Source: Bacillota bacterium
GTDB taxonomy: Bacteria > Bacillota > SHA-98 > UBA4971
Reading direction: 5' to 3'
NCBI GenBank assembly: GCA_012516125.1
Contig: JAAYXB010000039.1
Location: 27,069 to 91,068 of the forward strand
DNA: 64,000 nt
Below the pieces are notes generated by a model. The model was not told the origin of the DNA, made no database searches, and saw nothing but the letters and a program-made list of their open reading frames with translations. Made by a program: the position numbers and the translations under genes. Of this stretch, positions 1 through 64,000 are shown piece by piece (positions within the stretch are counted from its first letter, which is position 1; every line of letters starts with the position of its first letter).

Positions 1-668
1 ACATGGAGCGGAGGAGCCTCGAGAAGCTGGAGGACACGGAGCTCGTGCGCAGGGGCACGGCGTACATCGAGGGCATAGCCCGAGTGTTCGAAGCCAGGAA
101 CTACCTTGCCATGGCCGCAGCTCTCGCAACCAGCCTCGTGTCGTACGCGCTTCCCCTCCCTCAGGGAATGGCCGTCGTCGCGGGCATTGCGTGCGGGCTT
201 TTCACCGCCGCTGTCATCAGCGGCGTCCTCGGGCGCAGGGTCGTCGGGGACATCGCCGTCGTGCGGAAAGGGCGCATCCGGTTTGACGGGCCGTTCCTTT
301 CGGTGGACGGGATCGTGCTGGCGAACATCGGCCTCGCGGAAGCGCGGTCCATCATCGAGACGCAAGGGATTGGGGTGGTGGTGGAGCCGAAGGACGATAA
401 TGCCCGGGCGACCCTGGCGAACGTTGGCCAGAGACAGGCCATAGTGCATGACGTGGCGAGCATAATGGGTGCGAGAGTTGACGTGAGCGAGCGTGACTTC
501 ACGCCGCTTATGCGCCTCGATATCACCACCGGCAGGGCGGGCTTGGTCATAGTGCCCATTGAGAGAGATGTCGAGGCGCTCCTGGAGGTCGTGAGGAGGG
601 TGCCTGTCATCGAGACATCAGTCCGCAAGCCTCTAGCCACGCGGGCGGGCCGCATCGCCGCGGACTGA
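1..668 (+). CDS. YIEGIA family membrane protein, 5' truncated by window edge
   Basis: C-terminal part of a YIEGIA-domain protein. The family signature AYIEGIA followed by FEARNYLAM is visible at about residues 20-37, and two hydrophobic segments follow (about 37-75). In the family this signature lies well inside a longer protein, after several membrane segments and a conserved MER-type stretch. The ATG at position 3 is therefore probably an internal methionine and the true start lies left of the window. The family is widespread in spore-forming Firmicutes; its biochemical role is not known to me. The next gene encodes its usual small partner, the capping complex subunit, only about 70 bases downstream, so the two are likely co-transcribed. 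Confidence 0.85.
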   Translation, partial: MERRSLEKLEDTELVRRGTAYIEGIARVFEARNYLAMAAALATSLVSYALPLPQGMAVVAGIACGLFTAAVISGVLGRRVVGDIAVVRKGRIRFDGPFLSVDGIVLANIGLAEARSIIETQGIGVVVEPKDDNARATLANVGQRQAIVHDVASIMGARVDVSERDFTPLMRLDITTGRAGLVIVPIERDVEALLEVVRRVPVIETSVRKPLATRAGRIAAD

Positions 669-736
669 TTCGGTCGTTGCACATCGGCCCTGAGACACAG
701 GAAGACATCAGAACGCACAAAGGCTGGGCTGGAAGC

Positions 737-928
737 ATGGATGTAACGCTGGAACATGTAATCGCAGCGATCGTCACAACAAGGCGCGACAGGGCCGGAG
801 GCGGGGCCCCGATATTCTTCGCCGATGATGATGAGGATCTGCACAGGACGGCTGTCTACCTGGCCAAGATCCTGGATGGCGTGGCGCACGACCTTGGTGG
901 CGGCACATTCATCGTGGTTAAGCACTAA
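737..928 (+). CDS. Capping complex subunit for YIEGIA
   Basis: A 63-residue soluble protein that matches the small family found next to YIEGIA genes. Recognisable are GGAPIFFADD in the middle and LDGVAHDLGGGT near the C terminus, ending in IVVKH. The ORF track starts at a TTG 60 bases earlier, but the ATG at 737 gives the usual family length and a plausible weak ribosome site (GGAAG) just upstream. The placement directly after the YIEGIA gene is the normal family context and supports the call. The molecular function of the pair is not established to my knowledge. Confidence 0.8.
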   Translation: MDVTLEHVIAAIVTTRRDRAGGGAPIFFADDDEDLHRTAVYLAKILDGVAHDLGGGTFIVVKH

Positions 929-1068
929 GCTCGTTTTCCGCAGTAGAAACGTCTTCCCAGCTAAAGGGCGCAATGGTTGCATGCCGCAAAACAGTTGGAG
1001 GACCCCGGCAACTGGCCTTTTAGCAGGTCATTTCTCAATTTGGCCGCGCTCCTAATGCGGAAAGTGGG

Positions 1069-1267
1069 CTAAGTGAGGGTGCAGAAATGCTGCCGACTTT
1101 TGGGAGGGGTTGCCGGTGATTGCACGAGGGGTGTCAAAATCCGGCCACTGGCCAGACGGGCCGGATTTTGGCGAAGCGCGCCCCGCTTGGGGCGCCGTCC
1201 CCGAGTGCAACACCGGCAACCCGGCAACTACTGGAAGAGGGGCGAGAACTAACGCACCCTCACTTAG
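1069..1267 (+). repeat. Nested palindromic repeat, class A copy 1
   Basis: Complete 199-bp copy of the dispersed element. Its ends are CTAAGTGAGGGTGC and the inverse GCACCCTCACTTAG. Inside lies GGTTGCCGGTG, later matched by CACCGGCAACC. The loop carries two further hairpins: AAAATCCGGCC paired with GGCCGGATTTT, and GCGCCCCGC paired with the GGGGCGC that follows. It fills the gap between the capping-subunit gene and the DUF3189 gene. A flanking CGCTCCTAA / TTAGGAGCG pair just outside may be the remains of a palindromic target. Confidence 0.85.
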
Positions 1268-1324
1268 GAGCGTGGAGCGCGGCGTTCCACCACGGCCGGG
1301 CTGATGGACGGAGGGTGCCCCCGG

Positions 1325-1795
1325 ATGAAGGTGATCTACCACTGTTACGGAAGCTCACACTCATCGGTTGTAGCGGCAGCCATTCACCTCGGGTGGCTGC
1401 CTTCTGATAGGATACCCGAGCCTCGCGAGATCCTGGGGCTGCCGCACTACGATAAGACGAACCCGGACCAGATCGGCACCTGCTTCTTTATGGGCACCGA
1501 CGAAGCCGGGAGGGAAGTGTATATCATCGGCATGGGCACCGCCAAGGGTGTGGTAAAGCGGGCCGTGGAAAGCATCTTCCGGATTTGCGGGGTATCGCGG
1601 GATGAGTACGTGTTGGTGGATACCCTGCCGGAGGTCGGCCTCGTGACCAAGATCGGCGGCTTCCTCTCGAGAGCGGTGGGCCTCATCGGGGTGGGGCGGC
1701 CGCTCACCGTGTGGGGGATGAGACACTCCTACCCGAAATTCGTGCAACTGGTGCGGGAAGTCAAGCGGCGTCTTGACGGCGGCGCGGCCGGGTGA
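1325..1795 (+). CDS. DUF3189 family protein
   Basis: 156-residue protein of the DUF3189 family, of unknown function and common in spore-forming Firmicutes. It begins MKVIYHCYGSSHSS, the characteristic family N terminus, and keeps the LPHYDK and GTDEAGREVY segments. The start at 1325 is preferred over the tracked ATG at 1304 because GGAGGG lies 9 bases upstream and the family N terminus then aligns. There is no signal peptide; it is probably cytoplasmic. It stands alone between a repeat copy and the foldase promoter, so it may be transcribed with the YIEGIA pair through the repeat. Confidence 0.8.
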   Translation: MKVIYHCYGSSHSSVVAAAIHLGWLPSDRIPEPREILGLPHYDKTNPDQIGTCFFMGTDEAGREVYIIGMGTAKGVVKRAVESIFRICGVSRDEYVLVDTLPEVGLVTKIGGFLSRAVGLIGVGRPLTVWGMRHSYPKFVQLVREVKRRLDGGAAG

Positions 1796-1838
1796 ACCCG
1801 GCCTTGCGCGGTCGCACAGCGGGCAGTCACAGCGGTCG

Positions 1839-1876
1839 GGAGCGGCCGGTCGCAGCAGCGGAGCGGCCGGTCGCAG
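1839..1876 (+). repeat. Two 17-bp direct repeats with 21-bp period upstream of a promoter
   Basis: GGAGCGGCCGGTCGCAG occurs at 1839-1855 and again at 1860-1876, directly abutting the -35 box of the foldase promoter. A 21-bp period places both copies on the same DNA face, as expected for tandem activator sites, but no regulator is recognised. Confidence 0.6.
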
Positions 1877-1905
1877 TTGACACTCAAAATGGGGTGTGGT
1901 ACACT
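1877..1905 (+). promoter_or_regulatory. Sigma-70 type promoter of the foldase gene
   Basis: TTGACA at 1877-1882, a 17-bp spacer, and TACACT at 1900-1905. The predicted start near 1912 leaves a leader of about 48 bases before the GTG start of the PrsA-like gene. Confidence 0.8.
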
Positions 1906-1959
1906 GATCCCGTCCTTTGATGCCCGCAGCGGGCCCAACCGAAAGGAGAGAAACCAGGG

Positions 1960-2865
1960 GTGAAGAGCAAGAGGTCGCTTACCGCAGTCATAGCCATAGT
2001 GGTTCTTGGCCTCGTAGCCATCGGTGCTGTATGGACGTACTCTGATCTCAGGGCTGTCGCCAAGGTGAACTCCACGTCCATCACCTGGAAGGAGTTTCAC
2101 TCCGCACTGGAAAAGCAGTCCGGCAGGCAGCTCCTGGCCAAGATGATCCGCGAGGAGCTTATGAAGCAGGGTGCTGCCAGGTACAACATCCAGGTGACCG
2201 ACGAAGACGTGGCCGCCGAGGTTGATGAGCTCAAGGCGCAGTTTGGCTCCGACGCCGGCCTGGAGCAGGCGCTTTCCCAGTACGGGATGACCCTCGACGA
2301 TCTCCGCGACCAGATCCGGACCAACCTGTTGCTCGAGGCGATCGCGTCGAAAGACGTAACGATCAACGACGACGAAGTGAAGAAGTACTACGAAGAGCAC
2401 AAAGACGAGTTCAAGGAGCCCGAGCAGGTAAGGGCACGCCATATTTTAGTCAAAGATGAAAAGACGGCAAAGGAAATAGAGAAAGAACTGGCCGGCGGTG
2501 CGGACTTCGCGGAGCTCGCCAAGGCGAAGTCGGAGGACCCCGGCTCGAAGGATAAGGGCGGAGACCTTGGCTACTTCGAGAGAGGAGCCATGGATCCAGC
2601 TTTCGAGAAGGCCGCGTTTGCCCTGAAGATAGGCGAAACCAGCGGCCCTGTGAAGTCCTCGTTCGGGTATCACATCATAAGAGTGGATGACAGGAAGCCT
2701 GAGCGGATCCCGCCTCTCGAAGAGGTCCGCAGCGAGGTCGTGAAGCGGCTCAAGCGCGAGAAAGCCAAGCCCGCGTCGACCGTGATAAGTGAACTCAAGG
2801 ATGCAGCGCAGATCAAGATCAATGACAAGGCTCTCCAGGATGCTCTCTACGACATCATTTACTGA
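1960..2865 (+). CDS. PrsA/SurA-like peptidyl-prolyl cis-trans isomerase
   Basis: 301-residue extracytoplasmic foldase that helps secreted proteins fold. An N-terminal signal or anchor helix (about 7-26) is followed by a SurA-type N-terminal chaperone domain (about 35-150) and a parvulin domain (about 155-250). The parvulin domain shows ARHILV, GGDLGYF, MDPAFEKAAF and SSFGYHIIRV. The signal segment has no lipobox cysteine, unlike classical PrsA lipoproteins, so it may stay anchored by an uncleaved helix. The GTG start follows AAGGAG at 11 bases. It has its own promoter upstream and a terminator downstream, so it is a single-gene unit. Another SurA_N protein without the isomerase domain lies at 40.7 kb. 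Confidence 0.88.
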   Translation: MKSKRSLTAVIAIVVLGLVAIGAVWTYSDLRAVAKVNSTSITWKEFHSALEKQSGRQLLAKMIREELMKQGAARYNIQVTDEDVAAEVDELKAQFGSDAGLEQALSQYGMTLDDLRDQIRTNLLLEAIASKDVTINDDEVKKYYEEHKDEFKEPEQVRARHILVKDEKTAKEIEKELAGGADFAELAKAKSEDPGSKDKGGDLGYFERGAMDPAFEKAAFALKIGETSGPVKSSFGYHIIRVDDRKPERIPPLEEVRSEVVKRLKREKAKPASTVISELKDAAQIKINDKALQDALYDIIY

Positions 2866-2913
2866 GCCGGAGTAGCGGAGTAGGTTGCGCTCATCTTCAC
2901 GAGGACGGCATGC

Positions 2914-2943
2914 GAGGAGGGCATATGTCCCTCCTCTTCTTGT
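2914..2943 (+). terminator. Rho-independent terminator after the foldase gene
   Basis: Perfect 8-bp stem GAGGAGGG / CCCTCCTC with a 7-base loop, followed by a T-rich stretch TTCTTGT. Confidence 0.75.
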
Positions 2944-2971
2944 AGCTCTTCTTGTAGAATACATCGCCCTT

Positions 2972-3065
2972 CTAAGTGAGGGTGCAGAAATGCTCCCGAC
3001 TCTTGGGAGGGGTTGCCGGTGACTCAAAGAGAGAAAGACAGGTAGGAATTAATGAGGCCTCACTT
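2972..3065 (+). repeat. Nested palindromic repeat, class B, decayed right arm
   Basis: A well preserved left arm (CTAAGTGAGGGTGCAGAAAT) and inner GGTTGCCGGTG lead into the class B loop ACTCAAAGAGAGA. The right arm is lost, leaving only a short CCTCACTT remnant at about 3059-3066. It lies immediately upstream of the DUF512 gene, and the tracked ORF starts inside it. Confidence 0.8.
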
Positions 3066-3101
3066 GGAGAGTGGGCCGGGGTGGGAGTGTTCACGAGGAA
3101 C

Positions 3102-4463
3102 ATGTCAGGGCGTTCGGCGCGCGGTGCCGTCATCACCCAGGTGAAGCCAGGAAGCATCGCGGATGAGGCCGGCATCATGCCGGGGGACAGGCTCATAAGT
3201 GTGAACGGCAGGCCGGTGCGAGACGTGCTCGAATACCGATTTCTCTGCGCTGAAGAGGAGCTTTCCCTTGTGATCGAGAGGCCGGATGGGGATGTGCTCG
3301 TCGTGGAAGTGACGAAGGACTACGACGAGCCTTGCGGCCTCGAGTTCGGCGATGCCATCTTCGACGGCGTGCGGCGGTGCCGGAACCGATGCGTCTTCTG
3401 CTTCGTGGACCAGCTCCCGCGCGGAGTGCGAAGGACCCTCCGCGTCAGAGACGACGACTTCAGGCTCTCGTTCATGACGGGAAGCTACATTACCCTCACG
3501 AACCTCACGGAGGAAGACTACGACCGCGTGGCGTCCATGAGGCTGTCTCCCCTCTACGTATCAGTACACTCGACGAACCCCGTAACACGTGGGCAACTTC
3601 TTGGCAGGAAGGGTCCATGCGGCGTGATGGACGGCATTGCAAGGCTTGTCGGGGCCGGGATCGTCGTCCACACACAGGTCGTGCTCTGCCCAGGGCTGAA
3701 CGACGGTGTCGAGCTTGAAAGGACCGTCCGTGACCTTTCGTCGCTTTTCCCCGGGGTCAGGTCGTGCGCGGTGGTTCCGGTCGGCCTGACGAGACACAGG
3801 CGGGGGCTCCCCCCGATCGCCCCGGTCAGCCGGGAGGATGCCGCACGGGTGGTAGGAGACGTGGAGAGGTGGCAGGAAGAGTTCCTCGAGAGGTTTTCGT
3901 CAAGGTTCGTGTTCGCCTCCGACGAGCTGTACCTCCGGGCCGGAAAGGTCGTCCCGAGCCGTGAGGCGTACGAGGGTTTTCCGCAGATCGAAAACGGTGT
4001 TGGCCTCTTGCGGGACTTCATCGACCAGCTCGAGGAGATAAAGGAAAGCGGAAAGCTGCCGCGTGAAGTGAAAGCTTCCGCAAGGCTTGTCGCCATCACA
4101 GGAGAGGCTGCGTACCCGGTGATAGATGAGGCCTGCAGAGTGCTTTCGCGCGTGAGGGGGCTTTCGTGCCGGGCGCTTCTCGTCAAGAACAGGTTCTTCG
4201 GGCCGCGCGTGAGCGTTGCCGGCCTCCTGACCGGGCGGGATATCGCGAGAACCTATCTCGCCCCGGTCGGCCGGGGAGGGTGCGACGCTGTGATAATCCC
4301 CAGTGTGTCGCTGAAGGTGGACGAGCCCAGGTTCCTCGACGATATGACCGTGGGCGAGCTTGAGCGACTTTGCGGCGCGCCGGTGGATGTGGCCGAGCCC
4401 ACCCCCGCTTCCCTCGCGGCGTGTGCGTTGAAGAGAGGTGGCTGCGTGTGGGAGCCCCGGTAG
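3102..4463 (+). CDS. DUF512 protein with PDZ domain and radical-SAM-like Cys motif
   Basis: About 453 residues. An N-terminal PDZ-like domain (GSIADEAGIMPGDRLISVNG, about 17-36) is followed by a cysteine motif CRNRCVFC, which is CxxxCxxC as in radical SAM enzymes, and FVDQLPRG. The C-terminal half is DUF512. The family is predicted to bind an Fe-S cluster and SAM; its substrate is unknown to me. The tracked ORF begins in repeat sequence. The ATG at 3102 follows GAGGA closely and starts just before the PDZ domain, so it is preferred, though upstream GTG codons are possible. The stop overlaps the start of der, and DUF512 next to der is a common arrangement in Clostridia-like genomes. Confidence 0.85.
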   Translation: MSGRSARGAVITQVKPGSIADEAGIMPGDRLISVNGRPVRDVLEYRFLCAEEELSLVIERPDGDVLVVEVTKDYDEPCGLEFGDAIFDGVRRCRNRCVFCFVDQLPRGVRRTLRVRDDDFRLSFMTGSYITLTNLTEEDYDRVASMRLSPLYVSVHSTNPVTRGQLLGRKGPCGVMDGIARLVGAGIVVHTQVVLCPGLNDGVELERTVRDLSSLFPGVRSCAVVPVGLTRHRRGLPPIAPVSREDAARVVGDVERWQEEFLERFSSRFVFASDELYLRAGKVVPSREAYEGFPQIENGVGLLRDFIDQLEEIKESGKLPREVKASARLVAITGEAAYPVIDEACRVLSRVRGLSCRALLVKNRFFGPRVSVAGLLTGRDIARTYLAPVGRGGCDAVIIPSVSLKVDEPRFLDDMTVGELERLCGAPVDVAEPTPASLAACALKRGGCVWEPR

Positions 4464-5770
4464 TTGCCATCGTCGGCAGGCCGAATGTGGGAAAATCCGC
4501 GCTTTTCAACAGGATGGTCGGGACGCAGCATGCGATCGTTGAGGAAACGCCCGGCGTCACGCGCGACCGCATATACGGCAACGTGGAGTGGCGCGGGCGG
4601 AAGTTCGTCCTGGTGGACACGGGCGGCATAGAGACGGGCGAGAGCCGCGACCTCATCCGGGAGATGACGACGGCCCAGGCTAAGCTCGCCATCGACGAGG
4701 CAGACCTCATCCTGTTCGTCGTGGACACGAAAGCTGGGCTCATTCCGCAGGACCGGGACATAGCTGACATGCTGAGGCGATCGGCCCGTCCCGTGGTCTT
4801 GGTGGCGAGCAAGGCCGAGGGCGCCCGGCGGAGTGACTACGTGGAGTTTTACGCTCTTGGGCTCGGAGATCCCGTCCCCGTATCGTCGATCCACGGCACC
4901 GGCATAGGAGACCTCCTGGATGCGATCATCGTGCATCTGCCTGCGCCTGCGGGGGATGAAGAGGACCTTGAGACCGAGCGGGCCGTGAGGATCGCCGTCG
5001 TCGGGAGGCCCAATGTGGGCAAGTCGTCGCTGGTCAACGCGATCCTGGGAGAGGAGAGGTCCATTGTGAGCCCCGAGCCTGGGACGACCAGGGATGCGCT
5101 TGACACGCCGTTCACGTGGCGGGGCCGGAGGTTTGTCGTCATCGACACGGCCGGTATGCGCAGGAAGGCGAGGGTGAAAAGCCCAATCGAGCGCTACAGT
5201 ACGCTCCGGGCGGTGAGGGCCGTCGAGAGGTGCGACGTGGTGCTCGTGGTGCTCGACGCATCGGAGGGGCTCGCCGCCCAGGACGTGAGGATAGCGGGAT
5301 ACGCCGACGAGGCTGGGCGCGCCTCCGTCATAGTACTGAACAAATGGGATCTTGTCGAGAAAGAGGAAGGTGCAAAGGCCAGACTGGAGAAGATCATCGA
5401 CGTGGACCTGGTTTTCCTTTCGTATGCACCGAGGGTGTTCGTGTCCGCTCTCACTGGTGCAGAAGTCTTGAGACTGATGGAAACGGTCGAGAAGGTCGCG
5501 GACAACCACGCCCGCCGGGTGACGACATCGGTGCTCAACGAGGTGTTGGAGGAGGCCCAGATGAGGGTCGAACCGCCGCACGACAGGGGGCGTCAACTCA
5601 AGATCTTCTATGGGACACAGGTGGGGGTGAGGCCGCCTGCATTCTCGCTCTTTGTGAACGATCCGGGCCTGGTTCATTTCTCGTACAGGCGCTACCTCGA
5701 GAACAGGCTGCGCGAAGCCTTCGACTTCGAGGGGACCCCGGTGAGGCTTAGCTTCCGCCGGAGAGGATAG
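4448..5770 (+). CDS. der: Ribosome biogenesis GTPase Der (EngA)
   Basis: 440-residue double GTPase needed for 50S ribosome assembly. Two G domains are seen: GRPNVGKSALF near the N terminus with DTGGIE, and a second GRPNVGKSSLV with DTAGMRRK and NKWDLVEK. A KH-like C-terminal domain ends in VRLSFRRRG. The GTG at 4448 overlaps the DUF512 stop by 16 bases, has GAGAGGTGG upstream and gives the normal N terminus VVAIVGRPNVGKS. Oddity: the G4 motif of the first G domain reads SKAE where NKxD is expected (see findings). Lies in the conserved der-plsY-gpsA order. Confidence 0.97.
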   Translation: MGAPVVAIVGRPNVGKSALFNRMVGTQHAIVEETPGVTRDRIYGNVEWRGRKFVLVDTGGIETGESRDLIREMTTAQAKLAIDEADLILFVVDTKAGLIPQDRDIADMLRRSARPVVLVASKAEGARRSDYVEFYALGLGDPVPVSSIHGTGIGDLLDAIIVHLPAPAGDEEDLETERAVRIAVVGRPNVGKSSLVNAILGEERSIVSPEPGTTRDALDTPFTWRGRRFVVIDTAGMRRKARVKSPIERYSTLRAVRAVERCDVVLVVLDASEGLAAQDVRIAGYADEAGRASVIVLNKWDLVEKEEGAKARLEKIIDVDLVFLSYAPRVFVSALTGAEVLRLMETVEKVADNHARRVTTSVLNEVLEEAQMRVEPPHDRGRQLKIFYGTQVGVRPPAFSLFVNDPGLVHFSYRRYLENRLREAFDFEGTPVRLSFRRRG

Positions 5771-5791
5771 TAAAGGATCGGAGGAGAGGCC

Positions 5792-6391
5792 ATGGGTTGG
5801 GGAAGGCTCGTTCTGCTGGTGGTCCTGAGCTACTGTCTTGGCTCCGTCCCCTTCGGGTATCTGGTCGGGAAAGTCTGGAAGGGCGTGGACGTGAGGCGGC
5901 GCGGGAGCGGAAACATCGGGGCCACAAACGTGCTGCGCGTCCTAGGTCCGGGGCCTGCCCTCGTCGTCCTCGCAGGCGATGTGGGGAAGGGGGCGCTCAG
6001 CGTTTATCTGGGCCAGGGGGCCGCCGGCACGGTTGGCGCTGCGGCGTGCGGCATCGCCGCGGCCGTCGGGGGAGCGTGGTCCGTTTTCCTTTGCTTTGGG
6101 GGAGGCAAGGGCATGGGAGTCGGCAGTGGCATAGTACTTGCCAGCATGCCTCTGGTTGCGCTGGTCCTCGCCCCCATATGGGTGGTGCTCGTGGCGCTCA
6201 CACGCTACGTCTCCCTCGGGTCGGTCGTGATCTCGGCGCTCGCGCCGCTGGTGGCGTACGCCCTAGGGATGCCCGGAGAGTACATATTGCTCGCGGCCGC
6301 CGTTGGGGCGATCGCATTGGTGAAGCACGGCTCCAACATCAGACGGCTTGTGGTGGGTCGGGAGCGGAAACTTGGAGAGCCCGCGGACTAG
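5792..6391 (+). CDS. plsY: Acyl-phosphate:glycerol-3-phosphate acyltransferase PlsY
   Basis: 199-residue integral membrane enzyme that transfers an acyl group from acyl-phosphate to glycerol-3-phosphate, the first step of phospholipid synthesis. Family motifs are visible: GSGNIGATNVLR after the first helix, and FGGGKGMGVGSG in the middle loop. About five hydrophobic helices fit the known topology. The ATG follows GGAGGAG. It sits 21 bases after der and overlaps the region upstream of gpsA, which makes the other glycerol-3-phosphate enzyme, so the two act in the same pathway. Confidence 0.96.
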   Translation: MGWGRLVLLVVLSYCLGSVPFGYLVGKVWKGVDVRRRGSGNIGATNVLRVLGPGPALVVLAGDVGKGALSVYLGQGAAGTVGAAACGIAAAVGGAWSVFLCFGGGKGMGVGSGIVLASMPLVALVLAPIWVVLVALTRYVSLGSVVISALAPLVAYALGMPGEYILLAAAVGAIALVKHGSNIRRLVVGRERKLGEPAD

Positions 6392-6422
6392 CGGCGACGG
6401 AGATGGGGGGAGCGTAACTTCG

Positions 6423-7454
6423 GTGAAGCGCGCAGGCATCATAGGCGCGGGAGGATGGGGCACGGCCCTCTCGATGCTCCTCGCGCGCAAAGGATACCGC
6501 GTCGATCTCTGGGCGCGCGAAGAAGAGGTGGCGCGCGAGATCTCAAACTTACGCACGAACGAGACGTTCCTGCCGGGGGTTGCGATCCCCGAGGGCGTCA
6601 TCGCCACGACCGACGTGGGAGAGGTGGTCCGCAGCAACACGCTTCTTTTCGTTCCCGTTCCATCTCAGCACATGCGGGAGGTCATTCGTGCTGCCAGGCC
6701 GCACCTCACGAGGGACCATGTCATCATCCACGGGGGCAAGGGGATCGAGGAGGGGTCGCTCCTGCGCCTGTCCCAGGTGATCACGGAGGAGCTTCCCCCC
6801 GAGCTTCACGACAACGTCGGGGTGATTTCCGGCCCGAGCCATGCCGAAGAGGTCGCGCGGGAGGTGCCCACCGCCATCGTGGCCGCATCGGTTGACGAGA
6901 GGGTGGCGAAGCTGGCACAGGAGACCCTCATGTGCCCGACCATGCGTGTCTACACAAGCCACGACGTTATCGGCGTGGAGCTTGGGGGCGCCCTGAAGAA
7001 CGTGATCGCCCTCGCCACCGGCATAGCCGATGGGCTTGGGTTCGGCGACAACACCCGGGCTGCCCTCATGACCCGGGGTCTTGCGGAGATCGCGCGCCTG
7101 GGGATTGCGCTGGGAGCGAACCCGCTTACGTTTGCAGGGCTGTCCGGGATGGGGGACCTTGTTGTGACGTGCATGAGCATGCACTCGCGCAACCGCCGGG
7201 CGGGGATGGAGATAGGGCGAGGCCGGAAGGTGGAGGAGGTGCTGACCTCCACGCGGATGGTGGTAGAGGGTGTTCCCACCACGAGGGCTGCAGTGGCGCT
7301 GGCGCGCCGCGTAGGAGTGGACATGCCAGTGGCGGAGAAGTTGCATGAGATCCTTTTCTCTGGACTGGACCCGATGCAGGCGGTGACCGACCTCATGACC
7401 CGTGACCCACAGGCGGAGACCTCGTCCATGTTTGCGAAGGACTTGCGCATCTGA
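6423..7454 (+). CDS. gpsA: Glycerol-3-phosphate dehydrogenase [NAD(P)+]
   Basis: 343 residues. Reduces dihydroxyacetone phosphate to sn-glycerol-3-phosphate, the substrate of PlsY encoded just upstream. The Rossmann motif GAGGWGTAL is at the N terminus, followed by GPSHAEEVAREVPTA and the catalytic-domain stretch ELGGALKNVIALATGIADGL with RAALMTRGL. The tracked ORF extends upstream into plsY; the GTG at 6423 starts right before the Rossmann fold and has GGGGGAG upstream at about 12 bases. Cytoplasmic and co-transcribed with der and plsY. Confidence 0.96.
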   Translation: MKRAGIIGAGGWGTALSMLLARKGYRVDLWAREEEVAREISNLRTNETFLPGVAIPEGVIATTDVGEVVRSNTLLFVPVPSQHMREVIRAARPHLTRDHVIIHGGKGIEEGSLLRLSQVITEELPPELHDNVGVISGPSHAEEVAREVPTAIVAASVDERVAKLAQETLMCPTMRVYTSHDVIGVELGGALKNVIALATGIADGLGFGDNTRAALMTRGLAEIARLGIALGANPLTFAGLSGMGDLVVTCMSMHSRNRRAGMEIGRGRKVEEVLTSTRMVVEGVPTTRAAVALARRVGVDMPVAEKLHEILFSGLDPMQAVTDLMTRDPQAETSSMFAKDLRI

Positions 7455-7523
7455 GACCAGGGGGGAGGGGAGGCCGGCTTCTTCGGCGGCGGAAGGGCCA
7501 CCGCGAGGCCGGCGCAACGAGAC

Positions 7524-7886
7524 ATGAAACCCGGTGTGAACTGGCCTGTCACGATTACTACCCTTGCGGTGGCTGGCGTCGCAGCGTGGTGGACCTTCCG
7601 GGACGCGCGCGGGCGGGACGCCAATCCCCTGCTCTGGGCGGCGGGCATCGTGATAAGCGCGCTGATGGTGGGATATGTCGGCATCCCGATAGTCTTTGGC
7701 GCATACCTGCTTCTCAGGCCGCGTGGAGCACTTCTGGTATGCCCGCACTGCAAACGCAGGTACATTTACAATCTGGCTTTCTGCCCACACTGCGCGAAGC
7801 CCGTCAAGAAGGAGTGCCTGAGGTGCCACGACACGATGCCGCTCGACGCGGATACGTGCCCACACTGCGGGATGAAGGCCCTCTGA
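7524..7886 (+). CDS. Membrane protein with double zinc ribbon
   Basis: 120-residue protein with two hydrophobic helices (about 8-23 and 38-63) and a C-terminal pair of zinc ribbons: CPHCKRRY, CPHCAKPV, then CLRCHD and CPHCGMKAL. The eight cysteines can bind two zinc ions. It follows gpsA by about 70 bases on the same strand. No catalytic motif is seen, and I do not recognise a defined function; small zinc-ribbon membrane proteins of this layout are often annotated only by the domain. Confidence 0.75.
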   Translation: MKPGVNWPVTITTLAVAGVAAWWTFRDARGRDANPLLWAAGIVISALMVGYVGIPIVFGAYLLLRPRGALLVCPHCKRRYIYNLAFCPHCAKPVKKECLRCHDTMPLDADTCPHCGMKAL

Positions 7887-8124
7887 GTTTTGTGATGGCG
7901 GGAGGAATCGCCCGCGGGGCGTCGAAAGATTAACGCGCTCCCCATTCATGCTCCTTTCAGGTACCGCGCAGTCGCAATATGCTTTAAGGAAGGGCGCCGG
8001 CCCGGTGGTCGCGGTGCGGTGTTGAACGAGCGAGAGAGGCTTAATTTCTCCTGTGCCGGCCCCCTGGCGGGTGTGGCGAGCCAGTCTGGGCCGGACCCTC
8101 CGGTGGGGTACGGAGGTGATCCCG

Positions 8125-9012
8125 GTGCTCGAGAAAACCGATAGGATCGACGTCCTCATCCATCAGCTGACTCGCCTCGAAGAAGACTTGGACAAGCTCG
8201 ACGGCGAGGGGCGCGAGCAGACCAGGGCCGAGGTTGCGGCCGTCCGGGGTCAGATCGTCGATGTCCTCATCACCGCGCTTCGGGAGGGCGACGTGTTCGC
8301 CCGACGCGGCGCCGCGTACGGTCTCAGCAAGCTGCCGGAGGCGCGTGCGGTTGATGTCCTGATATATGCTCTCGAGGACCTGGACGACTCCGTTCGAAGC
8401 TGGGCAGCGGAGGCTCTGGGGACGATCGGAGATGAGCGAGCGCTTGCGCCCCTCGTGAGGGCCCTTAAGGAGGAGAACCCTTACGTTGCCTATAGCATTA
8501 CCCATGCGATAATGAAGTTCCCCAAGGACAAGGTGGCGCGGGCGGTTATGACGGCTCTCGACAGCCCCGACAGGAACGTCCGCCGGAGGGCGGCAAAGCT
8601 TCTCGGGGAACTCAAGCACAAAAAGGCGGTGCCTCGTCTTGCGGCCCTGCTCGGCGACGCCGATCCGCAGGTGAGGTACGAGGCCGTCGAGGCCCTGCGC
8701 AAGGTGGGGGATATTAGGGCTCTCGAGTGCCTTATCGCCGCTCTCGCTGACGAGTCTACCGACGTAAGGTACGGCGCCATTCAGGCGCTGCGGGCGCTGG
8801 GCGACCGGAGGGCGGTGGAGCCTCTGGTGCGGGTGTGCATGGAGAACGAGGATCTTCGCTTCTACGCGCTCCAGGCGCTGAAGGAACTGTGCGGTGAGGA
8901 CGCTGTGAGGCCCGTCCTCGAGGCGCTTGAGCACTTGAGGAGCGTTGTCCATGCGGTGGCCATGCGTGTGCTGAACGAACGCGACCAGGGCGTCCAGAGG
9001 GCGAGTGGCTAG
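8125..9012 (+). CDS. HEAT-repeat protein
   Basis: 295-residue soluble protein built almost entirely of HEAT repeats of the PBS-lyase type. At least five units of about 31 residues can be followed, for example VRSWAAEALGTIGDERALAPL, VRYEAVEALRKVGDIRALECL and VRYGAIQALRALGDRRAVEPL. An acidic N-terminal segment (about 10-45) precedes them. GTG at 8125 is chosen because GGAGGTGAT lies 5 bases upstream; the tracked start is 72 bases earlier and has no ribosome site. Such scaffolds mediate protein contacts; no partner is evident from the neighbours. Confidence 0.8.
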   Translation: MLEKTDRIDVLIHQLTRLEEDLDKLDGEGREQTRAEVAAVRGQIVDVLITALREGDVFARRGAAYGLSKLPEARAVDVLIYALEDLDDSVRSWAAEALGTIGDERALAPLVRALKEENPYVAYSITHAIMKFPKDKVARAVMTALDSPDRNVRRRAAKLLGELKHKKAVPRLAALLGDADPQVRYEAVEALRKVGDIRALECLIAALADESTDVRYGAIQALRALGDRRAVEPLVRVCMENEDLRFYALQALKELCGEDAVRPVLEALEHLRSVVHAVAMRVLNERDQGVQRASG

Positions 9013-9144
9013 AAACCCCCGGCGGGGGCCATCATGTGCGAATAGCAAGTCGCAGGTCCGCGTGGCGGCGCGTGGGTTCCGGCCGTGATCCTGGGCCCGG
9101 GACGCACCGCCGCCTCTCGTTCTCTTTCCGAGAAGGGGATGGTG

Positions 9145-9153
9145 TGCTATAAT
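9145..9153 (+). promoter_or_regulatory. Extended -10 promoter upstream of mgtC-like gene
   Basis: TGCTATAAT matches the extended -10 consensus TGnTATAAT. The -35 region is poor (TTTCCG at 17 bp), as is usual for extended -10 promoters. Confidence 0.55.
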
Positions 9154-9163
9154 TCAGTTCAAC

Positions 9164-9187
9164 CAGCGTGCAGGTGGCCGCACGCTG
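9164..9187 (+). other. Leader hairpin upstream of mgtC-like gene
   Basis: CAGCGTGC and GCACGCTG form a perfect 8-bp stem around an 8-base loop, just downstream of the predicted transcription start and about 60 bases before the ATG. There is no T-run, so it is not an obvious terminator. Confidence 0.45.
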
Positions 9188-9249
9188 TGGCGGTAGGTCC
9201 GGAGAATGTTGCCGGAGGTCGGCGACCGGCCGCGTCAGGAGGTGGTGAT

Positions 9250-9915
9250 ATGATTCCTCAAACCGAAATGGTGCTGCGCCTTGTCCTGGCGGTGGTGTTC
9301 GGTGGACTTATCGGGTTGGAACGGGAGAGCCACAAGCGCCCCGCAGGGTTCAGGACACATATCCTTGTGTGCGTCGGCTCCGCGCTCGTCATGATGATCT
9401 CCCAGTATGCGTTCGTCGGCTTCACCCGGGTGATACAGTACGACCCCGGGCGGATCGCGGCTCAGGTTGTGAGCGGCATAGGATTCCTCGGTGCGGGAAC
9501 GATCCTCAGAGAAGGTGCGACCATCAAGGGCCTCACCACCGCGGCGAGCCTGTGGGTGGTGGCCGGCATCGGGCTTGCCGTCGGCACCGGCTTCTATCTC
9601 GCAGGCGCCATGACTTGCGGCATCGTGGTGGTCGTGCTCATCGCCCTGGACCGTTTCGAGCGCAGGTTCATCTACACGAAGCGAGACACCCTCTTCGTCC
9701 AGATGCAGGATCGGCCGGGCCAGCTCGGCGCCATCGCCACAGTGCTCGGCAAGTACGGCGTGAGCATCAAGGATGTGGAGATGGAGACCCTGGAGGCCGG
9801 GCATGAGGCATCCCTTCACCTTGCGCTCGAGGTGCCGTTCTCGGTGCGCAAGGACAGGCTCCTTGATGAGATAGCCGCGGTCGAGGGGGTATACCGGGTC
9901 GGATATGAGGAGTGA
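9250..9915 (+). CDS. MgtC/SapB family membrane protein with ACT domain
   Basis: 221 residues. Four or more hydrophobic helices carry the MgtC hallmarks: IGLERESHKRPAGFRTHILV near the N terminus and GIGFLGAGTIL plus IKGLTTAASLWVVAGIGLA in the middle. A cytoplasmic ACT-type domain follows (about 148-221, starting DRPGQLGAIATVL). In other bacteria MgtC proteins affect magnesium homeostasis and F-ATPase, and an ACT domain could sense a small ligand; which one is unknown here. The ATG at 9250 directly follows AGGAGGTGGTGAT; the tracked start further upstream lies in the leader. The stop is 4 bases before surE. Confidence 0.9.
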   Translation: MIPQTEMVLRLVLAVVFGGLIGLERESHKRPAGFRTHILVCVGSALVMMISQYAFVGFTRVIQYDPGRIAAQVVSGIGFLGAGTILREGATIKGLTTAASLWVVAGIGLAVGTGFYLAGAMTCGIVVVVLIALDRFERRFIYTKRDTLFVQMQDRPGQLGAIATVLGKYGVSIKDVEMETLEAGHEASLHLALEVPFSVRKDRLLDEIAAVEGVYRVGYEE

Positions 9916-9919
9916 TGGC

Positions 9920-10723
9920 ATGGCAGTGAGGATACTCGTGACAAACGACGACGGGATCCTGGCAGACGGCATTCGCGTTCTCGCTGCCGAGCTTGCCACA
10001 CTCGGAGAGGTTGTGGTGGTCGCTCCCGACAGGGAAAGGAGCGCCACGGGGCACGCCATCACGGTGCTCCGCCCTTTGAGGGTCGAGAAGGTTACCATTC
10101 CCGGGGTGAATGCCGAGGCCTGGGCCGTGGACGGGACGCCGTCGGACTGCGTGAAGCTGGCAGTCGAGGCGTTGCTCGAAAGGAGGCCCGATGTGGTCGT
10201 GTCGGGGATCAACCGAGGCCCCAACCTGGGCACTGATGTGCTCTATTCGGGCACGGTTTCGGCGGCGGTGGAGGGAGCGATCTGTGGGCTGCCTTCGATG
10301 GCGCTCTCGATAGCGGCCTTCGAGAACTGCAACTACGAGTTTTCGGCGAAGTTCGGGGCGAGGATGGTCTCGAAGGTGCTGGAGAAAGGCCTTCCCCCCG
10401 ACACACTCCTCAATATCAACGTGCCTTCAGTTGACGAGGAGGATATAGCCGGTGTCGCCATCACCAGACTCGGGGCGCGAAAGTGGAAGGACGTATTCGA
10501 CCGCAGAGTAGACCCCAGGGGGCGGACGTATTACTGGATGGCAGGGGACGTGGTGGATTGCGACGAAGATGAGGACACTGACGCAGTGGCGATACGAAAC
10601 AACCTCGTCTCAATCACCCCGATCCACCTCGACCTTACGAGGTACGACCTCATCGACGAGTTAAAGAAGTGGGGCATCGGCGTGACCTCTTCGCATTCTC
10701 CCGGCGGGCGGCATACTATATAG
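9920..10723 (+). CDS. surE: 5'/3'-nucleotidase SurE
   Basis: 267-residue metal-dependent phosphatase acting on nucleoside monophosphates and related substrates. The metal-binding N terminus VTNDDGILADGI and the family stretch VSGINRGPNLGTDVLYSGT with VSAAVEG are intact. The ATG at 9920 is preferred over the tracked 9905 because GAGGAGTG lies right upstream and the protein then begins MAVRILVTNDDG, the usual SurE N terminus. It is nearly contiguous with the MgtC-like gene, so both likely share the extended -10 promoter. Confidence 0.96.
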   Translation: MAVRILVTNDDGILADGIRVLAAELATLGEVVVVAPDRERSATGHAITVLRPLRVEKVTIPGVNAEAWAVDGTPSDCVKLAVEALLERRPDVVVSGINRGPNLGTDVLYSGTVSAAVEGAICGLPSMALSIAAFENCNYEFSAKFGARMVSKVLEKGLPPDTLLNINVPSVDEEDIAGVAITRLGARKWKDVFDRRVDPRGRTYYWMAGDVVDCDEDEDTDAVAIRNNLVSITPIHLDLTRYDLIDELKKWGIGVTSSHSPGGRHTI

Positions 10724-10747
10724 AAGAGTCGCTTCCCGACCGGGGGT

Positions 10748-10969
10748 ATGACCGTGGGTCTTGCCTGGATGCTGAGGTGTGCGGCCATTCTCTCCCTCGT
10801 CATCATCCTCGAGATGGCCTGGGTAATCTACGCCCACAGATCCCAGGCGCTGCCGCGCGAGGTCATGTCGGTCGCGGTTGGCGTCGTGGCCGCAACTGCC
10901 GTCCTGTATGTGGCCTTGCTATCGTTCATTGCGGTGAGGGTGATGGCACCGCTGATATACGGCCTGTGA
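10748..10969 (+). CDS. Small hypothetical membrane protein
   Basis: 73 residues with two hydrophobic helices (about 10-27 and 40-66) separated by a short polar loop containing HRSQALPRE. GGGGGT lies directly before the ATG; a GTG two codons later would have better spacing. It fills the gap between surE and the D-Ala ligase gene on the same strand. I do not recognise a family. The hydrophobic pattern and position support a real gene, but the short length limits certainty. Confidence 0.5.
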   Translation: MTVGLAWMLRCAAILSLVIILEMAWVIYAHRSQALPREVMSVAVGVVAATAVLYVALLSFIAVRVMAPLIYGL

Positions 10970-11070
10970 ACGTTCCGGTTGCAGCCCCGCATAGAAAGGC
11001 GCATGGAAAGGAGAGGAAGCGCGCCCGCGCTCGCGCGCGGCGGGCGGCCAGGGCGCGCCCGGTCACGACC

Positions 11071-12018
11071 ATGAAGAGAAGAGTTGCCCTGGTACAGGGC
11101 GGGAAATCCGCCGAGAGAGAGATATCGTTGCGCACCGGAGAGCAGGTGGGCGTTGCGCTGAGGCGCAAGGGCCACGAGGTGATCGCCCTCGACCTCGATG
11201 ACGGGCTCGTCCCGGCCCTCCAGAGAGAAAAGCCTGATGTGGTCTTCATCGCGCTTCACGGCAGGTACGGTGAGGACGGCTGCCTGCAGGGACTTCTCGA
11301 GATACTGGGCATCCCTTACGTCGGGTCTGGGGTCCTCGCCAGCGCGCTCGCCATGGACAAGATCATGTCCAAGAAACTCTTCCGGCTGGAAGGGCTTACC
11401 TGCCCTCGCAGCATTACCGTGATAAGAGATGGTCTTGACCGGATCGACGAGGGCAAACTTGTCCAGACGGTTGAAGAAGCCCTGGGGTTTCCGGCCATCG
11501 TGAAGCCCAACAGGGAGGGGTCCACGATCGGGCTTACCCTCGTAAGGGAGCCGGGCAGCCTTTGGGACGCCCTCGCCCGCGCCTTCGAGTACGATCCGGA
11601 GGCACTGGTGGAGGAGTACGTCGAGGGAACCGAAATCACCGTGGGCGTCCTTGGCAACCGTGAGCCGTGGGCCCTTCCGGTGATCGAGATCGTGTCCGCC
11701 ACCGGCCTCTATGACTATAAGGCTAAGTACACAAAGGGTATGAGCGAGCACATCATCCCCGCTCGCGTGGCGCAGGACACGTATAAGGCGGCGCAGGACG
11801 CCGCCGTGAGGGCCCACAAGGCCCTCGGCTGCCGGGGCATGTCCCGCGCGGACTTCATCGTCGGGCCGGGCGGCGTGCCGTACATCCTCGAGGTGAACAC
11901 CATCCCCGGAATGACCGAGACGAGCCTTCTTCCAGATGCCGCCAGGGCGGCGGGCATTGAATTCCCTGACCTTGTTGACATGCTCATCGACTTCGCCCTT
12001 GAGCCTGCCACTAAGTGA
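11071..12018 (+). CDS. ddl: D-alanine--D-alanine ligase
   Basis: 315-residue ATP-grasp enzyme that joins two D-alanines for peptidoglycan precursors. The N-terminal GGKSAEREISLRTG loop, KPNREGSTIGLT, EEYVEGTEITVGVL, and the C-terminal FIVGPGGVPYILEVNTIPGMTE with its metal-binding Asn are present. The tracked ORF runs upstream through the small membrane protein; the ATG at 11071 gives the normal length and N terminus, although no strong ribosome site is visible in the GC-rich sequence before it. The last codons and the stop lie inside the left end of a palindromic repeat: ACTAAGTGA supplies Thr-Lys-stop. Confidence 0.95.
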   Translation: MKRRVALVQGGKSAEREISLRTGEQVGVALRRKGHEVIALDLDDGLVPALQREKPDVVFIALHGRYGEDGCLQGLLEILGIPYVGSGVLASALAMDKIMSKKLFRLEGLTCPRSITVIRDGLDRIDEGKLVQTVEEALGFPAIVKPNREGSTIGLTLVREPGSLWDALARAFEYDPEALVEEYVEGTEITVGVLGNREPWALPVIEIVSATGLYDYKAKYTKGMSEHIIPARVAQDTYKAAQDAAVRAHKALGCRGMSRADFIVGPGGVPYILEVNTIPGMTETSLLPDAARAAGIEFPDLVDMLIDFALEPATK

Positions 12019-12135
12019 GAGTGCAGGAATGCCCCCGACCTTTGGGAGGGGTTGCCGGTGTTGCACTCTCTCTTTGAGTCACCGGCAACCCCCAGATGTT
12101 GGCAAGGTCGGACCAACTAACGAACCCTCACTTAG
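12011..12135 (+). repeat. Nested palindromic repeat, class B with inverted loop
   Basis: Complete 125-bp copy with ends CTAAGTGAGAGTGC and CCCTCACTTAG, and inner GGTTGCCGGTG / CACCGGCAACC. The loop reads TTGCACTCTCTCTTTGAGT, the reverse complement of the loop found between equivalent arms in the 16.4-kb copy. Its left end provides the ddl stop codon. Confidence 0.85.
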
Positions 12136-12205
12136 CGCCGCGCTCGGTACAAAGTATTTCTGAATCACGGCGAGAGAACAGCACGGCTTTCATCACCTTC
12201 GGTAT

Positions 12206-12237
12206 GGGCCCCACGAAAAAAGTGGGGGCCTGTTTTC
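12206..12237 (+). terminator. Rho-independent terminator downstream of ddl
   Basis: GGCCCCAC pairs with GTGGGGGCC across a GAAAAAA-type loop, followed by TGTTTT. It closes the mgtC-surE-ddl stretch after the repeat copy. Confidence 0.8.
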
Positions 12238-12239
12238 CG

Positions 12240-12770
12240 TTTCCAGCAGGAGATTCCAGCAGCGCGTCGAATCACTTCCTTAAGTTCGTTCATACATGCT
12301 AGAAAGCTCGGGCGGATCGGATGACGGCGGCGAAGCGTCTGCCTCGCACCTTGCCCTGTGTACAGGGTTGCCCAGTCGTCCGTCCAGACGGGCATCGCGC
12401 CGGTTGCCGGCGTGCGAGCGTGTGTGCGCCCGCGGCGAGCCTTGAGCACGCCCCTTTCCGCGTCTCTGGGCCTGCGGATATCCTGGCTCCGTGGCTATGC
12501 GGAGGTGCGGAGGGAGTTCTGCTGCCAGGTTCATTCAGCCACACAAGAAAGGAAGGCGCAAGTCGCGTGTGCGTGGGCCGGCAGCATCTGAGCTCCTGGG
12601 CATGTGGTCGAACGGGCCGGGGCGGTGCCGCTGCGAGGCGCGGAGGGGTGCCGGGAAACAGGAGAGGGGGGTGAGCGGCTGCCGGAATGGCGCTCGGCAA
12701 GCGCGCGGCTGTCCCGGACCTTAGTCGGTCAGGAAAGCTACCGGGAAAGGTCCTGGAGAGCCTGACAACC
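12240..12770 (+). other. Gene-less GC-rich region between ddl and sugar ABC locus
   Basis: About 530 bases without a convincing gene: the ORFs on both strands have unlikely compositions and no ribosome sites or family motifs. I looked for tmRNA, RNase P, SRP and 6S signatures and saw none. It may hold regulatory sequence for the sugar locus or gene remains. Confidence 0.5.
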
Positions 12771-12840
12771 GGTCATGGGGCATCGTTGGAAAAGTTCCAG
12801 TGCGGAAGTCTCCATGCGAATCCAGAAGGAGGTTCTCAAG

Positions 12841-14097
12841 GTGCGTAAAGCCATCCTGATCGCTCTGTGCATGGTTGTGCTCGTCGCCGCCTGCGGCCTT
12901 GGAGTGTCCGCAAAGGAGACACTCAACGTCATCTACATGGCTCAGGCGGGGTACCAGCCCGATGACATCCGTGACATGGCCGACCTCTTCGAGTTCCTGA
13001 CGGACACCAAGGTCAACATCACCTTCGTGAAGTACGACGAGCAGCACGAGAAGATCGTCGCCTCTGCCGTGGCACCCGTGGCCACGTACGACGTCATACT
13101 CCTCGACCTCATCTGGACTGCGGAATTCGCTTCGAAGAAGATGGTTGTGCCCCTCGATGACAAGATCACACCTGAGATGCGGAAGGACATAGCCCCGGCC
13201 ATTATGGACGCCTTCGTGTTTGACGGCAAGACGTGGGCCATGCCGTTCCTCGCCAACTTCCAGTTGTTCTTCTATAACGCCGACATGATCAAGAAGGCAG
13301 GCTTCGGCGGCCCGCCGAAGACCCTTGAAGAAATGGTCGAGCAGATGAAGGCCATGAAGGCCAAGAACATCGTCAAGTACCCCTGGACCGACTCATGGAA
13401 CCAGAAAGAGGGCCTTGTCTGCGAGTACGTGTGGCTCACCGGGGCGTTTGGCGGCGACACGTTCGATGCCAGCGGCAAGCCTATCTTCAACGAGGGCCCC
13501 GGCGTCAAGGCGCTTGAGTTCATGGTGAGCCTTCTCAAGGAGGGTCTCGCCAACCCGAAGTGCCTGACCAACGACGAGACCGCGGCGAAGGACGACTTCA
13601 TCTCGGGCAACGCTGCCTTTACCACGAACTGGACGTTCCAGTACGCCCTGATGAACGACCCGGCGGTGTCGAAGGTCGTCGGCGCAGGCGAGATGGGGCT
13701 CATCCCGGTATCCAGTACCGTGGCTGACAAGAAGAAGACGGCGTCTGTCAGTGGCTTCCAGGGTGCTGCTATCATGGCCAACTCCCGTAAGAAGGATCTG
13801 GCCTGGAAGTACGTGAAGTTTATAACGAGCCCGCTGGTGCAGAGGTCCTATCTGCAGGAGATGCCTGTGTGGACTTCGGTCCAGAAGAGCGCGTACGCTA
13901 ACATGATGGACGAGACGATGGCGGTTAAGAGCGAACAGATCGCTGCCGTGCACCACAGGCCGAAGGTGCCGCCGTATCCCGAGGTGTCCTCCATCCTGCA
14001 GAGGTACATCCACCTGGCGCTCCAGATGAAGATGGAGCCGAAGGCGGCGCTGGATAAGGCAGCCGAGGAGATCAAGGCCGTGCTGGCGAAGAAGTAG
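12841..14097 (+). CDS. Sugar ABC transporter substrate-binding lipoprotein (SBP1)
   Basis: 418-residue extracellular solute-binding protein of family 1 (maltose/multiple sugar type). The signal peptide ends in a lipobox VAAC at about residue 20, so the mature protein is lipid-anchored. Family traits include FVKYDEQHEKIVASA, TYDVILLDLIW, TWAMPFLAN and the VSGFQGAAIMANSRKKD stretch near the C terminus. The GTG at 12841 follows AAGGAGG by 9 bases. Two permease genes follow, separated by repeat copies. A paralogue (SBP2 at 18.1 kb), which looks about half identical by eye, belongs to the same locus. The sugar cannot be told from sequence. Confidence 0.9.
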   Translation: MRKAILIALCMVVLVAACGLGVSAKETLNVIYMAQAGYQPDDIRDMADLFEFLTDTKVNITFVKYDEQHEKIVASAVAPVATYDVILLDLIWTAEFASKKMVVPLDDKITPEMRKDIAPAIMDAFVFDGKTWAMPFLANFQLFFYNADMIKKAGFGGPPKTLEEMVEQMKAMKAKNIVKYPWTDSWNQKEGLVCEYVWLTGAFGGDTFDASGKPIFNEGPGVKALEFMVSLLKEGLANPKCLTNDETAAKDDFISGNAAFTTNWTFQYALMNDPAVSKVVGAGEMGLIPVSSTVADKKKTASVSGFQGAAIMANSRKKDLAWKYVKFITSPLVQRSYLQEMPVWTSVQKSAYANMMDETMAVKSEQIAAVHHRPKVPPYPEVSSILQRYIHLALQMKMEPKAALDKAAEEIKAVLAKK

Positions 14098-14103
14098 GCG
14101 CTT

Positions 14104-14302
14104 CTAAGTGGGGGTGCAAAAATGCTTCCGACTTTTGGGAGGGGTTGCCGGTGATTGCACGAGGGGTGTCAAAATCCGGCCACTGGCCTGACCGGCCGGA
14201 TTTTGGCGAAGCGCGCCCCGCTTGGGGCGCCGTCCCCGAGCGCAACACCGGCAACCCGGCAACTACTGGGAATTGGGCAAGGACCAACGCACCCTCACTT
14301 AG
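14104..14302 (+). repeat. Nested palindromic repeat, class A copy 2
   Basis: Complete copy beginning CTAAGTGGGGGTGC and ending GCACCCTCACTTAG. The loop is almost identical to copy 1, with small changes in the AAAATCCGGCC / GGCCGGATTTT hairpin region. It separates SBP1 from its permease genes, starting 7 bases after the SBP1 stop, so a transcript would fold it into a long hairpin. Confidence 0.85.
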
Positions 14303-14343
14303 CGGCCGTGCGCGAGGGCCGCGGCAGCAGATGGCGCGGCCCT

Positions 14344-14413
14344 CAGTCTCTCTTTGAGTCACCGGCAACCCACCAGATGGTGGCAAACGGGGAGGAACTG
14401 ACGAACCTTCACC
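14344..14413 (+). repeat. Partial class B repeat (right half only)
   Basis: CTCTCTTTGAGTCACCGGCA leads into a right arm ACCAGATGGTGGCAAACGG and ends ACGAACCTTCAC. The left arm is missing. It lies 40 bases after the complete class A copy, and its right arm resembles that of the 12.0-kb copy. Confidence 0.75.
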
Positions 14414-14453
14414 TCGCGCGAGTTGGGAAGGGGTTCCACGGGGGTAACGCGAG

Positions 14454-15404
14454 ATGTCTTTACGAAGACGTGATTCCGACGGAAGAAGGCTGGCATGGGG
14501 GCTGCTTGCCCCTAGCACCGCCCTGATAGTCGCCGTGGTCATCGGTCCCCTCCTCTTCGCGCTCTACCTCAGCTTTCAGGAGGCAGAGCCGACGGTGGGC
14601 GGGATAAACATGAGGTTCGTCGGGCTTGCCAATTACGTGCACTACTTCGTCCGTTCGGACCTCTTCTGGCCGGCGGTGCGCGTGACGATCTACTTTACCG
14701 TGGTCTCTCTCGTCATCGAGCTTGTGCTTGGGATCGCCATGGCGCTGGTGCTGAACGAGAAGTTCGCAGGCAGGTCGTTCGTGCGCGCGATCATTTTGCT
14801 CCCATGGGCCGTTCCCACCGTGGTGAACGCGCGAATGTGGGAGTGGATATTCGCGGGTTCCAAGTTCGGCGCGCTGAACGGGCTCATGAAGGTGCTTCAC
14901 GTGTTCCCGCCGACCTACGACCGGGTCTGGCTGGGGTTTGACGTGCCGTTTGAGGGCGTTCCGATACTGGGGCCTTTCTTGAAGTGGATGGGCGTCACGC
15001 GAGCGCTCAACATGATTATTCTCGCCGATACGTGGAAGGTGACGCCGCTCGTGGTGCTTCTCGTGTTGGCAGGCCTGCAAACGATTCCCGACAGTTTGTA
15101 TGAAGCGGCCACGGTGGACGGTGCGGGCTTCTGGCGGAAGCTCACTCACATAACGCTGCCGCTGCTCAAGCCGGTGCTCCTCGTCATCCTGGTGCTGCGC
15201 ACCATGGAGCTTTTCCGTGTGTTTGACATCATTTACATCATAATGCAGTATTCCATCAGAGTGCTGGGCGTGCTCACCTATGAAGTAGGCATGAAGTTCC
15301 TGCATTTCGGCAGCGGTGCGGCGCTGTCGTTCCTGGTGGCCCTGTTCATACTCGGGCTCGCTCTCATATACATTCGCCTCTTTTACACGGAGGAAGGTTA
15401 CTAG
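14454..15404 (+). CDS. Sugar ABC transporter permease, MalF/UgpA type
   Basis: 316-residue membrane protein with six predicted helices. The EAA loop that contacts the ATPase is visible as YEAATVDGAGFWRKLTHITLPLL near residue 220. The start follows GGGGGT; the N terminus RRRDSDGRRLAWGLLAPS is typical for MalF-type permeases of three-component sugar importers. It pairs with the next gene, a MalG-type permease. No ATPase gene lies in the locus, so the complex probably borrows a shared MsmX/MsiK-like ATPase from elsewhere, as is known in other Gram-positive bacteria. Confidence 0.93.
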   Translation: MSLRRRDSDGRRLAWGLLAPSTALIVAVVIGPLLFALYLSFQEAEPTVGGINMRFVGLANYVHYFVRSDLFWPAVRVTIYFTVVSLVIELVLGIAMALVLNEKFAGRSFVRAIILLPWAVPTVVNARMWEWIFAGSKFGALNGLMKVLHVFPPTYDRVWLGFDVPFEGVPILGPFLKWMGVTRALNMIILADTWKVTPLVVLLVLAGLQTIPDSLYEAATVDGAGFWRKLTHITLPLLKPVLLVILVLRTMELFRVFDIIYIIMQYSIRVLGVLTYEVGMKFLHFGSGAALSFLVALFILGLALIYIRLFYTEEGY

Positions 15405-15471
15405 AGCCGAGACCGTCTGTGCCACGATGCGGTCGGGCGGGCCTGGATAGACGAAACCCGGGGGGATCGAT

Positions 15472-16377
15472 GTGAACTTCCCGCGAAGGAAAGGCAAAAT
15501 GCTGCTCTGGCTGCGGCGCGCGGCGCTTTACCTCGCGGTAGCGTCCATTGTGGTCTGGACGCTGGCGCCCGTTGCGTGGCTCGCTATCTCAAGTATCACG
15601 CCTTACAACGAGCTCATATCCGACCGGGCGACCCACTGGCTTCCTCGCCACCCGACCTTCGCGAACTTCAAGGTCATGTTCAACCTTTCGAGCGAGGTCG
15701 GCGAGCGGTTCGTGTACGCCATCCGAAACAGCATGATCGTGGCAAGCTCCGTGACCGCGATATGCCTCGTGGCCGGCACGCTCGCAGCGTATGCCCTGGC
15801 GCGGCTGCCCGTGAGGGGGAAGAAGGCCCTCGTGCTGTCCCTCATGTCCATAAGGATGCTTCCGACCATCGCTCTTGTGATACCGTTTTTCGTGATCGTA
15901 TCGTACATCGACTACGGGTTCATGGGCATTGGGTCTTCGTTCCACCTCTTCGATACAAAGCTCAACCTTGTCATTCTCTACACCACCTTTATCCTGGGGT
16001 TCGTCATCTGGATTATGCGGGGCTTTTTCCTCACAATCCCGATGGAGCTGGAGGAGGCCGCCCGCATCGACGGATGCACGAGGCTGCAGGCGCTCCGTCA
16101 CGTCGTGCTGCCGCTTTGCGCGCCGGGCCTGGTGGCCACCGGCATACTCTCCTTCCTGCTGGCCTGGGACGAGTTCCTCCTGGCCCTCATTTTCACCAGG
16201 TCCAACAACGCTATCACGTTGCCCCTTTTCATCGCAGAGCTGGGGAGCCAGTACATAACCGCCTATGATCAGATATCCGCAGCAGGGATCATGGCTGCGA
16301 TTCCGCCCGTGGTCCTGGCCCTTCTCTTCCAGAGGTTCATCGTACAGGGACTGACATCAGGGAGCGTGAAGGGATGA
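15472..16377 (+). CDS. Sugar ABC transporter permease, MalG/UgpE type
   Basis: 301-residue membrane protein with six predicted helices and an EAA loop LEEAARIDGCTRLQALRHVVLP near residue 190. Partner of the MalF-type permease 67 bases upstream; together they form the transmembrane channel. The GTG start follows CCGGGGGGAT. The stop TGA abuts a palindromic repeat in reverse orientation. Family features at the N terminus, ITPYNELISDRA and the predicted cytoplasmic start, fit a carbohydrate importer. Confidence 0.93.
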   Translation: MNFPRRKGKMLLWLRRAALYLAVASIVVWTLAPVAWLAISSITPYNELISDRATHWLPRHPTFANFKVMFNLSSEVGERFVYAIRNSMIVASSVTAICLVAGTLAAYALARLPVRGKKALVLSLMSIRMLPTIALVIPFFVIVSYIDYGFMGIGSSFHLFDTKLNLVILYTTFILGFVIWIMRGFFLTIPMELEEAARIDGCTRLQALRHVVLPLCAPGLVATGILSFLLAWDEFLLALIFTRSNNAITLPLFIAELGSQYITAYDQISAAGIMAAIPPVVLALLFQRFIVQGLTSGSVKG

Positions 16378-16493
16378 CCCTCGTTAGTTCCTCACACTTT
16401 GTCAGCATCTGGGGGTCGCCGGTGTTGCACACTCTCTCTCTTTGAGTCACCGGCAACCCCAAAAGCCGGAAGCATTCCTGCACTCTCATTTAG
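16378..16493 (-). repeat. Nested palindromic repeat, class B, reverse orientation
   Basis: On the minus strand it runs from CTAAATGAGAGTGCAGGAAT through GGGGTTGCCGGTG, loop ACTCAAAGAGAGAGAGTGTG, CACCGGCGACC and a right arm CCAGATGCTGACAAAG to a decayed end near 16378. Same arms as the 12.0-kb copy but with the loop in the opposite direction. Confidence 0.85.
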
Positions 16494-16592
16494 GGGTCGT
16501 ACCTGTGTTTGGGGTAGGGCTTGTGACCCTTCAGGCCTGCCGCATCGCATCCTGTGCGGGTTTTCTGAAGGACTTTTGCTCCTGTACGAAGA

Positions 16593-17951
16593 ATGTATTA
16601 TCACCGTCAGGTCTCCAACACGGGCGGTGGACGAGGTTTCGGCTCACCGTGGCCCGCGGAGGAAAAGCCGCCGGAGGAAAGGAGCGCAAGGGCGTTGGCA
16701 GGGATCTCTCGCCTTCGGGCCTGGACGGTTCCAAAAGGCAACCAGAAGCTCGTAAAAACCATCAATCGCAATATCGTGCTGAATATCGTCAGACAGCACG
16801 GGCCCATCTCGCGCGCCGACGCCGCCAGGATGAGCCAGCTTTACCCGGCCACGGTCTCATCCATCGTGAACGAGCTCATCGCCGAGGGATTCGTTCGCGA
16901 AGTAGGGCTCGGCGACTCTACCGGCGGCAGGCAGCCGGTAATGCTCGAGCTGAACCGCGGGGTCTATGTGGCGTGCGGCGCATCCATAGAGGTGGGGCGG
17001 GTACGGGTGTGCCTCACAGACCTGGATGCCCGGGTGCTCGCCAGGGCCGAGCGGCCTCTCTCGTGGCAGGAGGGTCCGCGCAAGAGCCTCCCCGCTATCG
17101 CCTCCGCCATTCGCGAGATCATCGAGTCGGGCCGGGTGCCGCCCGAGAAGGTCCTCGGCATCGGCGTGGTTTACCCGGGGCCGGTCGACACATCCACAGG
17201 AGCCATCCAGGCGTCGCCGCACATGCCTGGATGGGGCGGGTTCTCCCTCAGGGCGGCTCTGGAGGACGAGCTCGATCACGAAGTGCTTGTGGATAACGAC
17301 GCAAACGCTGCTGCCTGGGGTGAGAAGTGGTTTGGCGCGGCAAAGGGGCACTCCAGCTTCCTCTACGTCATGGCCGACTACGGCCTCGGGGGCGGGATAG
17401 TCATCGACGACAGGCTCTATCGGGGGCGCAACGATGGGGCTGGCGAGATCGGCCACATGACCGTGGACATTGACGGCCCGCAGTGCAAGTGCGGCAATTT
17501 CGGGTGCCTTGATGTCATGGCATCGGGTACCGCCATCGCCCGAAAGATGATAAGCGACATCAAGCGGGGCGCCGAGACGCTGTGCAGAGACCTCGTGGGC
17601 GGGGACATCGAGGCCATCACTATGGACACCGTGCTTGAGGCCGCGGCAATGGGGGACCCACACGCCCGGGCGATAGTCGAGGAGAGCGGCCGGTACGTCG
17701 GCATCGGCCTCGCCAACCTCGTCAACTGCTTCAACCCTGAGCTTATCGTCCTTGGGGGGCAGCTTGCCCTCCGCAGCAGCCTGTTCTTCACAAGCGCCAG
17801 GGAGACCGCGAGACGCCGCGCCTGGCCTGTTCTGGGCAAGGATCTCGACGTGGTTCTCTCGGCGCTCGGGCACGACGCGTGCGTCATCGGTGCGGCGAGC
17901 CTGGTGCTGACGAAGGTGTTCGAGTCGCCGAGCATCAGGGCGTACGCTTGA
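16593..17951 (+). CDS. ROK family transcriptional repressor
   Basis: XylR/NagC-like protein. An N-terminal winged helix-turn-helix (about 50-110: NIVLNIVRQHGPISRADAA and YPATVSSIVNELI) is followed by a ROK sugar-kinase-like domain with DNDANAAAWGE, EIGHMTVD and the zinc motif CKCGNFGCLD. A sugar probably releases it from its operator. It lies between the permeases and SBP2, so it likely controls this import locus. The tracked ATG gives an unusually long N terminus of about 45 residues; a TTG at 16695 preceded by GGAGGAAAGGAG would give the usual length and may be the real start. Confidence 0.88.
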   Translation: MYYHRQVSNTGGGRGFGSPWPAEEKPPEERSARALAGISRLRAWTVPKGNQKLVKTINRNIVLNIVRQHGPISRADAARMSQLYPATVSSIVNELIAEGFVREVGLGDSTGGRQPVMLELNRGVYVACGASIEVGRVRVCLTDLDARVLARAERPLSWQEGPRKSLPAIASAIREIIESGRVPPEKVLGIGVVYPGPVDTSTGAIQASPHMPGWGGFSLRAALEDELDHEVLVDNDANAAAWGEKWFGAAKGHSSFLYVMADYGLGGGIVIDDRLYRGRNDGAGEIGHMTVDIDGPQCKCGNFGCLDVMASGTAIARKMISDIKRGAETLCRDLVGGDIEAITMDTVLEAAAMGDPHARAIVEESGRYVGIGLANLVNCFNPELIVLGGQLALRSSLFFTSARETARRRAWPVLGKDLDVVLSALGHDACVIGAASLVLTKVFESPSIRAYA

Positions 17952-17959
17952 GGGCATCT

Positions 17960-18011
17960 CTAAGTGAGGGTGCGGGGATTCTCTCGATTTTGGGCGGGGT
18001 TGCCGGTGACC
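17960..18011 (+). repeat. Half copy of the palindromic repeat (left arm)
   Basis: CTAAGTGAGGGTGCGGGGAT then GGGGTTGCCGGTGAC, after which the similarity ends in unrelated sequence before SBP2. The tracked SBP2 ORF starts within it. Confidence 0.7.
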
Positions 18012-18059
18012 CGGACAGAAAGTTCTGTGAAGAATCGCTGGGCCCGCGCGAGGGTTCCG

Positions 18060-19325
18060 ATGCGCGCCGCCGGTCTCGTCCTCGCGGCCATCCTCCTTGT
18101 TGCCTCCGTCGGCGTGTGGTCCTTACGTGTTGCGGCCGGTTCTCAGGTGAGGCTGAACGTGATCTACATGGCCCAGGCAGGCTACCAGCCCGAGCACTTC
18201 GAGGAGATGACGCGGGAGTTCACGAAGGAGACCGGTATCGATGTCGCGGTCAACTTCGTTCGCTACGACGAGGAGTATCAGAAGATCGTCACATCCGCCA
18301 CATCGCCTGTGGCCACGTACGACGTGGTGCTGGTGGATCTCATCTGGGTCGCGGAGTTCGCGGAGAAAGGCTACGTGGTCCCGCTTGACCAGGGCCTTGC
18401 CGCTAAGGCGAGGCAGGACATCTCTCCCACCATCCTCAACGCCTTCGAGCACCGTGGCCGAATCTGGGCCATGCCCTTCCTGGCGAACCTCCATTTTCTC
18501 TTTTACAACGCGGACATGCTGGGGCGTGCCGGTTTCGGCGCGCCGCCGGGGACCGTCGAAGAGATGGAAGCCCAGATGCGGGAACTAAAGCGCAAGGGAA
18601 TAATCGAGTATCCCATGATCGCCTCGTGGAACCAGAAGGAGGGTCTCGTCTGCGAATACGTATGGCTCGTCGGGGCGTACGGCGGCGATATCTTTGACTT
18701 GCGCGGCGAGCCGGTCTTCAATCGGGGACCGGGGGTGCTCGCCCTCGAAGCGATGGTGCGGTGGGTGCGGGAGGGCCTTGTGAACCCGCTTGCTCTCACC
18801 GCGGACGAGCTTGTGGCGAAGGATGTCTTCATCGCCGGCAGGGCGGCGTTCGTGCCCAACTGGACGTTTCTGTGCGGCCTTATGAACGACCCCGCTGTTT
18901 CGCACATCGCCGGCAAGGCCAGGATGGCACTGCTGCCGGTGGCGCGGGCGGTGCGCGATAAGTCCGGCCGGGTCTCGTCATCCGTCAGCGGGTTCCAGGG
19001 GCTTGCCGTGATGGCCAACTCTTCCCATAAGCAGGAGGCGTGGAGGTACGTCGAGTTCATGACAAGCCCTGCGGTCCAGGGCAGGTTCCTGGAGGAGGTG
19101 CCGGTGTGGACCTCCCTTCAGATGAGCCCTGATGCCCGGGCGAAAGACCCGTCACTCGATATCAAGCTGGAGCAGATGCGGTGGCTGCACCACCGCCCCA
19201 AGCTCGCTAGATACCAGGAGATTTCCGCGATCATGCAGAGGTTCATCCACGCCGCGCTCGAGGGAACGATGTCGCCACAAGAGGCGCTGGACGCGGCGGT
19301 GGAGAGGATACACCGCCTGCCCTAG
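18060..19325 (+). CDS. Second sugar-binding protein (SBP2), no lipobox
   Basis: 421-residue paralogue of SBP1 over the whole mature region: LNVIYMAQAGYQP, FVRYDEEYQKIVTSA, WAMPFLAN, SWNQKEGLVCEYVWL and VSGFQGLAVMANSSHKQ are shared or nearly so. The N terminus is a hydrophobic signal (LVLAAILLVASVGVW) without a lipobox cysteine, so this protein is either released or held by an uncleaved helix, unlike SBP1. ATG at 18060 follows CGAGGG; a GTG at 18027 is an alternative that adds a basic segment. The tracked start lies in repeat sequence. It is followed directly by a chemoreceptor gene, which suggests it may also report sugar to chemotaxis. Confidence 0.88.
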   Translation: MRAAGLVLAAILLVASVGVWSLRVAAGSQVRLNVIYMAQAGYQPEHFEEMTREFTKETGIDVAVNFVRYDEEYQKIVTSATSPVATYDVVLVDLIWVAEFAEKGYVVPLDQGLAAKARQDISPTILNAFEHRGRIWAMPFLANLHFLFYNADMLGRAGFGAPPGTVEEMEAQMRELKRKGIIEYPMIASWNQKEGLVCEYVWLVGAYGGDIFDLRGEPVFNRGPGVLALEAMVRWVREGLVNPLALTADELVAKDVFIAGRAAFVPNWTFLCGLMNDPAVSHIAGKARMALLPVARAVRDKSGRVSSSVSGFQGLAVMANSSHKQEAWRYVEFMTSPAVQGRFLEEVPVWTSLQMSPDARAKDPSLDIKLEQMRWLHHRPKLARYQEISAIMQRFIHAALEGTMSPQEALDAAVERIHRLP

Positions 19326-19387
19326 AGCGCGGGGCGGTTCGGTTCGCGCCGCTGGAGGTGGCCAGGCTGGACTACGGAGGGTGTCGG

Positions 19388-21043
19388 GTGAGTGCCGGTC
19401 GAGGAAAACCTGGCATGCGTGTGACGGAGCGGGTGCGTCTCGGCTTTGCCGCGATCGTTTGGTCCACGTTCGTCCTGAGCCTTCTCACCTTCTATGCCAT
19501 ATCCCATCTCACGGCGGCCCTTCACCAGATCAACACGTGCGACGTCCCGGCCATCCAGCTCAGCGGCGAGATCTCGAAGAAGATATACCAGACCACAGGG
19601 AACGTGTACCTGACCATCGCCGGCGGCGGCAAGGTGGCGCGGCCCGAGGACCAGCTCAACGAGGTGAAGATGCTGCTGGGCAGCCTCGAGGAGCTTCTCC
19701 GGCGGCACCCCAGCCGAAACGTCCGCGCCATCCTGCCGATGCTCGATGATATCGCCGATGCGGCAGGGGAGTACACGAGCGTGCTCGTGAGCATGCAGGC
19801 TGAAAAGGACCCGGAGAGGATGTATATGCTCCTGCGGGCGCTGTCCGGGAAGGGCGAATGGCTCATCAGCCGCTCGGAGCACATGCAGCTTCGGATATGG
19901 GAGCAGATAGGTCCCCGGATGGCGCGGACGGAGCGGCTGTCCATGCTGCTCAAGGCGGGAGTGGCGCTTGCCTTTGCCTTCGCCTTCATATTCGGCCTCC
20001 TTGTCTCAGGGGTCATCACAAAGACCCTCGTCGACGTGTCGCGCGGCATCCGCAGGGCCGCTGAGGCCGCGCATGGCGAAAGCGAGCGGTCCGCGCGCCT
20101 GTCCGCGGGCATGAGGGCATCGGCGGGCACGACCCAGGCGGCGCTCGAGGCGGTTCTCCGGGCCTTCCACGGCGTCGTGGAGACGAGCAAGGTCTGCAGC
20201 GAAGCATCGCAAACGATAGCTGCCCGGATGGAGGTCGGCGCAGATGCCGCCCGGATGCTCGCCGACCGCACACAGGTGACGGCGAGGGCCGCCGAGAAGA
20301 CGAAGTCCACCGTCTCGTCGCTCGGCCGCAGAGTCACCCTGGCGAGCGCGGTGATACGCGAGACCATCCTCATGGTGGACTGCAACGTGAGAACTGCGAC
20401 GGAGGCGAGCTGCCACGTGGACGCGCTCCAGGAACAGATGGACCGTATTGACGCAGTGCTGCAGGGGATCACGAACATCGCGGACCAGGTAGGGCTCATC
20501 GCCCTGGATGCCCGTATAGCGTCGGCGCGGTCCGGCGACGCGGGTCGCGACTTCGGCAGGGTTGCCCAGGAGATCGGGAGCCTCGCCGAGATGAGCGCAA
20601 GCGCGGTGGAAGAGGTCAAGAAGCTGATGGAGGGGATAAAGGCATCCACCCTCGACGTGGTGAAGTCGTTGGGCGCCTCGGTCGAGCGCGTGCGGGGGCT
20701 TTCCCGCCAGTCCTCACGGGTGGAAGAGGTGTTTCGGGCGATACAGGCGTCCTTCGACGAGATCCTCAGCCTCATGGACGAGGTGGAGGACGCGGCGGGC
20801 AAGGGCGCAAGCGAGGCCAGGCTGGTTCAGGATGCTATGGCGGAGATCCTGGAATCGGCCCGGCATGTGGCGCGACAGGCCGGGGAGCTCGCCGGCGAGA
20901 TGCAGGAGCTCGCCGAGAGCGCTCAGGAGGCTATAGGTGCGAGCGAGGCTCTGGTGGACGGAATCACTGGCCAGGCGAGGTCCGCGGAGGAGCAGTCGCG
21001 GCTTGCACGAGAGGTGCTGAAGGAGGTCGAGACGCTCGCCTGA
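19388..21043 (+). CDS. Methyl-accepting chemotaxis-like protein, diverged
   Basis: 551 residues. TM1 at about 20-38, an extracellular helical domain (about 40-185) and TM2 at about 190-210 are followed by a long coiled-coil cytoplasmic part. The receptor tip is recognisable (ITNIADQVGLIALDARIASA, then GRDFGRVAQEIGSLAEMS) but departs from the canonical QTNLLALNAAIEAARAGE. Contacts to CheA/CheW may therefore be altered. GTG at 19388 is chosen for CGGAGGG at 7 bases; ATG 19415 is an alternative. Its place directly after SBP2 suggests that the binding protein presents sugar to this receptor. No che genes are in the window. Confidence 0.82.
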   Translation: MSAGRGKPGMRVTERVRLGFAAIVWSTFVLSLLTFYAISHLTAALHQINTCDVPAIQLSGEISKKIYQTTGNVYLTIAGGGKVARPEDQLNEVKMLLGSLEELLRRHPSRNVRAILPMLDDIADAAGEYTSVLVSMQAEKDPERMYMLLRALSGKGEWLISRSEHMQLRIWEQIGPRMARTERLSMLLKAGVALAFAFAFIFGLLVSGVITKTLVDVSRGIRRAAEAAHGESERSARLSAGMRASAGTTQAALEAVLRAFHGVVETSKVCSEASQTIAARMEVGADAARMLADRTQVTARAAEKTKSTVSSLGRRVTLASAVIRETILMVDCNVRTATEASCHVDALQEQMDRIDAVLQGITNIADQVGLIALDARIASARSGDAGRDFGRVAQEIGSLAEMSASAVEEVKKLMEGIKASTLDVVKSLGASVERVRGLSRQSSRVEEVFRAIQASFDEILSLMDEVEDAAGKGASEARLVQDAMAEILESARHVARQAGELAGEMQELAESAQEAIGASEALVDGITGQARSAEEQSRLAREVLKEVETLA

Positions 21044-21062
21044 CGACAACATCCTCCGAAAG

Positions 21063-21078
21063 TGTGACAAGGGTCACA
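21063..21078 (+). promoter_or_regulatory. CRP/FNR-family-like operator dyad
   Basis: TGTGACAAGGGTCACA is a perfect TGTGA-N6-TCACA dyad. A -10-like TAACAT lies at 21100-21105, so a start near 21112 would put the dyad centre at about -41.5, the class II activator position. It lies 20 bases after the chemoreceptor stop and could alternatively be a small hairpin. Confidence 0.5.
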
Positions 21079-21146
21079 TCGCCGGGCCGCCCCAACGTTT
21101 AACATGTAAAGCAGAAGAAGACCTGCAGTAACCAAAAGGAGGGATC

Positions 21147-22013
21147 ATGATGACGCTTCTCAAGAGGACGGTTGTGGTGCTTGTGGTGGCTGCTTTCATG
21201 CTGGGCGGGACGGCGTACGCCATAGACAACGCGAACCCCGATGATGAGTGCGTTGCATCCAGCGCGTTCATCGCAAACATCATCGAGGGGTTCCCCGAGC
21301 TTGCCCTCACGGCCGACGCGATCCAGGCACTGAGAGACGCAGGCTACGGCTGGGGGGAGATAGTGATAGCGTGCAGCATCGCGGTGAACTCCGGCAAGAC
21401 CCTGGACGACGTGATAGCGCTTGCAAGCGAGGGCGCGGGATGGGGCGAGATCGCGAAGGGGCTTGGCGTCCCGACCACGGCGTTCGGCCAGTATGTACGG
21501 GAGATCATCGGCAAGGGCGGCGCGAAAGTGAGGGCACAACACGGCCGCAAGCAGCTTGATGATGCCGCGGCCATGGACATGGTGCGGGACCGCTTCGGCC
21601 TGGAGGAGGACGATGTCCAGGCGCTGGGTGCCATGGGCCTGGACGCGCAGGACATCCTCTGCGCTGTGAGCATTGCTGCCGGTGCGGGCGATGCATCAAG
21701 AGTCAGGCTGGTCCTGGAGCTTCGCGCAAAGCAGCAGAGCTGGCTTCGCATCGCCGAGGCTGTCGGAGTCGGCAAGGACGGCATGGTCGAGAAGGGCGTG
21801 GCCATACGAAACCGCGTCGAGTTCAGGAATGCGCTCAAGGAACAGATAAGAGAACAGGTCAGGTCTGAGAAGAAGGCCGACAAAGAAAAGGGCAAGCCGG
21901 AAGACCCGGGGAAAGGCAAGAGCTCCGGAGGTAGCGGCAGTGGAGCAGGCAACCCCGGTGGCCCGGGCCAGGGCGGGCCGGGCGGCAACGGCCGCGGCGG
22001 CAGTGGTAAGTAA
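21147..22013 (+). CDS. Secreted protein with a duplicated helical domain and Gly-rich tail
   Basis: 288 residues, not a family I recognise. A signal peptide (about 1-26, cleavage near AYA) is followed by two related helical units. The first, about 55-120, contains IQALRDAGYGWGEIVIACSI and later GAGWGEIAKGLGVP. The second, about 150-220, contains VQALGAMGLDAQDILCAVSI and later QQSWLRIAEAVGVG. A charged segment rich in Lys and Glu (about 225-260) leads to a Gly/Pro/Ser-rich tail that ends GGNGRGGSGK. GGAGGG precedes the ATG. It stands alone between a CRP-like dyad and a strong terminator, so it forms its own transcription unit. Surface or envelope location is likely. Confidence 0.8.
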   Translation: MMTLLKRTVVVLVVAAFMLGGTAYAIDNANPDDECVASSAFIANIIEGFPELALTADAIQALRDAGYGWGEIVIACSIAVNSGKTLDDVIALASEGAGWGEIAKGLGVPTTAFGQYVREIIGKGGAKVRAQHGRKQLDDAAAMDMVRDRFGLEEDDVQALGAMGLDAQDILCAVSIAAGAGDASRVRLVLELRAKQQSWLRIAEAVGVGKDGMVEKGVAIRNRVEFRNALKEQIREQVRSEKKADKEKGKPEDPGKGKSSGGSGSGAGNPGGPGQGGPGGNGRGGSGK

Positions 22014-22046
22014 ACCAAACCCGGGGCTTGGTGCGTCGCGCAGAGC

Positions 22047-22082
22047 GCCCCGGCTTCGCGTATAGCGAGCCGGGGCGTTCTC
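22047..22082. terminator. Terminator between convergent genes
   Basis: GCCCCGGCT and AGCCGGGGC form a 9-bp stem with a 12-base loop, followed on the plus strand by GTTCTCGTT. It lies between the secreted protein gene and the 3' end of the peptide transporter operon on the other strand. Confidence 0.7.
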
Positions 22083-22152
22083 GTTGCACAAAGGGTGCGA
22101 GCTCAGAGCGGCGCGGACTCGCGAAGACCGCCCAGGCGAGAGGTCGCTGGGG

Positions 22153-23103
22153 TCAGTCTGCCTTCCCGGCGGCGTCCGCTGCCTGCGGGATCGTGCTGCC
22201 GCCGCGCTCGTCGGCAGCGGAGGCTCCCGACCCGGCCTGCGATCCCAGAACCAGCCTGGGGTCGATGGCGTCGCGAAGGCCATCTCCCATGAAGTTCACG
22301 CTGAGCACCGCGAGCAGTATGAACAGGCCGGGGAACACCGTGAGCCACCACGGCTGGCCCCAGTCGCCTCCGGCGCCCAGGATGTAGTCCATGGCTCGCT
22401 GGAGCATGTTTCCCCACGAAGGAGTGGGGGGCTGTATCCCGAGCCCGAGGTAGCTCAAGGCCGACTCGGCGAGGATGGCGGAGCTGACCCCGAGCGTGGC
22501 CGCGACGATTACGATGGGTATGAGGTTCGGTAGCATGTGACGCACAAGTATCCGCAGCGTGCCTGCGCCGGCCGCCCGGGCCGCCTCCACGAACGGCTGC
22601 TCCCGGAGGGAGAGGGTAACCCCTCTCACGAGGCGTGCCGTGGACATCCAGCCGAATATGGTGAGGATCACTATGATGTTCGTGAGCCCGCTCCCCAGGA
22701 ACATGGCCCCGATGAGCAGCACGGGGATGGTGGGCACCGAGAGCATCATGTCGGTGAACCTCATGAGGAGGCTATCGACCCACCCCCCGGCGAAACCCGA
22801 CACGAGGCCTATCGCAGTGCCGAGCAGGGCCGACGACGTGGCCGCGGCGATTCCCACGAAGAGCGAGATGCGGCCGCCGTACATGATCCGAACGAACACG
22901 TCGTGCCCGAGCTCGTCCGTGCCGAAAGGGTGCGCCCTCGACGGCGGGGCGAAGAGGCTCTCAAGGTCCATGTCCTCAATACCGTAGGGGCTTATAAGCG
23001 GCACAAAGGCTGATGCGAGCACGAGCGCGACGAACACGGCGAAGCCCGCCACCGCCAGCTTGTGATGCCGGAGTCTCTTCCACACGCCTGCCCAGTAGCT
23101 CAT
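22153..23103 (-). CDS. Oligopeptide/dipeptide ABC transporter permease, OppC/DppC type
   Basis: 316-residue membrane protein with a long first helix (RHHKLAVAGFAVFVALVLA), the OppC N-terminal domain, HPFGTDELGHDVFVRIMYGG and an EAA loop VEAARAAGAGTLRILVRHMLPN. GLGIQPPTPSWGNML near the C terminus is diagnostic of the DppC family. The start overlaps the end of the OppB gene by 4 bases (ATGAG), so the two are translationally coupled. The last 25 residues are a polar extension rich in Ala, Ser and Gly. It is the last gene of the minus-strand peptide import operon; ATPase genes are missing. Confidence 0.94.
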   Translation of the reverse strand: MSYWAGVWKRLRHHKLAVAGFAVFVALVLASAFVPLISPYGIEDMDLESLFAPPSRAHPFGTDELGHDVFVRIMYGGRISLFVGIAAATSSALLGTAIGLVSGFAGGWVDSLLMRFTDMMLSVPTIPVLLIGAMFLGSGLTNIIVILTIFGWMSTARLVRGVTLSLREQPFVEAARAAGAGTLRILVRHMLPNLIPIVIVAATLGVSSAILAESALSYLGLGIQPPTPSWGNMLQRAMDYILGAGGDWGQPWWLTVFPGLFILLAVLSVNFMGDGLRDAIDPRLVLGSQAGSGASAADERGGSTIPQAADAAGKAD

Positions 23104-24068
23104 GAGTAGCTCACCCGCGGGTCCACCACGGCATAGAGGACGTCGGCTACGAGGTTCGAGGCAATCGTGAGCACTGCCAGGAGCATGAGGCAGCAGAGCG
23201 CAAGGTTGTAGTCGCTCCCGATCACGGCCTGGTACATGAGGCGTCCCATGCCCGGCCAGGAAAAGATCGTCTCTACGACCACAGCCCCTCCAAAGAAATA
23301 GGGGATGTCCAGTGCCGCTATCGTGAGCACCGGTATGAGGGCGTTGCGCAGGGCGTGCTTGAGGAGCACACCCTGCTCGCCCAGACCCTTAGCCTTCGCC
23401 GTGCGGATGTAGTCCATTCCAAGCACCTCGAGAAGGCTGGTCCGCACGTACCTGACCCAGTACGCCACCTGCACCAGGCCGAGCACCGTCATGGGAAGGA
23501 TGAGGTGCCTTATCCTGTCCACGAGGAGCGCGCCGGCGGTCCCGTGGGTGAGCTCTGCCACGCCCCCGATGGGTAGCCACTTGAGCTGCACCGCGAAGAG
23601 CATGATCGTCAGGAAACCGAACCAGACCGGGGGCATCGAGAGGGCCAGGAACGCCGCGAAGGTAACAGCATAGTCGAAGATACTGTACTTGCGGGCCGCC
23701 GAGATGATCCCGATGGGAAGAGCGACGAGAAGGCCGAGGAGCCACGCACTTACGGTGAGGAGAAGCGTGTTCGGCATCCTCGATACCACGAGGTCCTTCA
23801 CCGGCACCTTATATGTGCTGGAGTAACCCCAGTCGCCCTGGAGGACGCTCTTCAGCCAGTAAAGGTATCTCACAGGAAGAGGATCGTCCAGGTGATAGTA
23901 CGCCCTGAGCCTGGCGATGGCCTCAGGTGAGACGGCGCGGGGGTTCTCCATGCGCATGGTGAGGAGCGGGTCCCCGGGCGCCAGGGCGATGAGGCTGAAC
24001 ACTATGGCCGATATCAGTAAGAGGAGAGGGATCGCGCCTGCGACCCTCCTTACTATGTAAGCTGCCAC
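23100..24068 (-). CDS. Oligopeptide/dipeptide ABC transporter permease, OppB/DppB type
   Basis: 322-residue membrane protein with the typical N terminus YIVRRVAGAIPLLLLIS, the LAPGDP motif and HLDDPLPVRYLYWL, and an EAA loop IRTAKAKGLGEQGVLLKHALRNALIP. It ends with LADVLYAVVDPRVSY-type residues as in DppB. The start is a GTG at 24068. A perfect 16-bp hairpin ends only 8 bases upstream and no ribosome site is visible, which is odd for a structural operon gene. Partner of OppC immediately downstream. Confidence 0.94.
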   Translation of the reverse strand: MAAYIVRRVAGAIPLLLLISAIVFSLIALAPGDPLLTMRMENPRAVSPEAIARLRAYYHLDDPLPVRYLYWLKSVLQGDWGYSSTYKVPVKDLVVSRMPNTLLLTVSAWLLGLLVALPIGIISAARKYSIFDYAVTFAAFLALSMPPVWFGFLTIMLFAVQLKWLPIGGVAELTHGTAGALLVDRIRHLILPMTVLGLVQVAYWVRYVRTSLLEVLGMDYIRTAKAKGLGEQGVLLKHALRNALIPVLTIAALDIPYFFGGAVVVETIFSWPGMGRLMYQAVIGSDYNLALCCLMLLAVLTIASNLVADVLYAVVDPRVSYS

Positions 24069-24076
24069 TGCTAACC

Positions 24077-24113
24077 GGCCGCCTGCCCGGCGAGGATCGC
24101 CGGGCAGGCGGCC
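24077..24113 (-). other. Perfect 16-bp hairpin just upstream of oppB
   Basis: GGCCGCCTGCCCGGCG and CGCCGGGCAGGCGGCC pair completely around a 5-base loop. No T-run follows on either strand, so it is a weak terminator candidate. It sits where the ribosome site of the OppB gene should be. Confidence 0.7.
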
Positions 24114-24333
24114 CAGTCCTCCTCTCTACTAGACTGTGACCTGCGGGGCTGCTACGGTTTTTGCAGAGGCTTGCGACGCGGACGGCGCTTGAAGCGGGGC
24201 GCCTTGGCAAGCCACGATCTCGACAAGCCACGATCTTGTCCTCAGGCGAGTAGCCACATTCCGATGCCTCCTTGTGCAGGCGCCGGCAAATCCTAACCTG
24301 CCGGAAAACCGCAGCGAACTCCCGAGTCCACAT

Positions 24334-25728
24334 TCAGACGGCGTCCCCTCCCAGGATATGCCTGGCGAAGAGAAGCCCACTTGCAAGCTGCACACGAACA
24401 AGGTTGCGGATGGGGACGACGCGATAGTTGAGCTCAGCCTCGAGGGCGCTGCACTCGCGCGACAGGTTCTCATCGAGCTCGCGCTCGATCTCACTGAGGG
24501 CGCGCGACCTCTCGGGGTCGGACGAGCGGGCAAGCTCCTCGCGGCACAGCCGCCAGAGCATCCCCACCGAGAGCTGGTTATAGAACTTGCGCACTACGAG
24601 GCTGTCGAAGGCCTCGGCGCCGGTGGCGGGGCGAAGGAGGTCCTCCGATGTCGTGGCCCACTTACGCTCGGCCTCAAGGGCGGCGGGGATATGTTTGAGA
24701 TTGTCCTCGATGGCGATGGCGAAGGGCGACGCCGCATCCTGGAGCAGGGGGCGCACCTTTGCATAAGTCTCACGGATGTAGCCCCATGCCTTTTCGCTTG
24801 CATCAAGGCTTTCGAGCACGGTGTCCCGGCGGCTCCGGTTGGTCGGGGAGGTGTCCTCGATCCTCGGGTCATAGTAATAGGGCAGCTCGCACACGAGAGC
24901 GAAAGTGCCCGCCACCGCATGCGCATACTCGTCGCTTCCTGCGCCGCCCGATATGAGGGAGGCGGGATCCTTGCCCGCATGCTTCTCGTAATAGTCGTAC
25001 GTGTCCTTGACGCCGAAAAGGCCGTAGATGGCCTCGTCGAACTTCGTGCAGTAGGGAACCTCTGGCTCTCCGAGGGAGAGCGGGATCCCGTGTCGTCTGG
25101 CGACCCTGTGAAGCTCGCTGTGGAGGTACGGCACGGCATGGGTGACGTACCAGTAGGCTCCGCCGAAGCCAGCGTTGTGCAGGGAGTACAGGAACGCTGG
25201 CTTCCCGCTATCGATGACGTTCATGAGGCACCTGGTCTCGGGCAGCGGCCGCGAGAAATGGAGGGTCTTGTAGTCTATCGGGAACGTCCACTCAACCTGC
25301 TGGAATCCCGGGGGCCTGTAGAAGTTGCGTACGTAGGTTTCGATGTTGAAGGGACCCGCGAACCATCCCTCGTTGAGCCGCGTGCCGTCGGGGTCTATGC
25401 ACTTCACGATGTACCAGGTGTAGTCGAGCTCCCGCTGCAAGTCCTGGTCGGCCGCAAGCCTCTCCGAGAAGTAATCGAGCATCATGGCGCCTATCGGCTC
25501 GTTCGGGTGCGGGCAGCCGAACATGAGGGCCACCTTCCTGCCGGACCCTATCCTGAGGGCGCGGATGGGCCTTCCCGAGCGGGAGGAGCCGAGGTCCACA
25601 AGTGTCACGGTTTCGGGGTGGCGGCGGGCAAGGTCGCCTGCACGCGCGTCGAGCTCATCAACGGTGAAGAACCGTTCATATTCCGGCACGCTTTCTAAGA
25701 CGTCCTCGAACAGCTCATGCCATGTCAA
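24334..25728 (-). CDS. M14 family zinc carboxypeptidase
   Basis: 464-residue metallopeptidase of the M14 family. The zinc site is visible as HPNEP (His, Glu) near residue 74 and the third ligand in LYSLHNAGFGG near 187; a candidate catalytic Glu is in FALVCELPYYYDP near 300. No signal peptide is present, so it acts in the cytoplasm. The C-terminal third is helical and charged. It lies between a peptide-binding protein and peptide permeases on the same strand, so it probably trims imported peptides, possibly cell-wall peptides as for some M14 amidases; the substrate is inference. Confidence 0.85.
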   Translation of the reverse strand: MTWHELFEDVLESVPEYERFFTVDELDARAGDLARRHPETVTLVDLGSSRSGRPIRALRIGSGRKVALMFGCPHPNEPIGAMMLDYFSERLAADQDLQRELDYTWYIVKCIDPDGTRLNEGWFAGPFNIETYVRNFYRPPGFQQVEWTFPIDYKTLHFSRPLPETRCLMNVIDSGKPAFLYSLHNAGFGGAYWYVTHAVPYLHSELHRVARRHGIPLSLGEPEVPYCTKFDEAIYGLFGVKDTYDYYEKHAGKDPASLISGGAGSDEYAHAVAGTFALVCELPYYYDPRIEDTSPTNRSRRDTVLESLDASEKAWGYIRETYAKVRPLLQDAASPFAIAIEDNLKHIPAALEAERKWATTSEDLLRPATGAEAFDSLVVRKFYNQLSVGMLWRLCREELARSSDPERSRALSEIERELDENLSRECSALEAELNYRVVPIRNLVRVQLASGLLFARHILGGDAV

Positions 25729-25757
25729 GACGATGCACCTCCATGCTGCACGCGAGA

Positions 25758-25785
25758 GGTGAGGGTCCCTGGCGGGACCCTCACC
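25758..25785 (-). other. Intercistronic hairpin between peptide-binding protein and M14 genes
   Basis: GGTGAGGGTCC and GGACCCTCACC form a perfect 11-bp stem with a 6-base loop. It follows the SLH-binding protein gene on the minus strand. Such hairpins often let the binding protein be made in excess over downstream genes; it has no clear T-run. Confidence 0.65.
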
Positions 25786-25857
25786 GCGACTTGCGATTTC
25801 ATCGCATCTTGAATGCCCAGCGTAACGGGTACCCTGCTGAAACAGGCCTTTTCGGGG

Positions 25858-28140
25858 TCATTCCTGGAGATACCAGTTATAGATCGCCCAGCCGAGGCCG
25901 TTATCGTAGCCGGAGCTAAAGTTCTTTATGCTCTTCTTCGCGAAGTGGTTGGCTGGGGGCGAGAGGAGCGGAATGTGTGGAAGCTCCTTTGTCCAGAGAG
26001 CCAGGTGTCTTGCGAAGAGATCTTTCTTTTTCGCGGGGTCCAGCGTCGCCGCTGCCTCAGCCACCAGCCTGTCGTTCTCAGGGTTAGACCAGCCGCACTG
26101 GTTCGTGCCGCTCCAGGAGTTCGCCTCGGACGGTATGCCGGACGAGCTCCAGTAGTCCGCGGCCTCGTCGGACACACCGTAGCCCCAGCCCACCCAGCAC
26201 ATGTCGAACTGACGGTGCGGGGCAAGCTCACCGATGACGACACGCGCGGGCTTGTTGTCGATGTCCACGGCGATGCCGACGTCCTTCAGCATCTTTTGTA
26301 CGAGCTGCTCCGACATCTCGACTTCCTTGGATCCTGCCACCCCGAGGAGAGTGAACTTGAACTTTATCCCGTCCTTCTGGAGTATCCCGTCAGGCCCGGG
26401 CTTCCAGCCGGCCTCAGCGAGGAGGGCTCTGGCTTTCGCAGGGTCGTAGGGGTACTTGTGGACCCTTGGGTCGGCAAGGGCGTCGCGCATGGCGTGAAGC
26501 GGCGTGATCCAGGCGTGTGCTACCTGTGCCTCGCCGGAGTACACCACCGCGTTTATCGCGGTCCGGTTGATGGCGTAGAGGATCGCCTGGCGCACCCTCA
26601 CGTCTGAGAACGCCGGGTGAGGTTTCGAGAGATCCTTCGGATCCCAGAAGTTGAGAGCTATGGAGTCATATGCGACAGTGGGTGTGAAGGTCACGTTGAA
26701 TTTGTCGCCGTGCTCCTTCGCGAGCTTGAGGGCGTCGCGAAGCTCCAGCGTGTACCTGCCGAAGTCTATGTCGCCGCGCAGCACGGCGGCGTTGATGACG
26801 CTGGAGTCGGGGATGATCTTTATCATGATCTTGTCTATGTTTGGCCTGCCCATGTAGTAATCGTCGAACGCTTCAAGGAGTATGTACTCACCCTGCTTGT
26901 ACTCCTTGAACTTGTACGGGCCGGCCATTATGGGGTTGTTGTTGACCTCCTGGACGAACCTGTTCCAATCGCCGGTCTTCTTTGCCTTCTGGTAGAGGGG
27001 CTCGAACACGTGCTTCGGGAGCTGGAACCAGCCATAGTAGTATGAGTACACCGACGATCCGAGGCGCGCGTTGCTCTGGACCTTGTCGAGGTATATTTTG
27101 AAGGTATACTTGTCGAGCAACTCGGCCCTGGTGACCATCTTCTCGAAGTAGTTCGAGGCGATGGGCACATCCGCGTCTTGCATAACCTTAAGCTGGAAGA
27201 GAGGGTCTTCCGCTGTGACTTCGACGCCGTCGTGCCACTTCATGCCCTTGCGTAGCTCGAAGGTGACCTCCATCTTGCCATCGGGCTTCACTTTGATGAG
27301 ACCGTTCTCGAGGGAGGGCAGGCGCTTTATCATGCGCGGGAAATAGAAGCCGTTTTCGTCGGTGATGGTGTTGCCGTCACCGATGATGTTGTCGATGGTC
27401 CACGTGGCTCCTGAGGATGTCACGAGGGTGTTGAAGCCCGCAGGCTCTGCCGTGAACGCCGTAACGATAGTTCCACCGCGCTTCGGCGGGTACATCATCA
27501 TGTAGAGCGCTTTGGCGGCCTCACGCCTGGTCGCGCCGGCGAGAGGAGCAGAAAGCCGCCCATACCTGTACCCCAGGAGCTGATGGTTGGACCTGTAGGC
27601 CAGGGTCATCGCTCCTATAGCGTACGCGGGAACTTTGTCCTCGTCGTTCGCGAGGAGAACTGGTTCCTTGATCTTTGCGGCTTCCTTCGAAAGCCCGAGA
27701 GCGTTGATGGCCCACACGGCGAGGTCCGCGCGCTTTATCGGGTCGGCAGGCGCGAACTTCTTGCCGGAAGCCACGGGAATGATCCCGCGCTTTACGAGTG
27801 CCTCCACGTAGGGGTAAGCGGGGCTCGTCGCGGGAAGGTCCACGAAAGTGGGTGAGTTGGGCTTCGTGGGTTCGATCTTTCGCGCCTTTGCGAGGGCCAC
27901 CGCGAAGTCCGCGCGGCTTATGGTTTCGTCCGGCCGGAACGAGCCGTCCTTTGCGGGGGCGAGTACGCCGAGCTCAACTACCTTTGCGATGGCCTCGAAA
28001 TCGCGGTCGTCGGCCTTAACGTCTTTGGGAAGAGCGGGCTTTCCGGCCGCGAGCGTGCCCGCACCCATGAGTGTGAAGGAAAGCAGTATCAGTAGAAACG
28101 CCGCAACCTGTGCCGCATAGTGATACCGTCGTGCTACCAT
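25858..28140 (-). CDS. SLH-domain-anchored peptide-binding protein (SBP_bac_5)
   Basis: About 760 residues. After a signal peptide (about 1-33, ending near TLAAG) come three S-layer homology units (about 42-215), marked by FRPDETISRADFAVALAKA, FAPADPIKRADLAVWAINAL and ATRREAAKALYMMM. A complete family 5 solute-binding domain follows (from about 220), with MKWHDGVEVTAED, NPIMAGPYKFKEY, VRQAILYAINR and YPYDPAKARALLAEAGW. It would bind peptides or similar solutes while fixed to the cell wall rather than by lipid. The start at 28140 is chosen over upstream codons because GAGGAG lies 9 bases before it. First gene of the minus-strand import operon. Confidence 0.92.
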   Translation of the reverse strand: MVARRYHYAAQVAAFLLILLSFTLMGAGTLAAGKPALPKDVKADDRDFEAIAKVVELGVLAPAKDGSFRPDETISRADFAVALAKARKIEPTKPNSPTFVDLPATSPAYPYVEALVKRGIIPVASGKKFAPADPIKRADLAVWAINALGLSKEAAKIKEPVLLANDEDKVPAYAIGAMTLAYRSNHQLLGYRYGRLSAPLAGATRREAAKALYMMMYPPKRGGTIVTAFTAEPAGFNTLVTSSGATWTIDNIIGDGNTITDENGFYFPRMIKRLPSLENGLIKVKPDGKMEVTFELRKGMKWHDGVEVTAEDPLFQLKVMQDADVPIASNYFEKMVTRAELLDKYTFKIYLDKVQSNARLGSSVYSYYYGWFQLPKHVFEPLYQKAKKTGDWNRFVQEVNNNPIMAGPYKFKEYKQGEYILLEAFDDYYMGRPNIDKIMIKIIPDSSVINAAVLRGDIDFGRYTLELRDALKLAKEHGDKFNVTFTPTVAYDSIALNFWDPKDLSKPHPAFSDVRVRQAILYAINRTAINAVVYSGEAQVAHAWITPLHAMRDALADPRVHKYPYDPAKARALLAEAGWKPGPDGILQKDGIKFKFTLLGVAGSKEVEMSEQLVQKMLKDVGIAVDIDNKPARVVIGELAPHRQFDMCWVGWGYGVSDEAADYWSSSGIPSEANSWSGTNQCGWSNPENDRLVAEAAATLDPAKKKDLFARHLALWTKELPHIPLLSPPANHFAKKSIKNFSSGYDNGLGWAIYNWYLQE

Positions 28141-28177
28141 GGTCCTCATCTCCTCACTTCTTGTGTTGTCGTCCACT

Positions 28178-28503
28178 GTCGCGTCCTTTGCTGTGGCGAC
28201 GCAAGCGCGTCACCCGTTTGTTTCAGAAGAAGTATACCTGCCACACTTCCCTCCTTGTGTGCCGGTTTTCAAAGTTTTCTGCCGAATGCCTTCGCGGCAC
28301 TCCCGGGTGCGCGCCGCCTGAACCTCCGGGCATTGCGCTACCCCGGACTAATTGTGCAGTTATTCGCTACGATGCAGCGTGTTCCTTCACGGCTAATCGG
28401 ATTTTTCGTTGAGGATGTCCGGTTCTGAAGGAAGATTCTAGGTAAGGCACCTCGAACAATACCGCTGCGTTTAAGGCGGCCTGTGAACAACTCGCGACGC
28501 CAT
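28178..28503. other. Intergenic region without genes
   Basis: About 325 bases between the SLH-binding protein and the 3D-domain gene, both on the minus strand. No coding frame is convincing. On the minus strand a -10-like TATACT occurs near 28230-28240 without a good -35; otherwise I see nothing. Confidence 0.4.
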
Positions 28504-29031
28504 TCAGAACGTCTGCTCCACAAGGAAGACGTCAAGCTCCTGGATGCCGAAGTTGAGCGCCTCCTCGTGGGTCGTCATGAATATGTCGATACGGTTGCCT
28601 CTTATAGCACTCCCGGTGTCCTCCGCCCTGTACACCCCGAGACCCTCAATGTACACCCAGGTGCCTATGGGGATGACCTGGGGATCAACAGCGATCGTAC
28701 GCTCAGGTGTCGCGGGAATCCCTGAGCTCGTGATGCCGAAAGCGGGGTGATCCTTCGTCTTGCCCGTGCATATCGGGCAGTTGTCGTACGCCGTTGCAGT
28801 GACGCGGATTTTCCCGGTAACGGTTATCGGGACGATCCTGTCGTTCCCGTGCCCGGGGTCGCTATCCTGAGCAGGACGGTTGCTGGGAGGGTGGTTACAT
28901 GCCCAAGCCTTCGTGCAGCTGTCAAGATGCGGCGAGCTGACAGTATCCGGTCCGGGCACGTGTGTGCTGGTGTTGGACTCACCGTCTGCGACGGAGCATG
29001 CCGCACGGCTCTCCATGGTAACCGCACCCAC
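28504..29031 (-). CDS. 3D-domain (RlpA-like double-psi barrel) protein, signal peptide cut off
   Basis: 175-residue reading frame whose C-terminal 100 residues are a complete 3D domain, as found in Firmicute cell-wall proteins such as YocH and YuiC and related to lytic transglycosylases. The three aspartates are in TIAVDPQ, AEDTGSA and NRIDIF, after VTATAYDNCPICTGKT. The N-terminal 70 residues are low-complexity and lack a signal peptide, yet the family is extracellular. A good signal peptide lies in the same frame directly upstream, separated by one TGA. The gene is probably broken, or internally started and non-secreted. Confidence 0.75.
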   Translation of the reverse strand: MGAVTMESRAACSVADGESNTSTHVPGPDTVSSPHLDSCTKAWACNHPPSNRPAQDSDPGHGNDRIVPITVTGKIRVTATAYDNCPICTGKTKDHPAFGITSSGIPATPERTIAVDPQVIPIGTWVYIEGLGVYRAEDTGSAIRGNRIDIFMTTHEEALNFGIQELDVFLVEQTF

Positions 29032-29070
29032 CTGGGTAGGGTTGCAGTGCGCCGTGAGGGGCCCTCCGGT

Positions 29071-29133
29071 TCAAAGCGCAAGCGACATGGCCCAGGCAAG
29101 TGCGCCTGAGATAATCCTCTTGAAAATAGGCAT
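29071..29133 (-). pseudogene. Detached signal peptide of the 3D-domain gene
   Basis: Encodes MPIFKRIISGALAWAMSLAL and then TGA. Basic start and hydrophobic core fit a signal peptide, and the frame is identical to the 3D-domain frame downstream, with TGGPLTA following the stop as a plausible end of the signal region. This suggests a nonsense change in a formerly continuous gene spanning 28504-29133. Confidence 0.5.
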
Positions 29134-29475
29134 AGGCGCGTTGCGGCAGGCCCGCCCGGCCTCGCGGGTGGGCGGCGTGCTTGCCGGTCTCACACCTCCA
29201 TACGCATAACAAGATGTCGTTTCACGAATTATGATCCCCGCTAGGCTTTCGGCTGACACAGGGAACTTGGTGAAGAGCTTCCTGCACGCGGTCACAGACA
29301 TGTGTCTTTTGCATTGCACGATTATTCACTCGATTATTTGAAGGAAATGGGCCATATAGAGAGAACTACACACATAGTGCCCAAATATAGGCGCCAGGGG
29401 TGTGGGTCTTGAGGGTCTACAGGCGGTTGTAAGTCTAGGCGGGGGTGCCGGTGCTTGCCAAGCGACGCCCCGCGA

Positions 29476-31002
29476 ATGGCGGGAAGTGGTGTCGTGAACA
29501 CTGACAGGGTTCCCAACCGGGTCGAGGACGAGGGCAACTCAAGAGAACTCCTGGAGAACCTGCGCGTGATCCTTGACTCCATCGACGAAGGCATTCATGT
29601 AGTGGACAGGAACGGGGTGACCGTTCTCTATAACAAGGTGGCTGCGCAGCTCGACAACCTCAAAGAGGAGGAAGTCGTCGGCAAGCACATCCTCGACGTC
29701 TTCCCGTCACTATCGCGCGAGACGAGCACCCTGCTGCAGGTCTTGCGCACAGGGCAGCCTATATGCAACAGAGAGCAAACGTTTACTACCTACAAGGGGG
29801 ACGAAATAACCACCCTCAACTCCACGCTTCCTGTGAAGGTTGACGGGAAGCTGGTCGGAGCTGTGGAGGTCTCCCGCAACATCACGCTCATGCGGGAGAT
29901 GGCCCACCGCATAGTTGACCTTCAGGTGGAGCTTTTCGGCCGCCGCGAGGGAAGGCGCGAAACCGAGTCCGAGGGTGCGCGCTACACCTTTCGCGACATA
30001 GTTGGGGAAAGCGAATGCATTCTCGAACTCAAGCGTAAGGCGGCGCGGGCCGCCGCGAGCTCGTCCTCGGTGCTCGTGCACGGTGAGACGGGCACGGGCA
30101 AGGAGCTGTTCGTGCAGGCTATCCACAACGCAAGCCCACGGGCGCGTGGCCCGTTCGTAGCCCAGAACTGCGCCGCGTTTCCAGAAGGGCTCCTTGAGGG
30201 CATTCTGTTTGGAACGACGAAAGGCAGCTTCACGGGCGCCCAGGACAGGCCGGGGCTGTTCGAGCTTGCCGATGGAGGCAGCATTTTCCTGGACGAAATC
30301 GACTCCATGCCCGCAAGCCTCCAGGCGAAACTCCTCAGGGTGCTCTCGGAGAAGTGCGTCCGGCGGGTCGGGGATACAAAGGTGCGCAGGGTAGACGTCC
30401 GCGTGATGGCCGCTATGTCGCGGCCCCCGCTCGATGCAGTCGCCCAGGGCATGCTGCGCGAAGATCTGTACTATCGTCTGAACGTCATTTCCCTCGGCAT
30501 ACCGCCCCTCCGTGAGCGGCGCGAAGACATCCCGCTCCTCACGGCGCACTTCATCGCCAGGTTCAACGCGCAACTCATGATGAACGTGAAAGGAGTCTCG
30601 GACGAAGTTGCGCACCTGTTTTCTGTTTACGACTGGCCCGGCAACGTGCGCGAGCTTGAGCACGCCGTAGAGGGCGCTATGCACCTTCTTGACGGCGACA
30701 TCATCATGCTCGAGCACCTTCCTGACAATCTGAGAAACCTTGCCACGCACAGAGAGAGCAGGCTTGCTGCCGCGAACCTGCGCGCCGGCGGCACCGCTCC
30801 TCGTGTTCCAGTCGAGTTCCAGGGGAACTTCCGTCTGGCAGTGGCAGATATCGAGAGTTTGCTCGTAAAGAATGCCCTGGCGGACGCAGGCGGCAACATC
30901 TCCAGGGCCGCGCGGGCCCTCGGCATACCGCGCCAGACCCTGCAGTACAGGCTCAAGAAGCTCGGCATCGACCCGAAGACGGCTCAAAGCGGAAAACCTT
31001 AA
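29476..31002 (+). CDS. Sigma-54-dependent activator with PAS sensor
   Basis: About 508 residues, RocR-like. PAS domain (about 25-140, DSIDEGIHVVDRNGVTVLYNK), then a sigma-54 AAA+ domain with Walker A GETGTGKE, the sigma-54 contact loop as GSFTGA, Walker B GGSIFLDEID and the arginine region VRELEHAVEG. A Fis-type HTH at the C terminus (NISRAARALGIPRQTLQYRLKKL) binds upstream enhancers. The loop has Ser for the usual Ala, a known variant. The ATG at 29476 is one of several possible starts; a TTG at 29455 and GTG at 29494 are alternatives. It precedes the ChlI/VWA pair, a possible target; no clean -24/-12 promoter was found there. Confidence 0.9.
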   Translation: MAGSGVVNTDRVPNRVEDEGNSRELLENLRVILDSIDEGIHVVDRNGVTVLYNKVAAQLDNLKEEEVVGKHILDVFPSLSRETSTLLQVLRTGQPICNREQTFTTYKGDEITTLNSTLPVKVDGKLVGAVEVSRNITLMREMAHRIVDLQVELFGRREGRRETESEGARYTFRDIVGESECILELKRKAARAAASSSSVLVHGETGTGKELFVQAIHNASPRARGPFVAQNCAAFPEGLLEGILFGTTKGSFTGAQDRPGLFELADGGSIFLDEIDSMPASLQAKLLRVLSEKCVRRVGDTKVRRVDVRVMAAMSRPPLDAVAQGMLREDLYYRLNVISLGIPPLRERREDIPLLTAHFIARFNAQLMMNVKGVSDEVAHLFSVYDWPGNVRELEHAVEGAMHLLDGDIIMLEHLPDNLRNLATHRESRLAAANLRAGGTAPRVPVEFQGNFRLAVADIESLLVKNALADAGGNISRAARALGIPRQTLQYRLKKLGIDPKTAQSGKP

Positions 31003-31171
31003 GTCATCAGGAGTTGGAAAGAGGGATGCCGGCGCAGGTTTCCTTCTGTCTGGCTAACCGGTAAGCGCATGGAACCTCTGGGAAACAGGGGCACCTTCGC
31101 CGCAGTATGCGCACATTTTGGCACGGCCATAATACCTGTAGAACGTGGAGGAACGGCGGGAGGTGCCCGTT

Positions 31172-32689
31172 TTGAAGGGATACCTGGATCTTGTCATTCA
31201 TGATGGCAACCGTCCACTTGTGGAGGCGCTGGAGGCTTCAGTCGTATCACTCCTCGCGGGCCGACCCCTCCACGTTCACGTGGAGGGGCTTCGCGGCACA
31301 GGCAAGACCACGATCATACGCGCCATGAGGGACGTGCTTCCTCGTATCCGGAGGATCAAGGGCTGCCTGTACAACTGTGACCCAAGGAACCCTCATTGCC
31401 CGGCGCACCGGGAACTCTCTCCGGAAGCCATCGAATCCCTGGGCACCGAGGAGGTGCCCGTGCCGTTCCTGGAGGTATCGCATGCCGCGAAAATCGGCAC
31501 CGTGGTGGGAAGCATCGACCTTGCCCGGATTGCCGATCCTTCACGGCCCGAGGCCGCGCTCCTGCCCGGCGTGCTCCCGCGAGCGCACAGGGGCGTGGTG
31601 TTCGTGGACGAGATCAACAGGCTCGCCGATACCTCGCCTGAGCTCACCGATGTGCTTCTCGACGTGATGGGCACGAAGCCCGGCCGGCTACAGGTGGAGG
31701 AGACGGGCCTGCCCGCGTTCGAGATCCCCATTACATGTGCCATATGGGCGGCAAGCAACCCAGACGAGGAACCCGGTGCGCTCGAGGATATAAGGCGCCA
31801 GCTTTCCGACAGGTTCGACTTCACCGTCAGCATGGCAAGGCCGCAGGACCAGTCCACCGTAAAGCGCATTCTCCTCGATGACGAGGCCCGGTCGCTCCGG
31901 ACACTTGCGTCCGCCCCCAAGCGCGCCGAGGCCTGCTGCGCCTCGGCCCTCGACGCGCTTCGTAACAGGATGCTGGGGCGAGCCGCGGCACTTCCCAGCG
32001 TGACCTTGCCCGACGACCTCGCATCGCTCCTCGCCGAGGTGTACGTGAGCTTCGGCATGGAGAGCCTGCGAGCCGTGGAGGCTATCTCCCTCGGCGCCCG
32101 CGCGCGCGCCGCGCTCGACTCGAGGGCGCATGCGTCCCTTGACGACATAAGGACTGTGCTTCCCTTCGCCCTTCGCCATAGGGTGGATGCGTCCACTCTC
32201 ATAAACATCGGGAAGTTCCTCGACGAGTACGAATCCAGGTGCGGGCGGCGCCGTGAGCCTGACCCGCCCAGGGACGACACCACTGAGGGCGCGCCGAAGC
32301 AAACCCCCGAGGAAGCCCGTCACAGGGACAGGGATCTCGGGGCCGGGGCTGGTGAGCCTGTCTCCCGGCCCGACAGCCTCTGGGACAGGCTCATGAGGGG
32401 CATGGGCTTCGCGAGGCCGGACGCCAGAAGGGGCGGGTCGGCAGGCGATGGCCGCGGCGGCGGCACGGGCGCAGTGCCTCCCCGGGCCTCGGCCTCCGCA
32501 GCGGGGTCAGCGGGCGCCGGTGCGGCAGACCGCGGAACTGGCCAGGGGACGGGCTACGGGAGCGGCGGTGCTGGCATATCCGACCCGACCGACGTGCCGC
32601 TCTCAGCGCCTCCGGCCAGGGCAAGGCCTCTTGCCCAGCTTGCCGGCGGTGAGGTGGTGTTCACCGAGGAGGACCTGAGGTTCCGATGA
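31172..32689 (+). CDS. Magnesium-chelatase-like (ChlI-type) AAA+ ATPase
   Basis: About 505 residues. AAA+ core with Walker A GLRGTGKTT (about 39-47), Walker B GVVFVDEINRL and a sensor-type AIWAASNPDE. The cysteine-bearing insertion YNCDPRNPHCPAHRE after Walker A resembles the BchI/ChlI insertion. After the AAA lid a low-complexity linker rich in Gly, Ala, Arg and Pro (about 360-480) ends in VVFTEEDLRFR. TTG at 31172 has GGGAGGTG at 7 bases and is preferred over the tracked GTG 31145. Overlaps the VWA gene by 4 bases (ATGA). No chlH or tetrapyrrole genes are near, so chelatase activity is doubtful; a MoxR/ChlI-type remodelling role is likelier. Confidence 0.82.
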   Translation: MKGYLDLVIHDGNRPLVEALEASVVSLLAGRPLHVHVEGLRGTGKTTIIRAMRDVLPRIRRIKGCLYNCDPRNPHCPAHRELSPEAIESLGTEEVPVPFLEVSHAAKIGTVVGSIDLARIADPSRPEAALLPGVLPRAHRGVVFVDEINRLADTSPELTDVLLDVMGTKPGRLQVEETGLPAFEIPITCAIWAASNPDEEPGALEDIRRQLSDRFDFTVSMARPQDQSTVKRILLDDEARSLRTLASAPKRAEACCASALDALRNRMLGRAAALPSVTLPDDLASLLAEVYVSFGMESLRAVEAISLGARARAALDSRAHASLDDIRTVLPFALRHRVDASTLINIGKFLDEYESRCGRRREPDPPRDDTTEGAPKQTPEEARHRDRDLGAGAGEPVSRPDSLWDRLMRGMGFARPDARRGGSAGDGRGGGTGAVPPRASASAAGSAGAGAADRGTGQGTGYGSGGAGISDPTDVPLSAPPARARPLAQLAGGEVVFTEEDLRFR

Positions 32690-34551
32690 GCACCTTCGAT
32701 TGTCTTGCAGTCCTCCGCTATGACGCCCCCCGACTCGTCCGGGTGATGCAGAGCGAATTCCGGATGGGTAGGGGCCTCCGAATCGGTGAGACCACGGTCG
32801 TGAGCAAGCGGGTCCACGTGATTCACCCTGCAAGCCCCGGCGAGATCAAGGTCCTCGTGAACCAGGACGCCGGGGCATGTTTCTATTCGAGGCGCCGGAG
32901 GGATGAGATCCTCCACATAGACGTGTTCCACGAGGTTGCTGAAGTGGACCACCGGAGGGCGGCCGACGCTGTGAAGCGCGCCGTGTACAGGTTCTACCAG
33001 GACCTCCTCCTCGACCGGGCGCGAGGCCTCTTCTTGCCGCAGCCCGGCGAGCTTCTCAACCTCATGGACATCCAGACGGGCACAGGCGGTGGGAGGGTGG
33101 GCGGCACCCTCAACTACGGCAGGAAGCTCTCGCTGCGCAAGGCCCACTGCAACCACGTGCACATCGCCGCGATGCTTCCCGACAACTGCCTTCTCGTGCT
33201 CTTCTACTTGGTGCTGGCTCTTGAAGAGGAGATAGCGAGGCAGGGCGTGGAGATCCGGAAGGTGGAGAGGCTCACGCACCAGGAGGCCGCGGGCAGGGCC
33301 GACCTCTCGCCTTACTCCAGCATGTTTGACTCCTACCTCAACGAGTCGGGAGTTGCGGGCCATGGGCACGACTGGGAGCGGCTGCCAAGGGAGGCGCAGA
33401 TAGAGGCGGTTTCGTCCATGGCCGAGGAGTTCGGGGGAAGGGCGAACATGGCCCGCCTTCTCGACCTGCTGCCGACCTTGGGCGCCATCCCGCCCGACAT
33501 CCGGTCCGATGCAGGCGATCTCGACGAGGTCATCGAACGCCTGTCCAGCTTCGATCTCTTGACCCGTGAGCGGGGGCAGCTCACGCTCACCCTCAAAGGA
33601 AGGGAGGTCCGCAATATCCTTGCCACGTGCGCGTCGGAGGTTGAGGCGGGCATAAGGCGCCTCATAAGGAGAATGCCCATCGTTCCACAAATCCCTCGCT
33701 ACGAGGAGGGGCGGTTCGGGCCGAAGGCCAACCACGAGCGGCCGAGGGTTTCGAAGAACGTCAGGCCCCCGAAGGAAGGGGAGTGGTGTGACGAGATCGC
33801 CGTGCCCGAGACCGTGCTCGCGGCGCTCTCCAGGGCCTGCCTTGAGAGAGGCGGCCTGACTCCGGCCACGGCCACGGCCACGGCCACGACCACGACCACG
33901 GCCATGAAAGCGGCCACGACAACGGCCGCGGCCGCGCCACGCCTCAGGCGCGGGGATATCAGGTTGTATCGGAAACGCCCTGCCAGGCCGCCCGAGGTCT
34001 GCCTTCTCATCGACGCCAGCGCGAGCATGGTCGGGCGGCGCATCCGCGCCGCCAAGTACCTCATCCGTCACCTCGCCACCGCCTGCCAGGTGAGGGTCAC
34101 CGTCCTCACGTTTCAGGAGCGCGATGTGCGGGTCCAGATAGCGTCCACAAGGAGCAGGAAGGTCATAGAGGAAGGGGTTCGGCGCATCGAGCCGGCGGGG
34201 CTCACACCCCTTGCCGCCGGCATCACGGAAGCGCTGGATTTCATCCGCTCGAAGAAGCTCAAGGACGTGCTGCTCGTCCTCATCACCGACGGTATCCCCA
34301 CGATGAACCGCTGGACTGCAGATCCCGCCCGGGATGCCCTCACCGCAGCGAAACGCATAGCCGAGGAGAAGGTGCCGTTCATGTGCGTTGGCCTCCAGCC
34401 CAACAGGGACTTCCTCAAGAAGCTGGTGGACATAGCCTGGGGCAAGCTGTACGTGGTTGATGAGTTCGATAAGGACGTCCTCATAAGCCTTGTGAGGTGT
34501 GGCAGGAAAGAGAGCGCGAGGGGAGGATTTTCGCCGTCACGTGCCGAATAA
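32686..34551 (+). CDS. VWA-domain partner (ChlD-like) of the AAA+ ATPase
   Basis: 621 residues. N-terminal region of unknown fold (about 1-370), a Thr/Ala-rich linker at about 393-423 made by a hexanucleotide repeat, then a C-terminal von Willebrand A domain with the MIDAS motif DASASM, TFQERDVRVQ and LVLITDGIPTMNRW. The MIDAS binds Mg2+ and a ligand. AAA+ and VWA pairs of this kind act together to load metals or remodel a target protein. Translationally coupled to the ATPase by ATGA. The target is unknown; the next gene is an unrelated LapA-type membrane protein. Confidence 0.85.
   Translation: MSTFDCLAVLRYDAPRLVRVMQSEFRMGRGLRIGETTVVSKRVHVIHPASPGEIKVLVNQDAGACFYSRRRRDEILHIDVFHEVAEVDHRRAADAVKRAVYRFYQDLLLDRARGLFLPQPGELLNLMDIQTGTGGGRVGGTLNYGRKLSLRKAHCNHVHIAAMLPDNCLLVLFYLVLALEEEIARQGVEIRKVERLTHQEAAGRADLSPYSSMFDSYLNESGVAGHGHDWERLPREAQIEAVSSMAEEFGGRANMARLLDLLPTLGAIPPDIRSDAGDLDEVIERLSSFDLLTRERGQLTLTLKGREVRNILATCASEVEAGIRRLIRRMPIVPQIPRYEEGRFGPKANHERPRVSKNVRPPKEGEWCDEIAVPETVLAALSRACLERGGLTPATATATATTTTTAMKAATTTAAAAPRLRRGDIRLYRKRPARPPEVCLLIDASASMVGRRIRAAKYLIRHLATACQVRVTVLTFQERDVRVQIASTRSRKVIEEGVRRIEPAGLTPLAAGITEALDFIRSKKLKDVLLVLITDGIPTMNRWTADPARDALTAAKRIAEEKVPFMCVGLQPNRDFLKKLVDIAWGKLYVVDEFDKDVLISLVRCGRKESARGGFSPSRAE
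33862..33903 (+). repeat. Hexanucleotide microsatellite in the VWA gene
   Basis: GGCCAC is repeated four times and followed by CACGAC-type units, encoding an Ala-Thr run. Six-base units keep the frame, so length changes would only alter the linker. Confidence 0.8.
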
Positions 34552-34642
34552 AAGAATATTCTCGGAGCGGCAGCGCGCCTGGTCCGGACCGCACGCCATT
34601 CGGCCCCAACTTCCGGGTCGGCGGCCCGCTTCGCAACGGGAG

Positions 34643-35143
34643 ATGAGCCTGTTGCAGGTCGTAACCGTCCTTGGCCTCGCTTTTGCGCTGCTCGTCGCTG
34701 TGTTCGCCATCCAGAACTCCACGCCTGTCACCGTCACGTTCCTCAAGTGGCGCCTCGTCGACGTCTCCCTGGCCCTCGTGATCCTCGGCTCCGCCGCCGC
34801 GGGCGCGATGGTGGTGGGCTTACTCGGCGCTGTGAGGGAAATAGGCCTGAGGCTCAGCCTGAGGTCCTTTCGGGGGAAGGCCGAGAGACTCGCCCATGAG
34901 CTTGAAGTCACGAGAGAGAAGGCCGCAAGCCTCGAGGACGAGGTCGCGAGGCTGGAGAGCGAGGCGCGCGCAAAGGCGCGTGAGCTCGAGGCCGCAAGGC
35001 AGCGCGTCGAGGCCCTCGAGGTGGAGCTGGAGGCTACACAGGCCATGGAGATCCTCCCGAGAGCCCAGGATGAAGCCAAGGCTGAAGCCGAGGCCGGGGC
35101 GGGCGACGGCGTCAACCACCCCGGACCCAGGTCCGAGGCTTGA
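34643..35143 (+). CDS. LapA-domain (DUF1049) membrane protein
   Basis: 166 residues. Two hydrophobic helices (about 2-24 and 40-65) carry the LapA signature AVFAIQNSTPVTVTFLKW between them. A long coiled coil follows (about 75-135, rich in Glu, Ala and Arg). In E. coli the LapA family regulates lipopolysaccharide assembly; in Firmicutes the role is not established. The tracked ORF starts in the VWA gene; ATG 34643 has GGGAG immediately before it, and TTG 34652 would have better spacing, so the exact start is open. A polar tail rich in Glu and Ala ends the protein. Confidence 0.82.
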   Translation: MSLLQVVTVLGLAFALLVAVFAIQNSTPVTVTFLKWRLVDVSLALVILGSAAAGAMVVGLLGAVREIGLRLSLRSFRGKAERLAHELEVTREKAASLEDEVARLESEARAKARELEAARQRVEALEVELEATQAMEILPRAQDEAKAEAEAGAGDGVNHPGPRSEA

Positions 35144-35291
35144 TGGCTCACGGTTGACCAGCCTCAATGCCTGACCGAGACCCGGCCGCCGCAAGACCCG
35201 GGCGTTGCTCTGGGGGAGGTTCACTGGGAGAGGTTCATGTGAACGCGCCGCAGGCACTTCCCTGGGCTAGCCAGGAGGTGCCCGTTTTGTT

Positions 35292-35297
35292 TATAAT
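35292..35297 (+). promoter_or_regulatory. Probable -10 box upstream of recJ
   Basis: Perfect TATAAT. The best -35 candidate is TAGCCA at 18 bp, so the promoter is only tentative. Confidence 0.4.
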
Positions 35298-35392
35298 GCT
35301 ATAGGTGCGTCCAACGCGAGCGCGGAAGGACGCCCCAGGACATGGTAGCAGCTTCCGACCGCCGGTGCGGGAGAGCCGACGGCGACGAGACA

Positions 35393-37150
35393 ATGTGGAG
35401 GAAGAGAGCATTGGCGGGTTGCGTGTGGACCGTGACGGGCCTTTCTCCCGACGCGGAGGAGAGAAGCCGCATTCTTGCAAAGGAACTCCAGGTTGCCCCG
35501 CTTGTGGCGAGGGTGATGTTGCTTCGGGGTCTCGACCACCCTGCGGCAGCCCGGGACTTCCTCAGGGCCGACCTGGAGGACCTTCTCGACCCGTTCCTCC
35601 TACCCGACATGGAGAAGGCCGTGGTCCGGGTGCTCCGGGCGGTACGGGATGGCGAGAGGATAAGGATATACGGTGACTACGACGTGGACGGCATCACGTC
35701 CACGTGCGTCCTGCTAAACGTGCTGAAGGCATTCGGTGCCGATGTGGACTACTACATCCCCGGGCGCCTCGACGAAGGCTACGGGCTTAACCTGGATGCC
35801 ATCGAAAAGGCGGCGTCTTCCGGCATCTCGCTTCTCATCACCGTGGACTGTGGAGTTACCGCAGTGGAGGAGGTCGAGCTTGCGCGCAGGCGCGGGATAG
35901 ACGTCATCGTGACCGACCACCACGAGCCTGCAGAGGTCCTCCCGAGGGCACATGCGCTGGTGAACCCGAAGCGGAAGGACTCCAACTATGCGTTCGCCGA
36001 CCTCGCTGGAGTGGGGGTGGCCTACAAGCTGGCCTCGGCGCTCCTGCGCGCCCGTGCCGGCACCCTGGACGCGCCTGCGCCCTCCGACGAGCTGCTCGAG
36101 CTTGTCGCCCTCGGCACCATCGCTGATGTGGCGCCGCTCACCGGTGAGAACAGGATCTTCGCGAAGCACGGCCTTGTCAGGCTGAATGCCACGTCGAATG
36201 TGGGTCTTCGGGCCCTCATCGGGGTATCGGGGCTTGCCGGCCGCGAGATAGGAGTCGGCGCCGTGGGCTTCTTCCTGGGCCCACGTCTCAACGCCGCCGG
36301 GAGGCTTGGGGACGCGTCGCTTTGTGTGGACCTTCTCACCGCGTCGTCCCCGGAAAAGGCGGCCCACATCGCCTCCCTGCTCGACAGGGCGAACCAGGAA
36401 AGGCAGTCCCTGGAGCAAGCCATACTGGAGGAAGCCGCTTCGATGGTGAAGACAACGGCAGACGGAGAGGCAGAGGACACCGTCCTGGTGCTGGCGGGCG
36501 ACGGCTGGCACGCCGGAGTGATAGGCATAGTCGCCTCGCGCCTCGTCGAGCGGTTCTGGCGTCCGGTCATACTGATAAGCATGGACGGCGACGAAGGGCG
36601 CGGGTCGGGAAGGAGTATAGACGCGTTCGACCTGTACGGCGGTCTTGTCCAGTGCGCGGACCTTCTGAAGGAGTTCGGGGGGCACCGCCACGCCGCGGGG
36701 CTTTCCATATCACGGGACGCCGTGGACGCCCTTCGTGAACGCATGAACCAGGTGGGCCGAAGCGTCCTCGCCCCGGAGGACCTCGCGCGAAAGGTCGTGT
36801 GCGATCTCGAGGTGCGATTTGGCGAGATCGATATTGCAGCCGCCGAGGGTGTCGGCATGCTCGCCCCGTTCGGCGTGGGGAACCCCGTTCCGACCTTCCT
36901 ATCAAGGGGTGTGAGGCTCGTCGAGTATCGCGGGGTCGGGGCTGAGGCAAAGCACCTCAAGATGAAACTGGCTCAAGACGGAGTGGTGCTCGATGCGATC
37001 GGGTTCGGCCTCGGCGACATGGCACCCGTGCTTTTCACGAGGGGCGCGAGGGAAGTTGACGTCGTATACACCATTGAGGTCAACCAGTGGAACGGTGCAA
37101 GGCAGGTGCAACTCAACGTAAAAGAGTTGCGGGAGGCTGTAAGAAGCTGA
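35393..37150 (+). CDS. recJ: Single-stranded-DNA-specific exonuclease RecJ
   Basis: 585-residue 5'-3' exonuclease of the DHH family, used in recombination and mismatch repair. Metal-binding motifs GDYDVDGITST, VDCGVTA, TDHHEPAE and GTIADVAPL are present, as is the DHHA1 signature GGHRHAAGLSIS, followed by an OB-like C-terminal domain (about 460-585). The ATG at 35393 gives the normal length; the tracked start at 35342 adds 17 residues and cannot be excluded. It stands ahead of relA with its own tentative promoter. Confidence 0.95.
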   Translation: MWRKRALAGCVWTVTGLSPDAEERSRILAKELQVAPLVARVMLLRGLDHPAAARDFLRADLEDLLDPFLLPDMEKAVVRVLRAVRDGERIRIYGDYDVDGITSTCVLLNVLKAFGADVDYYIPGRLDEGYGLNLDAIEKAASSGISLLITVDCGVTAVEEVELARRRGIDVIVTDHHEPAEVLPRAHALVNPKRKDSNYAFADLAGVGVAYKLASALLRARAGTLDAPAPSDELLELVALGTIADVAPLTGENRIFAKHGLVRLNATSNVGLRALIGVSGLAGREIGVGAVGFFLGPRLNAAGRLGDASLCVDLLTASSPEKAAHIASLLDRANQERQSLEQAILEEAASMVKTTADGEAEDTVLVLAGDGWHAGVIGIVASRLVERFWRPVILISMDGDEGRGSGRSIDAFDLYGGLVQCADLLKEFGGHRHAAGLSISRDAVDALRERMNQVGRSVLAPEDLARKVVCDLEVRFGEIDIAAAEGVGMLAPFGVGNPVPTFLSRGVRLVEYRGVGAEAKHLKMKLAQDGVVLDAIGFGLGDMAPVLFTRGAREVDVVYTIEVNQWNGARQVQLNVKELREAVRS

Positions 37151-37159
37151 CGCTTGTTG

Positions 37160-37165
37160 TATAAT
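37160..37165 (+). promoter_or_regulatory. Probable -10 box upstream of relA
   Basis: Perfect TATAAT preceded by TTG, 9 bases after the recJ stop. The -35 (CTGTAA at 17 bp) is weak, and the leader would be about 100 bases. Confidence 0.4.
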
Positions 37166-37270
37166 TGGTGGTATAAGAAGAGCAGCCGGTAGGCGTCCGT
37201 CAGATATTGCAGCGGCTCGGGGCCCCGCCGGGTCTTGCGGCGGAAATGCTACCGGTTGCAGGTGGTTGAG

Positions 37271-39451
37271 ATGGAGCAAGGCATAGACGAGGTCCTGGAA
37301 AGAATAAAGCGATATGCTCCTGAGGCCGACCTCGACGGGGTGAGGAAGGCTTACGAGTTCGCCGCGCAGGCCCACGCCGGGCAGCGGCGCGACTCGGGGG
37401 ACTCTTTCATTTTTCATCCCCTCGGGGTTGCGGCGATCCTCGCCGAGCTCGAGATGGACGTCACAACGATCGCCGCGGGCCTGCTCCACGACGTGATCGA
37501 GGACACGCCCGTTACCCTCGACCAGATCAGGGCCGAGTTCGGGCGCGAGGTGAGCCTGCTCGTTGACGGCGTTACGAAGCTGGGCAGGCTGCCCTTCATG
37601 TCCCGAGAGGAACAGCAGGCAGAGAACCTGCGAAAGATGTTCCTGGCGATGGCCCAGGACATCAGGGTAGTCCTCATCAAGCTAGCCGACAGGCTGCACA
37701 ACATGCGCACCCTGGGGCATCTCCCCTGGGACAGACAGGCGAGGATAGCCCGGGAGACGCTGGAGATATACGCGCCGCTTGCCCACCGCCTCGGCATGTG
37801 GAGGGTGAAGTGGGAGCTTGAAGACCTGGCCCTGAGGTACCTTGAGCCCGGCGAGTATTACAAGCTCGTCGAGAAGGTCGCGAGAAAGCGAAAGGAACGG
37901 GAGGGCCTCATCGAGCAGGCCAGGGCCGTGCTCAAGAAAACCCTTGACGAAGCCCATATCCCTTGCGAGCTACAGGGGCGTGCGAAGCACTTCTACAGCA
38001 TCTATGAGAAGATGCGGCTGAAGGGCAAGGCCTTCGAGGAGATATACGATCTCATCGCAATCAGGGTCATAGTGAACAGCGTGAGAGACTGCTACGCAGT
38101 CCTCGGGATAGTCCACTCGCTGTGGAAGCCGATGCCCGGCCGGTTCAAAGACTACATCGCAATGCCGAAGTCCAACATGTATCAGTCGTTGCACACGACG
38201 GTCATCGGGCCTGCCGGGGAACCTCTCGAGATACAGATCCGCACCTGGGACATGCACCGTACCGCCGAGTACGGTATCGCAGCCCACTGGAGGTACAAAG
38301 AAGGCACCCGCACCGTCAGCGAGTTCGAGGAGAAGCTCTCGTGGCTGCGTCAACTCCTCGAGTGGCAGCGGGACATGAAGGACGTCCACGACTTCATGGA
38401 AACCCTGAAGATCGACCTCTTTAAAGACGAGGTCTTCGTGTTCACTCCGAAGGGCGACGTGAAGAACCTCCCCGCGGGGTCCACCCCGGTGGATTTCGCC
38501 TACAGCGTCCACACCGACATCGGCCACCGCTGCACCGGAGCCAGGGTCAACGGCAGGATGGTGCCCCTGGACTATCAGCTCACCAACGGCGACATCGTGG
38601 AGATAATCACCTCGAAGGGGCCAGGAGCCCCCAGCCTCGACTGGCTTGCCTTCGTCAAGACCTCGAAGGCTCGCAACAAGATCCGGCAGTGGGTGAGGGA
38701 GGTGCGCCGCGAGGAAGCGGTGCCGCGCGGGCGGGACCTCATCGAGAAGGAGCTTCGCCGCCAGGGCCTCGAGGTCCACGATAACCTCAAGGAGGATAAG
38801 CTCCTGATCGCCGCGAAGCGCCTGGGATTCACCGACCCGGAGGACCTGCTCGCTTCCGTTGGCGACGGCAAGGTGTCGCCCGCCATGGTGGTGGCGCGGC
38901 TTGCTCCCGAGAGACTTGCCCTCGAGAAAGAGGAGAAGGAGCCGACCCAGCTCGTTCCGAGGAGAAAGCGTGCGTCGGGACAGGGGGTCAAGGTGAAGGG
39001 CGTCGACAACGTCCTCGTGAGAATGGCCAGGTGCTGCAACCCCGTGCCAGGGGACGAGATCATCGGCTACATCACGAGGGGGAAGGGCATCTCGGTGCAC
39101 AGGCGCGACTGCCCGAACATCGCGTGGCTCCGGAGTTCCCCCGAGCGAAACATCGAGGTGGAGTGGGAGTTCGGCGAGGACAACTCTTATCCTGTCGAGC
39201 TTGAGATCGAGGCCCACGACAGAGTGGCGCTCCTTTCCAACATCATGTCGGCCATCACCGAGCTTCGCGCCAACATCAGCGCGGTGAACGCGAGGACGAC
39301 GAAAGACCACATGGCCGTCGTGAACATGGTGGTCGAGATCACAGGCATAGATCACCTGAATTCCATCATGAACAGGGTGAGGCGCGTCCACGGAGTTACC
39401 GACGTGCACAGGGCCCACCACGCGAGCGTGCAACAGCTACAGTCGGTGTAG
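37271..39451 (+). CDS. relA: Bifunctional (p)ppGpp synthetase/hydrolase RelA/SpoT
   Basis: 726 residues, full-length Rel. The HD hydrolase domain (HDVIEDTPV, about 72-80) is followed by the synthetase domain (about 220-350, with [10 protein letters not shown] and [16 protein letters not shown]). Then come TGS ([20 protein letters not shown]), a zinc/helical region with [18 protein letters not shown], and an ACT domain at the C terminus. Both activities look intact, so it should make and degrade the stringent-response alarmone. ATG 37271 follows AGGTGG by 6 bases; the tracked start at 37235 has no ribosome site. dtd follows 8 bases after the stop. Confidence 0.97.
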
Positions 39452-39459
39452 GCGGGAAC

Positions 39460-39909
39460 ATGAGAGCGGTGGTACAACGGGCTAAATCAGCGCGGGTTAT
39501 CGTGGACGGCGAGACTGTGGGGCGGATAGGCCCGGGGCTTGTCGTCTTTCTTGGTGTGGGCACGGATGACTCCAGGGACGACGCGCGATACCTCGCTGAG
39601 AAGGTGGCAAATCTCCGCGTCCTCGACGACGAGGCGGGGAAGATGAACCTCTCGTGCCTGGACCTGGGCCTGCCGGTCCTTGCGGTCTCGCAGTTCACGC
39701 TGTACGGCGACTGTCGAAGAGGACGGCGCCCCAGCTTCACAGAGGCCGCACCGCCGGAGAAGGGCCTTGAGCTGTACAGCGCGTTCGTGGAGGAATTGCG
39801 CAGGACAGGCCTTACTGTTGAGACAGGCAGGTTCCAGGCAGTCATGGCGGTGTTCGTGGAGAACGACGGCCCTGTGACCATCCTGCTGGATAGCAAGAAG
39901 CAATTCTGA
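39460..39909 (+). CDS. dtd: D-aminoacyl-tRNA deacylase
   Basis: 149 residues. Hydrolyses D-aminoacyl-tRNA, as well as Gly-tRNAAla, protecting translation from D-amino acids. The two cross-subunit motifs are visible: [17 protein letters not shown] in the middle and [12 protein letters not shown] at the C terminus. The ATG is 8 bases after relA, an order conserved across Firmicutes. Homodimer in the cytoplasm. Confidence 0.97.
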
Positions 39910-39966
39910 TGCCCGCGCGGCGGACCGTCGCGAGGTTCGGGGGGCAAGGGAGGCCACAAGAGCGCT

Positions 39967-40581
39967 GTGATCATCAGGACGGTGCGTGTGGGCGCGCTAG
40001 ATACCAACTGCTACATCGTGGGATGCGAGAAATCCCGCAAGGCGCTTGTGATCGACCCCGGCGCTGAGCCGGAGAGGATCGTGGCGGCGCTCCGGGCGGA
40101 CAACTTTGAATGCGAAGTGATCGTGAACACCCACGGCCACATGGATCACATCGCCGCAAACGGCGCCGTGAAAGCGGCCACCGGCGCTGCCATCGCCATA
40201 CACACCCAGGACGCGCGGGCGCTCGTCGATCCGTCGATGAACCTCTCGATCCTTGCCGTGCCGGGGGCACGGGGGATCGAAAGCCCCCGGGCCGACAGGC
40301 TTCTCGCCGAGGGCGACGAAGTTGTGGCCGGATCCGTGAGGCTCCGTGTGGTCCACACGCCTGGGCACACTCCAGGGAGCATCTCGCTGGTGGGCGATGG
40401 AGTCGTATTCTCCGGCGATACGCTGTTCGCTGACGGAGGGATCGGGCGCACGGACTTTCCGGGGGGATCGTATGACTCCCTTGTGAAATCTATCGAGGAG
40501 AAGCTCTTCTCCCTCCCCGACGAGACCGTCGTGTACCCGGGACACGGTCCTTCCACAACGATCGGCAGGGAGAGATGGTGA
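39967..40581 (+). CDS. Metallo-beta-lactamase fold hydrolase (glyoxalase II-like)
   Basis: 204 residues. Metal-binding motifs THGHMDH, HTPGHTPGSIS and SGDTLFADGGIGRTDF define a glyoxalase II-type MBL enzyme. The final histidine is in YPGHGPSTTIG. Small proteins of this kind follow dtd in many Firmicutes; they hydrolyse thioesters such as S-lactoylglutathione analogues, but the physiological substrate is not clear. GTG start with GGGAGG at about 13 bases. Cytoplasmic. Confidence 0.9.
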   Translation: MIIRTVRVGALDTNCYIVGCEKSRKALVIDPGAEPERIVAALRADNFECEVIVNTHGHMDHIAANGAVKAATGAAIAIHTQDARALVDPSMNLSILAVPGARGIESPRADRLLAEGDEVVAGSVRLRVVHTPGHTPGSISLVGDGVVFSGDTLFADGGIGRTDFPGGSYDSLVKSIEEKLFSLPDETVVYPGHGPSTTIGRERW

Positions 40582-40617
40582 GGCCCTGCAGGCCCTGGGC
40601 GCAGGGTCGGGACGTGA

Positions 40618-40647
40618 TTGACAGCGGCAGCGGAGGTCAGGTAGAAT
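40618..40647 (+). promoter_or_regulatory. Sigma-70 type promoter of the SurA/TPR gene
   Basis: TTGACA at 40618-40623, an 18-bp spacer, and TAGAAT at 40642-40647, ending 28 bases before the gene. Confidence 0.8.
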
Positions 40648-40675
40648 CACAGCGTACTGCGAAGGATTGGGGGAG

Positions 40676-41896
40676 ATGCTTTTGTTCCGGGGCTTTCGGG
40701 GGAAGAAGAGCTCGAGGCTGACGAAAGCGGTCATTATAGTCATATCGGTGACTTTTGTCGGAGGGCTTGCATATACCGGAACCGTCTTCATGAGGCGCCC
40801 GTCCGCAGGTGAGCTTGGAATCATCGCGAGCGTCAACGGCAAGAGGATCGGCTGGGAGCTCGTGGACCGCAAGTTCAAGGACGCCCTTCTGGCGGAATAC
40901 GAGAACACAGGCAGAGTCCTTCCGGAGACGAGGGGGCCCATTCGGGCGTCGGTGGTCGACCAGATCATAAATACCGTCCTCATCAGCGAGGCCGTGAAGA
41001 AGGAGAAGATCCAGGTCCCGGCAAAGCAAGTTGAGGACGAATTCAAGAGGCAGAAGGACGCTTTCCCCAGCGAGGAGGCGTTCCGCAACGCCCTCAAAGA
41101 GAATGACCTGACGGTAGATGACGTCAAGAGGCAAATCCGGGACAGTCTCGCTGTGCAGACACTCTTCGCGCTCGTGAAATCGAAGGCCTCTGTGTCGGAG
41201 GATGCAATCAAGCAGGCATACGCTGAGGAAACGGGCAAGCCTGCGGAAGGAAAGGATTTCGAGGACAAGCGAGCCGGGATAGAAAGCCGGCTGAGGGCCG
41301 CGGCGGAGCAGGAAGCCCTCGTTACGTGGCTTGACGGCCTCAGAAAGGAGGCTAAGATAGAGATATACGACCCCGAGATCCGGGCCGTGAAAAAGCTCCA
41401 GGAGAAAGCGTACGACGAAGCCATCGCCGAGTATGGGGAGGCCATCAAGAAGGAACCTGACAACGCTTATCTGTACGTGGGGCTCGCTCAGGCACACCTC
41501 GGCAAGAAGGACGTTGCCGGGGCCACGCAGGCTCTCGAAAAGGCGAGGGACCTGTACCCAGAGGAACCGTACATCAGGCTCCTCCTGGGCACCGTGTACC
41601 GCGATGCGGGCGCTCGTGACAAAGCAAGGCAGGAGTTCAAGACAGCCTCCGAGCATGGCGGGCTCGACATCCTCCTGCACATTCGTCTCCAATCGCTCTT
41701 TAAGAGCATGGGCCTGGATGACGACGCCAGGGCGGAGCAGGCGAAGGTCGCCGAGATCCGGGACCTCCTGGAGCGCAGGAACAAGGCAACGAACGCTCCC
41801 GTGGGGGCTGGTACCGGTTCCCAGGGCAGCCAGGGCAGCAACGCACCTGCTGAAAAGAATGCTGCCGGGAGCGGTCAGGCCGAGGCCAAGAAGTAA
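40676..41896 (+). CDS. SurA N-terminal domain protein with TPR repeats, no PPIase domain
   Basis: About 406 residues. A membrane anchor (about 16-35) is followed by a SurA-type chaperone domain (about 45-190, with SVNGKRIGWELVDRKF and VVDQIINTVLISEAVKKE). Where a parvulin domain would be expected there are TPR repeats instead (about 235-350: YDEAIAEYGEAIKKEPDNAY and the following GLAQAHLGKKD). The tail is Gly/Ser/Ala-rich. It is probably an extracytoplasmic chaperone or scaffold. The ATG is immediately after GGGGGAG, so TTG 40682 may be used. It has its own strong promoter. Compare the complete foldase at 2 kb. Confidence 0.8.
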   Translation: MLLFRGFRGKKSSRLTKAVIIVISVTFVGGLAYTGTVFMRRPSAGELGIIASVNGKRIGWELVDRKFKDALLAEYENTGRVLPETRGPIRASVVDQIINTVLISEAVKKEKIQVPAKQVEDEFKRQKDAFPSEEAFRNALKENDLTVDDVKRQIRDSLAVQTLFALVKSKASVSEDAIKQAYAEETGKPAEGKDFEDKRAGIESRLRAAAEQEALVTWLDGLRKEAKIEIYDPEIRAVKKLQEKAYDEAIAEYGEAIKKEPDNAYLYVGLAQAHLGKKDVAGATQALEKARDLYPEEPYIRLLLGTVYRDAGARDKARQEFKTASEHGGLDILLHIRLQSLFKSMGLDDDARAEQAKVAEIRDLLERRNKATNAPVGAGTGSQGSQGSNAPAEKNAAGSGQAEAKK

Positions 41897-41917
41897 GTGA
41901 GAGGGCGCCGGTGTTGC
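41893..41917 (+). repeat. Deletion derivative of the palindromic repeat
   Basis: TAAGTGAGAGG joined to GCCGGTGTTGC: the outer end and inner arm of the repeat with everything between removed. It overlaps the stop codon of the SurA/TPR gene and abuts the complete copy that starts at 41919. Confidence 0.45.
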
Positions 41918-41918
41918 G

Positions 41919-42115
41919 CTAAGTGGGGGTGCAGAAATGCTTCCGGCTTTTGGGAGGGGTTGCCGGTGATTGCACGAGGGGTGTCAAAATCCGGCCACTG
42001 GCCGGACGGGCCGGATTTTGTCAAGGCGCCCCGCTTGGGGCGCCGTCCCCGAGTGCAACACCGGCAACCCGACAACTACTGGAAACGGGGCAAGGACTAA
42101 CGCACCCCCACTTAG
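41919..42115 (+). repeat. Nested palindromic repeat, class A copy 3
   Basis: Complete copy with ends CTAAGTGGGGGTGC and GCACCCCCACTTAG. Both ends carry the same change relative to copy 1, so base pairing of the terminal stem is kept. The loop hairpins match copies 1 and 2 apart from small changes. It lies before hisS. Confidence 0.85.
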
Positions 42116-42251
42116 TGGTGCGCTCCGCGGACGGTGCCCCCGACAGGGGCGCCTCGAGGCAATGTCTTGAGGCAATTTGGTAGTGGCAAGTGCTGGAGAA
42201 ACGGTGGGCGTTTTGAGCCCGCCCTGAGAAAGAGATGGAGGAGGCCGGCCG

Positions 42252-43538
42252 ATGGCCGAGTTGAAAGCGCCGAGGGGCACTGCTGACGTCCTTCCCGACG
42301 AGTCAGACTTGTGGATCCGCGTCGAGGGGGTCGTGCGCCAGGTATGCCGCAACGCGGGATACGGCGAGATCCGCACGCCCATCTTCGAGCACACGGAGCT
42401 GTTCGAGCGCGGGGTGGGCGCGGTCACGGACATCGTCGAAAAAGAGATGTATACGTTTCTGGATAAGGCCGGGCGGAGCATAACGTTGCGCCCGGAGGGC
42501 ACAGCTCCATGCATGCGGGCATACCTGGAGCACAATCTGAAGTCCCGCCCCCAACCGGTGAAGGTGTATTACATCGGCCCCATGTTCCGCTACGAGCGGC
42601 CGCAGTCAGGAAGGTTCAGACAGCACACACAGTTCGGCGTGGAGGCCATCGGATCGCCCGACCCGGCCCTCGATGCCGAGGTCGTGTCCATACTTGTGGA
42701 CGTATACAGACATCTTGGCCTTTCGGGCTTTGTGGTGCATCTCAACACCATCGGATGCCCGCGCTGCCGTCCTCGCTACAAGGAGGCTCTCGTAAAAGCG
42801 GTGGCGGGACGGGTGGAGGAGCTTTGCTCTGATTGCCGTCGAAGGCTGGAGCGCAACCCGCTCCGCGTCCTTGACTGCAAGAACGAAGCGTGCCGGGAAA
42901 TCTCCGGGAACGTCCCCACGATATTCGAGTTCCTGTGCGACGAATGCAGGAGCCATTTCGAAGGCGTGACGACGTATCTCGAGGCCCTCGGGCTTGCGTA
43001 CGAGATCGACCCCCGGATCGTGCGTGGACTTGATTATTATACCAAGACTGTGTTCGAGGTGGTCCATGCCGAGCTGGGCGCCCAGGACGTGCTGGGCGGG
43101 GGAGGCAGATACGACGGCCTCGCCGAGGACCTCGGCGGCGAGCACACGCCGGGGGTGGGGTTCGCGGCGGGCATCGAGAGGGCCGTTATGGTGCTCAAGG
43201 CCACCAGGGGCGACTCTCCCGGGGCGGAGGCGGGGACCGGCATCCGGGTTTTCGTCGCGACGATGGGTGCCCCGGCCAGGGTCGAGGGATTCCGGCTGGT
43301 GAAGGCCCTTCGGGAGCGCGGCGTGCCCTGTGACCTCGACTACATGGAGCGGAGCCTCAAGGCCCAGATGAAGCACGCGAACAGGTGCGGAGCGCTGAAG
43401 GTCGTCATCCTCGGGGAAGAGGAGCTGAAGACTCGGGCGGCGACGGTGAAAGACATGTCCACGGGCGAGCAATCCCAGGTCGCTCTCGAAGGGCTGGTGC
43501 AGGTTCTTTCAGGTGACGGGCCGGGCACGGCCACGTGA
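42252..43538 (+). CDS. hisS: Histidyl-tRNA synthetase
   Basis: 428-residue class II aminoacyl-tRNA synthetase. Motif 2 (GPMFRYERPQSGRFRQHTQFG), the histidine-specific RGLDYYTKTVFEV and motif 3 (GVGFAAGIERAVMVL) are intact. The C-terminal anticodon-binding domain starts at about 333. ATG follows GGAGGAGG. No T-box leader signature (such as AGGGTGGNACCGCG) is visible upstream. hisS-aspS order is common in Firmicutes; here a repeat copy lies between the two genes. Confidence 0.97.
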   Translation: MAELKAPRGTADVLPDESDLWIRVEGVVRQVCRNAGYGEIRTPIFEHTELFERGVGAVTDIVEKEMYTFLDKAGRSITLRPEGTAPCMRAYLEHNLKSRPQPVKVYYIGPMFRYERPQSGRFRQHTQFGVEAIGSPDPALDAEVVSILVDVYRHLGLSGFVVHLNTIGCPRCRPRYKEALVKAVAGRVEELCSDCRRRLERNPLRVLDCKNEACREISGNVPTIFEFLCDECRSHFEGVTTYLEALGLAYEIDPRIVRGLDYYTKTVFEVVHAELGAQDVLGGGGRYDGLAEDLGGEHTPGVGFAAGIERAVMVLKATRGDSPGAEAGTGIRVFVATMGAPARVEGFRLVKALRERGVPCDLDYMERSLKAQMKHANRCGALKVVILGEEELKTRAATVKDMSTGEQSQVALEGLVQVLSGDGPGTAT

Positions 43539-43697
43539 CGGACGGGAAACGGGAGCCCGCCTTCACCACTTCTGCTCTGTTCATGATGCAAGCGAAACGC
43601 CTCGTGACGAGCCCGGCGCGCCCGGTCGCGGGGGCGGCGCCGGGCGAGGTTTATCGCGAGTAGCCGTTAGGCATTGATTGTCAGCCACCGGGCATCG

Positions 43698-43824
43698 CTT
43701 AGTGGAGGTGCACAAAATGCTCCCGACTTTTGGGAGGGGTTGCCGGTGACTCAAAGAGAGAGTGCAACACCGGCAACCCGGCAGCTGCTGGAAGACGGGC
43801 GACGACCAATGCACCATTACTTAG
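43698..43824 (+). repeat. Nested palindromic repeat, class B, standard loop
   Basis: Complete 127-bp copy from CTTAGTGGAGGTGC to CACCATTACTTAG, with inner GGTTGCCGGTG / CACCGGCAACC and loop ACTCAAAGAGAGAGTGCAA. Its right arm resembles the class A right arm, so arms and loops are shuffled among copies. It lies before aspS and contains the tracked ORF start. Confidence 0.85.
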
Positions 43825-43925
43825 GAGCCATTTCCTGTCGGTTGCAGGCCGTCGGTTGCCAGCTGTCAGCCGTTGAATTCCAGACGATTAGCGACTTGAT
43901 TTGGGCGCATGGAGAAGTGAGGCTT

Positions 43926-45740
43926 ATGCAGAAAAGGACGCACATGGCAGGGGAGCTTTCAGAGGGTGTCGTTGGGTCAAAGGTCACACTGGCCGGTTGG
44001 GTTGCGAGGCGCAGGGACCTCGGAGGCCTCGTGTTCATTGACCTCCGGGACCGCTCTGGGATCGTGCAGGTCGTGTTCAACCCCAGGATCGCGCCGGAGG
44101 CCCACGACAGGGCGGAGAGGCTGGGGAGTGAAGACGTGGTCCTGGTCTCGGGCACGGTCGAGAGGCGCCCGCCTGGAACCGAGAACCCCTCTATCCCCAC
44201 GGGGACCGTCGATGTTGTGGCCGACGCCATCGAGGTCCTTTCGAAGTCGAAGACGCCCCCATTCTATATCACCGAGGATCTCGACGCCGACGAGCTTCTG
44301 CGGCTTCGATACCGGTATCTCGACCTTCGCAGGCCTGACATGCAGCGCAATCTCATCTTCAGGCACAGGCTTACCATGGCTGTGCGGAGGTTCCTCGACT
44401 CCCGAGGGTTCATTGAGGTCGAGACTCCGATGTTCATCAAGAGCACGCCCGAGGGGGCGCGGGACTACGTGGTGCCGAGCCGGCTCAATCCCGGGAAGTT
44501 CTACGCCCTGCCACAGTCGCCGCAGCTTTTCAAGCAGCTCCTCATGGTAGCTGGCTTTGACCGCTACTTCCAGATCGCACGGTGCTTTCGGGACGAAGAC
44601 CTCCGGGCCGACCGCCAGCCGGAGTTCACGCAGATAGACATCGAGATGTCCTTCGTGAACCGCGACGATGTGCTGGCTCTCACGGAGGACATGATGGCCG
44701 CATCTATCGAGGAAACCCTGGGGGTGCCCGTGGCCACGCCCTTCCCGAGGCTGTCCTACGCCGAGGCCATGGAGAGGTACGGGTCGGACAAGCCCGACAC
44801 AAGGTTCGGGATGGAACTATGCGACATTGGAAAGGCGGTCGAGGGGTCGGGATTCAGGGTGTTCCGCGAGGCCGTGGCGGGGGGCGGCAAGGTGGCCGCC
44901 ATAGTGGCGCCCGGATGCGGAGGGTTTTCGCGTCGCGAGGTCGCGGAGCTCGAGGACATGGCGAAGGAGTTCGGGGCGCAGGGGCTTGTGTCAATTGCCG
45001 TGTCGAGGGGCGAGGAAGGCGGGCTCGACTTCCGCTCGGCCGTCCGCAAGTTCCTTTCAGAAGAGGAGCTTCGGGAGATCGTCCGGCTGACCGGCGCGGA
45101 TGATGGCGACCTCATTCTGATCTCGGCCGGCCCCAGCCCCGTGGTGCAAAACGTCCTGGGCAGGCTGCGCTTGCACCTGGGCTCGAGGTTGGGCCTCATC
45201 CCCGGGAATAAGATGGCGTTTGTGTGGGTTGTTGATTTCCCGCTCCTTGAGTTCAGCGAGGAAGAGGGAAGGATCGTGGCAGTGCACCACCCGTTCACTG
45301 CTCCTCTGGATGAGGACCTCTACTTCCTGGAGACAAATCCTCTTGCGGTTCGCGCCAACATGTACGACCTCGTCATGAATGGGGTGGAACTCGGAAGCGG
45401 GAGCATCAGAGCGCACCGGCGCGACGTGCAGGAGAGGATATTCCGGGCGCTGGGTCTTGGACCGGAGGAGGTGCAGGAAAAGTTCGGGTTCCTGCTGGAG
45501 GCGTTCGAGTACGGCGCCCCGCCGCACGGCGGCATCGCGCTGGGGTTCGACAGGGTGGTGATGCTCCTTGCGGGGCGCAAGACCATCCGCGATGTCATCG
45601 CATTCCCCAAGACGCAGCGCGCCATATGTCCGATGACAGGCGCACCAGGGCCCATTTCCCGGGAGCAGCTCGAGGAGCTTCACATAGAAGTGGTGAACGG
45701 GGAGAGAATAGACCCTGCAAGCAACGCGCGGGAATCTTGA
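43926..45740 (+). CDS. aspS: Aspartyl-tRNA synthetase
   Basis: 604-residue bacterial-type class II synthetase. N-terminal OB-fold anticodon domain (about 15-110), motif 2 (FQIARCFRDEDLRADRQPEF), the GAD insertion domain typical of bacterial AspRS (about 300-410), and motif 3 (GIALGFDRVVMLLAG). The tracked ORF starts in a palindromic repeat; ATG 43926, after GTGAGG, gives the normal N terminus. The stop codon lies within the -35 box of the 6S RNA promoter. Confidence 0.97.
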   Translation: MQKRTHMAGELSEGVVGSKVTLAGWVARRRDLGGLVFIDLRDRSGIVQVVFNPRIAPEAHDRAERLGSEDVVLVSGTVERRPPGTENPSIPTGTVDVVADAIEVLSKSKTPPFYITEDLDADELLRLRYRYLDLRRPDMQRNLIFRHRLTMAVRRFLDSRGFIEVETPMFIKSTPEGARDYVVPSRLNPGKFYALPQSPQLFKQLLMVAGFDRYFQIARCFRDEDLRADRQPEFTQIDIEMSFVNRDDVLALTEDMMAASIEETLGVPVATPFPRLSYAEAMERYGSDKPDTRFGMELCDIGKAVEGSGFRVFREAVAGGGKVAAIVAPGCGGFSRREVAELEDMAKEFGAQGLVSIAVSRGEEGGLDFRSAVRKFLSEEELREIVRLTGADDGDLILISAGPSPVVQNVLGRLRLHLGSRLGLIPGNKMAFVWVVDFPLLEFSEEEGRIVAVHHPFTAPLDEDLYFLETNPLAVRANMYDLVMNGVELGSGSIRAHRRDVQERIFRALGLGPEEVQEKFGFLLEAFEYGAPPHGGIALGFDRVVMLLAGRKTIRDVIAFPKTQRAICPMTGAPGPISREQLEELHIEVVNGERIDPASNARES

Positions 45741-45765
45741 AATCTCTTCGGCCCTGTGGTATTAT
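45737..45765 (+). promoter_or_regulatory. Promoter of the 6S RNA
   Basis: TTGAAA at 45737-45742, a 17-bp spacer and TATTAT at 45760-45765 with an extended -10 TG. The -35 overlaps the aspS stop codon. Confidence 0.75.
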
Positions 45766-45771
45766 TGCTGT

Positions 45772-45982
45772 GGCACATAAGTGAAGAGCCGAAGACCCTA
45801 CCGTGTGCGATGTGGTGCTGGTAACTTCTGTTCCAACACCATATGAAAGGGAGCCCGGGCTCCGGGTGCGGCGCGTATGCCGCGGTGGTGCGGACACGCA
45901 AAACATCTGGGAGGGCACCCACCTGCAGGGCGCAGGGATATGAGATGTTACCGGTAAGACGGCACGGTGGGGTCTTCTTTTT
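45772..45982 (+). ncRNA. ssrS: 6S RNA (RNA polymerase regulator)
   Basis: About 210 bases between aspS and rarA. GAAGACCCTACCGTGT at 45791 pairs over 16 bp, including two G-T pairs, with GCACGGTGGGGTCTTC ending at 45977, forming the closing stem. A hairpin GGTGCTGG / CCAACACC lies on the 5' side of the centre, and GCGGC / GCCGC caps the apical arm. A run of T follows as terminator. Size, long closing stem, own promoter and position near rarA all fit 6S RNA, which binds housekeeping RNA polymerase as an open-promoter mimic. A structured leader is the alternative. Confidence 0.75.
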
Positions 45983-46310
45983 CGTTTTTGCGTTTTGTTT
46001 TTGCGCGGTAGCACACGACGTCGTCATCGGCGTGCGTCCCCGAAGCGCGTGGTTTATCGTGTGCAGGCGTGGCCAGGTCGCAAGGAGTTTACCGGTCTGG
46101 CGCGAGGACTGGTTGGTTCCTTGCTACTTTCAAACGCTACGGGCTCAAAGAGGTAATCATGCATTCGAGTTCGTCCTCAAGCCCCGGCGGCAGATTGCAG
46201 GATCGGCACAAATGTGTAACAATGGAAATGGGGAACACACGCTCGCCCCGCAGCGCGTCGGCCCCATCTTCGGAGCGGCAATCCACAGGCCCATGGAGGT
46301 GGACCGAGAC

Positions 46311-47654
46311 GTGGATATGGACATGTTCAGTCACAAGGCGGAGGAGACGTTGAAACGCGATGCGCCGCTTGCCGCGCGGATGCGCCCGAGGACCCTCGAC
46401 GAGTTCGTCGGGCAGGAGCATATCGTGGGTCCTGGCAGGTTGCTACGACGGGCCATCGAGGCCGACCGTCTCACGTCCATAATCCTCTACGGGCCACCAG
46501 GGACCGGCAAGACCACGCTTGCGAGGGTCATCGCTGGCATGACGAAGTCCCACTTCGAGCAGGTCAACGCGGTCACTGCAGGTGTGGCCGACATAAGACG
46601 GGTGGTCGCCGAGGCCGAGGAAAGGCTCGGCATGCACGGGAAGAGGACCATCCTTTTCATCGACGAGGTGCACAGGTTCAACCGCTCGCAGCAGGACGCC
46701 CTTCTCCCTGCCGTGGAGAACGGGACCGTCATCTTCATCGGGGCCACCACGGAGAATCCCTTCTTCGAGGTCAACGCGCCTCTTGTGTCGCGGTCGCGGG
46801 TGTTCCGCCTGGAGCCGCTCAGTGAGAGGGACATAGCCATCATCCTCCGCCGCGCCCTCGAGGATCGTGAACGGGGTCTCGGGGAGTTTTCTGTGGAGGT
46901 GGACGATGACGCCTTCAACCACATCGTCAGGATGGCGAACGGTGATGCCAGGTCCGCGCTCAACGCCATCGAGCTTGCTGTGCTCACCACGCCCCCAGAC
47001 GAACGAGGAGTCCGCCACATCACACTGGAGGTCGCGGAGGACTCCATCCAGCGCCGCGCGCTCGTTTACGACCGGGACGGCGACGCGCACTATGACACGA
47101 TATCGGCGTTCATTAAGAGCATGAGGGGATCGGATCCCGACGCCGCAGTTTACTGGCTTGCCAGGATGGTCGCGGCAGGAGAGGACCCTGAGTTCATCGC
47201 GAGGCGAATAGTGATCCAGGCGGCTGAGGACGTGGGGTGCGCCGACCCTCACGCCCTTCTCGTGGCATGCGCTGCGGCGTGGGCCGTGAAGTTCGTGGGC
47301 TGGCCCGAGGCTAAGCTGCCGCTTGCGCAGGCGGCCATTTACGTGGCTACGGCCCCCAAGAGCAACTCCGCCTACGTCGCCATCGGGAAGGCCATGGAGG
47401 ACGTGGAGAAAGAGCGGTCGGGCGAGGTGCCAGTGCACCTGCGGGATGCGTCATATAAGGGCGCTGCCCGGCTCGGCCACGGTGCTGGCTACAAGTACCC
47501 CCACGATTTCCCGGGGCACTTCGTGCGACAACAGTACCTGCCTGATGTTTTGGCTGGCAGGGTGTATTACGAGCCATCGTCAAACGGCTACGAGAAGCAG
47601 ATCGCAGAGCGCCTTGCAAAATGGCGCGGCGCACGCGAGCGCCCTATCCGCTAG
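46311..47654 (+). CDS. rarA: Replication-associated recombination protein A (RarA/MgsA)
   Basis: 447-residue clamp-loader-like AAA+ ATPase that acts at stalled replication forks. Walker A GPPGTGKTT, Walker B FIDEVHRFNRSQQDALL and the sensor stretch IGATTENPFFEV are intact, followed by the MgsA C-terminal domain (AIYVATAPKSNSAY, YKYPHDFPGHFVRQQYLP). The tracked ORF begins within the 6S RNA. GTG 46311 has GGAGGT at 10 bases; ATG 46293 is an alternative. The N terminus DMDMFSHKAEETLKRDAPLAARMRP fits the family. A tandem of rarA and rrf2 is frequent in Firmicutes. Confidence 0.95.
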   Translation: MDMDMFSHKAEETLKRDAPLAARMRPRTLDEFVGQEHIVGPGRLLRRAIEADRLTSIILYGPPGTGKTTLARVIAGMTKSHFEQVNAVTAGVADIRRVVAEAEERLGMHGKRTILFIDEVHRFNRSQQDALLPAVENGTVIFIGATTENPFFEVNAPLVSRSRVFRLEPLSERDIAIILRRALEDRERGLGEFSVEVDDDAFNHIVRMANGDARSALNAIELAVLTTPPDERGVRHITLEVAEDSIQRRALVYDRDGDAHYDTISAFIKSMRGSDPDAAVYWLARMVAAGEDPEFIARRIVIQAAEDVGCADPHALLVACAAAWAVKFVGWPEAKLPLAQAAIYVATAPKSNSAYVAIGKAMEDVEKERSGEVPVHLRDASYKGAARLGHGAGYKYPHDFPGHFVRQQYLPDVLAGRVYYEPSSNGYEKQIAERLAKWRGARERPIR

Positions 47655-47747
47655 AGTGGCTGCACAGGTGCAGGATATGAGGCAGTTGCGGCAGACGTGG
47701 CAGGCGGGCGGTCGCGCGACTCGTCGGCGATCGCTAAGGCCGCGGCG

Positions 47748-47776
47748 TTGACAGGGCCTGTTGGCCGTGCTATAGT
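47748..47776 (+). promoter_or_regulatory. Sigma-70 type promoter of rrf2-isc
   Basis: TTGACA at 47748-47753, a 17-bp spacer and TATAGT at 47771-47776; start expected near 47783. Confidence 0.85.
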
Positions 47777-47784
47777 GTTGCTGG

Positions 47785-47809
47785 AATCCCAACAAGTTTA
47801 GTCGGAATT
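47785..47809 (+). promoter_or_regulatory. Rrf2/IscR-type operator dyad
   Basis: AATCCCAACAA-GTT-TAGTCGGAATT is a 25-bp imperfect dyad with 8 of 11 symmetric positions. Length, spacing and the TAGTCGG half resemble IscR-type sites. It covers the predicted transcription start of the Rrf2 gene, so autorepression is likely. Confidence 0.6.
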
Positions 47810-47850
47810 CTTCTTCCCGGGCGCGACCCGGACAAAGGCAGGTGAGGTTC

Positions 47851-48360
47851 GTGAGGCTGTCCACTCGAGGGAAGTACGGGGTGCGAGCCATGTACGATCT
47901 AGCCCTTCATTACGGCGAGGGTCCCGTCCCGCTCAAGGCCACGGCTGAGCGGCAGATGGTATCGGAGCACTACCTCGAGCAGCTCATGGCGGGCCTCCGG
48001 CGCGCGGGCCTCGTGACGAGTTCAAGGGGAGCCCAGGGTGGCTACGAGCTTACGAGGTCTCCGGCGGACATCACCATCGGCGACATAGTCAGGGTGCTGG
48101 AGGGGCCCATCGACCCCGCGGAGTGCGTTGCCGAAGGCGACCCGGTGGAGGCGTGCGAGCGGGCGGACGAGTGCACGATGCGGCTCGTATGGAAGAAGCT
48201 CAAGGACTGCATCAACAGGGTGCTCGACTCCATCAGCCTGAAGGATTTATGCGATGAGACCGCGGCTCTCATGAGCGACTCGTGCGGGTCGTGCAGGGCC
48301 GGGCCCGACTGCACACGAGGTCTCGGAGAGAGGGCTGGAACGGCGCGCAGGACACCCTAA
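47851..48360 (+). CDS. Rrf2 family transcriptional regulator (IscR/CymR-like)
   Basis: 169 residues. The winged helix N terminus (LSTRGKYGVRAMYDLALHYG, SEHYLEQLMAGLRRAGLV, SSRGAQGGYELTRSP) is canonical Rrf2. A cysteine cluster follows: AEC, EAC and DEC in about 20 residues (C-x9-C-x5-C), then a second Cys-rich tail CGSCRAGPDC. Three cysteines at this place bind a 2Fe-2S cluster in IscR, whereas CymR lacks them; the wider first gap is unusual. GTG 47851 gives the family start MRLSTRGKYG. Promoter and operator upstream and iscS/iscU downstream indicate a regulator of Fe-S or cysteine metabolism. Confidence 0.92.
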   Translation: MRLSTRGKYGVRAMYDLALHYGEGPVPLKATAERQMVSEHYLEQLMAGLRRAGLVTSSRGAQGGYELTRSPADITIGDIVRVLEGPIDPAECVAEGDPVEACERADECTMRLVWKKLKDCINRVLDSISLKDLCDETAALMSDSCGSCRAGPDCTRGLGERAGTARRTP

Positions 48361-48575
48361 ACCGCCGGTAAACATAGGGCAGGGTGGCAACACTATGGGA
48401 TAGCGAAAGCCCCACGCCACTCAAGGCAGGTAGGGATTATCAAGGGTTGTCGGCACAGCTGGGAGTGAGTGAGCCCCGTTGCAGGCTTGCGAGGTCTGGC
48501 GACAACACCGGCAGCTCAGGGAGAGCGTAACCGATCTCGGACCTTAGTACCCTCATGAGCGGGAGATGATCTGAC

Positions 48576-49802
48576 GTGAAAACAGTATACTTGGATAACG
48601 CAGCCACCACCAGGCCCCGCCAGGAAGTGGTCGAGGCCATGCTGCCGTACCTGGGCGAGAAATACGGCAACCCGTCCAGCATATACGGCATAGCTCGGGA
48701 GGCCAGGGCAGCCCTGGACGAGGCACGCGAGAAGGTCGCGGCGACCCTCGGGGCGGACGCGCGGGAGATCATATTCACAGGCAGCGGCACCGAGGCCGAT
48801 AACACCGCGATAAAGGGGGTCGCGTTCGCGAACCGCGACAGGGGCGACCACATCATAACGTCGGCAATAGAGCACCACGCGGTCCTCGACAGCGTGAAGC
48901 GCCTGGAGAACCGCGGCTTCCGGGCTACGTACCTCCCGGTGGACTCCTACGGCATGGTTGATCCGGCCGACGTGGAGGCCGCGATAACCGATAAGACCAT
49001 CCTTATCTCGATAATGCACGCTAACAACGAGGTGGGCACCATCGAGCCTATTGAGGAGATCGCGAAGATCGCGAGGAAGCACGGCGTGTACTTCCACACC
49101 GATGCCGTCCAGACCACCGGGCACATACCTGTTGACGTGAACCGCCTGGGCGTAGACCTGCTATCCCTTTCGGCGCACAAGTTCTATGGGCCGAAGGGCG
49201 TTGGGGTGCTCTACGTGAGGCGGGGCGTGCGGATGGAGCGGTACATCGACGGCGGCGGCCAGGAGCGCAACAGGAGGGCTGGCACCGAGAACGTGGCAGG
49301 CATAATCGGGCTTGCGAAGGCGCTCGAGCTTGCAGTGGCCGAGATGGAGCATGAAATGGAACGGGTCTCCCGACTGCGCGACCGCCTCATTAGAGGCGTT
49401 ATGGACCGCATCGGGCATGTGAGGCTGAACGGTCACCCGACGCAGCGGCTGCCCGGCAATGCCAGCTTCTGCTTCGAGTTCATAGAGGGGGAGTCGCTCC
49501 TCCTGAACCTCGACATGCTGGGCGTGTGTGGGTCGAGCGGGTCTGCGTGCACCTCGGGGTCCCTTGAGCCGTCTCATGTGCTTCTTGCCATGGGTATCCC
49601 GCACGAGGTGGCTCACGGTTCGCTCAGGCTCACACTGGGCCGCTACAACACAGAGGAGGACGTCGACTACGTCCTCGAGCATCTGCCCGGGATAGTCGAG
49701 AAGCTGCGCGCCATGTCGCCGTTCGGTGCGGAGGCGAGCTTCGGCGGCGATTCCTGCGGCAAGTGTGAGGAGGCGCCGCAGCCTGTCGCGGAGCGAAGGT
49801 AG
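48576..49802 (+). CDS. iscS: Cysteine desulfurase (NifS/IscS type)
   Basis: 408-residue PLP enzyme that releases sulfur from cysteine as a protein persulfide. N-terminal [13 protein letters not shown]-binding [10 protein letters not shown] and [10 protein letters not shown] with the Schiff-base lysine, and the catalytic cysteine loop [16 protein letters not shown] are present. The long loop is the IscS/NifS class I type. The C terminus has an extra SCGKCEE motif. Sulfur is delivered to IscU for Fe-S clusters and to MnmA for tRNA thiolation, both encoded next. GTG start. Confidence 0.96.
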
Positions 49803-49870
49803 CTGCGCTGCGTCGCGGGGAGAGCGAAGGCGGCTAATCTTGGGGAGTTGCGAAGTGGAGAGGAGAGGGG

Positions 49871-50293
49871 ATGACGCACATGTACTCGCAGAAAGTCATG
49901 GACCATTTCACGAACCCCAGGAACGTGGGAGAGGTAGAGGACCCTGACGGCGTCGGGATGGTGGGCAACCCCATCTGCGGCGACGTCATGAAGCTGTCGA
50001 TAAAGGTTGAAGGTGACAGGATAGTCGACGCGAAGTTCAAGACCTTCGGCTGCGGGGCGGCCATCGCCACCAGCAGCATGGTGACGGAGCTTGTGAAGGG
50101 TAAGACTCTGGAGGAGGCCATGGAGATATCCAATAAAGCCGTGGCGGAGGCTCTCGACGGTCTTCCCGCCAACAAGATGCACTGTTCTAACCTGGCGGCG
50201 GACGCGCTCCACAAGGCCATCGAGGACTACCTTGCGAAGAAGCGCGCCCCGGCCTCCGAGAACGATAAGAAGCGAGCAGCGGGCGAAGGTTGA
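49871..50293 (+). CDS. iscU: Fe-S cluster scaffold IscU/NifU-like
   Basis: 140 residues. The three conserved cysteines are in GNPICGDVM, FGCGAAIATSS and HCSNLAADAL, where iron-sulfur clusters are assembled with sulfur from IscS. The Asp after the first Cys (CGD) is the usual scaffold residue. A charged tail follows residue 125. ATG 49871 lies behind GGAGAGGAGAGG; M4 is an alternative. The stop overlaps the start of mnmA by one base, so the iscS-iscU-mnmA genes form an operon. Confidence 0.95.
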   Translation: MTHMYSQKVMDHFTNPRNVGEVEDPDGVGMVGNPICGDVMKLSIKVEGDRIVDAKFKTFGCGAAIATSSMVTELVKGKTLEEAMEISNKAVAEALDGLPANKMHCSNLAADALHKAIEDYLAKKRAPASENDKKRAAGEG

Positions 50294-51462
50294 TGAGCGG
50301 CGCAGGTCACGAGGCGGGGTCCGGGCAGAGGCGCGTGCTCGTCGCCATGAGCGGCGGGGTGGATAGCTCCGTCGCCGCGGCCGTGCTCAAGGAGAGGGGC
50401 TTCGATGTCATCGGCGCGACCATGCAGATATGGCCAAGGTCCCTCCCCTTCGGCGACCGCGAGGGCGGGTGCTGCTCCCTTGGTGCGGTGGAGGACGCGC
50501 GTCGCGTTGCGGCCATGCTTGGTATCCCGTACTACGTCCTCAACTTCCAGGAGAAGTTCGAAGAGGAGGTCATATCCTACTTCGCGCGCGAGTACGCGTG
50601 CGGCCGTACGCCAAATCCCTGCATAAGGTGCAACCAGCGGATCAAGTTCGGGCACCTCATGCGCAAAGCGAGGGAGATAGGGGCCGCGTTCATCGCGACA
50701 GGGCATTATGCGAGGATCTGCCGCGACCCCGACACCGGGCGGCATCTGCTTCTCAAAGCAAGGGATCCACGAAAAGACCAGACGTACGTCCTGTACTCGA
50801 TGACCCAGGACGAACTTGCCCACACGCTCTTTCCGGTAGGCGACTTCACAAAGGACGAGACCCGCAGGATAGCTGCGTCTCTCGGGCTTCCCGTCGCGGA
50901 GAAGCGCGAAAGCCAGGAGATATGCTTCATACGCGACGACGACTATAGGAAGTTCCTGCGTGAGTATCTCCCGGAAGCCCGAAAACCGGGGCCCATCTTC
51001 GACCTTGAGGGGAATGTCCTCGGCGAGCACGAGGGGATCGCGTTTTACACGATAGGCCAGCGCAAGGGCCTCGGGATCGCCTCGACGGAGCCATTCTATG
51101 TGGTCGATCTCGATCCCGGGAGGAACGCCGTGATAGTCGGCCGTGCCGGCGACGTTATGGCAGAAGGTCTCGTCGCCACGGACCTCAACTGGATACCCTT
51201 CGACCGGCTCCAGGAACCGATCAGCGTGGAGGCCAAAATCCGGTACTATACGCCCGCTGTGGGCGCGACCGTGGCACCCGTGGCGGCACAGCCGGGCGAC
51301 CAGGGCGTCCCAGGCGACCCTGACCCGAACGAGGTCGAGGTGCGCTTCGCAAGCCCGCAGAGGGCCGTGACGCCCGGGCAGTCGGTGGTGTTCTATGACG
51401 GGGACGTCGTTGTGGGCGGTGGGATCATCTCGAGGCGGCTGTGCGGCACGTCCCGAGTATAA
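50293..51462 (+). CDS. mnmA: tRNA-specific 2-thiouridylase MnmA
   Basis: 389 residues. Thiolates U34 of tRNA for Lys, Glu and Gln, using sulfur that starts from IscS. The PP-loop MSGGVDSS binds ATP; the catalytic cysteines are in TPNPCIRCNQ and SQEICFI. ATPase and tRNA-binding regions GHYAR and KDQTYVLYSM are intact, with a C-terminal beta barrel. The ATG overlaps the iscU stop (TGATG); the tracked TTG is three bases earlier. An unusual insertion VPVAAQPGDQGVPGDPDPNE lies near residue 335 of the C-terminal barrel, probably a surface loop. Confidence 0.96.
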   Translation: MSGAGHEAGSGQRRVLVAMSGGVDSSVAAAVLKERGFDVIGATMQIWPRSLPFGDREGGCCSLGAVEDARRVAAMLGIPYYVLNFQEKFEEEVISYFAREYACGRTPNPCIRCNQRIKFGHLMRKAREIGAAFIATGHYARICRDPDTGRHLLLKARDPRKDQTYVLYSMTQDELAHTLFPVGDFTKDETRRIAASLGLPVAEKRESQEICFIRDDDYRKFLREYLPEARKPGPIFDLEGNVLGEHEGIAFYTIGQRKGLGIASTEPFYVVDLDPGRNAVIVGRAGDVMAEGLVATDLNWIPFDRLQEPISVEAKIRYYTPAVGATVAPVAAQPGDQGVPGDPDPNEVEVRFASPQRAVTPGQSVVFYDGDVVVGGGIISRRLCGTSRV

Positions 51463-51600
51463 GCGCGCGGGCGCAGGCGGGGGCGCGGGCGGTTGGCCGG
51501 TCCCCCCGACCCGGGCTGTACCATGGCGGACCCCAATGCTCGGGGCCATTTTTCTTGTGTCCCGTGGGTATACTAACCTCCTGAAAGGGAGGCATTTGGC

Positions 51601-51864
51601 ATGAACAGGTTCTGGAGATCCATCATAGCCGGAAGCGCAGCAGGCGCCGCAATCGGAGCCTACTTCTACTTCAGGTCACGCGGGGCGCGCGCCCGGACGC
51701 TAATGGGGACCGCTTCCGACGAGATGCGCGCGGCCCGTTCGGCCCGCGCCATGGTGACGAAGGCCGCGGGGCGCATGGTTACACAGGTCGGCAGGAGCAT
51801 CATCAACGCAGGCGAGAGAACCCGCGCCGCCGGGAGGCGCCTCCGGCTCGGCAGGGCCGACTAG
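51601..51864 (+). CDS. Small basic protein with N-terminal membrane helix
   Basis: 87 residues. A hydrophobic, glycine-rich N-terminal helix (about 8-24, IIAGSAAGAAIGAYFYF) is followed by a basic amphipathic region rich in Arg and Ala. GGGAGG precedes the ATG by 8 bases and a -10-like TATACT at 51569 lies upstream. Layout is like YtxH-type small membrane proteins, but no family is certain. It is single-gene, with a perfect hairpin behind it. Confidence 0.65.
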   Translation: MNRFWRSIIAGSAAGAAIGAYFYFRSRGARARTLMGTASDEMRAARSARAMVTKAAGRMVTQVGRSIINAGERTRAAGRRLRLGRAD

Positions 51865-51870
51865 GAGGTG

Positions 51871-51894
51871 CCGGGGCGCCGGAGGGCGCCCCGG
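51871..51894 (+). terminator. Hairpin downstream of the small membrane protein gene
   Basis: CCGGGGCGCC and GGCGCCCCGG form a perfect 10-bp stem with a GGAG loop. No T-run follows, so termination is not certain. Confidence 0.5.
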
Positions 51895-51958
51895 TGTGCC
51901 GCCGTCCCTGCAGGCGAGCGGGCGGAGCGGACGGCAAGTAAAGGGATGAGCCTCGCGC

Positions 51959-53029
51959 ATGCCTGAGAACAACGCGGACGGGAATGCCACGCCTTGCGGG
52001 CGCGAAAGGGTGCTTCGGCTCCTTCCCTGGCTTCTGCACATTCCGCTCATTCTGGCGGCCGCGCTGTTCCTGTTCCGGGTGAGAGCCGTACTCACACCGT
52101 TCCTGCTTGCTCTGGGCCTTTCGTATCTCATGAACCCCCTTGTCACCTACCTGGAAAAGCGAGGGGCGCCTAGAGGTGTCGGCACGCTCGTCGTGTACGT
52201 CGGCTTCACGCTCTTCATTGCGCTTGTGGGGGTATATCTGTTCCCCAGGTTCTTTTCCCAGCTCGAAATGCTCGCCGAGGTCATCCCGGAGCAGGCCCAG
52301 CAGATCCAGATGAGGATCGTCGCGTTCTACGCGAGGTTCAACAGGTTCAACATACCCGAACCCCTGAAAGGTGCCGTGGACGATGGCATCCGAAGGACGG
52401 AGGCCGCGCTTGCGGACTTCGTCCGCCGCATGGTGAGCGCCGTCCCCGGGCTTCTCCCCAAGATGACCATGCTCATTCTCGTGCCGGTGCTGGCATTCTA
52501 CTTCACCATGGATTTCCCCAAGATCAAGATGTGGCTTCTATCGTGGATACCTTCCCGGTGGCGCAGCGAGGTGGTGGGCCTTCTCATCGAAATGGACCAC
52601 GCTCTGGGGTCGTTCATCAGGGGGCAACTTCTCGTGTCGGCAGTGGTGGGAGGGCTCATTTTCGTGGGCCTGTCCATCATCGGCATAGACTTCGCGCTCG
52701 TGATCGGGATTGTCGCGGGCCTTTTCAACATCATACCCTACTTCGGTCCCGTCATAGGGGCCATCCCCGCAGTCATCTTCGCCTTCCTGAAATCGCCGGT
52801 GCTCGTGGTTTATGTTATCATCCTCTTTGTGCTCGTGAACCAGTTTGAGAGCGCTGTCGTAGGTCCGAACATCCTCGGGGAACAGGTGGGCCTGCACCCT
52901 GTCGCGGTGATCTTCGCGATCCTTGCCGGCGGCCACCTCTTCGGCGTCGTCGGCATTCTCCTGGCCGTGCCGATGGCAGCCATCGTCAAGGTTGTCCTCA
53001 GGTACCTGCACGAGAGGCTTGTACCGTGA
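51959..53029 (+). CDS. AI-2E family transporter (PerM/YtvI-like)
   Basis: 356-residue membrane protein with about seven to eight helices. Family traits are LLALGLSYLMNPLVTYLEKRG, LVPVLAFYFTMDF, and the strongly conserved GLFNIIPYFGPVIGAIPAVI with NILGEQVGLHPVAVIFAILAGG. Members export or take up small molecules such as autoinducer-2 or transport Na+/H+; the substrate here is unknown. ATG 51959. The gene often lies near alaS in Firmicutes, as here. Confidence 0.92.
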   Translation: MPENNADGNATPCGRERVLRLLPWLLHIPLILAAALFLFRVRAVLTPFLLALGLSYLMNPLVTYLEKRGAPRGVGTLVVYVGFTLFIALVGVYLFPRFFSQLEMLAEVIPEQAQQIQMRIVAFYARFNRFNIPEPLKGAVDDGIRRTEAALADFVRRMVSAVPGLLPKMTMLILVPVLAFYFTMDFPKIKMWLLSWIPSRWRSEVVGLLIEMDHALGSFIRGQLLVSAVVGGLIFVGLSIIGIDFALVIGIVAGLFNIIPYFGPVIGAIPAVIFAFLKSPVLVVYVIILFVLVNQFESAVVGPNILGEQVGLHPVAVIFAILAGGHLFGVVGILLAVPMAAIVKVVLRYLHERLVP

Positions 53030-53287
53030 CGGGTAGTGTTCGAAGGCGGCCCATCGATGTCGGGCCAAAAACGTAGCCGGATCTGTCTCTCAGGGGCGCA
53101 CTCTCTGTGAAGCCCTTGACAACATCAAAAGAGACTCTCGGCTTGGCCGGACCCGGCAACCGGGGGCGCCCAACCGGGATGGGCGGAGGAATCGTCCAGG
53201 TTGCAGCATAGCCCCGGTTTTCTCGGTCCCGTGCCGGCGGTGTTCGCGCTGGCCGCGCCGACAGTGTCCGCGCTGGCGGGGTTCGCG

Positions 53288-53316
53288 TTGACACCCCCAG
53301 TGCGATTCGCTATGAT
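53288..53316 (+). promoter_or_regulatory. Sigma-70 type promoter of alaS
   Basis: TTGACA at 53288-53293, a 17-bp spacer and TATGAT at 53311-53316; the GTG start of alaS follows about 25 bases after the expected transcription start. Confidence 0.85.
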
Positions 53317-53348
53317 AAAGGTAACTTGGATCTGGGAGGACGTGGGCT

Positions 53349-56033
53349 GTGCAGGCTGAACCAGGCATACGGGCTTTCACCACCAGCGAGATACGCGACA
53401 TGTTCAGGGAGTTCTTCGTTGGGAAAGGGCACAAGCCCCTGCCCAGCGCCTCGCTCATACCCAGGAATGACCCGACGCTCCTTCTCACGGGGGCTGGAAT
53501 GGTGCCGTTCAAGCCTTACTTCCTCGGCACCGCGAAGCCAGAGTCGCTGCGCGTAACCACGTGTCAGAAATGTGTGCGGACCCTTGATATCGATAACGTC
53601 GGCAAGACCGCCCGGCACCTCACCTTCTTCGAGATGCTGGGCAACTTCTCGTTCGGCGACTACTTCAAGAAAGAGGCGATCCCCTGGGCCTGGGAGTTCG
53701 TCACGGAGCACTTGGGCCTGCCGGAGGACAGGCTGTGGGTGACCATATACCTCGACGATGACGAGGCCTTCGAGATCTGGAACAAGGATGTGGGGGTACC
53801 TGCCGAGCGCATAAAGCGGTTCGGCAAAAAAGACAACTTCTGGGAGATCGGCGTCGGTCCCTGCGGCCCGTGCTCCGAGATCCACGTCGACCGCGGCGAG
53901 AGGTTCGGGTGCGGGAGGCCCGAGTGCGAGCTTGGCTGCGATTGCGACAGGTTCATGGAGATATGGAACCTCGTATTCATACAATTCCACCACGATGAGG
54001 CGGGCAACTATATCCCCCTCGAGCGGAAAGGCATCGACACCGGTATGGGGCTTGACCGTGTGGCCGCCGTCATGCAGGGCGTGCCCACCGTGTTCGACAC
54101 CGACGCCGTGGGACCCATCACGCGCGCGGTCGCCGAACTGGGTGGCGTCACCTACGGCAAGAAAGAGGAGCGGGAGGGGGAGGCCGGACGCGAGCGCGAC
54201 GTGTCGGTCAGGATCATCACGGACCACGCGCGGGCCGTGACCTTCCTCGTGGCCGACGGGGTGCTGCCAGCCAACGAGGGCAGGGGCTACGTGCTGCGAA
54301 GGCTCATAAGACGCGCCGTGCGCCACGGGAGGCTCCTCGGCATCACGCGTCCGTTCCTCGCTGACGTGGCGGACGTCATAACCTCGGTGATGGGCGACGT
54401 ATACCCAGAGCTTGTGGAAAGGCGCGACCACATACGAAAGACCCTGTCCACCGAGGAGGAGCGGTTTCTCGGCAGACTCGACCAGGGCACGAACATACTT
54501 CAGGACCTCATCGCGGACCTTCGCAGGGCTGGCAAGACTGAGATCCCCGGGGAGGACGCGTTCAGGCTTTACGACACATATGGGTTCCCCACGGAGCTCA
54601 CGCGCGAGATAGCAGAGGAGAGCGGTATGACCGTGGACGAGGCGGGATTTGCCGCTGCCATGAAGGAGCAGCGCGAGCGGGCGCGGGCGGCGCGGCACGA
54701 CCTGGGTTACATGGGCGACCTCTCGACGGCAAAGGCGCAGGCGCTCGCGGGACTTTCTACACGGTTCGTGGGGTACGAGACGACCTCTGCGGACGCGAAA
54801 GTCCTTGGTCTCTTCGTTGACGGCGAGCCTGTGAGCCGCGCGGACACCGGCCAGAACGTCGAGATCGTGCTCGACAGAACGCCCTTCTACGGCGAGGCCG
54901 GCGGGCAGGTGGGCGATTCGGGCACTATCACGGGGCCGGCGGGAAAGGCCGCGGTCACGACCACGGTGCGGGCCTCTGAGGCTATCATCATGCACAATGC
55001 CACCATCGAGGACGGCGGCATCGCGGTGGGCGACGTGGTGAAGGCCGCGGTGGACAGGGAGCGGCGCCTCGCGATCGCGCGGAACCACACGGCGACGCAC
55101 CTCTTGCACGCCGCGCTCCGGAACGTGCTCGGAGACCATGTGTTCCAGTCGGGGTCTCTCGTTGCCGACGACAGGCTCAGGTTCGACTTCTCTCACCACT
55201 CGGCGGTGACAGATGACGAGATCCGCAGGGTCGAGGACATGGTCCTGGGCTGGGTACTCGCGGACGTGCCGGTCGAGCCTGTGGAGATGTCACTCGAGGA
55301 GGCCAGGGCCACGGGTGCTATGGCGCTCTTCGGCGAGAAGTACGGCGAGCGGGTGCGCGTGGTGAAGATAGCCGATTGCAGCCACGAGCTGTGCGGCGGC
55401 ACGCACGTGGGCCGCACCGGCGAGATCGGGCTTATGAAGATAGTGTCCGAAGGGGCAGTGGCCGCGGGGGTTCGACGGGTGGAGGCTGTTACGGGGAAGA
55501 TGACGCTTGAGCTTTTGAGGTCTCAGCAGGGGTTACTCGAGAGCGCGGCGGAAATGGTCCGAAGCCGTCCTGATGAACTCCCTCAGAAAGTGGCAAGGCT
55601 CGCTCAGGAGCTTCGTGCACGCGAAAAGGAGATAGAGTCGCTGAAAGCGAAGATGGCGTGGTCCCAGGTGGACGCGCTGTTCGGTGGGGCCGCCGAGATC
55701 GACGGCGCCAAGATCGTGGTGGCTGAGACGGAGGGCCTCGACGCGGCAGCGCTGCGGGAGCTGGCTGACACGGTGCGGGCGCGGCTCACATCAGGCGCGG
55801 TGGTGCTCGGGTCCCGCTGCGACGGGAAGGCGCTCTTTGTGGCGACGGTTACGAAGGACCTCATAGACAGGGGCCTGCGCGCCGGGGACGTCGTCAAAGT
55901 TGCGGCTGAAGTTGCGGGCGGAGGCGGCGGGGGACGTCCCGACATGGCCCAGGCGGGTGGCAAGGACGTGACGAAGCTAAAGGAGGCGCTCGGGAAGGCG
56001 AGGGCCAGGATAGAGAGTGTGCTGTTGCACTGA
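53349..56033 (+). CDS. alaS: Alanyl-tRNA synthetase
   Basis: 894-residue class II synthetase. Catalytic domain (about 1-240) with FFEMLGNFSFGDYFKKEAI, PCGPCSEIHVDRG and MGLDRVAAVMQG; the editing domain carries HTATHLLHAAL and the zinc-binding CSHELCGGTHV. The C-terminal C-Ala domain ends with GGGGGRPDMAQAGGKD and the terminal helix. GTG start with GGGAGG at 10 bases. First gene of alaS-ireB-...-ruvX cluster. No T-box leader was recognised. Confidence 0.98.
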   Translation: MQAEPGIRAFTTSEIRDMFREFFVGKGHKPLPSASLIPRNDPTLLLTGAGMVPFKPYFLGTAKPESLRVTTCQKCVRTLDIDNVGKTARHLTFFEMLGNFSFGDYFKKEAIPWAWEFVTEHLGLPEDRLWVTIYLDDDEAFEIWNKDVGVPAERIKRFGKKDNFWEIGVGPCGPCSEIHVDRGERFGCGRPECELGCDCDRFMEIWNLVFIQFHHDEAGNYIPLERKGIDTGMGLDRVAAVMQGVPTVFDTDAVGPITRAVAELGGVTYGKKEEREGEAGRERDVSVRIITDHARAVTFLVADGVLPANEGRGYVLRRLIRRAVRHGRLLGITRPFLADVADVITSVMGDVYPELVERRDHIRKTLSTEEERFLGRLDQGTNILQDLIADLRRAGKTEIPGEDAFRLYDTYGFPTELTREIAEESGMTVDEAGFAAAMKEQRERARAARHDLGYMGDLSTAKAQALAGLSTRFVGYETTSADAKVLGLFVDGEPVSRADTGQNVEIVLDRTPFYGEAGGQVGDSGTITGPAGKAAVTTTVRASEAIIMHNATIEDGGIAVGDVVKAAVDRERRLAIARNHTATHLLHAALRNVLGDHVFQSGSLVADDRLRFDFSHHSAVTDDEIRRVEDMVLGWVLADVPVEPVEMSLEEARATGAMALFGEKYGERVRVVKIADCSHELCGGTHVGRTGEIGLMKIVSEGAVAAGVRRVEAVTGKMTLELLRSQQGLLESAAEMVRSRPDELPQKVARLAQELRAREKEIESLKAKMAWSQVDALFGGAAEIDGAKIVVAETEGLDAAALRELADTVRARLTSGAVVLGSRCDGKALFVATVTKDLIDRGLRAGDVVKVAAEVAGGGGGGRPDMAQAGGKDVTKLKEALGKARARIESVLLH

Positions 56034-56169
56034 GCGGGAGGCTCTTTTGGGGTGTGCGCCGGAGGAGAAAGCCGAAGGATGGAAGAGACACTGGGCGAAG
56101 CTAACGCTGGTGCGCCAATGCCGATGAGCTGATGGTGGGGAGCTATGCCAGGGGGAGCGTGACGCCGCA

Positions 56170-56427
56170 ATGAAGGGTCCCTTTGATGAGACTCAGACGT
56201 TTCGGGTTGTTCCTGAGGATGTGGTCAGCGTCAGGGCACTGCTCCTCGAGGTTTACCAGGCCTTGAAGGAGAAGGGGTACAACCCGACAAATCAGATCGT
56301 CGGGTACCTCATGTCCGGGGACCCCACGTACATAACGAGCCACAGGGGTGCCCGCAACCTCGTCCGCAAGCTCGAACGGGATGAGATCATCGAGGAGCTT
56401 GTCAGGTATTACCTCGAGGGAAGATAA
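56170..56427 (+). CDS. IreB family regulatory phosphoprotein (DUF965)
   Basis: 85 residues. The IreB family (formerly DUF965) is a small protein phosphorylated by the PrkC/IreK kinase in Firmicutes. [20 protein letters not shown] and [16 protein letters not shown] are diagnostic, as is the N-terminal DETQTF stretch, which carries the phosphorylated threonines in IreB of Enterococcus. ATG without a strong ribosome site. The alaS-ireB-ruvX-DUF1292-mltG order is conserved in Firmicutes; here two extra genes stand between ireB and ruvX. Confidence 0.95.
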
Positions 56428-56429
56428 GC

Positions 56430-57713
56430 GTGCTGTGGTCGGCGCGAGCTTTCAGGACAGAGACAGTGAAGGGCGCCGGGCGCTTTGGTGTGCAGACGGT
56501 AAGACGAACTGGTTCGGCGGGTTCGGTGCGGGGCGGCTTCGGCGCGAGGCCCGGGCGCGGGCTTGCCGCGATGATGGGCCCGCCCGCCCTTTTGATCTTT
56601 GCAACGCTTTATGCGCTTTGGCCTCGGGCCACGGTCGTGGTCTCGCCCGCGGTGTCGGGGGCGCGCCACAAGGTTGTGATAGAGGCGTCCACGGCGGCCG
56701 CAGGGGTTGACGTGGAAGGCGGCCTGGTGCCGGCGCGCGCGATGGAAGACGCTTTCACCGTGTCTGTCACGGTGCCAGTGTCGGGGTCGGTGCGCTCCGG
56801 GGCCACCAGGGCGCGGGGGGCTGTGGTTTTCATCAACGAAGGGTCGGAACCTGTCAGCGTGCCCAAGGGCACGGTGGTTGCCACGGCGGGGGGCGTGAGG
56901 TTTCGCACCCTGACAGGTGTTGTGGTTCCCGCGTCCACTGTGAAGCACTTCACGAACGTAGCAGTCGACGCAGACCCGGGGACGGCGAAGGTAGACGTGG
57001 AGGCTGAGGAACCCGGGACGAACGGGAACGTTGCCGCGGGCCGCATCACGGTTGTGGTGGGCGCGGCTCGTGGTGGCCTCAAGGCCGTGAACCCTGAACC
57101 ACTGACGGGCGGCGAGGACAAAATAACGCCTGCGGTCTCTCCGGTCGATCTCGTGACTGCCAGGAAGCGGCTCGCAGCCGAGGCGGCGAGGGTGGCCGCG
57201 CGGCGGCTTGCTGAGAAGTCACCGGCGAACCTTCGCGTGCTCGGAGAGACCATTGCCGTGCAACAGGAGGAGCCTGTTTTCAGCCAGGCTCCTCTTACTC
57301 CGTCGGCGGAACTGCGTGCGTCGTGCCAGGCGAGCGCAAGCGTGCTTGCAGTGAAAGAGGCGGATCTGCTGAAGGCCGCGAGGGGGCGGTTCTTGCTGGA
57401 ACTCGGGGCGGACGCTGCCCGGGTGGTCTCGCCTGAGGTCGAGGTCGAGATATGGAGGGCAAGGAGGATGGACGCTGAGACCGCGGCTGTTGAGATGGTT
57501 GCCAGCGCCCGGGTCGCAGCGTGCGTGGAGCCGGACGAGCTCGCGCGTGAGCTTGCCGGCAAGAGCGTGCAGGAGGCGAAGGCTCTGCTCGCTGCACGGC
57601 CCGGGGTGAGCGGGTTTTCGATATACCCCGATGAGGGCGATGAGCGCCGCCTGCCCCGGTTCCCCCGGTGGATCCGTGTAGTCGTGGGGCGCCCGGAGGG
57701 GAACCGCAGCTGA
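56430..57713 (+). CDS. Membrane-anchored protein with baseplate-J-like domain
   Basis: 427 residues. A basic N terminus and one membrane helix (about 48-64) precede an extracytoplasmic beta-rich part (about 68-230). Within it, FRTLTGVVVPASTVKHFTNVAV and the NVAAGRI stretch after GTNG resemble the baseplate J/gp47 domain. The C-terminal half (about 245-427) is Ala/Arg-rich and helical. GTG start 2 bases after ireB, with GAGGGA upstream, so it is co-transcribed. The J-like fold in bacterial chromosomes is not limited to phages; no other phage genes are near. Function unknown. Confidence 0.65.
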   Translation: MLWSARAFRTETVKGAGRFGVQTVRRTGSAGSVRGGFGARPGRGLAAMMGPPALLIFATLYALWPRATVVVSPAVSGARHKVVIEASTAAAGVDVEGGLVPARAMEDAFTVSVTVPVSGSVRSGATRARGAVVFINEGSEPVSVPKGTVVATAGGVRFRTLTGVVVPASTVKHFTNVAVDADPGTAKVDVEAEEPGTNGNVAAGRITVVVGAARGGLKAVNPEPLTGGEDKITPAVSPVDLVTARKRLAAEAARVAARRLAEKSPANLRVLGETIAVQQEEPVFSQAPLTPSAELRASCQASASVLAVKEADLLKAARGRFLLELGADAARVVSPEVEVEIWRARRMDAETAAVEMVASARVAACVEPDELARELAGKSVQEAKALLAARPGVSGFSIYPDEGDERRLPRFPRWIRVVVGRPEGNRS

Positions 57714-57792
57714 GCGCGGGTGCACAGAGGGCGGTAAGGCGGAGCATCCCGTGTGGGGGCAGAGTCTTGCAGCGATTCTGCAAGAGGTACAG

Positions 57793-57917
57793 GGCTGCCG
57801 GTGCTTGCACGACAGGGCGTCGGAATTCGGTCACTTGCTTGCGTGCCGAATTCCGTCGAGGCGCTCCGCTTGGGGGGCCGTCCGCGGAGTGCAACAGCGG
57901 CAACCCGCCGAGAAGTG
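57793..57917 (+). repeat. Diverged class A repeat copy with compensated hairpin
   Basis: Inner part only: GCTGCCGGTGCTTGCACGA through GGAGTGCAACAGCGGCAACC. The loop hairpin is now CGGAATTCGG / CCGAATTCCG instead of AAAATCCGGCC / GGCCGGATTTT, so sequence has changed while pairing is kept. The outer ends are missing. Confidence 0.65.
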
Positions 57918-57956
57918 GCAGTGATTCCTAAGCTTGCGCCAGGTGACGTAAAGGGC

Positions 57957-58952
57957 ATGGCAGGGACAGCGGTATGCAGCCTCGAGCGCAGGGCGCTCGG
58001 CAAGACGGGACTCGTTGTGTCAAGGATATGCTTCGGAACCCTGACGATGGGGCCACTCCAGGCGAAGCTGTCCATTAAGGAGGGGGCATCGCTTATACGG
58101 ACCGCCATGGACGCCGGAGTGAACTTCATCGACACAGCCGAGCTTTACGGCACATACGAGTATATCCGCGAGGCGATCTCCGGGAGGGGCGGCATGCACA
58201 GCCGGGACCGGGATTCAGTGGTGATCGCCTCCAAGTCCTATGACTACACGTATGAGGGGATGCGGCAGACGGTCGAGCGGGCGCTTCAGTCCATGGGCAT
58301 AGATTACATCGACATCTTTCTGCTGCACGAGCAGGAGTCGGCGCTCACGCTGAAAGGACACCAGGAGGCGCTGCGGTACCTGGCTCGCGCACGCGAGGCG
58401 GGGAAAGTGCGGGCGATTGGTGTATCCACTCACCACGTCGCGTGCGTCAGGGCGGCCGCTGCGATGCCCGAAATAGACGTGATTCATCCCCTCCTCAACC
58501 GGTCGGGCATCGGGATAGCCGACGGGACGGCGTCGGATATGCTGGAGGCGGTACGGGAGGCACACGATGCCGGCAAGGGCGTCTACTCCATGAAAGCGCT
58601 GGGCGGTGGCGCGCTGCTGGACGACGTGGAGGGCTCGCTTGGGTGGGTGCTCGCCCAGCCATGCGTGGATTCGATCGCCGTGGGCATCAAGACCCTAGAT
58701 GAGCTTCGCATGGACCTCGCGGTTTTCGAGGGTCGGCGCCCCGACGACGCCCTCCGCGAGCGGACGCGGCAGAACAAGGCGCTCATCATCGAGCCATGGT
58801 GCACCGGCTGCGGGACGTGCGTTGCGAGGTGCACGCACGGGGCGCTCAGGATTGCGCCAGAAACGGGCCGCGCGGCCGTAGACACGGCCCGGTGCGTGCT
58901 GTGCGGCTATTGCCAGGCGGCGTGCCCGGAGTTTTGCATGAAGGTGGTTTAG
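57957..58952 (+). CDS. Aldo/keto reductase fused to a two-cluster ferredoxin domain
   Basis: 331 residues. AKR barrel with the tetrad in FIDTAELYGTYEY (Asp, Tyr), ASKSY (Lys) and FLLHEQES (His). At the C terminus come CTGCGTCVARCTHGAL and CVLCGYCQAACPEFC, a double 4Fe-4S ferredoxin motif (two CxxCxxCxxxC sets). Such fusions probably take electrons from or give them to ferredoxin; the substrate is unknown. The start 57957 is taken because it has AAAGGG upstream and the AKR begins LERRALGKTGLVVSRI; the tracked start runs into a repeat copy. It lies between the baseplate-J-like gene and ruvX, 5 bases before the latter. Confidence 0.9.
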   Translation: MAGTAVCSLERRALGKTGLVVSRICFGTLTMGPLQAKLSIKEGASLIRTAMDAGVNFIDTAELYGTYEYIREAISGRGGMHSRDRDSVVIASKSYDYTYEGMRQTVERALQSMGIDYIDIFLLHEQESALTLKGHQEALRYLARAREAGKVRAIGVSTHHVACVRAAAAMPEIDVIHPLLNRSGIGIADGTASDMLEAVREAHDAGKGVYSMKALGGGALLDDVEGSLGWVLAQPCVDSIAVGIKTLDELRMDLAVFEGRRPDDALRERTRQNKALIIEPWCTGCGTCVARCTHGALRIAPETGRAAVDTARCVLCGYCQAACPEFCMKVV

Positions 58953-58957
58953 CTCGC

Positions 58958-59488
58958 TTGAGGATCATGGGTCTTGATGTGGGCACGAAGACCATCGGCG
59001 TGGCGCTCTCCGACCCAACGGCGGCCTTCGCGCAACCGGCCGGGGTGGTCCGGAGGACGTCGCGGAGGGATGACCTGGCGAGGCTGATATCGCTTATACG
59101 CGATAATGCGGTTGGCCAGGTAGTCGTAGGCCTGCCGAAGAACATGGACGGCTCGCTCGGCGAAAGCGCCGCGCGGGCAAGGCAGCTCGCGGAAGCCCTC
59201 GAGGGGCAGGCAGGTGTGGCAGTGGTCCTCTGGGACGAGCGACTTTCCACGGTGTCGGCGCAGCGAGCGCTCATCGAGGCTGATGTCTCCCGACGCCGGC
59301 GCAAGGGCCTTGTGGATTCGGTTGCGGCCGCCATAATCCTCCAGAGTTACCTCGACAGCCGCCGCGGGGCCGGTGGAAGCAGCGAGCCAGGCGATGGAGT
59401 GCCGGACCCCGGAGGGTCAGAGGGCGATACGCCGGGGAGAGAAGCGCCGGAGGGCGAGGCCGATGCGCCGCCGACCGGGGGCGCATGA
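58958..59488 (+). CDS. ruvX: Putative pre-16S rRNA nuclease / Holliday junction resolvase YqgF
   Basis: 176 residues. RNase H-like fold with N-terminal IMGLDVGTKTIGVALSDP, VVGLPKNMDGSLGESA and WDERLSTVSAQRALIEA; the acidic residues of the active site are in the first and third motifs, with the last in DSVAAAIILQSYLD. TTG at 58958 gives the family start MRIMGLDVG, with AAGGTGG upstream. A polar 40-residue C-terminal tail rich in Gly, Pro, Glu follows, unusual for the family. In the conserved cluster with ireB, DUF1292 and mltG. Confidence 0.95.
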   Translation: MRIMGLDVGTKTIGVALSDPTAAFAQPAGVVRRTSRRDDLARLISLIRDNAVGQVVVGLPKNMDGSLGESAARARQLAEALEGQAGVAVVLWDERLSTVSAQRALIEADVSRRRRKGLVDSVAAAIILQSYLDSRRGAGGSSEPGDGVPDPGGSEGDTPGREAPEGEADAPPTGGA

Positions 59489-59592
59489 AAGGGTCTCTCC
59501 GTGGGGAGCATAGCGGCTGACAACGAGCGACGCGGGCATTGACCCGGCGACCCAAGATGGATACACTCGGATGTGAAAGAGAGGTGGCCCAA

Positions 59593-60000
59593 GTGCCAGA
59601 GATTGACGACGTTGTGACCCTTGTGTACGAGGACGGCGAGGAAGAGACCTTTTCCGTGGAAGATGTTATGGAGCTTGACGGCAACACCTACGTTATCCTG
59701 GTGCCGGAGGATGCGGACAGCGAGGCGGAGGACGACGAGGAGGTTGAGGCGTGCATCTTCCGGGTCGAGACCGACGAGGACGGCGAGGAGGTCCTGGTTG
59801 ACCTGGACGACGACGAGTATGAGAAGGTAACCAGCGCGATTTGCGCGGACCTCGATGAGGTCTGCGACGAGGACGAGGACGAGGACGAGGAAGAGGAAGA
59901 GGACGAGGACGAGGACGAGGACGAGGAAGACCTCGATCTCGACGAAGATGAGGACGACCCATTCGACTCCGAGGATGACGAGGACGAAGACAAAGACTAG
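59593..60000 (+). CDS. DUF1292 protein with long acidic tail
   Basis: 135 residues. The N-terminal half is a DUF1292 domain (EIDDVVTLVYEDGEEETFSV, ELDGNTYVILVPED) as in YrzB. The rest is almost all Asp and Glu, coded by repeated GACGAG and GAGGAC hexamers. GTG 59593 with GAGAGGTGG at 7 bases is preferred; the tracked TTG start is 54 bases earlier. Function is unknown, but the gene regularly lies between ruvX and mltG in Firmicutes, as here. Confidence 0.9.
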   Translation: MPEIDDVVTLVYEDGEEETFSVEDVMELDGNTYVILVPEDADSEAEDDEEVEACIFRVETDEDGEEVLVDLDDDEYEKVTSAICADLDEVCDEDEDEDEEEEEDEDEDEDEEDLDLDEDEDDPFDSEDDEDEDKD

Positions 60001-60018
60001 TATCAGGAACGTGATGGT

Positions 60019-61257
60019 GTGAGAGGCGGGGTCCAGGGAAGACAGGGCAGGACAGGGGGCGTTTTCGCCCCCTTTGGCTGGAATGCGAGGGCAAGGGCAA
60101 AGAGGGGCACCGGGGCCGACGCAGGTGCCCAAACCGCGGGGACGGGCACGGACGCGACCGCCGCTATGGACGTGGCCGCTGTGGACGTGGCACAAGCCAG
60201 TGTCGGTACCGACGTTGCCACCAGGATGAGGTCTAGAGTCAGGGCGAGGCGGATAGCGGCTTTCGTGTCTGCCCTCGTCCTGCTTTGCCTTGTGTGGGCC
60301 CTTTTCCTTGTCCTTCCTTTCGGCTCCGGGGAGGCAGTCCCTGTGCGCATCGAGCGCGGGCTCACGTCGTCTGGGATCGGCAAGGTTCTGGCGAGACAGG
60401 GGCTCGTTCGGTCGCAGGTGGCGTTTGAGGCCGCAGCGCGGCTTGCGGGCGTCCAGGACCGGCTGAAAGCAGGGACCTACCGGCTGAGCTCGCGCATGGG
60501 GACCTTCGGCATCCTCCGCGCCCTGGCGGAAGGCCGGGTGGAGCGCGTGAGATTCACCGTGCCGGAGGGGTATAACCTCGCCGAGATCGCGAGCTTGCTG
60601 GATGGGAAAGGGCTTGCCTCCCGAGAGAGGTTCCTGTCTCTTGCTAAGGGCGAAGTGCACGGCTTCCGCGTCGAGGCGGGGGGCAGGGAGTTCTCAGGAA
60701 ACCTGGAGGGCTACCTTTTCCCTGACACGTACGAGATCGAGTCCGGCCTTTCCGAGGAGACCATCATCGCCGCGATGGTGAGGCGCTTTGCCGAAGTGGT
60801 GCTCCCCGAATTCGCCAGGGACGACGTGGCTGAGGCCGCGAAGGCCCTGGGCCTGCACGGAGTCGTGACCATCGCCTCCATGGTTGAGAAGGAGGCCCGC
60901 ATTCCCGAGGACAGGCCCGTTGTGGCCGCGGTGTTCTATAACAGGCTGAAAAGGCGCATGCCGCTTCAGTCGTGCGCGACTGTCCAGTATGCCCTCGGGA
61001 CCTGGAAGGAGCGCCTCTCTTACGACGACCTTAAAGTAGAGTCGCCCTACAACACCTATCTCGTGCCGGGCCTGCCGCCTGGCCCCATCGCGTCGCCGGG
61101 GCTTTCGTCGATCCGCGCGGCGCTCCACCCGGCCGAGGTAGACTATCTCTATTTCGCCGCCGATGAACATGGTGGTCACATCTTCAGCCGCACCTTCCGC
61201 GAGCATCAGCGGGCCCTCGCCCTGCTGCGCCGCCAGGACAAAGTGGGAGTTCGTTAG
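60019..61257 (+). CDS. mltG: Endolytic transglycosylase MltG
   Basis: 412 residues. A basic cytoplasmic N-terminal segment (about 1-72, longer than usual), one membrane helix (about 75-98) and the YceG domain. It cleaves nascent peptidoglycan strands; the catalytic Glu is in IASMVEKEARIPED. YNLAEIASLLD (LysM-like part), LEGYLFPDTYEIE, SPYNTYLVPGLPPGPIASPG and YFAADEHGGHIFSRTFREH are family motifs. The start is taken as GTG 60019 although the ribosome site is weak. Followed by a repeat-like region and a penicillin-binding protein gene. Confidence 0.95.
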   Translation: MRGGVQGRQGRTGGVFAPFGWNARARAKRGTGADAGAQTAGTGTDATAAMDVAAVDVAQASVGTDVATRMRSRVRARRIAAFVSALVLLCLVWALFLVLPFGSGEAVPVRIERGLTSSGIGKVLARQGLVRSQVAFEAAARLAGVQDRLKAGTYRLSSRMGTFGILRALAEGRVERVRFTVPEGYNLAEIASLLDGKGLASRERFLSLAKGEVHGFRVEAGGREFSGNLEGYLFPDTYEIESGLSEETIIAAMVRRFAEVVLPEFARDDVAEAAKALGLHGVVTIASMVEKEARIPEDRPVVAAVFYNRLKRRMPLQSCATVQYALGTWKERLSYDDLKVESPYNTYLVPGLPPGPIASPGLSSIRAALHPAEVDYLYFAADEHGGHIFSRTFREHQRALALLRRQDKVGVR

Positions 61258-61265
61258 ATCCCCCA

Positions 61266-61357
61266 GTTTGCCACCACCTGGCGGGTTGTCGGTGGTTGAA
61301 CGAGGGGAGCCAAAATCCGGCTACTTGGCCGACGAACCGGATTTTGGCGACCGGTGA
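61266..61357 (+). repeat. Diverged class A repeat remnant
   Basis: GGGTTGTCGGTGGTTGAACG, then AAAATCCGG and CCGGATTTT around a 17-base loop, and GCGACCGGTG. It keeps the loop hairpin of the class A element but has lost the outer ends. Confidence 0.6.
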
Positions 61358-61360
61358 CGT

Positions 61361-61427
61361 GCGTCACCGTTCCCGGCCGATTCGTTCCCTCCGTCACGCG
61401 TTCTTCATGAAGAGTTCCCCACGTCAT
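61361..61427 (+). repeat. CGTCA motifs at 30-bp steps upstream of the PBP gene
   Basis: CGTCAC at 61362 and 61392 and CGTCAT at 61422 are exactly 30 bp apart; the first two units also share a GTTCCC end. Further CGTGAC (61444) and CGTCAC (61483) follow out of register. No regulator is recognised. Confidence 0.4.
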
Positions 61428-61709
61428 GCATTTGTGCCTGATCCGTGACAAGCATCATCACTGCCGCCCTATTTGTTCCGTGCGTCACGGGTCCCCCGGG
61501 AACAGCGCGGTCAAGGGTCACCAGGGGCAGGAGTCGCCCTACCTGTGAAGCCCGCCGGCCCGCCGGGCCCGCGAGGCCGGGCGGCATTGCGATTCACGGG
61601 TTTCGCGCCGGACGACATAGCAGGGCGGCGACGGGGAACGCTACATCCGTGGGGCAGGTTCTTCTTTTCTGCCCCAGTGCGGCGAGAGACGACGGGAGGG
61701 GATCCGGCG

Positions 61710-63407
61710 TTGGCGGAGGAAAGCGCGCACCGCGTCCGCGGCCTTGCATGCATCTTCCTTGTAACCTTTTTCGTCCTGGCCGCCAGGATGGCGCACGTCC
61801 AGCTCGTGATCGGCGACGACCTGGCCGAGCGGTGCCGCGACCAGCGCGCTGTATCGCTCACCGCGGTCCCGGTGCGGGGGGCAATCTATGACCGCAACAT
61901 GCGCATGCTGGCCGGCGAGTTCCGAAGGCGCGCCATTGTGGTGTTTCCGGAGTTCGTGAAGGCCCGCGAGGCCGTCGCGCGCATGGTGGCGAGGCTGACA
62001 GGCGGGTCGTGGGAAGATGTCCTGTCTCGCCTGGGCTCCCCGGCGCCACTTTACGTCGCGGCCGGGGCGATGCCGTCGCTTGCCGACGGAATCGACACTG
62101 AGACCCTGGGCGAGGCCCTCCGCGACCCCGGAGTGGTGGTCGTGGAGCAGCCTGTGCGCTACCACCCGGATGCTATCGGGGCGCATGTCATCGGGTACCT
62201 TGACCCTTCGGGCACGCGGGGAATATCGGGCGTCGAGAGGCTTCTCGACCGCTACCTCAGGGGGGGAGGCCCGGGCGAGGTGACCGTCTTCGCAGACGCG
62301 AGGGGAACTCCGATGCGCGGCCTGGGTGTGCGGTGGCTGCCTGGCGAGCCGGCTGCTGCCAGTGTGAGGCTGACCATCGACCGGGACATCCAGGCTTTGG
62401 TGGAGGACGTTATGGACGACGCGGTCGAGCGCGGAGCGGTGGTCGTGATGGACCCGAGATCGGGCGACGTGCTCGCCATGGCGAGCCGGCCCGCCTTTTG
62501 GCCCGATAACATCGCGACGGCCGCCCGAGACCCGGCGTCACCCCTCGTCAACAGGGCGATCATGGCGTATCCCCCTGGCTCCGTGTTCAAGGTCGTGGTG
62601 GCCGCGGCCGCCATCGAGAGCGGGACGGCTTCACTGCACGACACGTTTCACGACCCAGGATACGTGGACGTCGGGGCCGCGCGGTTCAGGTGCTACACGC
62701 ACGAGGAGGGCGGGCACGGCGACATCACTTTCATCGACGCCATGGCATACTCCTGCAACACTGCTTTTATCGACGTGGGCCTTCAGACAGGTGCCGAGCG
62801 ACTGGTGGGTCTCGCGGAGCGGCTGGGGCTTGGCGCGACGACGGGGGTTGCGCTTCCCGGAGAGCAGGCGGGCGTGATTCCGGATGCCCGGTCAATGTCG
62901 CCCCAGGACATTGGCAACCTGGCCATAGGCCAGGGGCGGCTTACCGTGACTCCGCTGCAGGTCGCCACGGTGATGTCGGCTGTGGCAAACGGTGGGTTCC
63001 TGCGGCGGCCGAGGCTCGTGATGGAGATCATGCCGAACGACATGTCGGACGACCCCGCGCTTGCCCGCAGCATCAAACCGGCCGAGCCGGTGCGGATCCT
63101 TTCGGAAGACACCTGCCGACAGCTCACATTCATGCTCGAGGCCGTCACAAGGTGGGGTACGGGGACCGCGGCATGGGTGGCGGAGGGCGGATCGTGCGGC
63201 AAGACCGGGTCCGCCGAGACTGGGAAGGTAAGCGAGGGCGGATCCCCCGTCTCCCACGCCTGGTTCGCAGGCTTCGCTCCGCTATCCGACCCCCGGCTCG
63301 TCATCGTCGTCTTCGTCGAGGAAGGCATGTCAGGCGGCAGGGCCGCCGCGCCCGTCTTCGCCCGCATCGCCCGCCGCGCCCTCGGGCTTTATCCCGCATC
63401 GAGATAG
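61710..63407 (+). CDS. Penicillin-binding protein, transpeptidase (PBP2/SpoVD/FtsI type)
   Basis: 565 residues. An N-terminal membrane helix (about 9-28) is followed by the dimerisation domain (VPVRGAIYDRNMRMLAG) and a transpeptidase domain. Active-site motifs are SVFK (SxxK, about residue 295), SCN (SxN) and KTGSAET (KTG). ERGAVVVMDPRSGDVLAMAS is typical of class B PBPs. TTG 61710 has GGGAGGGG at 8 bases and gives the usual short N terminus; the tracked ORF extends 79 codons into noncoding repeat-like sequence. Follows mltG, its peptidoglycan partner. It could be a spore-cortex or general cross-linking enzyme; sequence alone does not decide. Confidence 0.92.
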   Translation: MAEESAHRVRGLACIFLVTFFVLAARMAHVQLVIGDDLAERCRDQRAVSLTAVPVRGAIYDRNMRMLAGEFRRRAIVVFPEFVKAREAVARMVARLTGGSWEDVLSRLGSPAPLYVAAGAMPSLADGIDTETLGEALRDPGVVVVEQPVRYHPDAIGAHVIGYLDPSGTRGISGVERLLDRYLRGGGPGEVTVFADARGTPMRGLGVRWLPGEPAAASVRLTIDRDIQALVEDVMDDAVERGAVVVMDPRSGDVLAMASRPAFWPDNIATAARDPASPLVNRAIMAYPPGSVFKVVVAAAAIESGTASLHDTFHDPGYVDVGAARFRCYTHEEGGHGDITFIDAMAYSCNTAFIDVGLQTGAERLVGLAERLGLGATTGVALPGEQAGVIPDARSMSPQDIGNLAIGQGRLTVTPLQVATVMSAVANGGFLRRPRLVMEIMPNDMSDDPALARSIKPAEPVRILSEDTCRQLTFMLEAVTRWGTGTAAWVAEGGSCGKTGSAETGKVSEGGSPVSHAWFAGFAPLSDPRLVIVVFVEEGMSGGRAAAPVFARIARRALGLYPASR

Positions 63408-63531
63408 CCGAGCACCGACGGCGGTCTCCACGCTCCGACCCGCAGAACGATCGCTCCGAGGTTACCGAATCTGCTTCGGTTGCGATAGAGGAGGTGGCGG
63501 AAAAGCGGCGAATTCACGAAGAGCACTCTCT

Positions 63532-63867
63532 TTGTGCGGTCACGCGCTGACCACTTTCGTGGAGCTTGGCCTGAGGGCTTCACAGAAGGCCCAATCTGAC
63601 ATGGTCGTCGCCGCTGAACACGTAATCCATACGCGTGCAGATGCCCTTCGGTTTGGCGAGGAGAACCTGTACATAGACGGCGCTGCTCCATTTGCAGGGC
63701 CTGCGCGCCTCGAGGAACTCGAAAAAGCAATCAGAGACAGCCTTGCGGCCAAGCGTCTGCTGCAGGATCTTGCCGGAGGCTGGCGCTCCGCTCCCGGGTA
63801 TGGATATGGTGGTTATGGGGGATGTGCCGGCAGGCGCCGGGCTCAGCTCGTCCGCGGCGCTAAGTGA
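63532..63867 (+). CDS. Uncertain reading frame near a degraded gene
   Basis: 111 codons starting from an unlikely codon without a ribosome site. The middle part has protein-like composition (RFGEENLYIDGAAPFAGPAR, LEELEKAIRDSLAAKRLLQD), but the last 35 residues are tandem Gly/Tyr and Arg-rich and clash with a galactokinase-like motif in another frame. I do not recognise a family. It may be a gene remnant next to the galactokinase fragment. Confidence 0.25.
   Translation: MCGHALTTFVELGLRASQKAQSDMVVAAEHVIHTRADALRFGEENLYIDGAAPFAGPARLEELEKAIRDSLAAKRLLQDLAGGWRSAPGYGYGGYGGCAGRRRAQLVRGAK
63788..63862 (+). pseudogene. Galactokinase-like fragment interrupted by a repeat
   Basis: Frame encodes PLPGMDMVVMGDVPAGAGLSSSAAL over 25 residues (quoted in part: DVPAGAGLSSSAAL). 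It matches the ATP-binding GHMP motif of galactokinase, which continues into Glu-Val in real GalK. Here it ends exactly where the palindromic repeat begins, and no GalK N terminus lies upstream. It is a short remnant, not a working gene. Confidence 0.55.
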
Positions 63868-64000
63868 GGGTGCATTAGTCCTCGCCCCTCTTCCAGTAGT
63901 TGCCGGGTTGCCGGTGTTGCACTCGGGGACGGCGCCCCAAGCGGGGCGCGCTTCGCCAAAATCCGGCCCGTCCGGCTAGGCAGCCGGATTTTGACACCCC
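63860..64000 (-). repeat. Nested palindromic repeat, class A, reverse orientation, cut by window end
   Basis: Reads as the reverse complement of copy 1 from CTAAGTGAGGGTGC onward, including GGGTTGCCGGTG, TTGCACTCGGGGACGGCGCC and CCAAAATCCGGCCCGTCCGG. It starts within the galactokinase-like SSSAAL codons; the other end lies outside the window. Confidence 0.85.

What the first reader, a model, noticed from the sequence alone, without database searches (positions are those of the whole stretch)
12011..16493. The inner loop of the repeat is inverted between copies that share the same arms
The 12.0-kb copy has the loop TTGCACTCTCTCTTTGAGT between its left arm and the CCAGATG-type right arm. The 16.4-kb copy, read on the minus strand, has the same arms but the loop ACTCAAAGAGAGAGAGTGTG..., its reverse complement. 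The 43.7-kb copy has the second orientation, and the 14.34-kb half copy the first. The loop is flanked by GGTTGCCGGTG / CACCGGCAACC, so recombination or replication slippage across these could flip it.
Basis: seen in the sequence. Interest (0 to 1): 0.7.

Follow-up and report, generated by a model that had tools for sequence, protein, structure and literature searches.

The report
Mosaic mobile hairpins with inherited loop orientation
The repeats are small gene-less mobile DNA hairpins whose central loop really does sit in both orientations, but where the same copy could be compared between sister species its orientation is unchanged, so this looks like old reshuffling between copies, not a live on/off switch.

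Summary
With arms aligned, the 12.0-kb copy carries the 19-nt loop one way and the 16.4-kb and 43.7-kb copies the other. The repeats belong to a MITE-like family with hundreds of matching sites in this genome and in the sister species G004. Insertion at CTAG with a duplicated TA, seen at two empty sites, points to the IS630/Tc1-mariner type; no matching transposase was found. Each copy is left arm, 11-bp palindromic stem, loop, right arm. Loops come as short S (19 nt) or long L (about 92 nt). Orientation mostly follows arm family: arm A copies 154 'minus' against 16 'plus'; D-E copies 31 'plus' against 1 'minus'. Among 16 loci shared between species with both arms at least 85% identical, none was inverted; 14 keep the same loop and 2 (the 12.0-kb locus among them) differ as S against L with orientation kept. 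S and L are nearly unlinked to arms; orientation is not. Best reading: the stem is a junction at which copies exchange loops and arms; orientation is inherited and changes rarely, mainly when a core from an oppositely oriented family is copied in. The first inversion is not resolved. A phase-variable switch is not supported.

The parts
12011..12135 (+). MITE copy A-S(plus)-B' (TA duplicates at 12012-12013 and 12133-12134)
   Evidence: the G004 orthologue has the same right arm and flank but the long loop
12050..12060 (.). left half of palindromic core stem GGTTGCCGGTG
12061..12079 (+). short loop S, plus orientation (TTGCACTCTCTCTTTGAGT)
12080..12090 (.). right half of core stem CACCGGCAACC
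14104..14302 (+). MITE copy A-L(minus)-C', core 14143-14256; absent from G004
14345..14418 (+). half copy: partial S loop, right stem and B' arm; absent from G004
16381..16493 (-). MITE copy A-S(minus)-B' read on the minus strand; core 16414-16458, loop 16425-16447 (23 nt); absent from G004
43695..43824 (+). MITE copy A-S(minus)-C', core 43738-43778 (outer ends approximate)
1108..1221 (+). core of an A-L(minus)-C' copy
41958..42069 (+). core of an A-L(minus)-C' copy

Best explanation
The repeats are copies of a palindromic, gene-less MITE family that inserts at CTAG with a duplicated TA, the IS630/Tc1-mariner target pattern. The 11-bp palindromic stem around the loop acts as a junction where different copies recombine (gene conversion or template switching), swapping loop type (S or L) and arms. 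Orientation of the loop is inherited with each copy. It changes rarely: when a core is copied in from a family that carries it the other way, or when halves join in reverse polarity, which the palindromic stem allows. SHOWN: both orientations; mosaic arms and loops; S/L nearly unlinked to arms while orientation is linked; no inversion at 16 orthologous same-arm loci. INFERRED: that the exchange is homologous recombination, that the stem is the junction, and that the mobilising enzyme is IS630-like.
For: TA/CTAG target: empty sites CCCCTAGATCC (G000 C8) and TTACTAGAGCC (window 15403) against filled G004 sites reading CTA[AGT..ACT]TAG; 262 of 297 TAAGT ends are preceded by C, and CTAG is rare (25 in the window, 215 expected from base composition). 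Orientation by family, 224 cores: arm A with any right arm except A, S 78 minus/10 plus, L 76 minus/6 plus; D-E, S 19 plus/0 minus, L 12 plus/1 minus. Orthologous loci: 16 with both arms at least 85% identical = 14 same loop and orientation, 2 S-L changes with orientation kept, 0 inverted. Among 73 pairs with arms at least 95% identical (known orthologues removed), 32 differ in loop type (36.5 expected by within-class shuffles) and 1 in orientation (6.2 expected, P=0.14); at 85%, 69 of 2178 are opposite against 273 expected (P<0.001). Recombinants: A-S-E', D-S-C', and same-polarity A-L-A' and C-L-E'. The one inverted D-E copy (G004 C1:50235) carries a loop identical to A-L(minus)-C copies such as G004 C106:28075 and G000 C92:83174.
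Against: No reads; recombination is inferred from mosaics, not seen. The arms are short (about 46 nt), so trees are poorly resolved: 11 parsimony changes of orientation, only 2 forced by well-supported branches. At the tightest identity (95%) the orientation deficit is not significant by itself (P=0.14). The first inversion between families still needs an inverting event. No transposase with matching ends was found. G000 and G004 are draft assemblies with contigs ending inside repeats, so some S/L differences could be assembly errors.
Confidence: 0.62

Rival explanations
1. Cis hairpin inversion: the stem-loop folds back and template switching (or cruciform cleavage) inverts the loop in place, as in chloroplast small inversions; then the flipped copy is inherited and spreads.
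For: Palindromic 11-bp stem around a 19-92 nt loop, the geometry reported for chloroplast small inversions (PMC2903610, passages) and for spacer inversion by template switching between inverted repeats (PMC8604942, abstract start in search listing). Both loop types occur both ways. Some inverting event is needed to explain the opposite orientation in A and D-E families. The core folds as a strong hairpin.
Against: 0 inversions in 16 orthologous same-arm loci. Orientation is tied to arm subtype. The inverted D-E loop matches A-family loops exactly, so copying from another element suffices there.
Confidence: 0.23
2. Stem-loop-replacing transposition, as proposed for IS1272: the core is itself a hairpin-targeting mobile unit that replaces an existing stem-loop in either orientation.
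For: S and L cores exchange within the same arms, e.g. the 12.0-kb locus; L has its own near-inverted ends GGTTGCCGGTG(A)TTGCAC; IS1272 replaces inverted-repeat targets without target duplication (PMC5678879, abstract and passages).
Against: Only 3 of 224 cores lack recognisable MITE arms on both sides. Orientation is not randomised although loop type is. PF05598 hits in G000, G001 and G004 have no matching ends within 1.5 kb.
Confidence: 0.08
3. Programmed inversion (inverton-like switch) by a site-specific recombinase.
For: Inverted repeats flank an invertible segment between transporter genes.
Against: Orientation is fixed between species at shared same-arm loci; the segment is only 19 nt; hundreds of dispersed copies; none of the 8 ORFs scanned is a recombinase (no genome-wide recombinase search was made).
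Confidence: 0.02
4. Independent insertions of different family members at the same rare CTAG site account for many of the loci that differ between species (compatible with the best explanation, not exclusive of it).
For: Sites with quite different arms in the two species: C43:65923, C61:4409, C22:3333 and G004 C1:50235 against G000 C48. CTAG is rare.
Against: Cannot explain the 12.0-kb locus, where the right arm and flank match and the visible 13 nt of left arm are identical but the loop differs, nor mosaic arm combinations.
Confidence: 0.5

Closest known systems
IS630/Tc1-mariner-type MITEs (Nezha and pneumococcal RUP are recalled as examples)
   Same: Short, gene-less, inverted ends, TA duplicated on insertion, CTAG preference
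   Different: Nested palindromic core with exchangeable loops in two orientations; no parent transposase found
Small hairpin inversions of chloroplast DNA (trnH-psbA; PMC2903610)
   Same: Palindromic stem, short loop found in both orientations
   Different: Chloroplast inversions recur at one locus, even within species; here orientation is stable between species at shared same-arm loci and follows arm family
IS1272 stem-loop-replacing transposition (PMC5678879)
   Same: A hairpin is replaced by another hairpin-ended unit
   Different: No matching transposase; cores almost never occur outside MITE arms; orientation not random
REP/BIME elements
   Same: Dispersed intergenic palindromes with alternating orientations
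   Different: CTAG/TA insertion pattern; RAYT transposases were not searched for

Membership tests
IS630/Tc1-mariner MITE | TA target duplication, CTAG preference | tested here: met
   Two empty/filled site pairs; 262 of 297 TAAGT ends preceded by C. The G004 empty site for 14.1 kb reads CTTTCAGCGG, so it does not give a clean CTAG
IS630/Tc1-mariner MITE | Terminal inverted repeats, no transposase gene inside | tested here: met
   Ends CTAAGTGAGRGTKC inverted; elements about 110-200 bp
IS630/Tc1-mariner MITE | Autonomous partner with the same ends | tested here: inconclusive
   PF13358 in G000, G001, G003, G004: one hit each in G000 and G003, no matching ends in the fetched loci
Inverton / phase-variable switch | Both orientations in one population | not testable with these tools
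   no reads
Inverton / phase-variable switch | Orientation varies at a fixed locus | tested here: not met
   0 of 16 orthologous same-arm loci inverted between species
IS1272-like stem-loop replacement | Transposase with matching terminal repeats | tested here: not met
   PF05598 in six genomes: 5 hits, none with matching ends within 1.5 kb; only this one transposase family was searched
Chloroplast-type hairpin small inversion | In-place loop inversion between close relatives | tested here: inconclusive
   one candidate (C32/C139) but arms 77-78% identical
REP/BIME | RAYT (TnpA-REP) transposase and REP tetranucleotide | not tested
   no search made

The most novel reading that the evidence does not exclude
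The palindromic stem is an active exchange hub: a MITE population in which arms and stem-loop cassettes reassort in both polarities, driven by a dedicated hairpin-processing activity (a MITE transposase acting on the inner hairpin, or structure-specific replacement), so the family evolves as interchangeable modules.
Probability: 0.15. Interest if true: 0.65.

Novelty: new variant of a known kind. Interest (0 to 1): 0.4.

Why it matters
It shows how a palindrome can let copies of a small mobile element swap parts, including in reverse, so that apparent 'flips' need not be a switch. It also gives a natural count that separates loop exchange (frequent) from loop inversion (rare), and a warning that loop orientation in palindromic repeats is not by itself evidence of phase variation.

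Tried and rejected
Phase-variable switch: rejected on locus stability. Simple chance similarity: rejected. Nested mobile core: few solo cores, no transposase. Known RNA family: Rfam finds only 6S RNA at 45792-45977. G003 as a further well-covered species: most of its fetched elements read N inside. The genome-contig scan listed matches mostly in unrelated organisms, which I did not examine; it named G004 (JACIXY01, MAG-64; contig lengths agree) and one more related copy (L227, read). First reading of C32/C139 as a clean in-place flip was withdrawn when its arms proved to be of different subtypes.

Literature: seven searches showed no report of orientation-keeping loop exchange in MITEs among the titles and abstract starts listed; most subscription journals are missing from the library. 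Papers opened: PMC5678879 (outline, abstract, passages), PMC2903610, PMC2170065 and PMC10969869 (passages only).

Limits of the sample: G004 S pattern matches 91, S cores analysed 70; L pattern matches 113 in G004 and 110 in G000, L cores analysed 44 and 59. Stretches were chosen partly by pattern, so loop conservation is biased and not used. Cores with neither a known loop nor a known arm were dropped before the 224; their number was not printed. The arm comparison used 189 of the 224 cores (A, D or F left arm; B, B2, C or E right arm; full-length arms); the tree used 155.

Full report
WHAT IS THERE. The window is G000:C22:27069-91068 of a 3.24-Mb draft genome in 98 contigs. The repeat at 12.0 kb and its relatives share an outer end CTAAGTGAGRGTKC, an arm of about 40-55 nt, a palindromic stem GGTTGCCGGTG / CACCGGCAACC, and a loop. 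Two loops dominate: S, 19 nt, and L, about 92 nt and itself made of nested inverted repeats. Exact stem-loop-stem matches number 31 per strand in G000 with 0 in the reversed-pattern control; with a slightly shorter stem there are 33 in G000, 54 in G004, 10 in G001, 4 in G003, 1 in G005 and 0 in G002, and 7 of 41 genomes searched have any match. Relaxed patterns give 91 S sites in G004 and 110 and 113 L sites in G000 and G004.

On a common arm order, 12.0 kb has the loop TTGCACTCTCTCTTTGAGT; 16.4 kb and 43.7 kb have the inverse; the 14.34-kb half copy has the first. The 16.4-kb loop is 4 nt longer.

WHAT IT IS. Two filled/empty pairs between G000 and G004 show insertion at CTAG with TA on both sides: CCCCTAGATCC and TTACTAGAGCC are empty in G000 and filled in G004. 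Of 297 TAAGT ends found near cores, 262 are preceded by C; CTAG occurs 25 times in the window against 215 expected from base composition. This is the target pattern of IS630/Tc1-mariner elements (PMC2170065, passages; the CTAG preference of IS630 appears there only as the title of a cited paper). No parent was found: PF13358 gave one hit in each of G000 and G003 among four genomes, PF05598 five hits in six genomes, and none had matching ends nearby. So the element works like an IS630-type MITE; its membership rests on the target and the ends, not on an enzyme.

ORIENTATION BY FAMILY. I fetched stretches around part of the copies and found 224 cores. Plus means TTGCACTC next to the arm named first. 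Arm A with any right arm except A: S 78 minus, 10 plus; L 76 minus, 6 plus; one further L minus has A arms on both sides. D-E: S 19 plus, 0 minus; L 12 plus, 1 minus. So both loops follow the arm family. Within A-C copies the C2 right-arm subtype has 8 plus and 12 minus, the other C arms 1 plus and 99 minus (Fisher P 1.2e-6, not corrected for relatedness). A right-arm tree of 155 copies needs 11 orientation changes (shuffled mean 14.5; 2 of 500 shuffles as low) but only 2 are forced by well-supported branches, and it needs 40 changes of loop type.

LOCUS BY LOCUS. Both flanks match between species at 23 sites: 18 scored the same in loop and orientation, 2 inverted, 3 S-L changes. Arms show which are truly the same copy. 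C22:3333 (scored as same), C43:65923 and C61:4409 have quite different arms in the two species, and C32:24973 and C7:1237 have arms only 72-78% identical, so site re-use or larger replacement is likely. Adding two one-flank pairs (C79:129012 and the 12.0-kb locus), 16 of the 25 pairs compared have both arms at least 85% identical: 14 unchanged, 2 with loop type changed and orientation kept (C5:10457 and the 12.0-kb locus), 0 inverted. At 12.0 kb, G004 has an identical right arm and a matching right flank but the L loop; its contig begins 13 nt before the core, so its left flank is unseen. Minority-orientation copies C69:10811 and C21:12261 keep their orientation in G004. C84:25682 is absent from G004, and the region there is rearranged, without a clean CTAG.

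EXCHANGE VERSUS FLIP. With known orthologues removed, 73 pairs have arms at least 95% identical; 32 differ in loop type (36.5 expected by within-class shuffles) and 1 in orientation (6.2 expected, P=0.14). At 85%, 2178 pairs: 1010 differ in loop type (1075 expected, P=0.018) and 69 in orientation (273 expected, P<0.001). Loop type is thus nearly free of the arms; orientation is not. An orientation-blind process such as hairpin replacement would not give that. Mosaic elements show arm joining at the core: A-S-E', D-S-C', D-L-G', G-L-B', and same-polarity A-L-A' with two different A arms and C-L-E'. The single inverted D-E copy, G004 C1:50235, carries an L core identical to A-L(minus)-C copies, so copying a core in trans explains it without a flip in cis; the corresponding G000 site holds a different element.

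MECHANISM. I favour recombination in trans with the palindromic stem as junction. Because the stem reads the same both ways, a donor or a half-element can join in either polarity, and rarely does. How the A and D-E families first came to differ is open; hairpin template switching is the natural candidate, being known for small inversions in chloroplasts (PMC2903610, passages) and for spacer inversion between inverted repeats (PMC8604942, abstract start in search listing).

LIMITS.

Noticed in passing
10669-12018: The D-Ala-D-Ala ligase-like ORF ends at a TGA lying inside the 12.0-kb MITE, so the insertion supplies the stop codon; the G001 orthologous stretch has no element there.
   Followed up: partly
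57793-57905: An L-like core without recognisable MITE arms lies inside a predicted aldo/keto reductase ORF (57753-58952).
   Followed up: no
L061:3140-3223 and L081:960-1240 (G004 C131 end, C72): In G004 an E-arm insertion at the site matching window 15403 ends C131 with what looks like the start of an L-type loop, while C72 joins an identical E arm with an S loop to the other flank of the same site: rearrangement or chimeric assembly.
   Followed up: partly
L371-L390 (G003): Most MITE copies fetched from G003 read N in their inner part, so loops cannot be scored there.
   Followed up: no
L052 (G001 C4) and L053 (G003 C51): Element and both 600-nt flanks match at about 100% between two species, unlike other loci: possible recent transfer or binning error.
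   Followed up: no
45792-45977: 6S RNA (RF00013), the only Rfam match at gathering threshold in the window.
   Followed up: no
L044 / G000:C32:10694-10741: An S core with a 9-nt insertion at the stem-loop border (looks like a tandem duplication) that the G004 orthologue lacks: possible replication slippage at the hairpin.
   Followed up: partly
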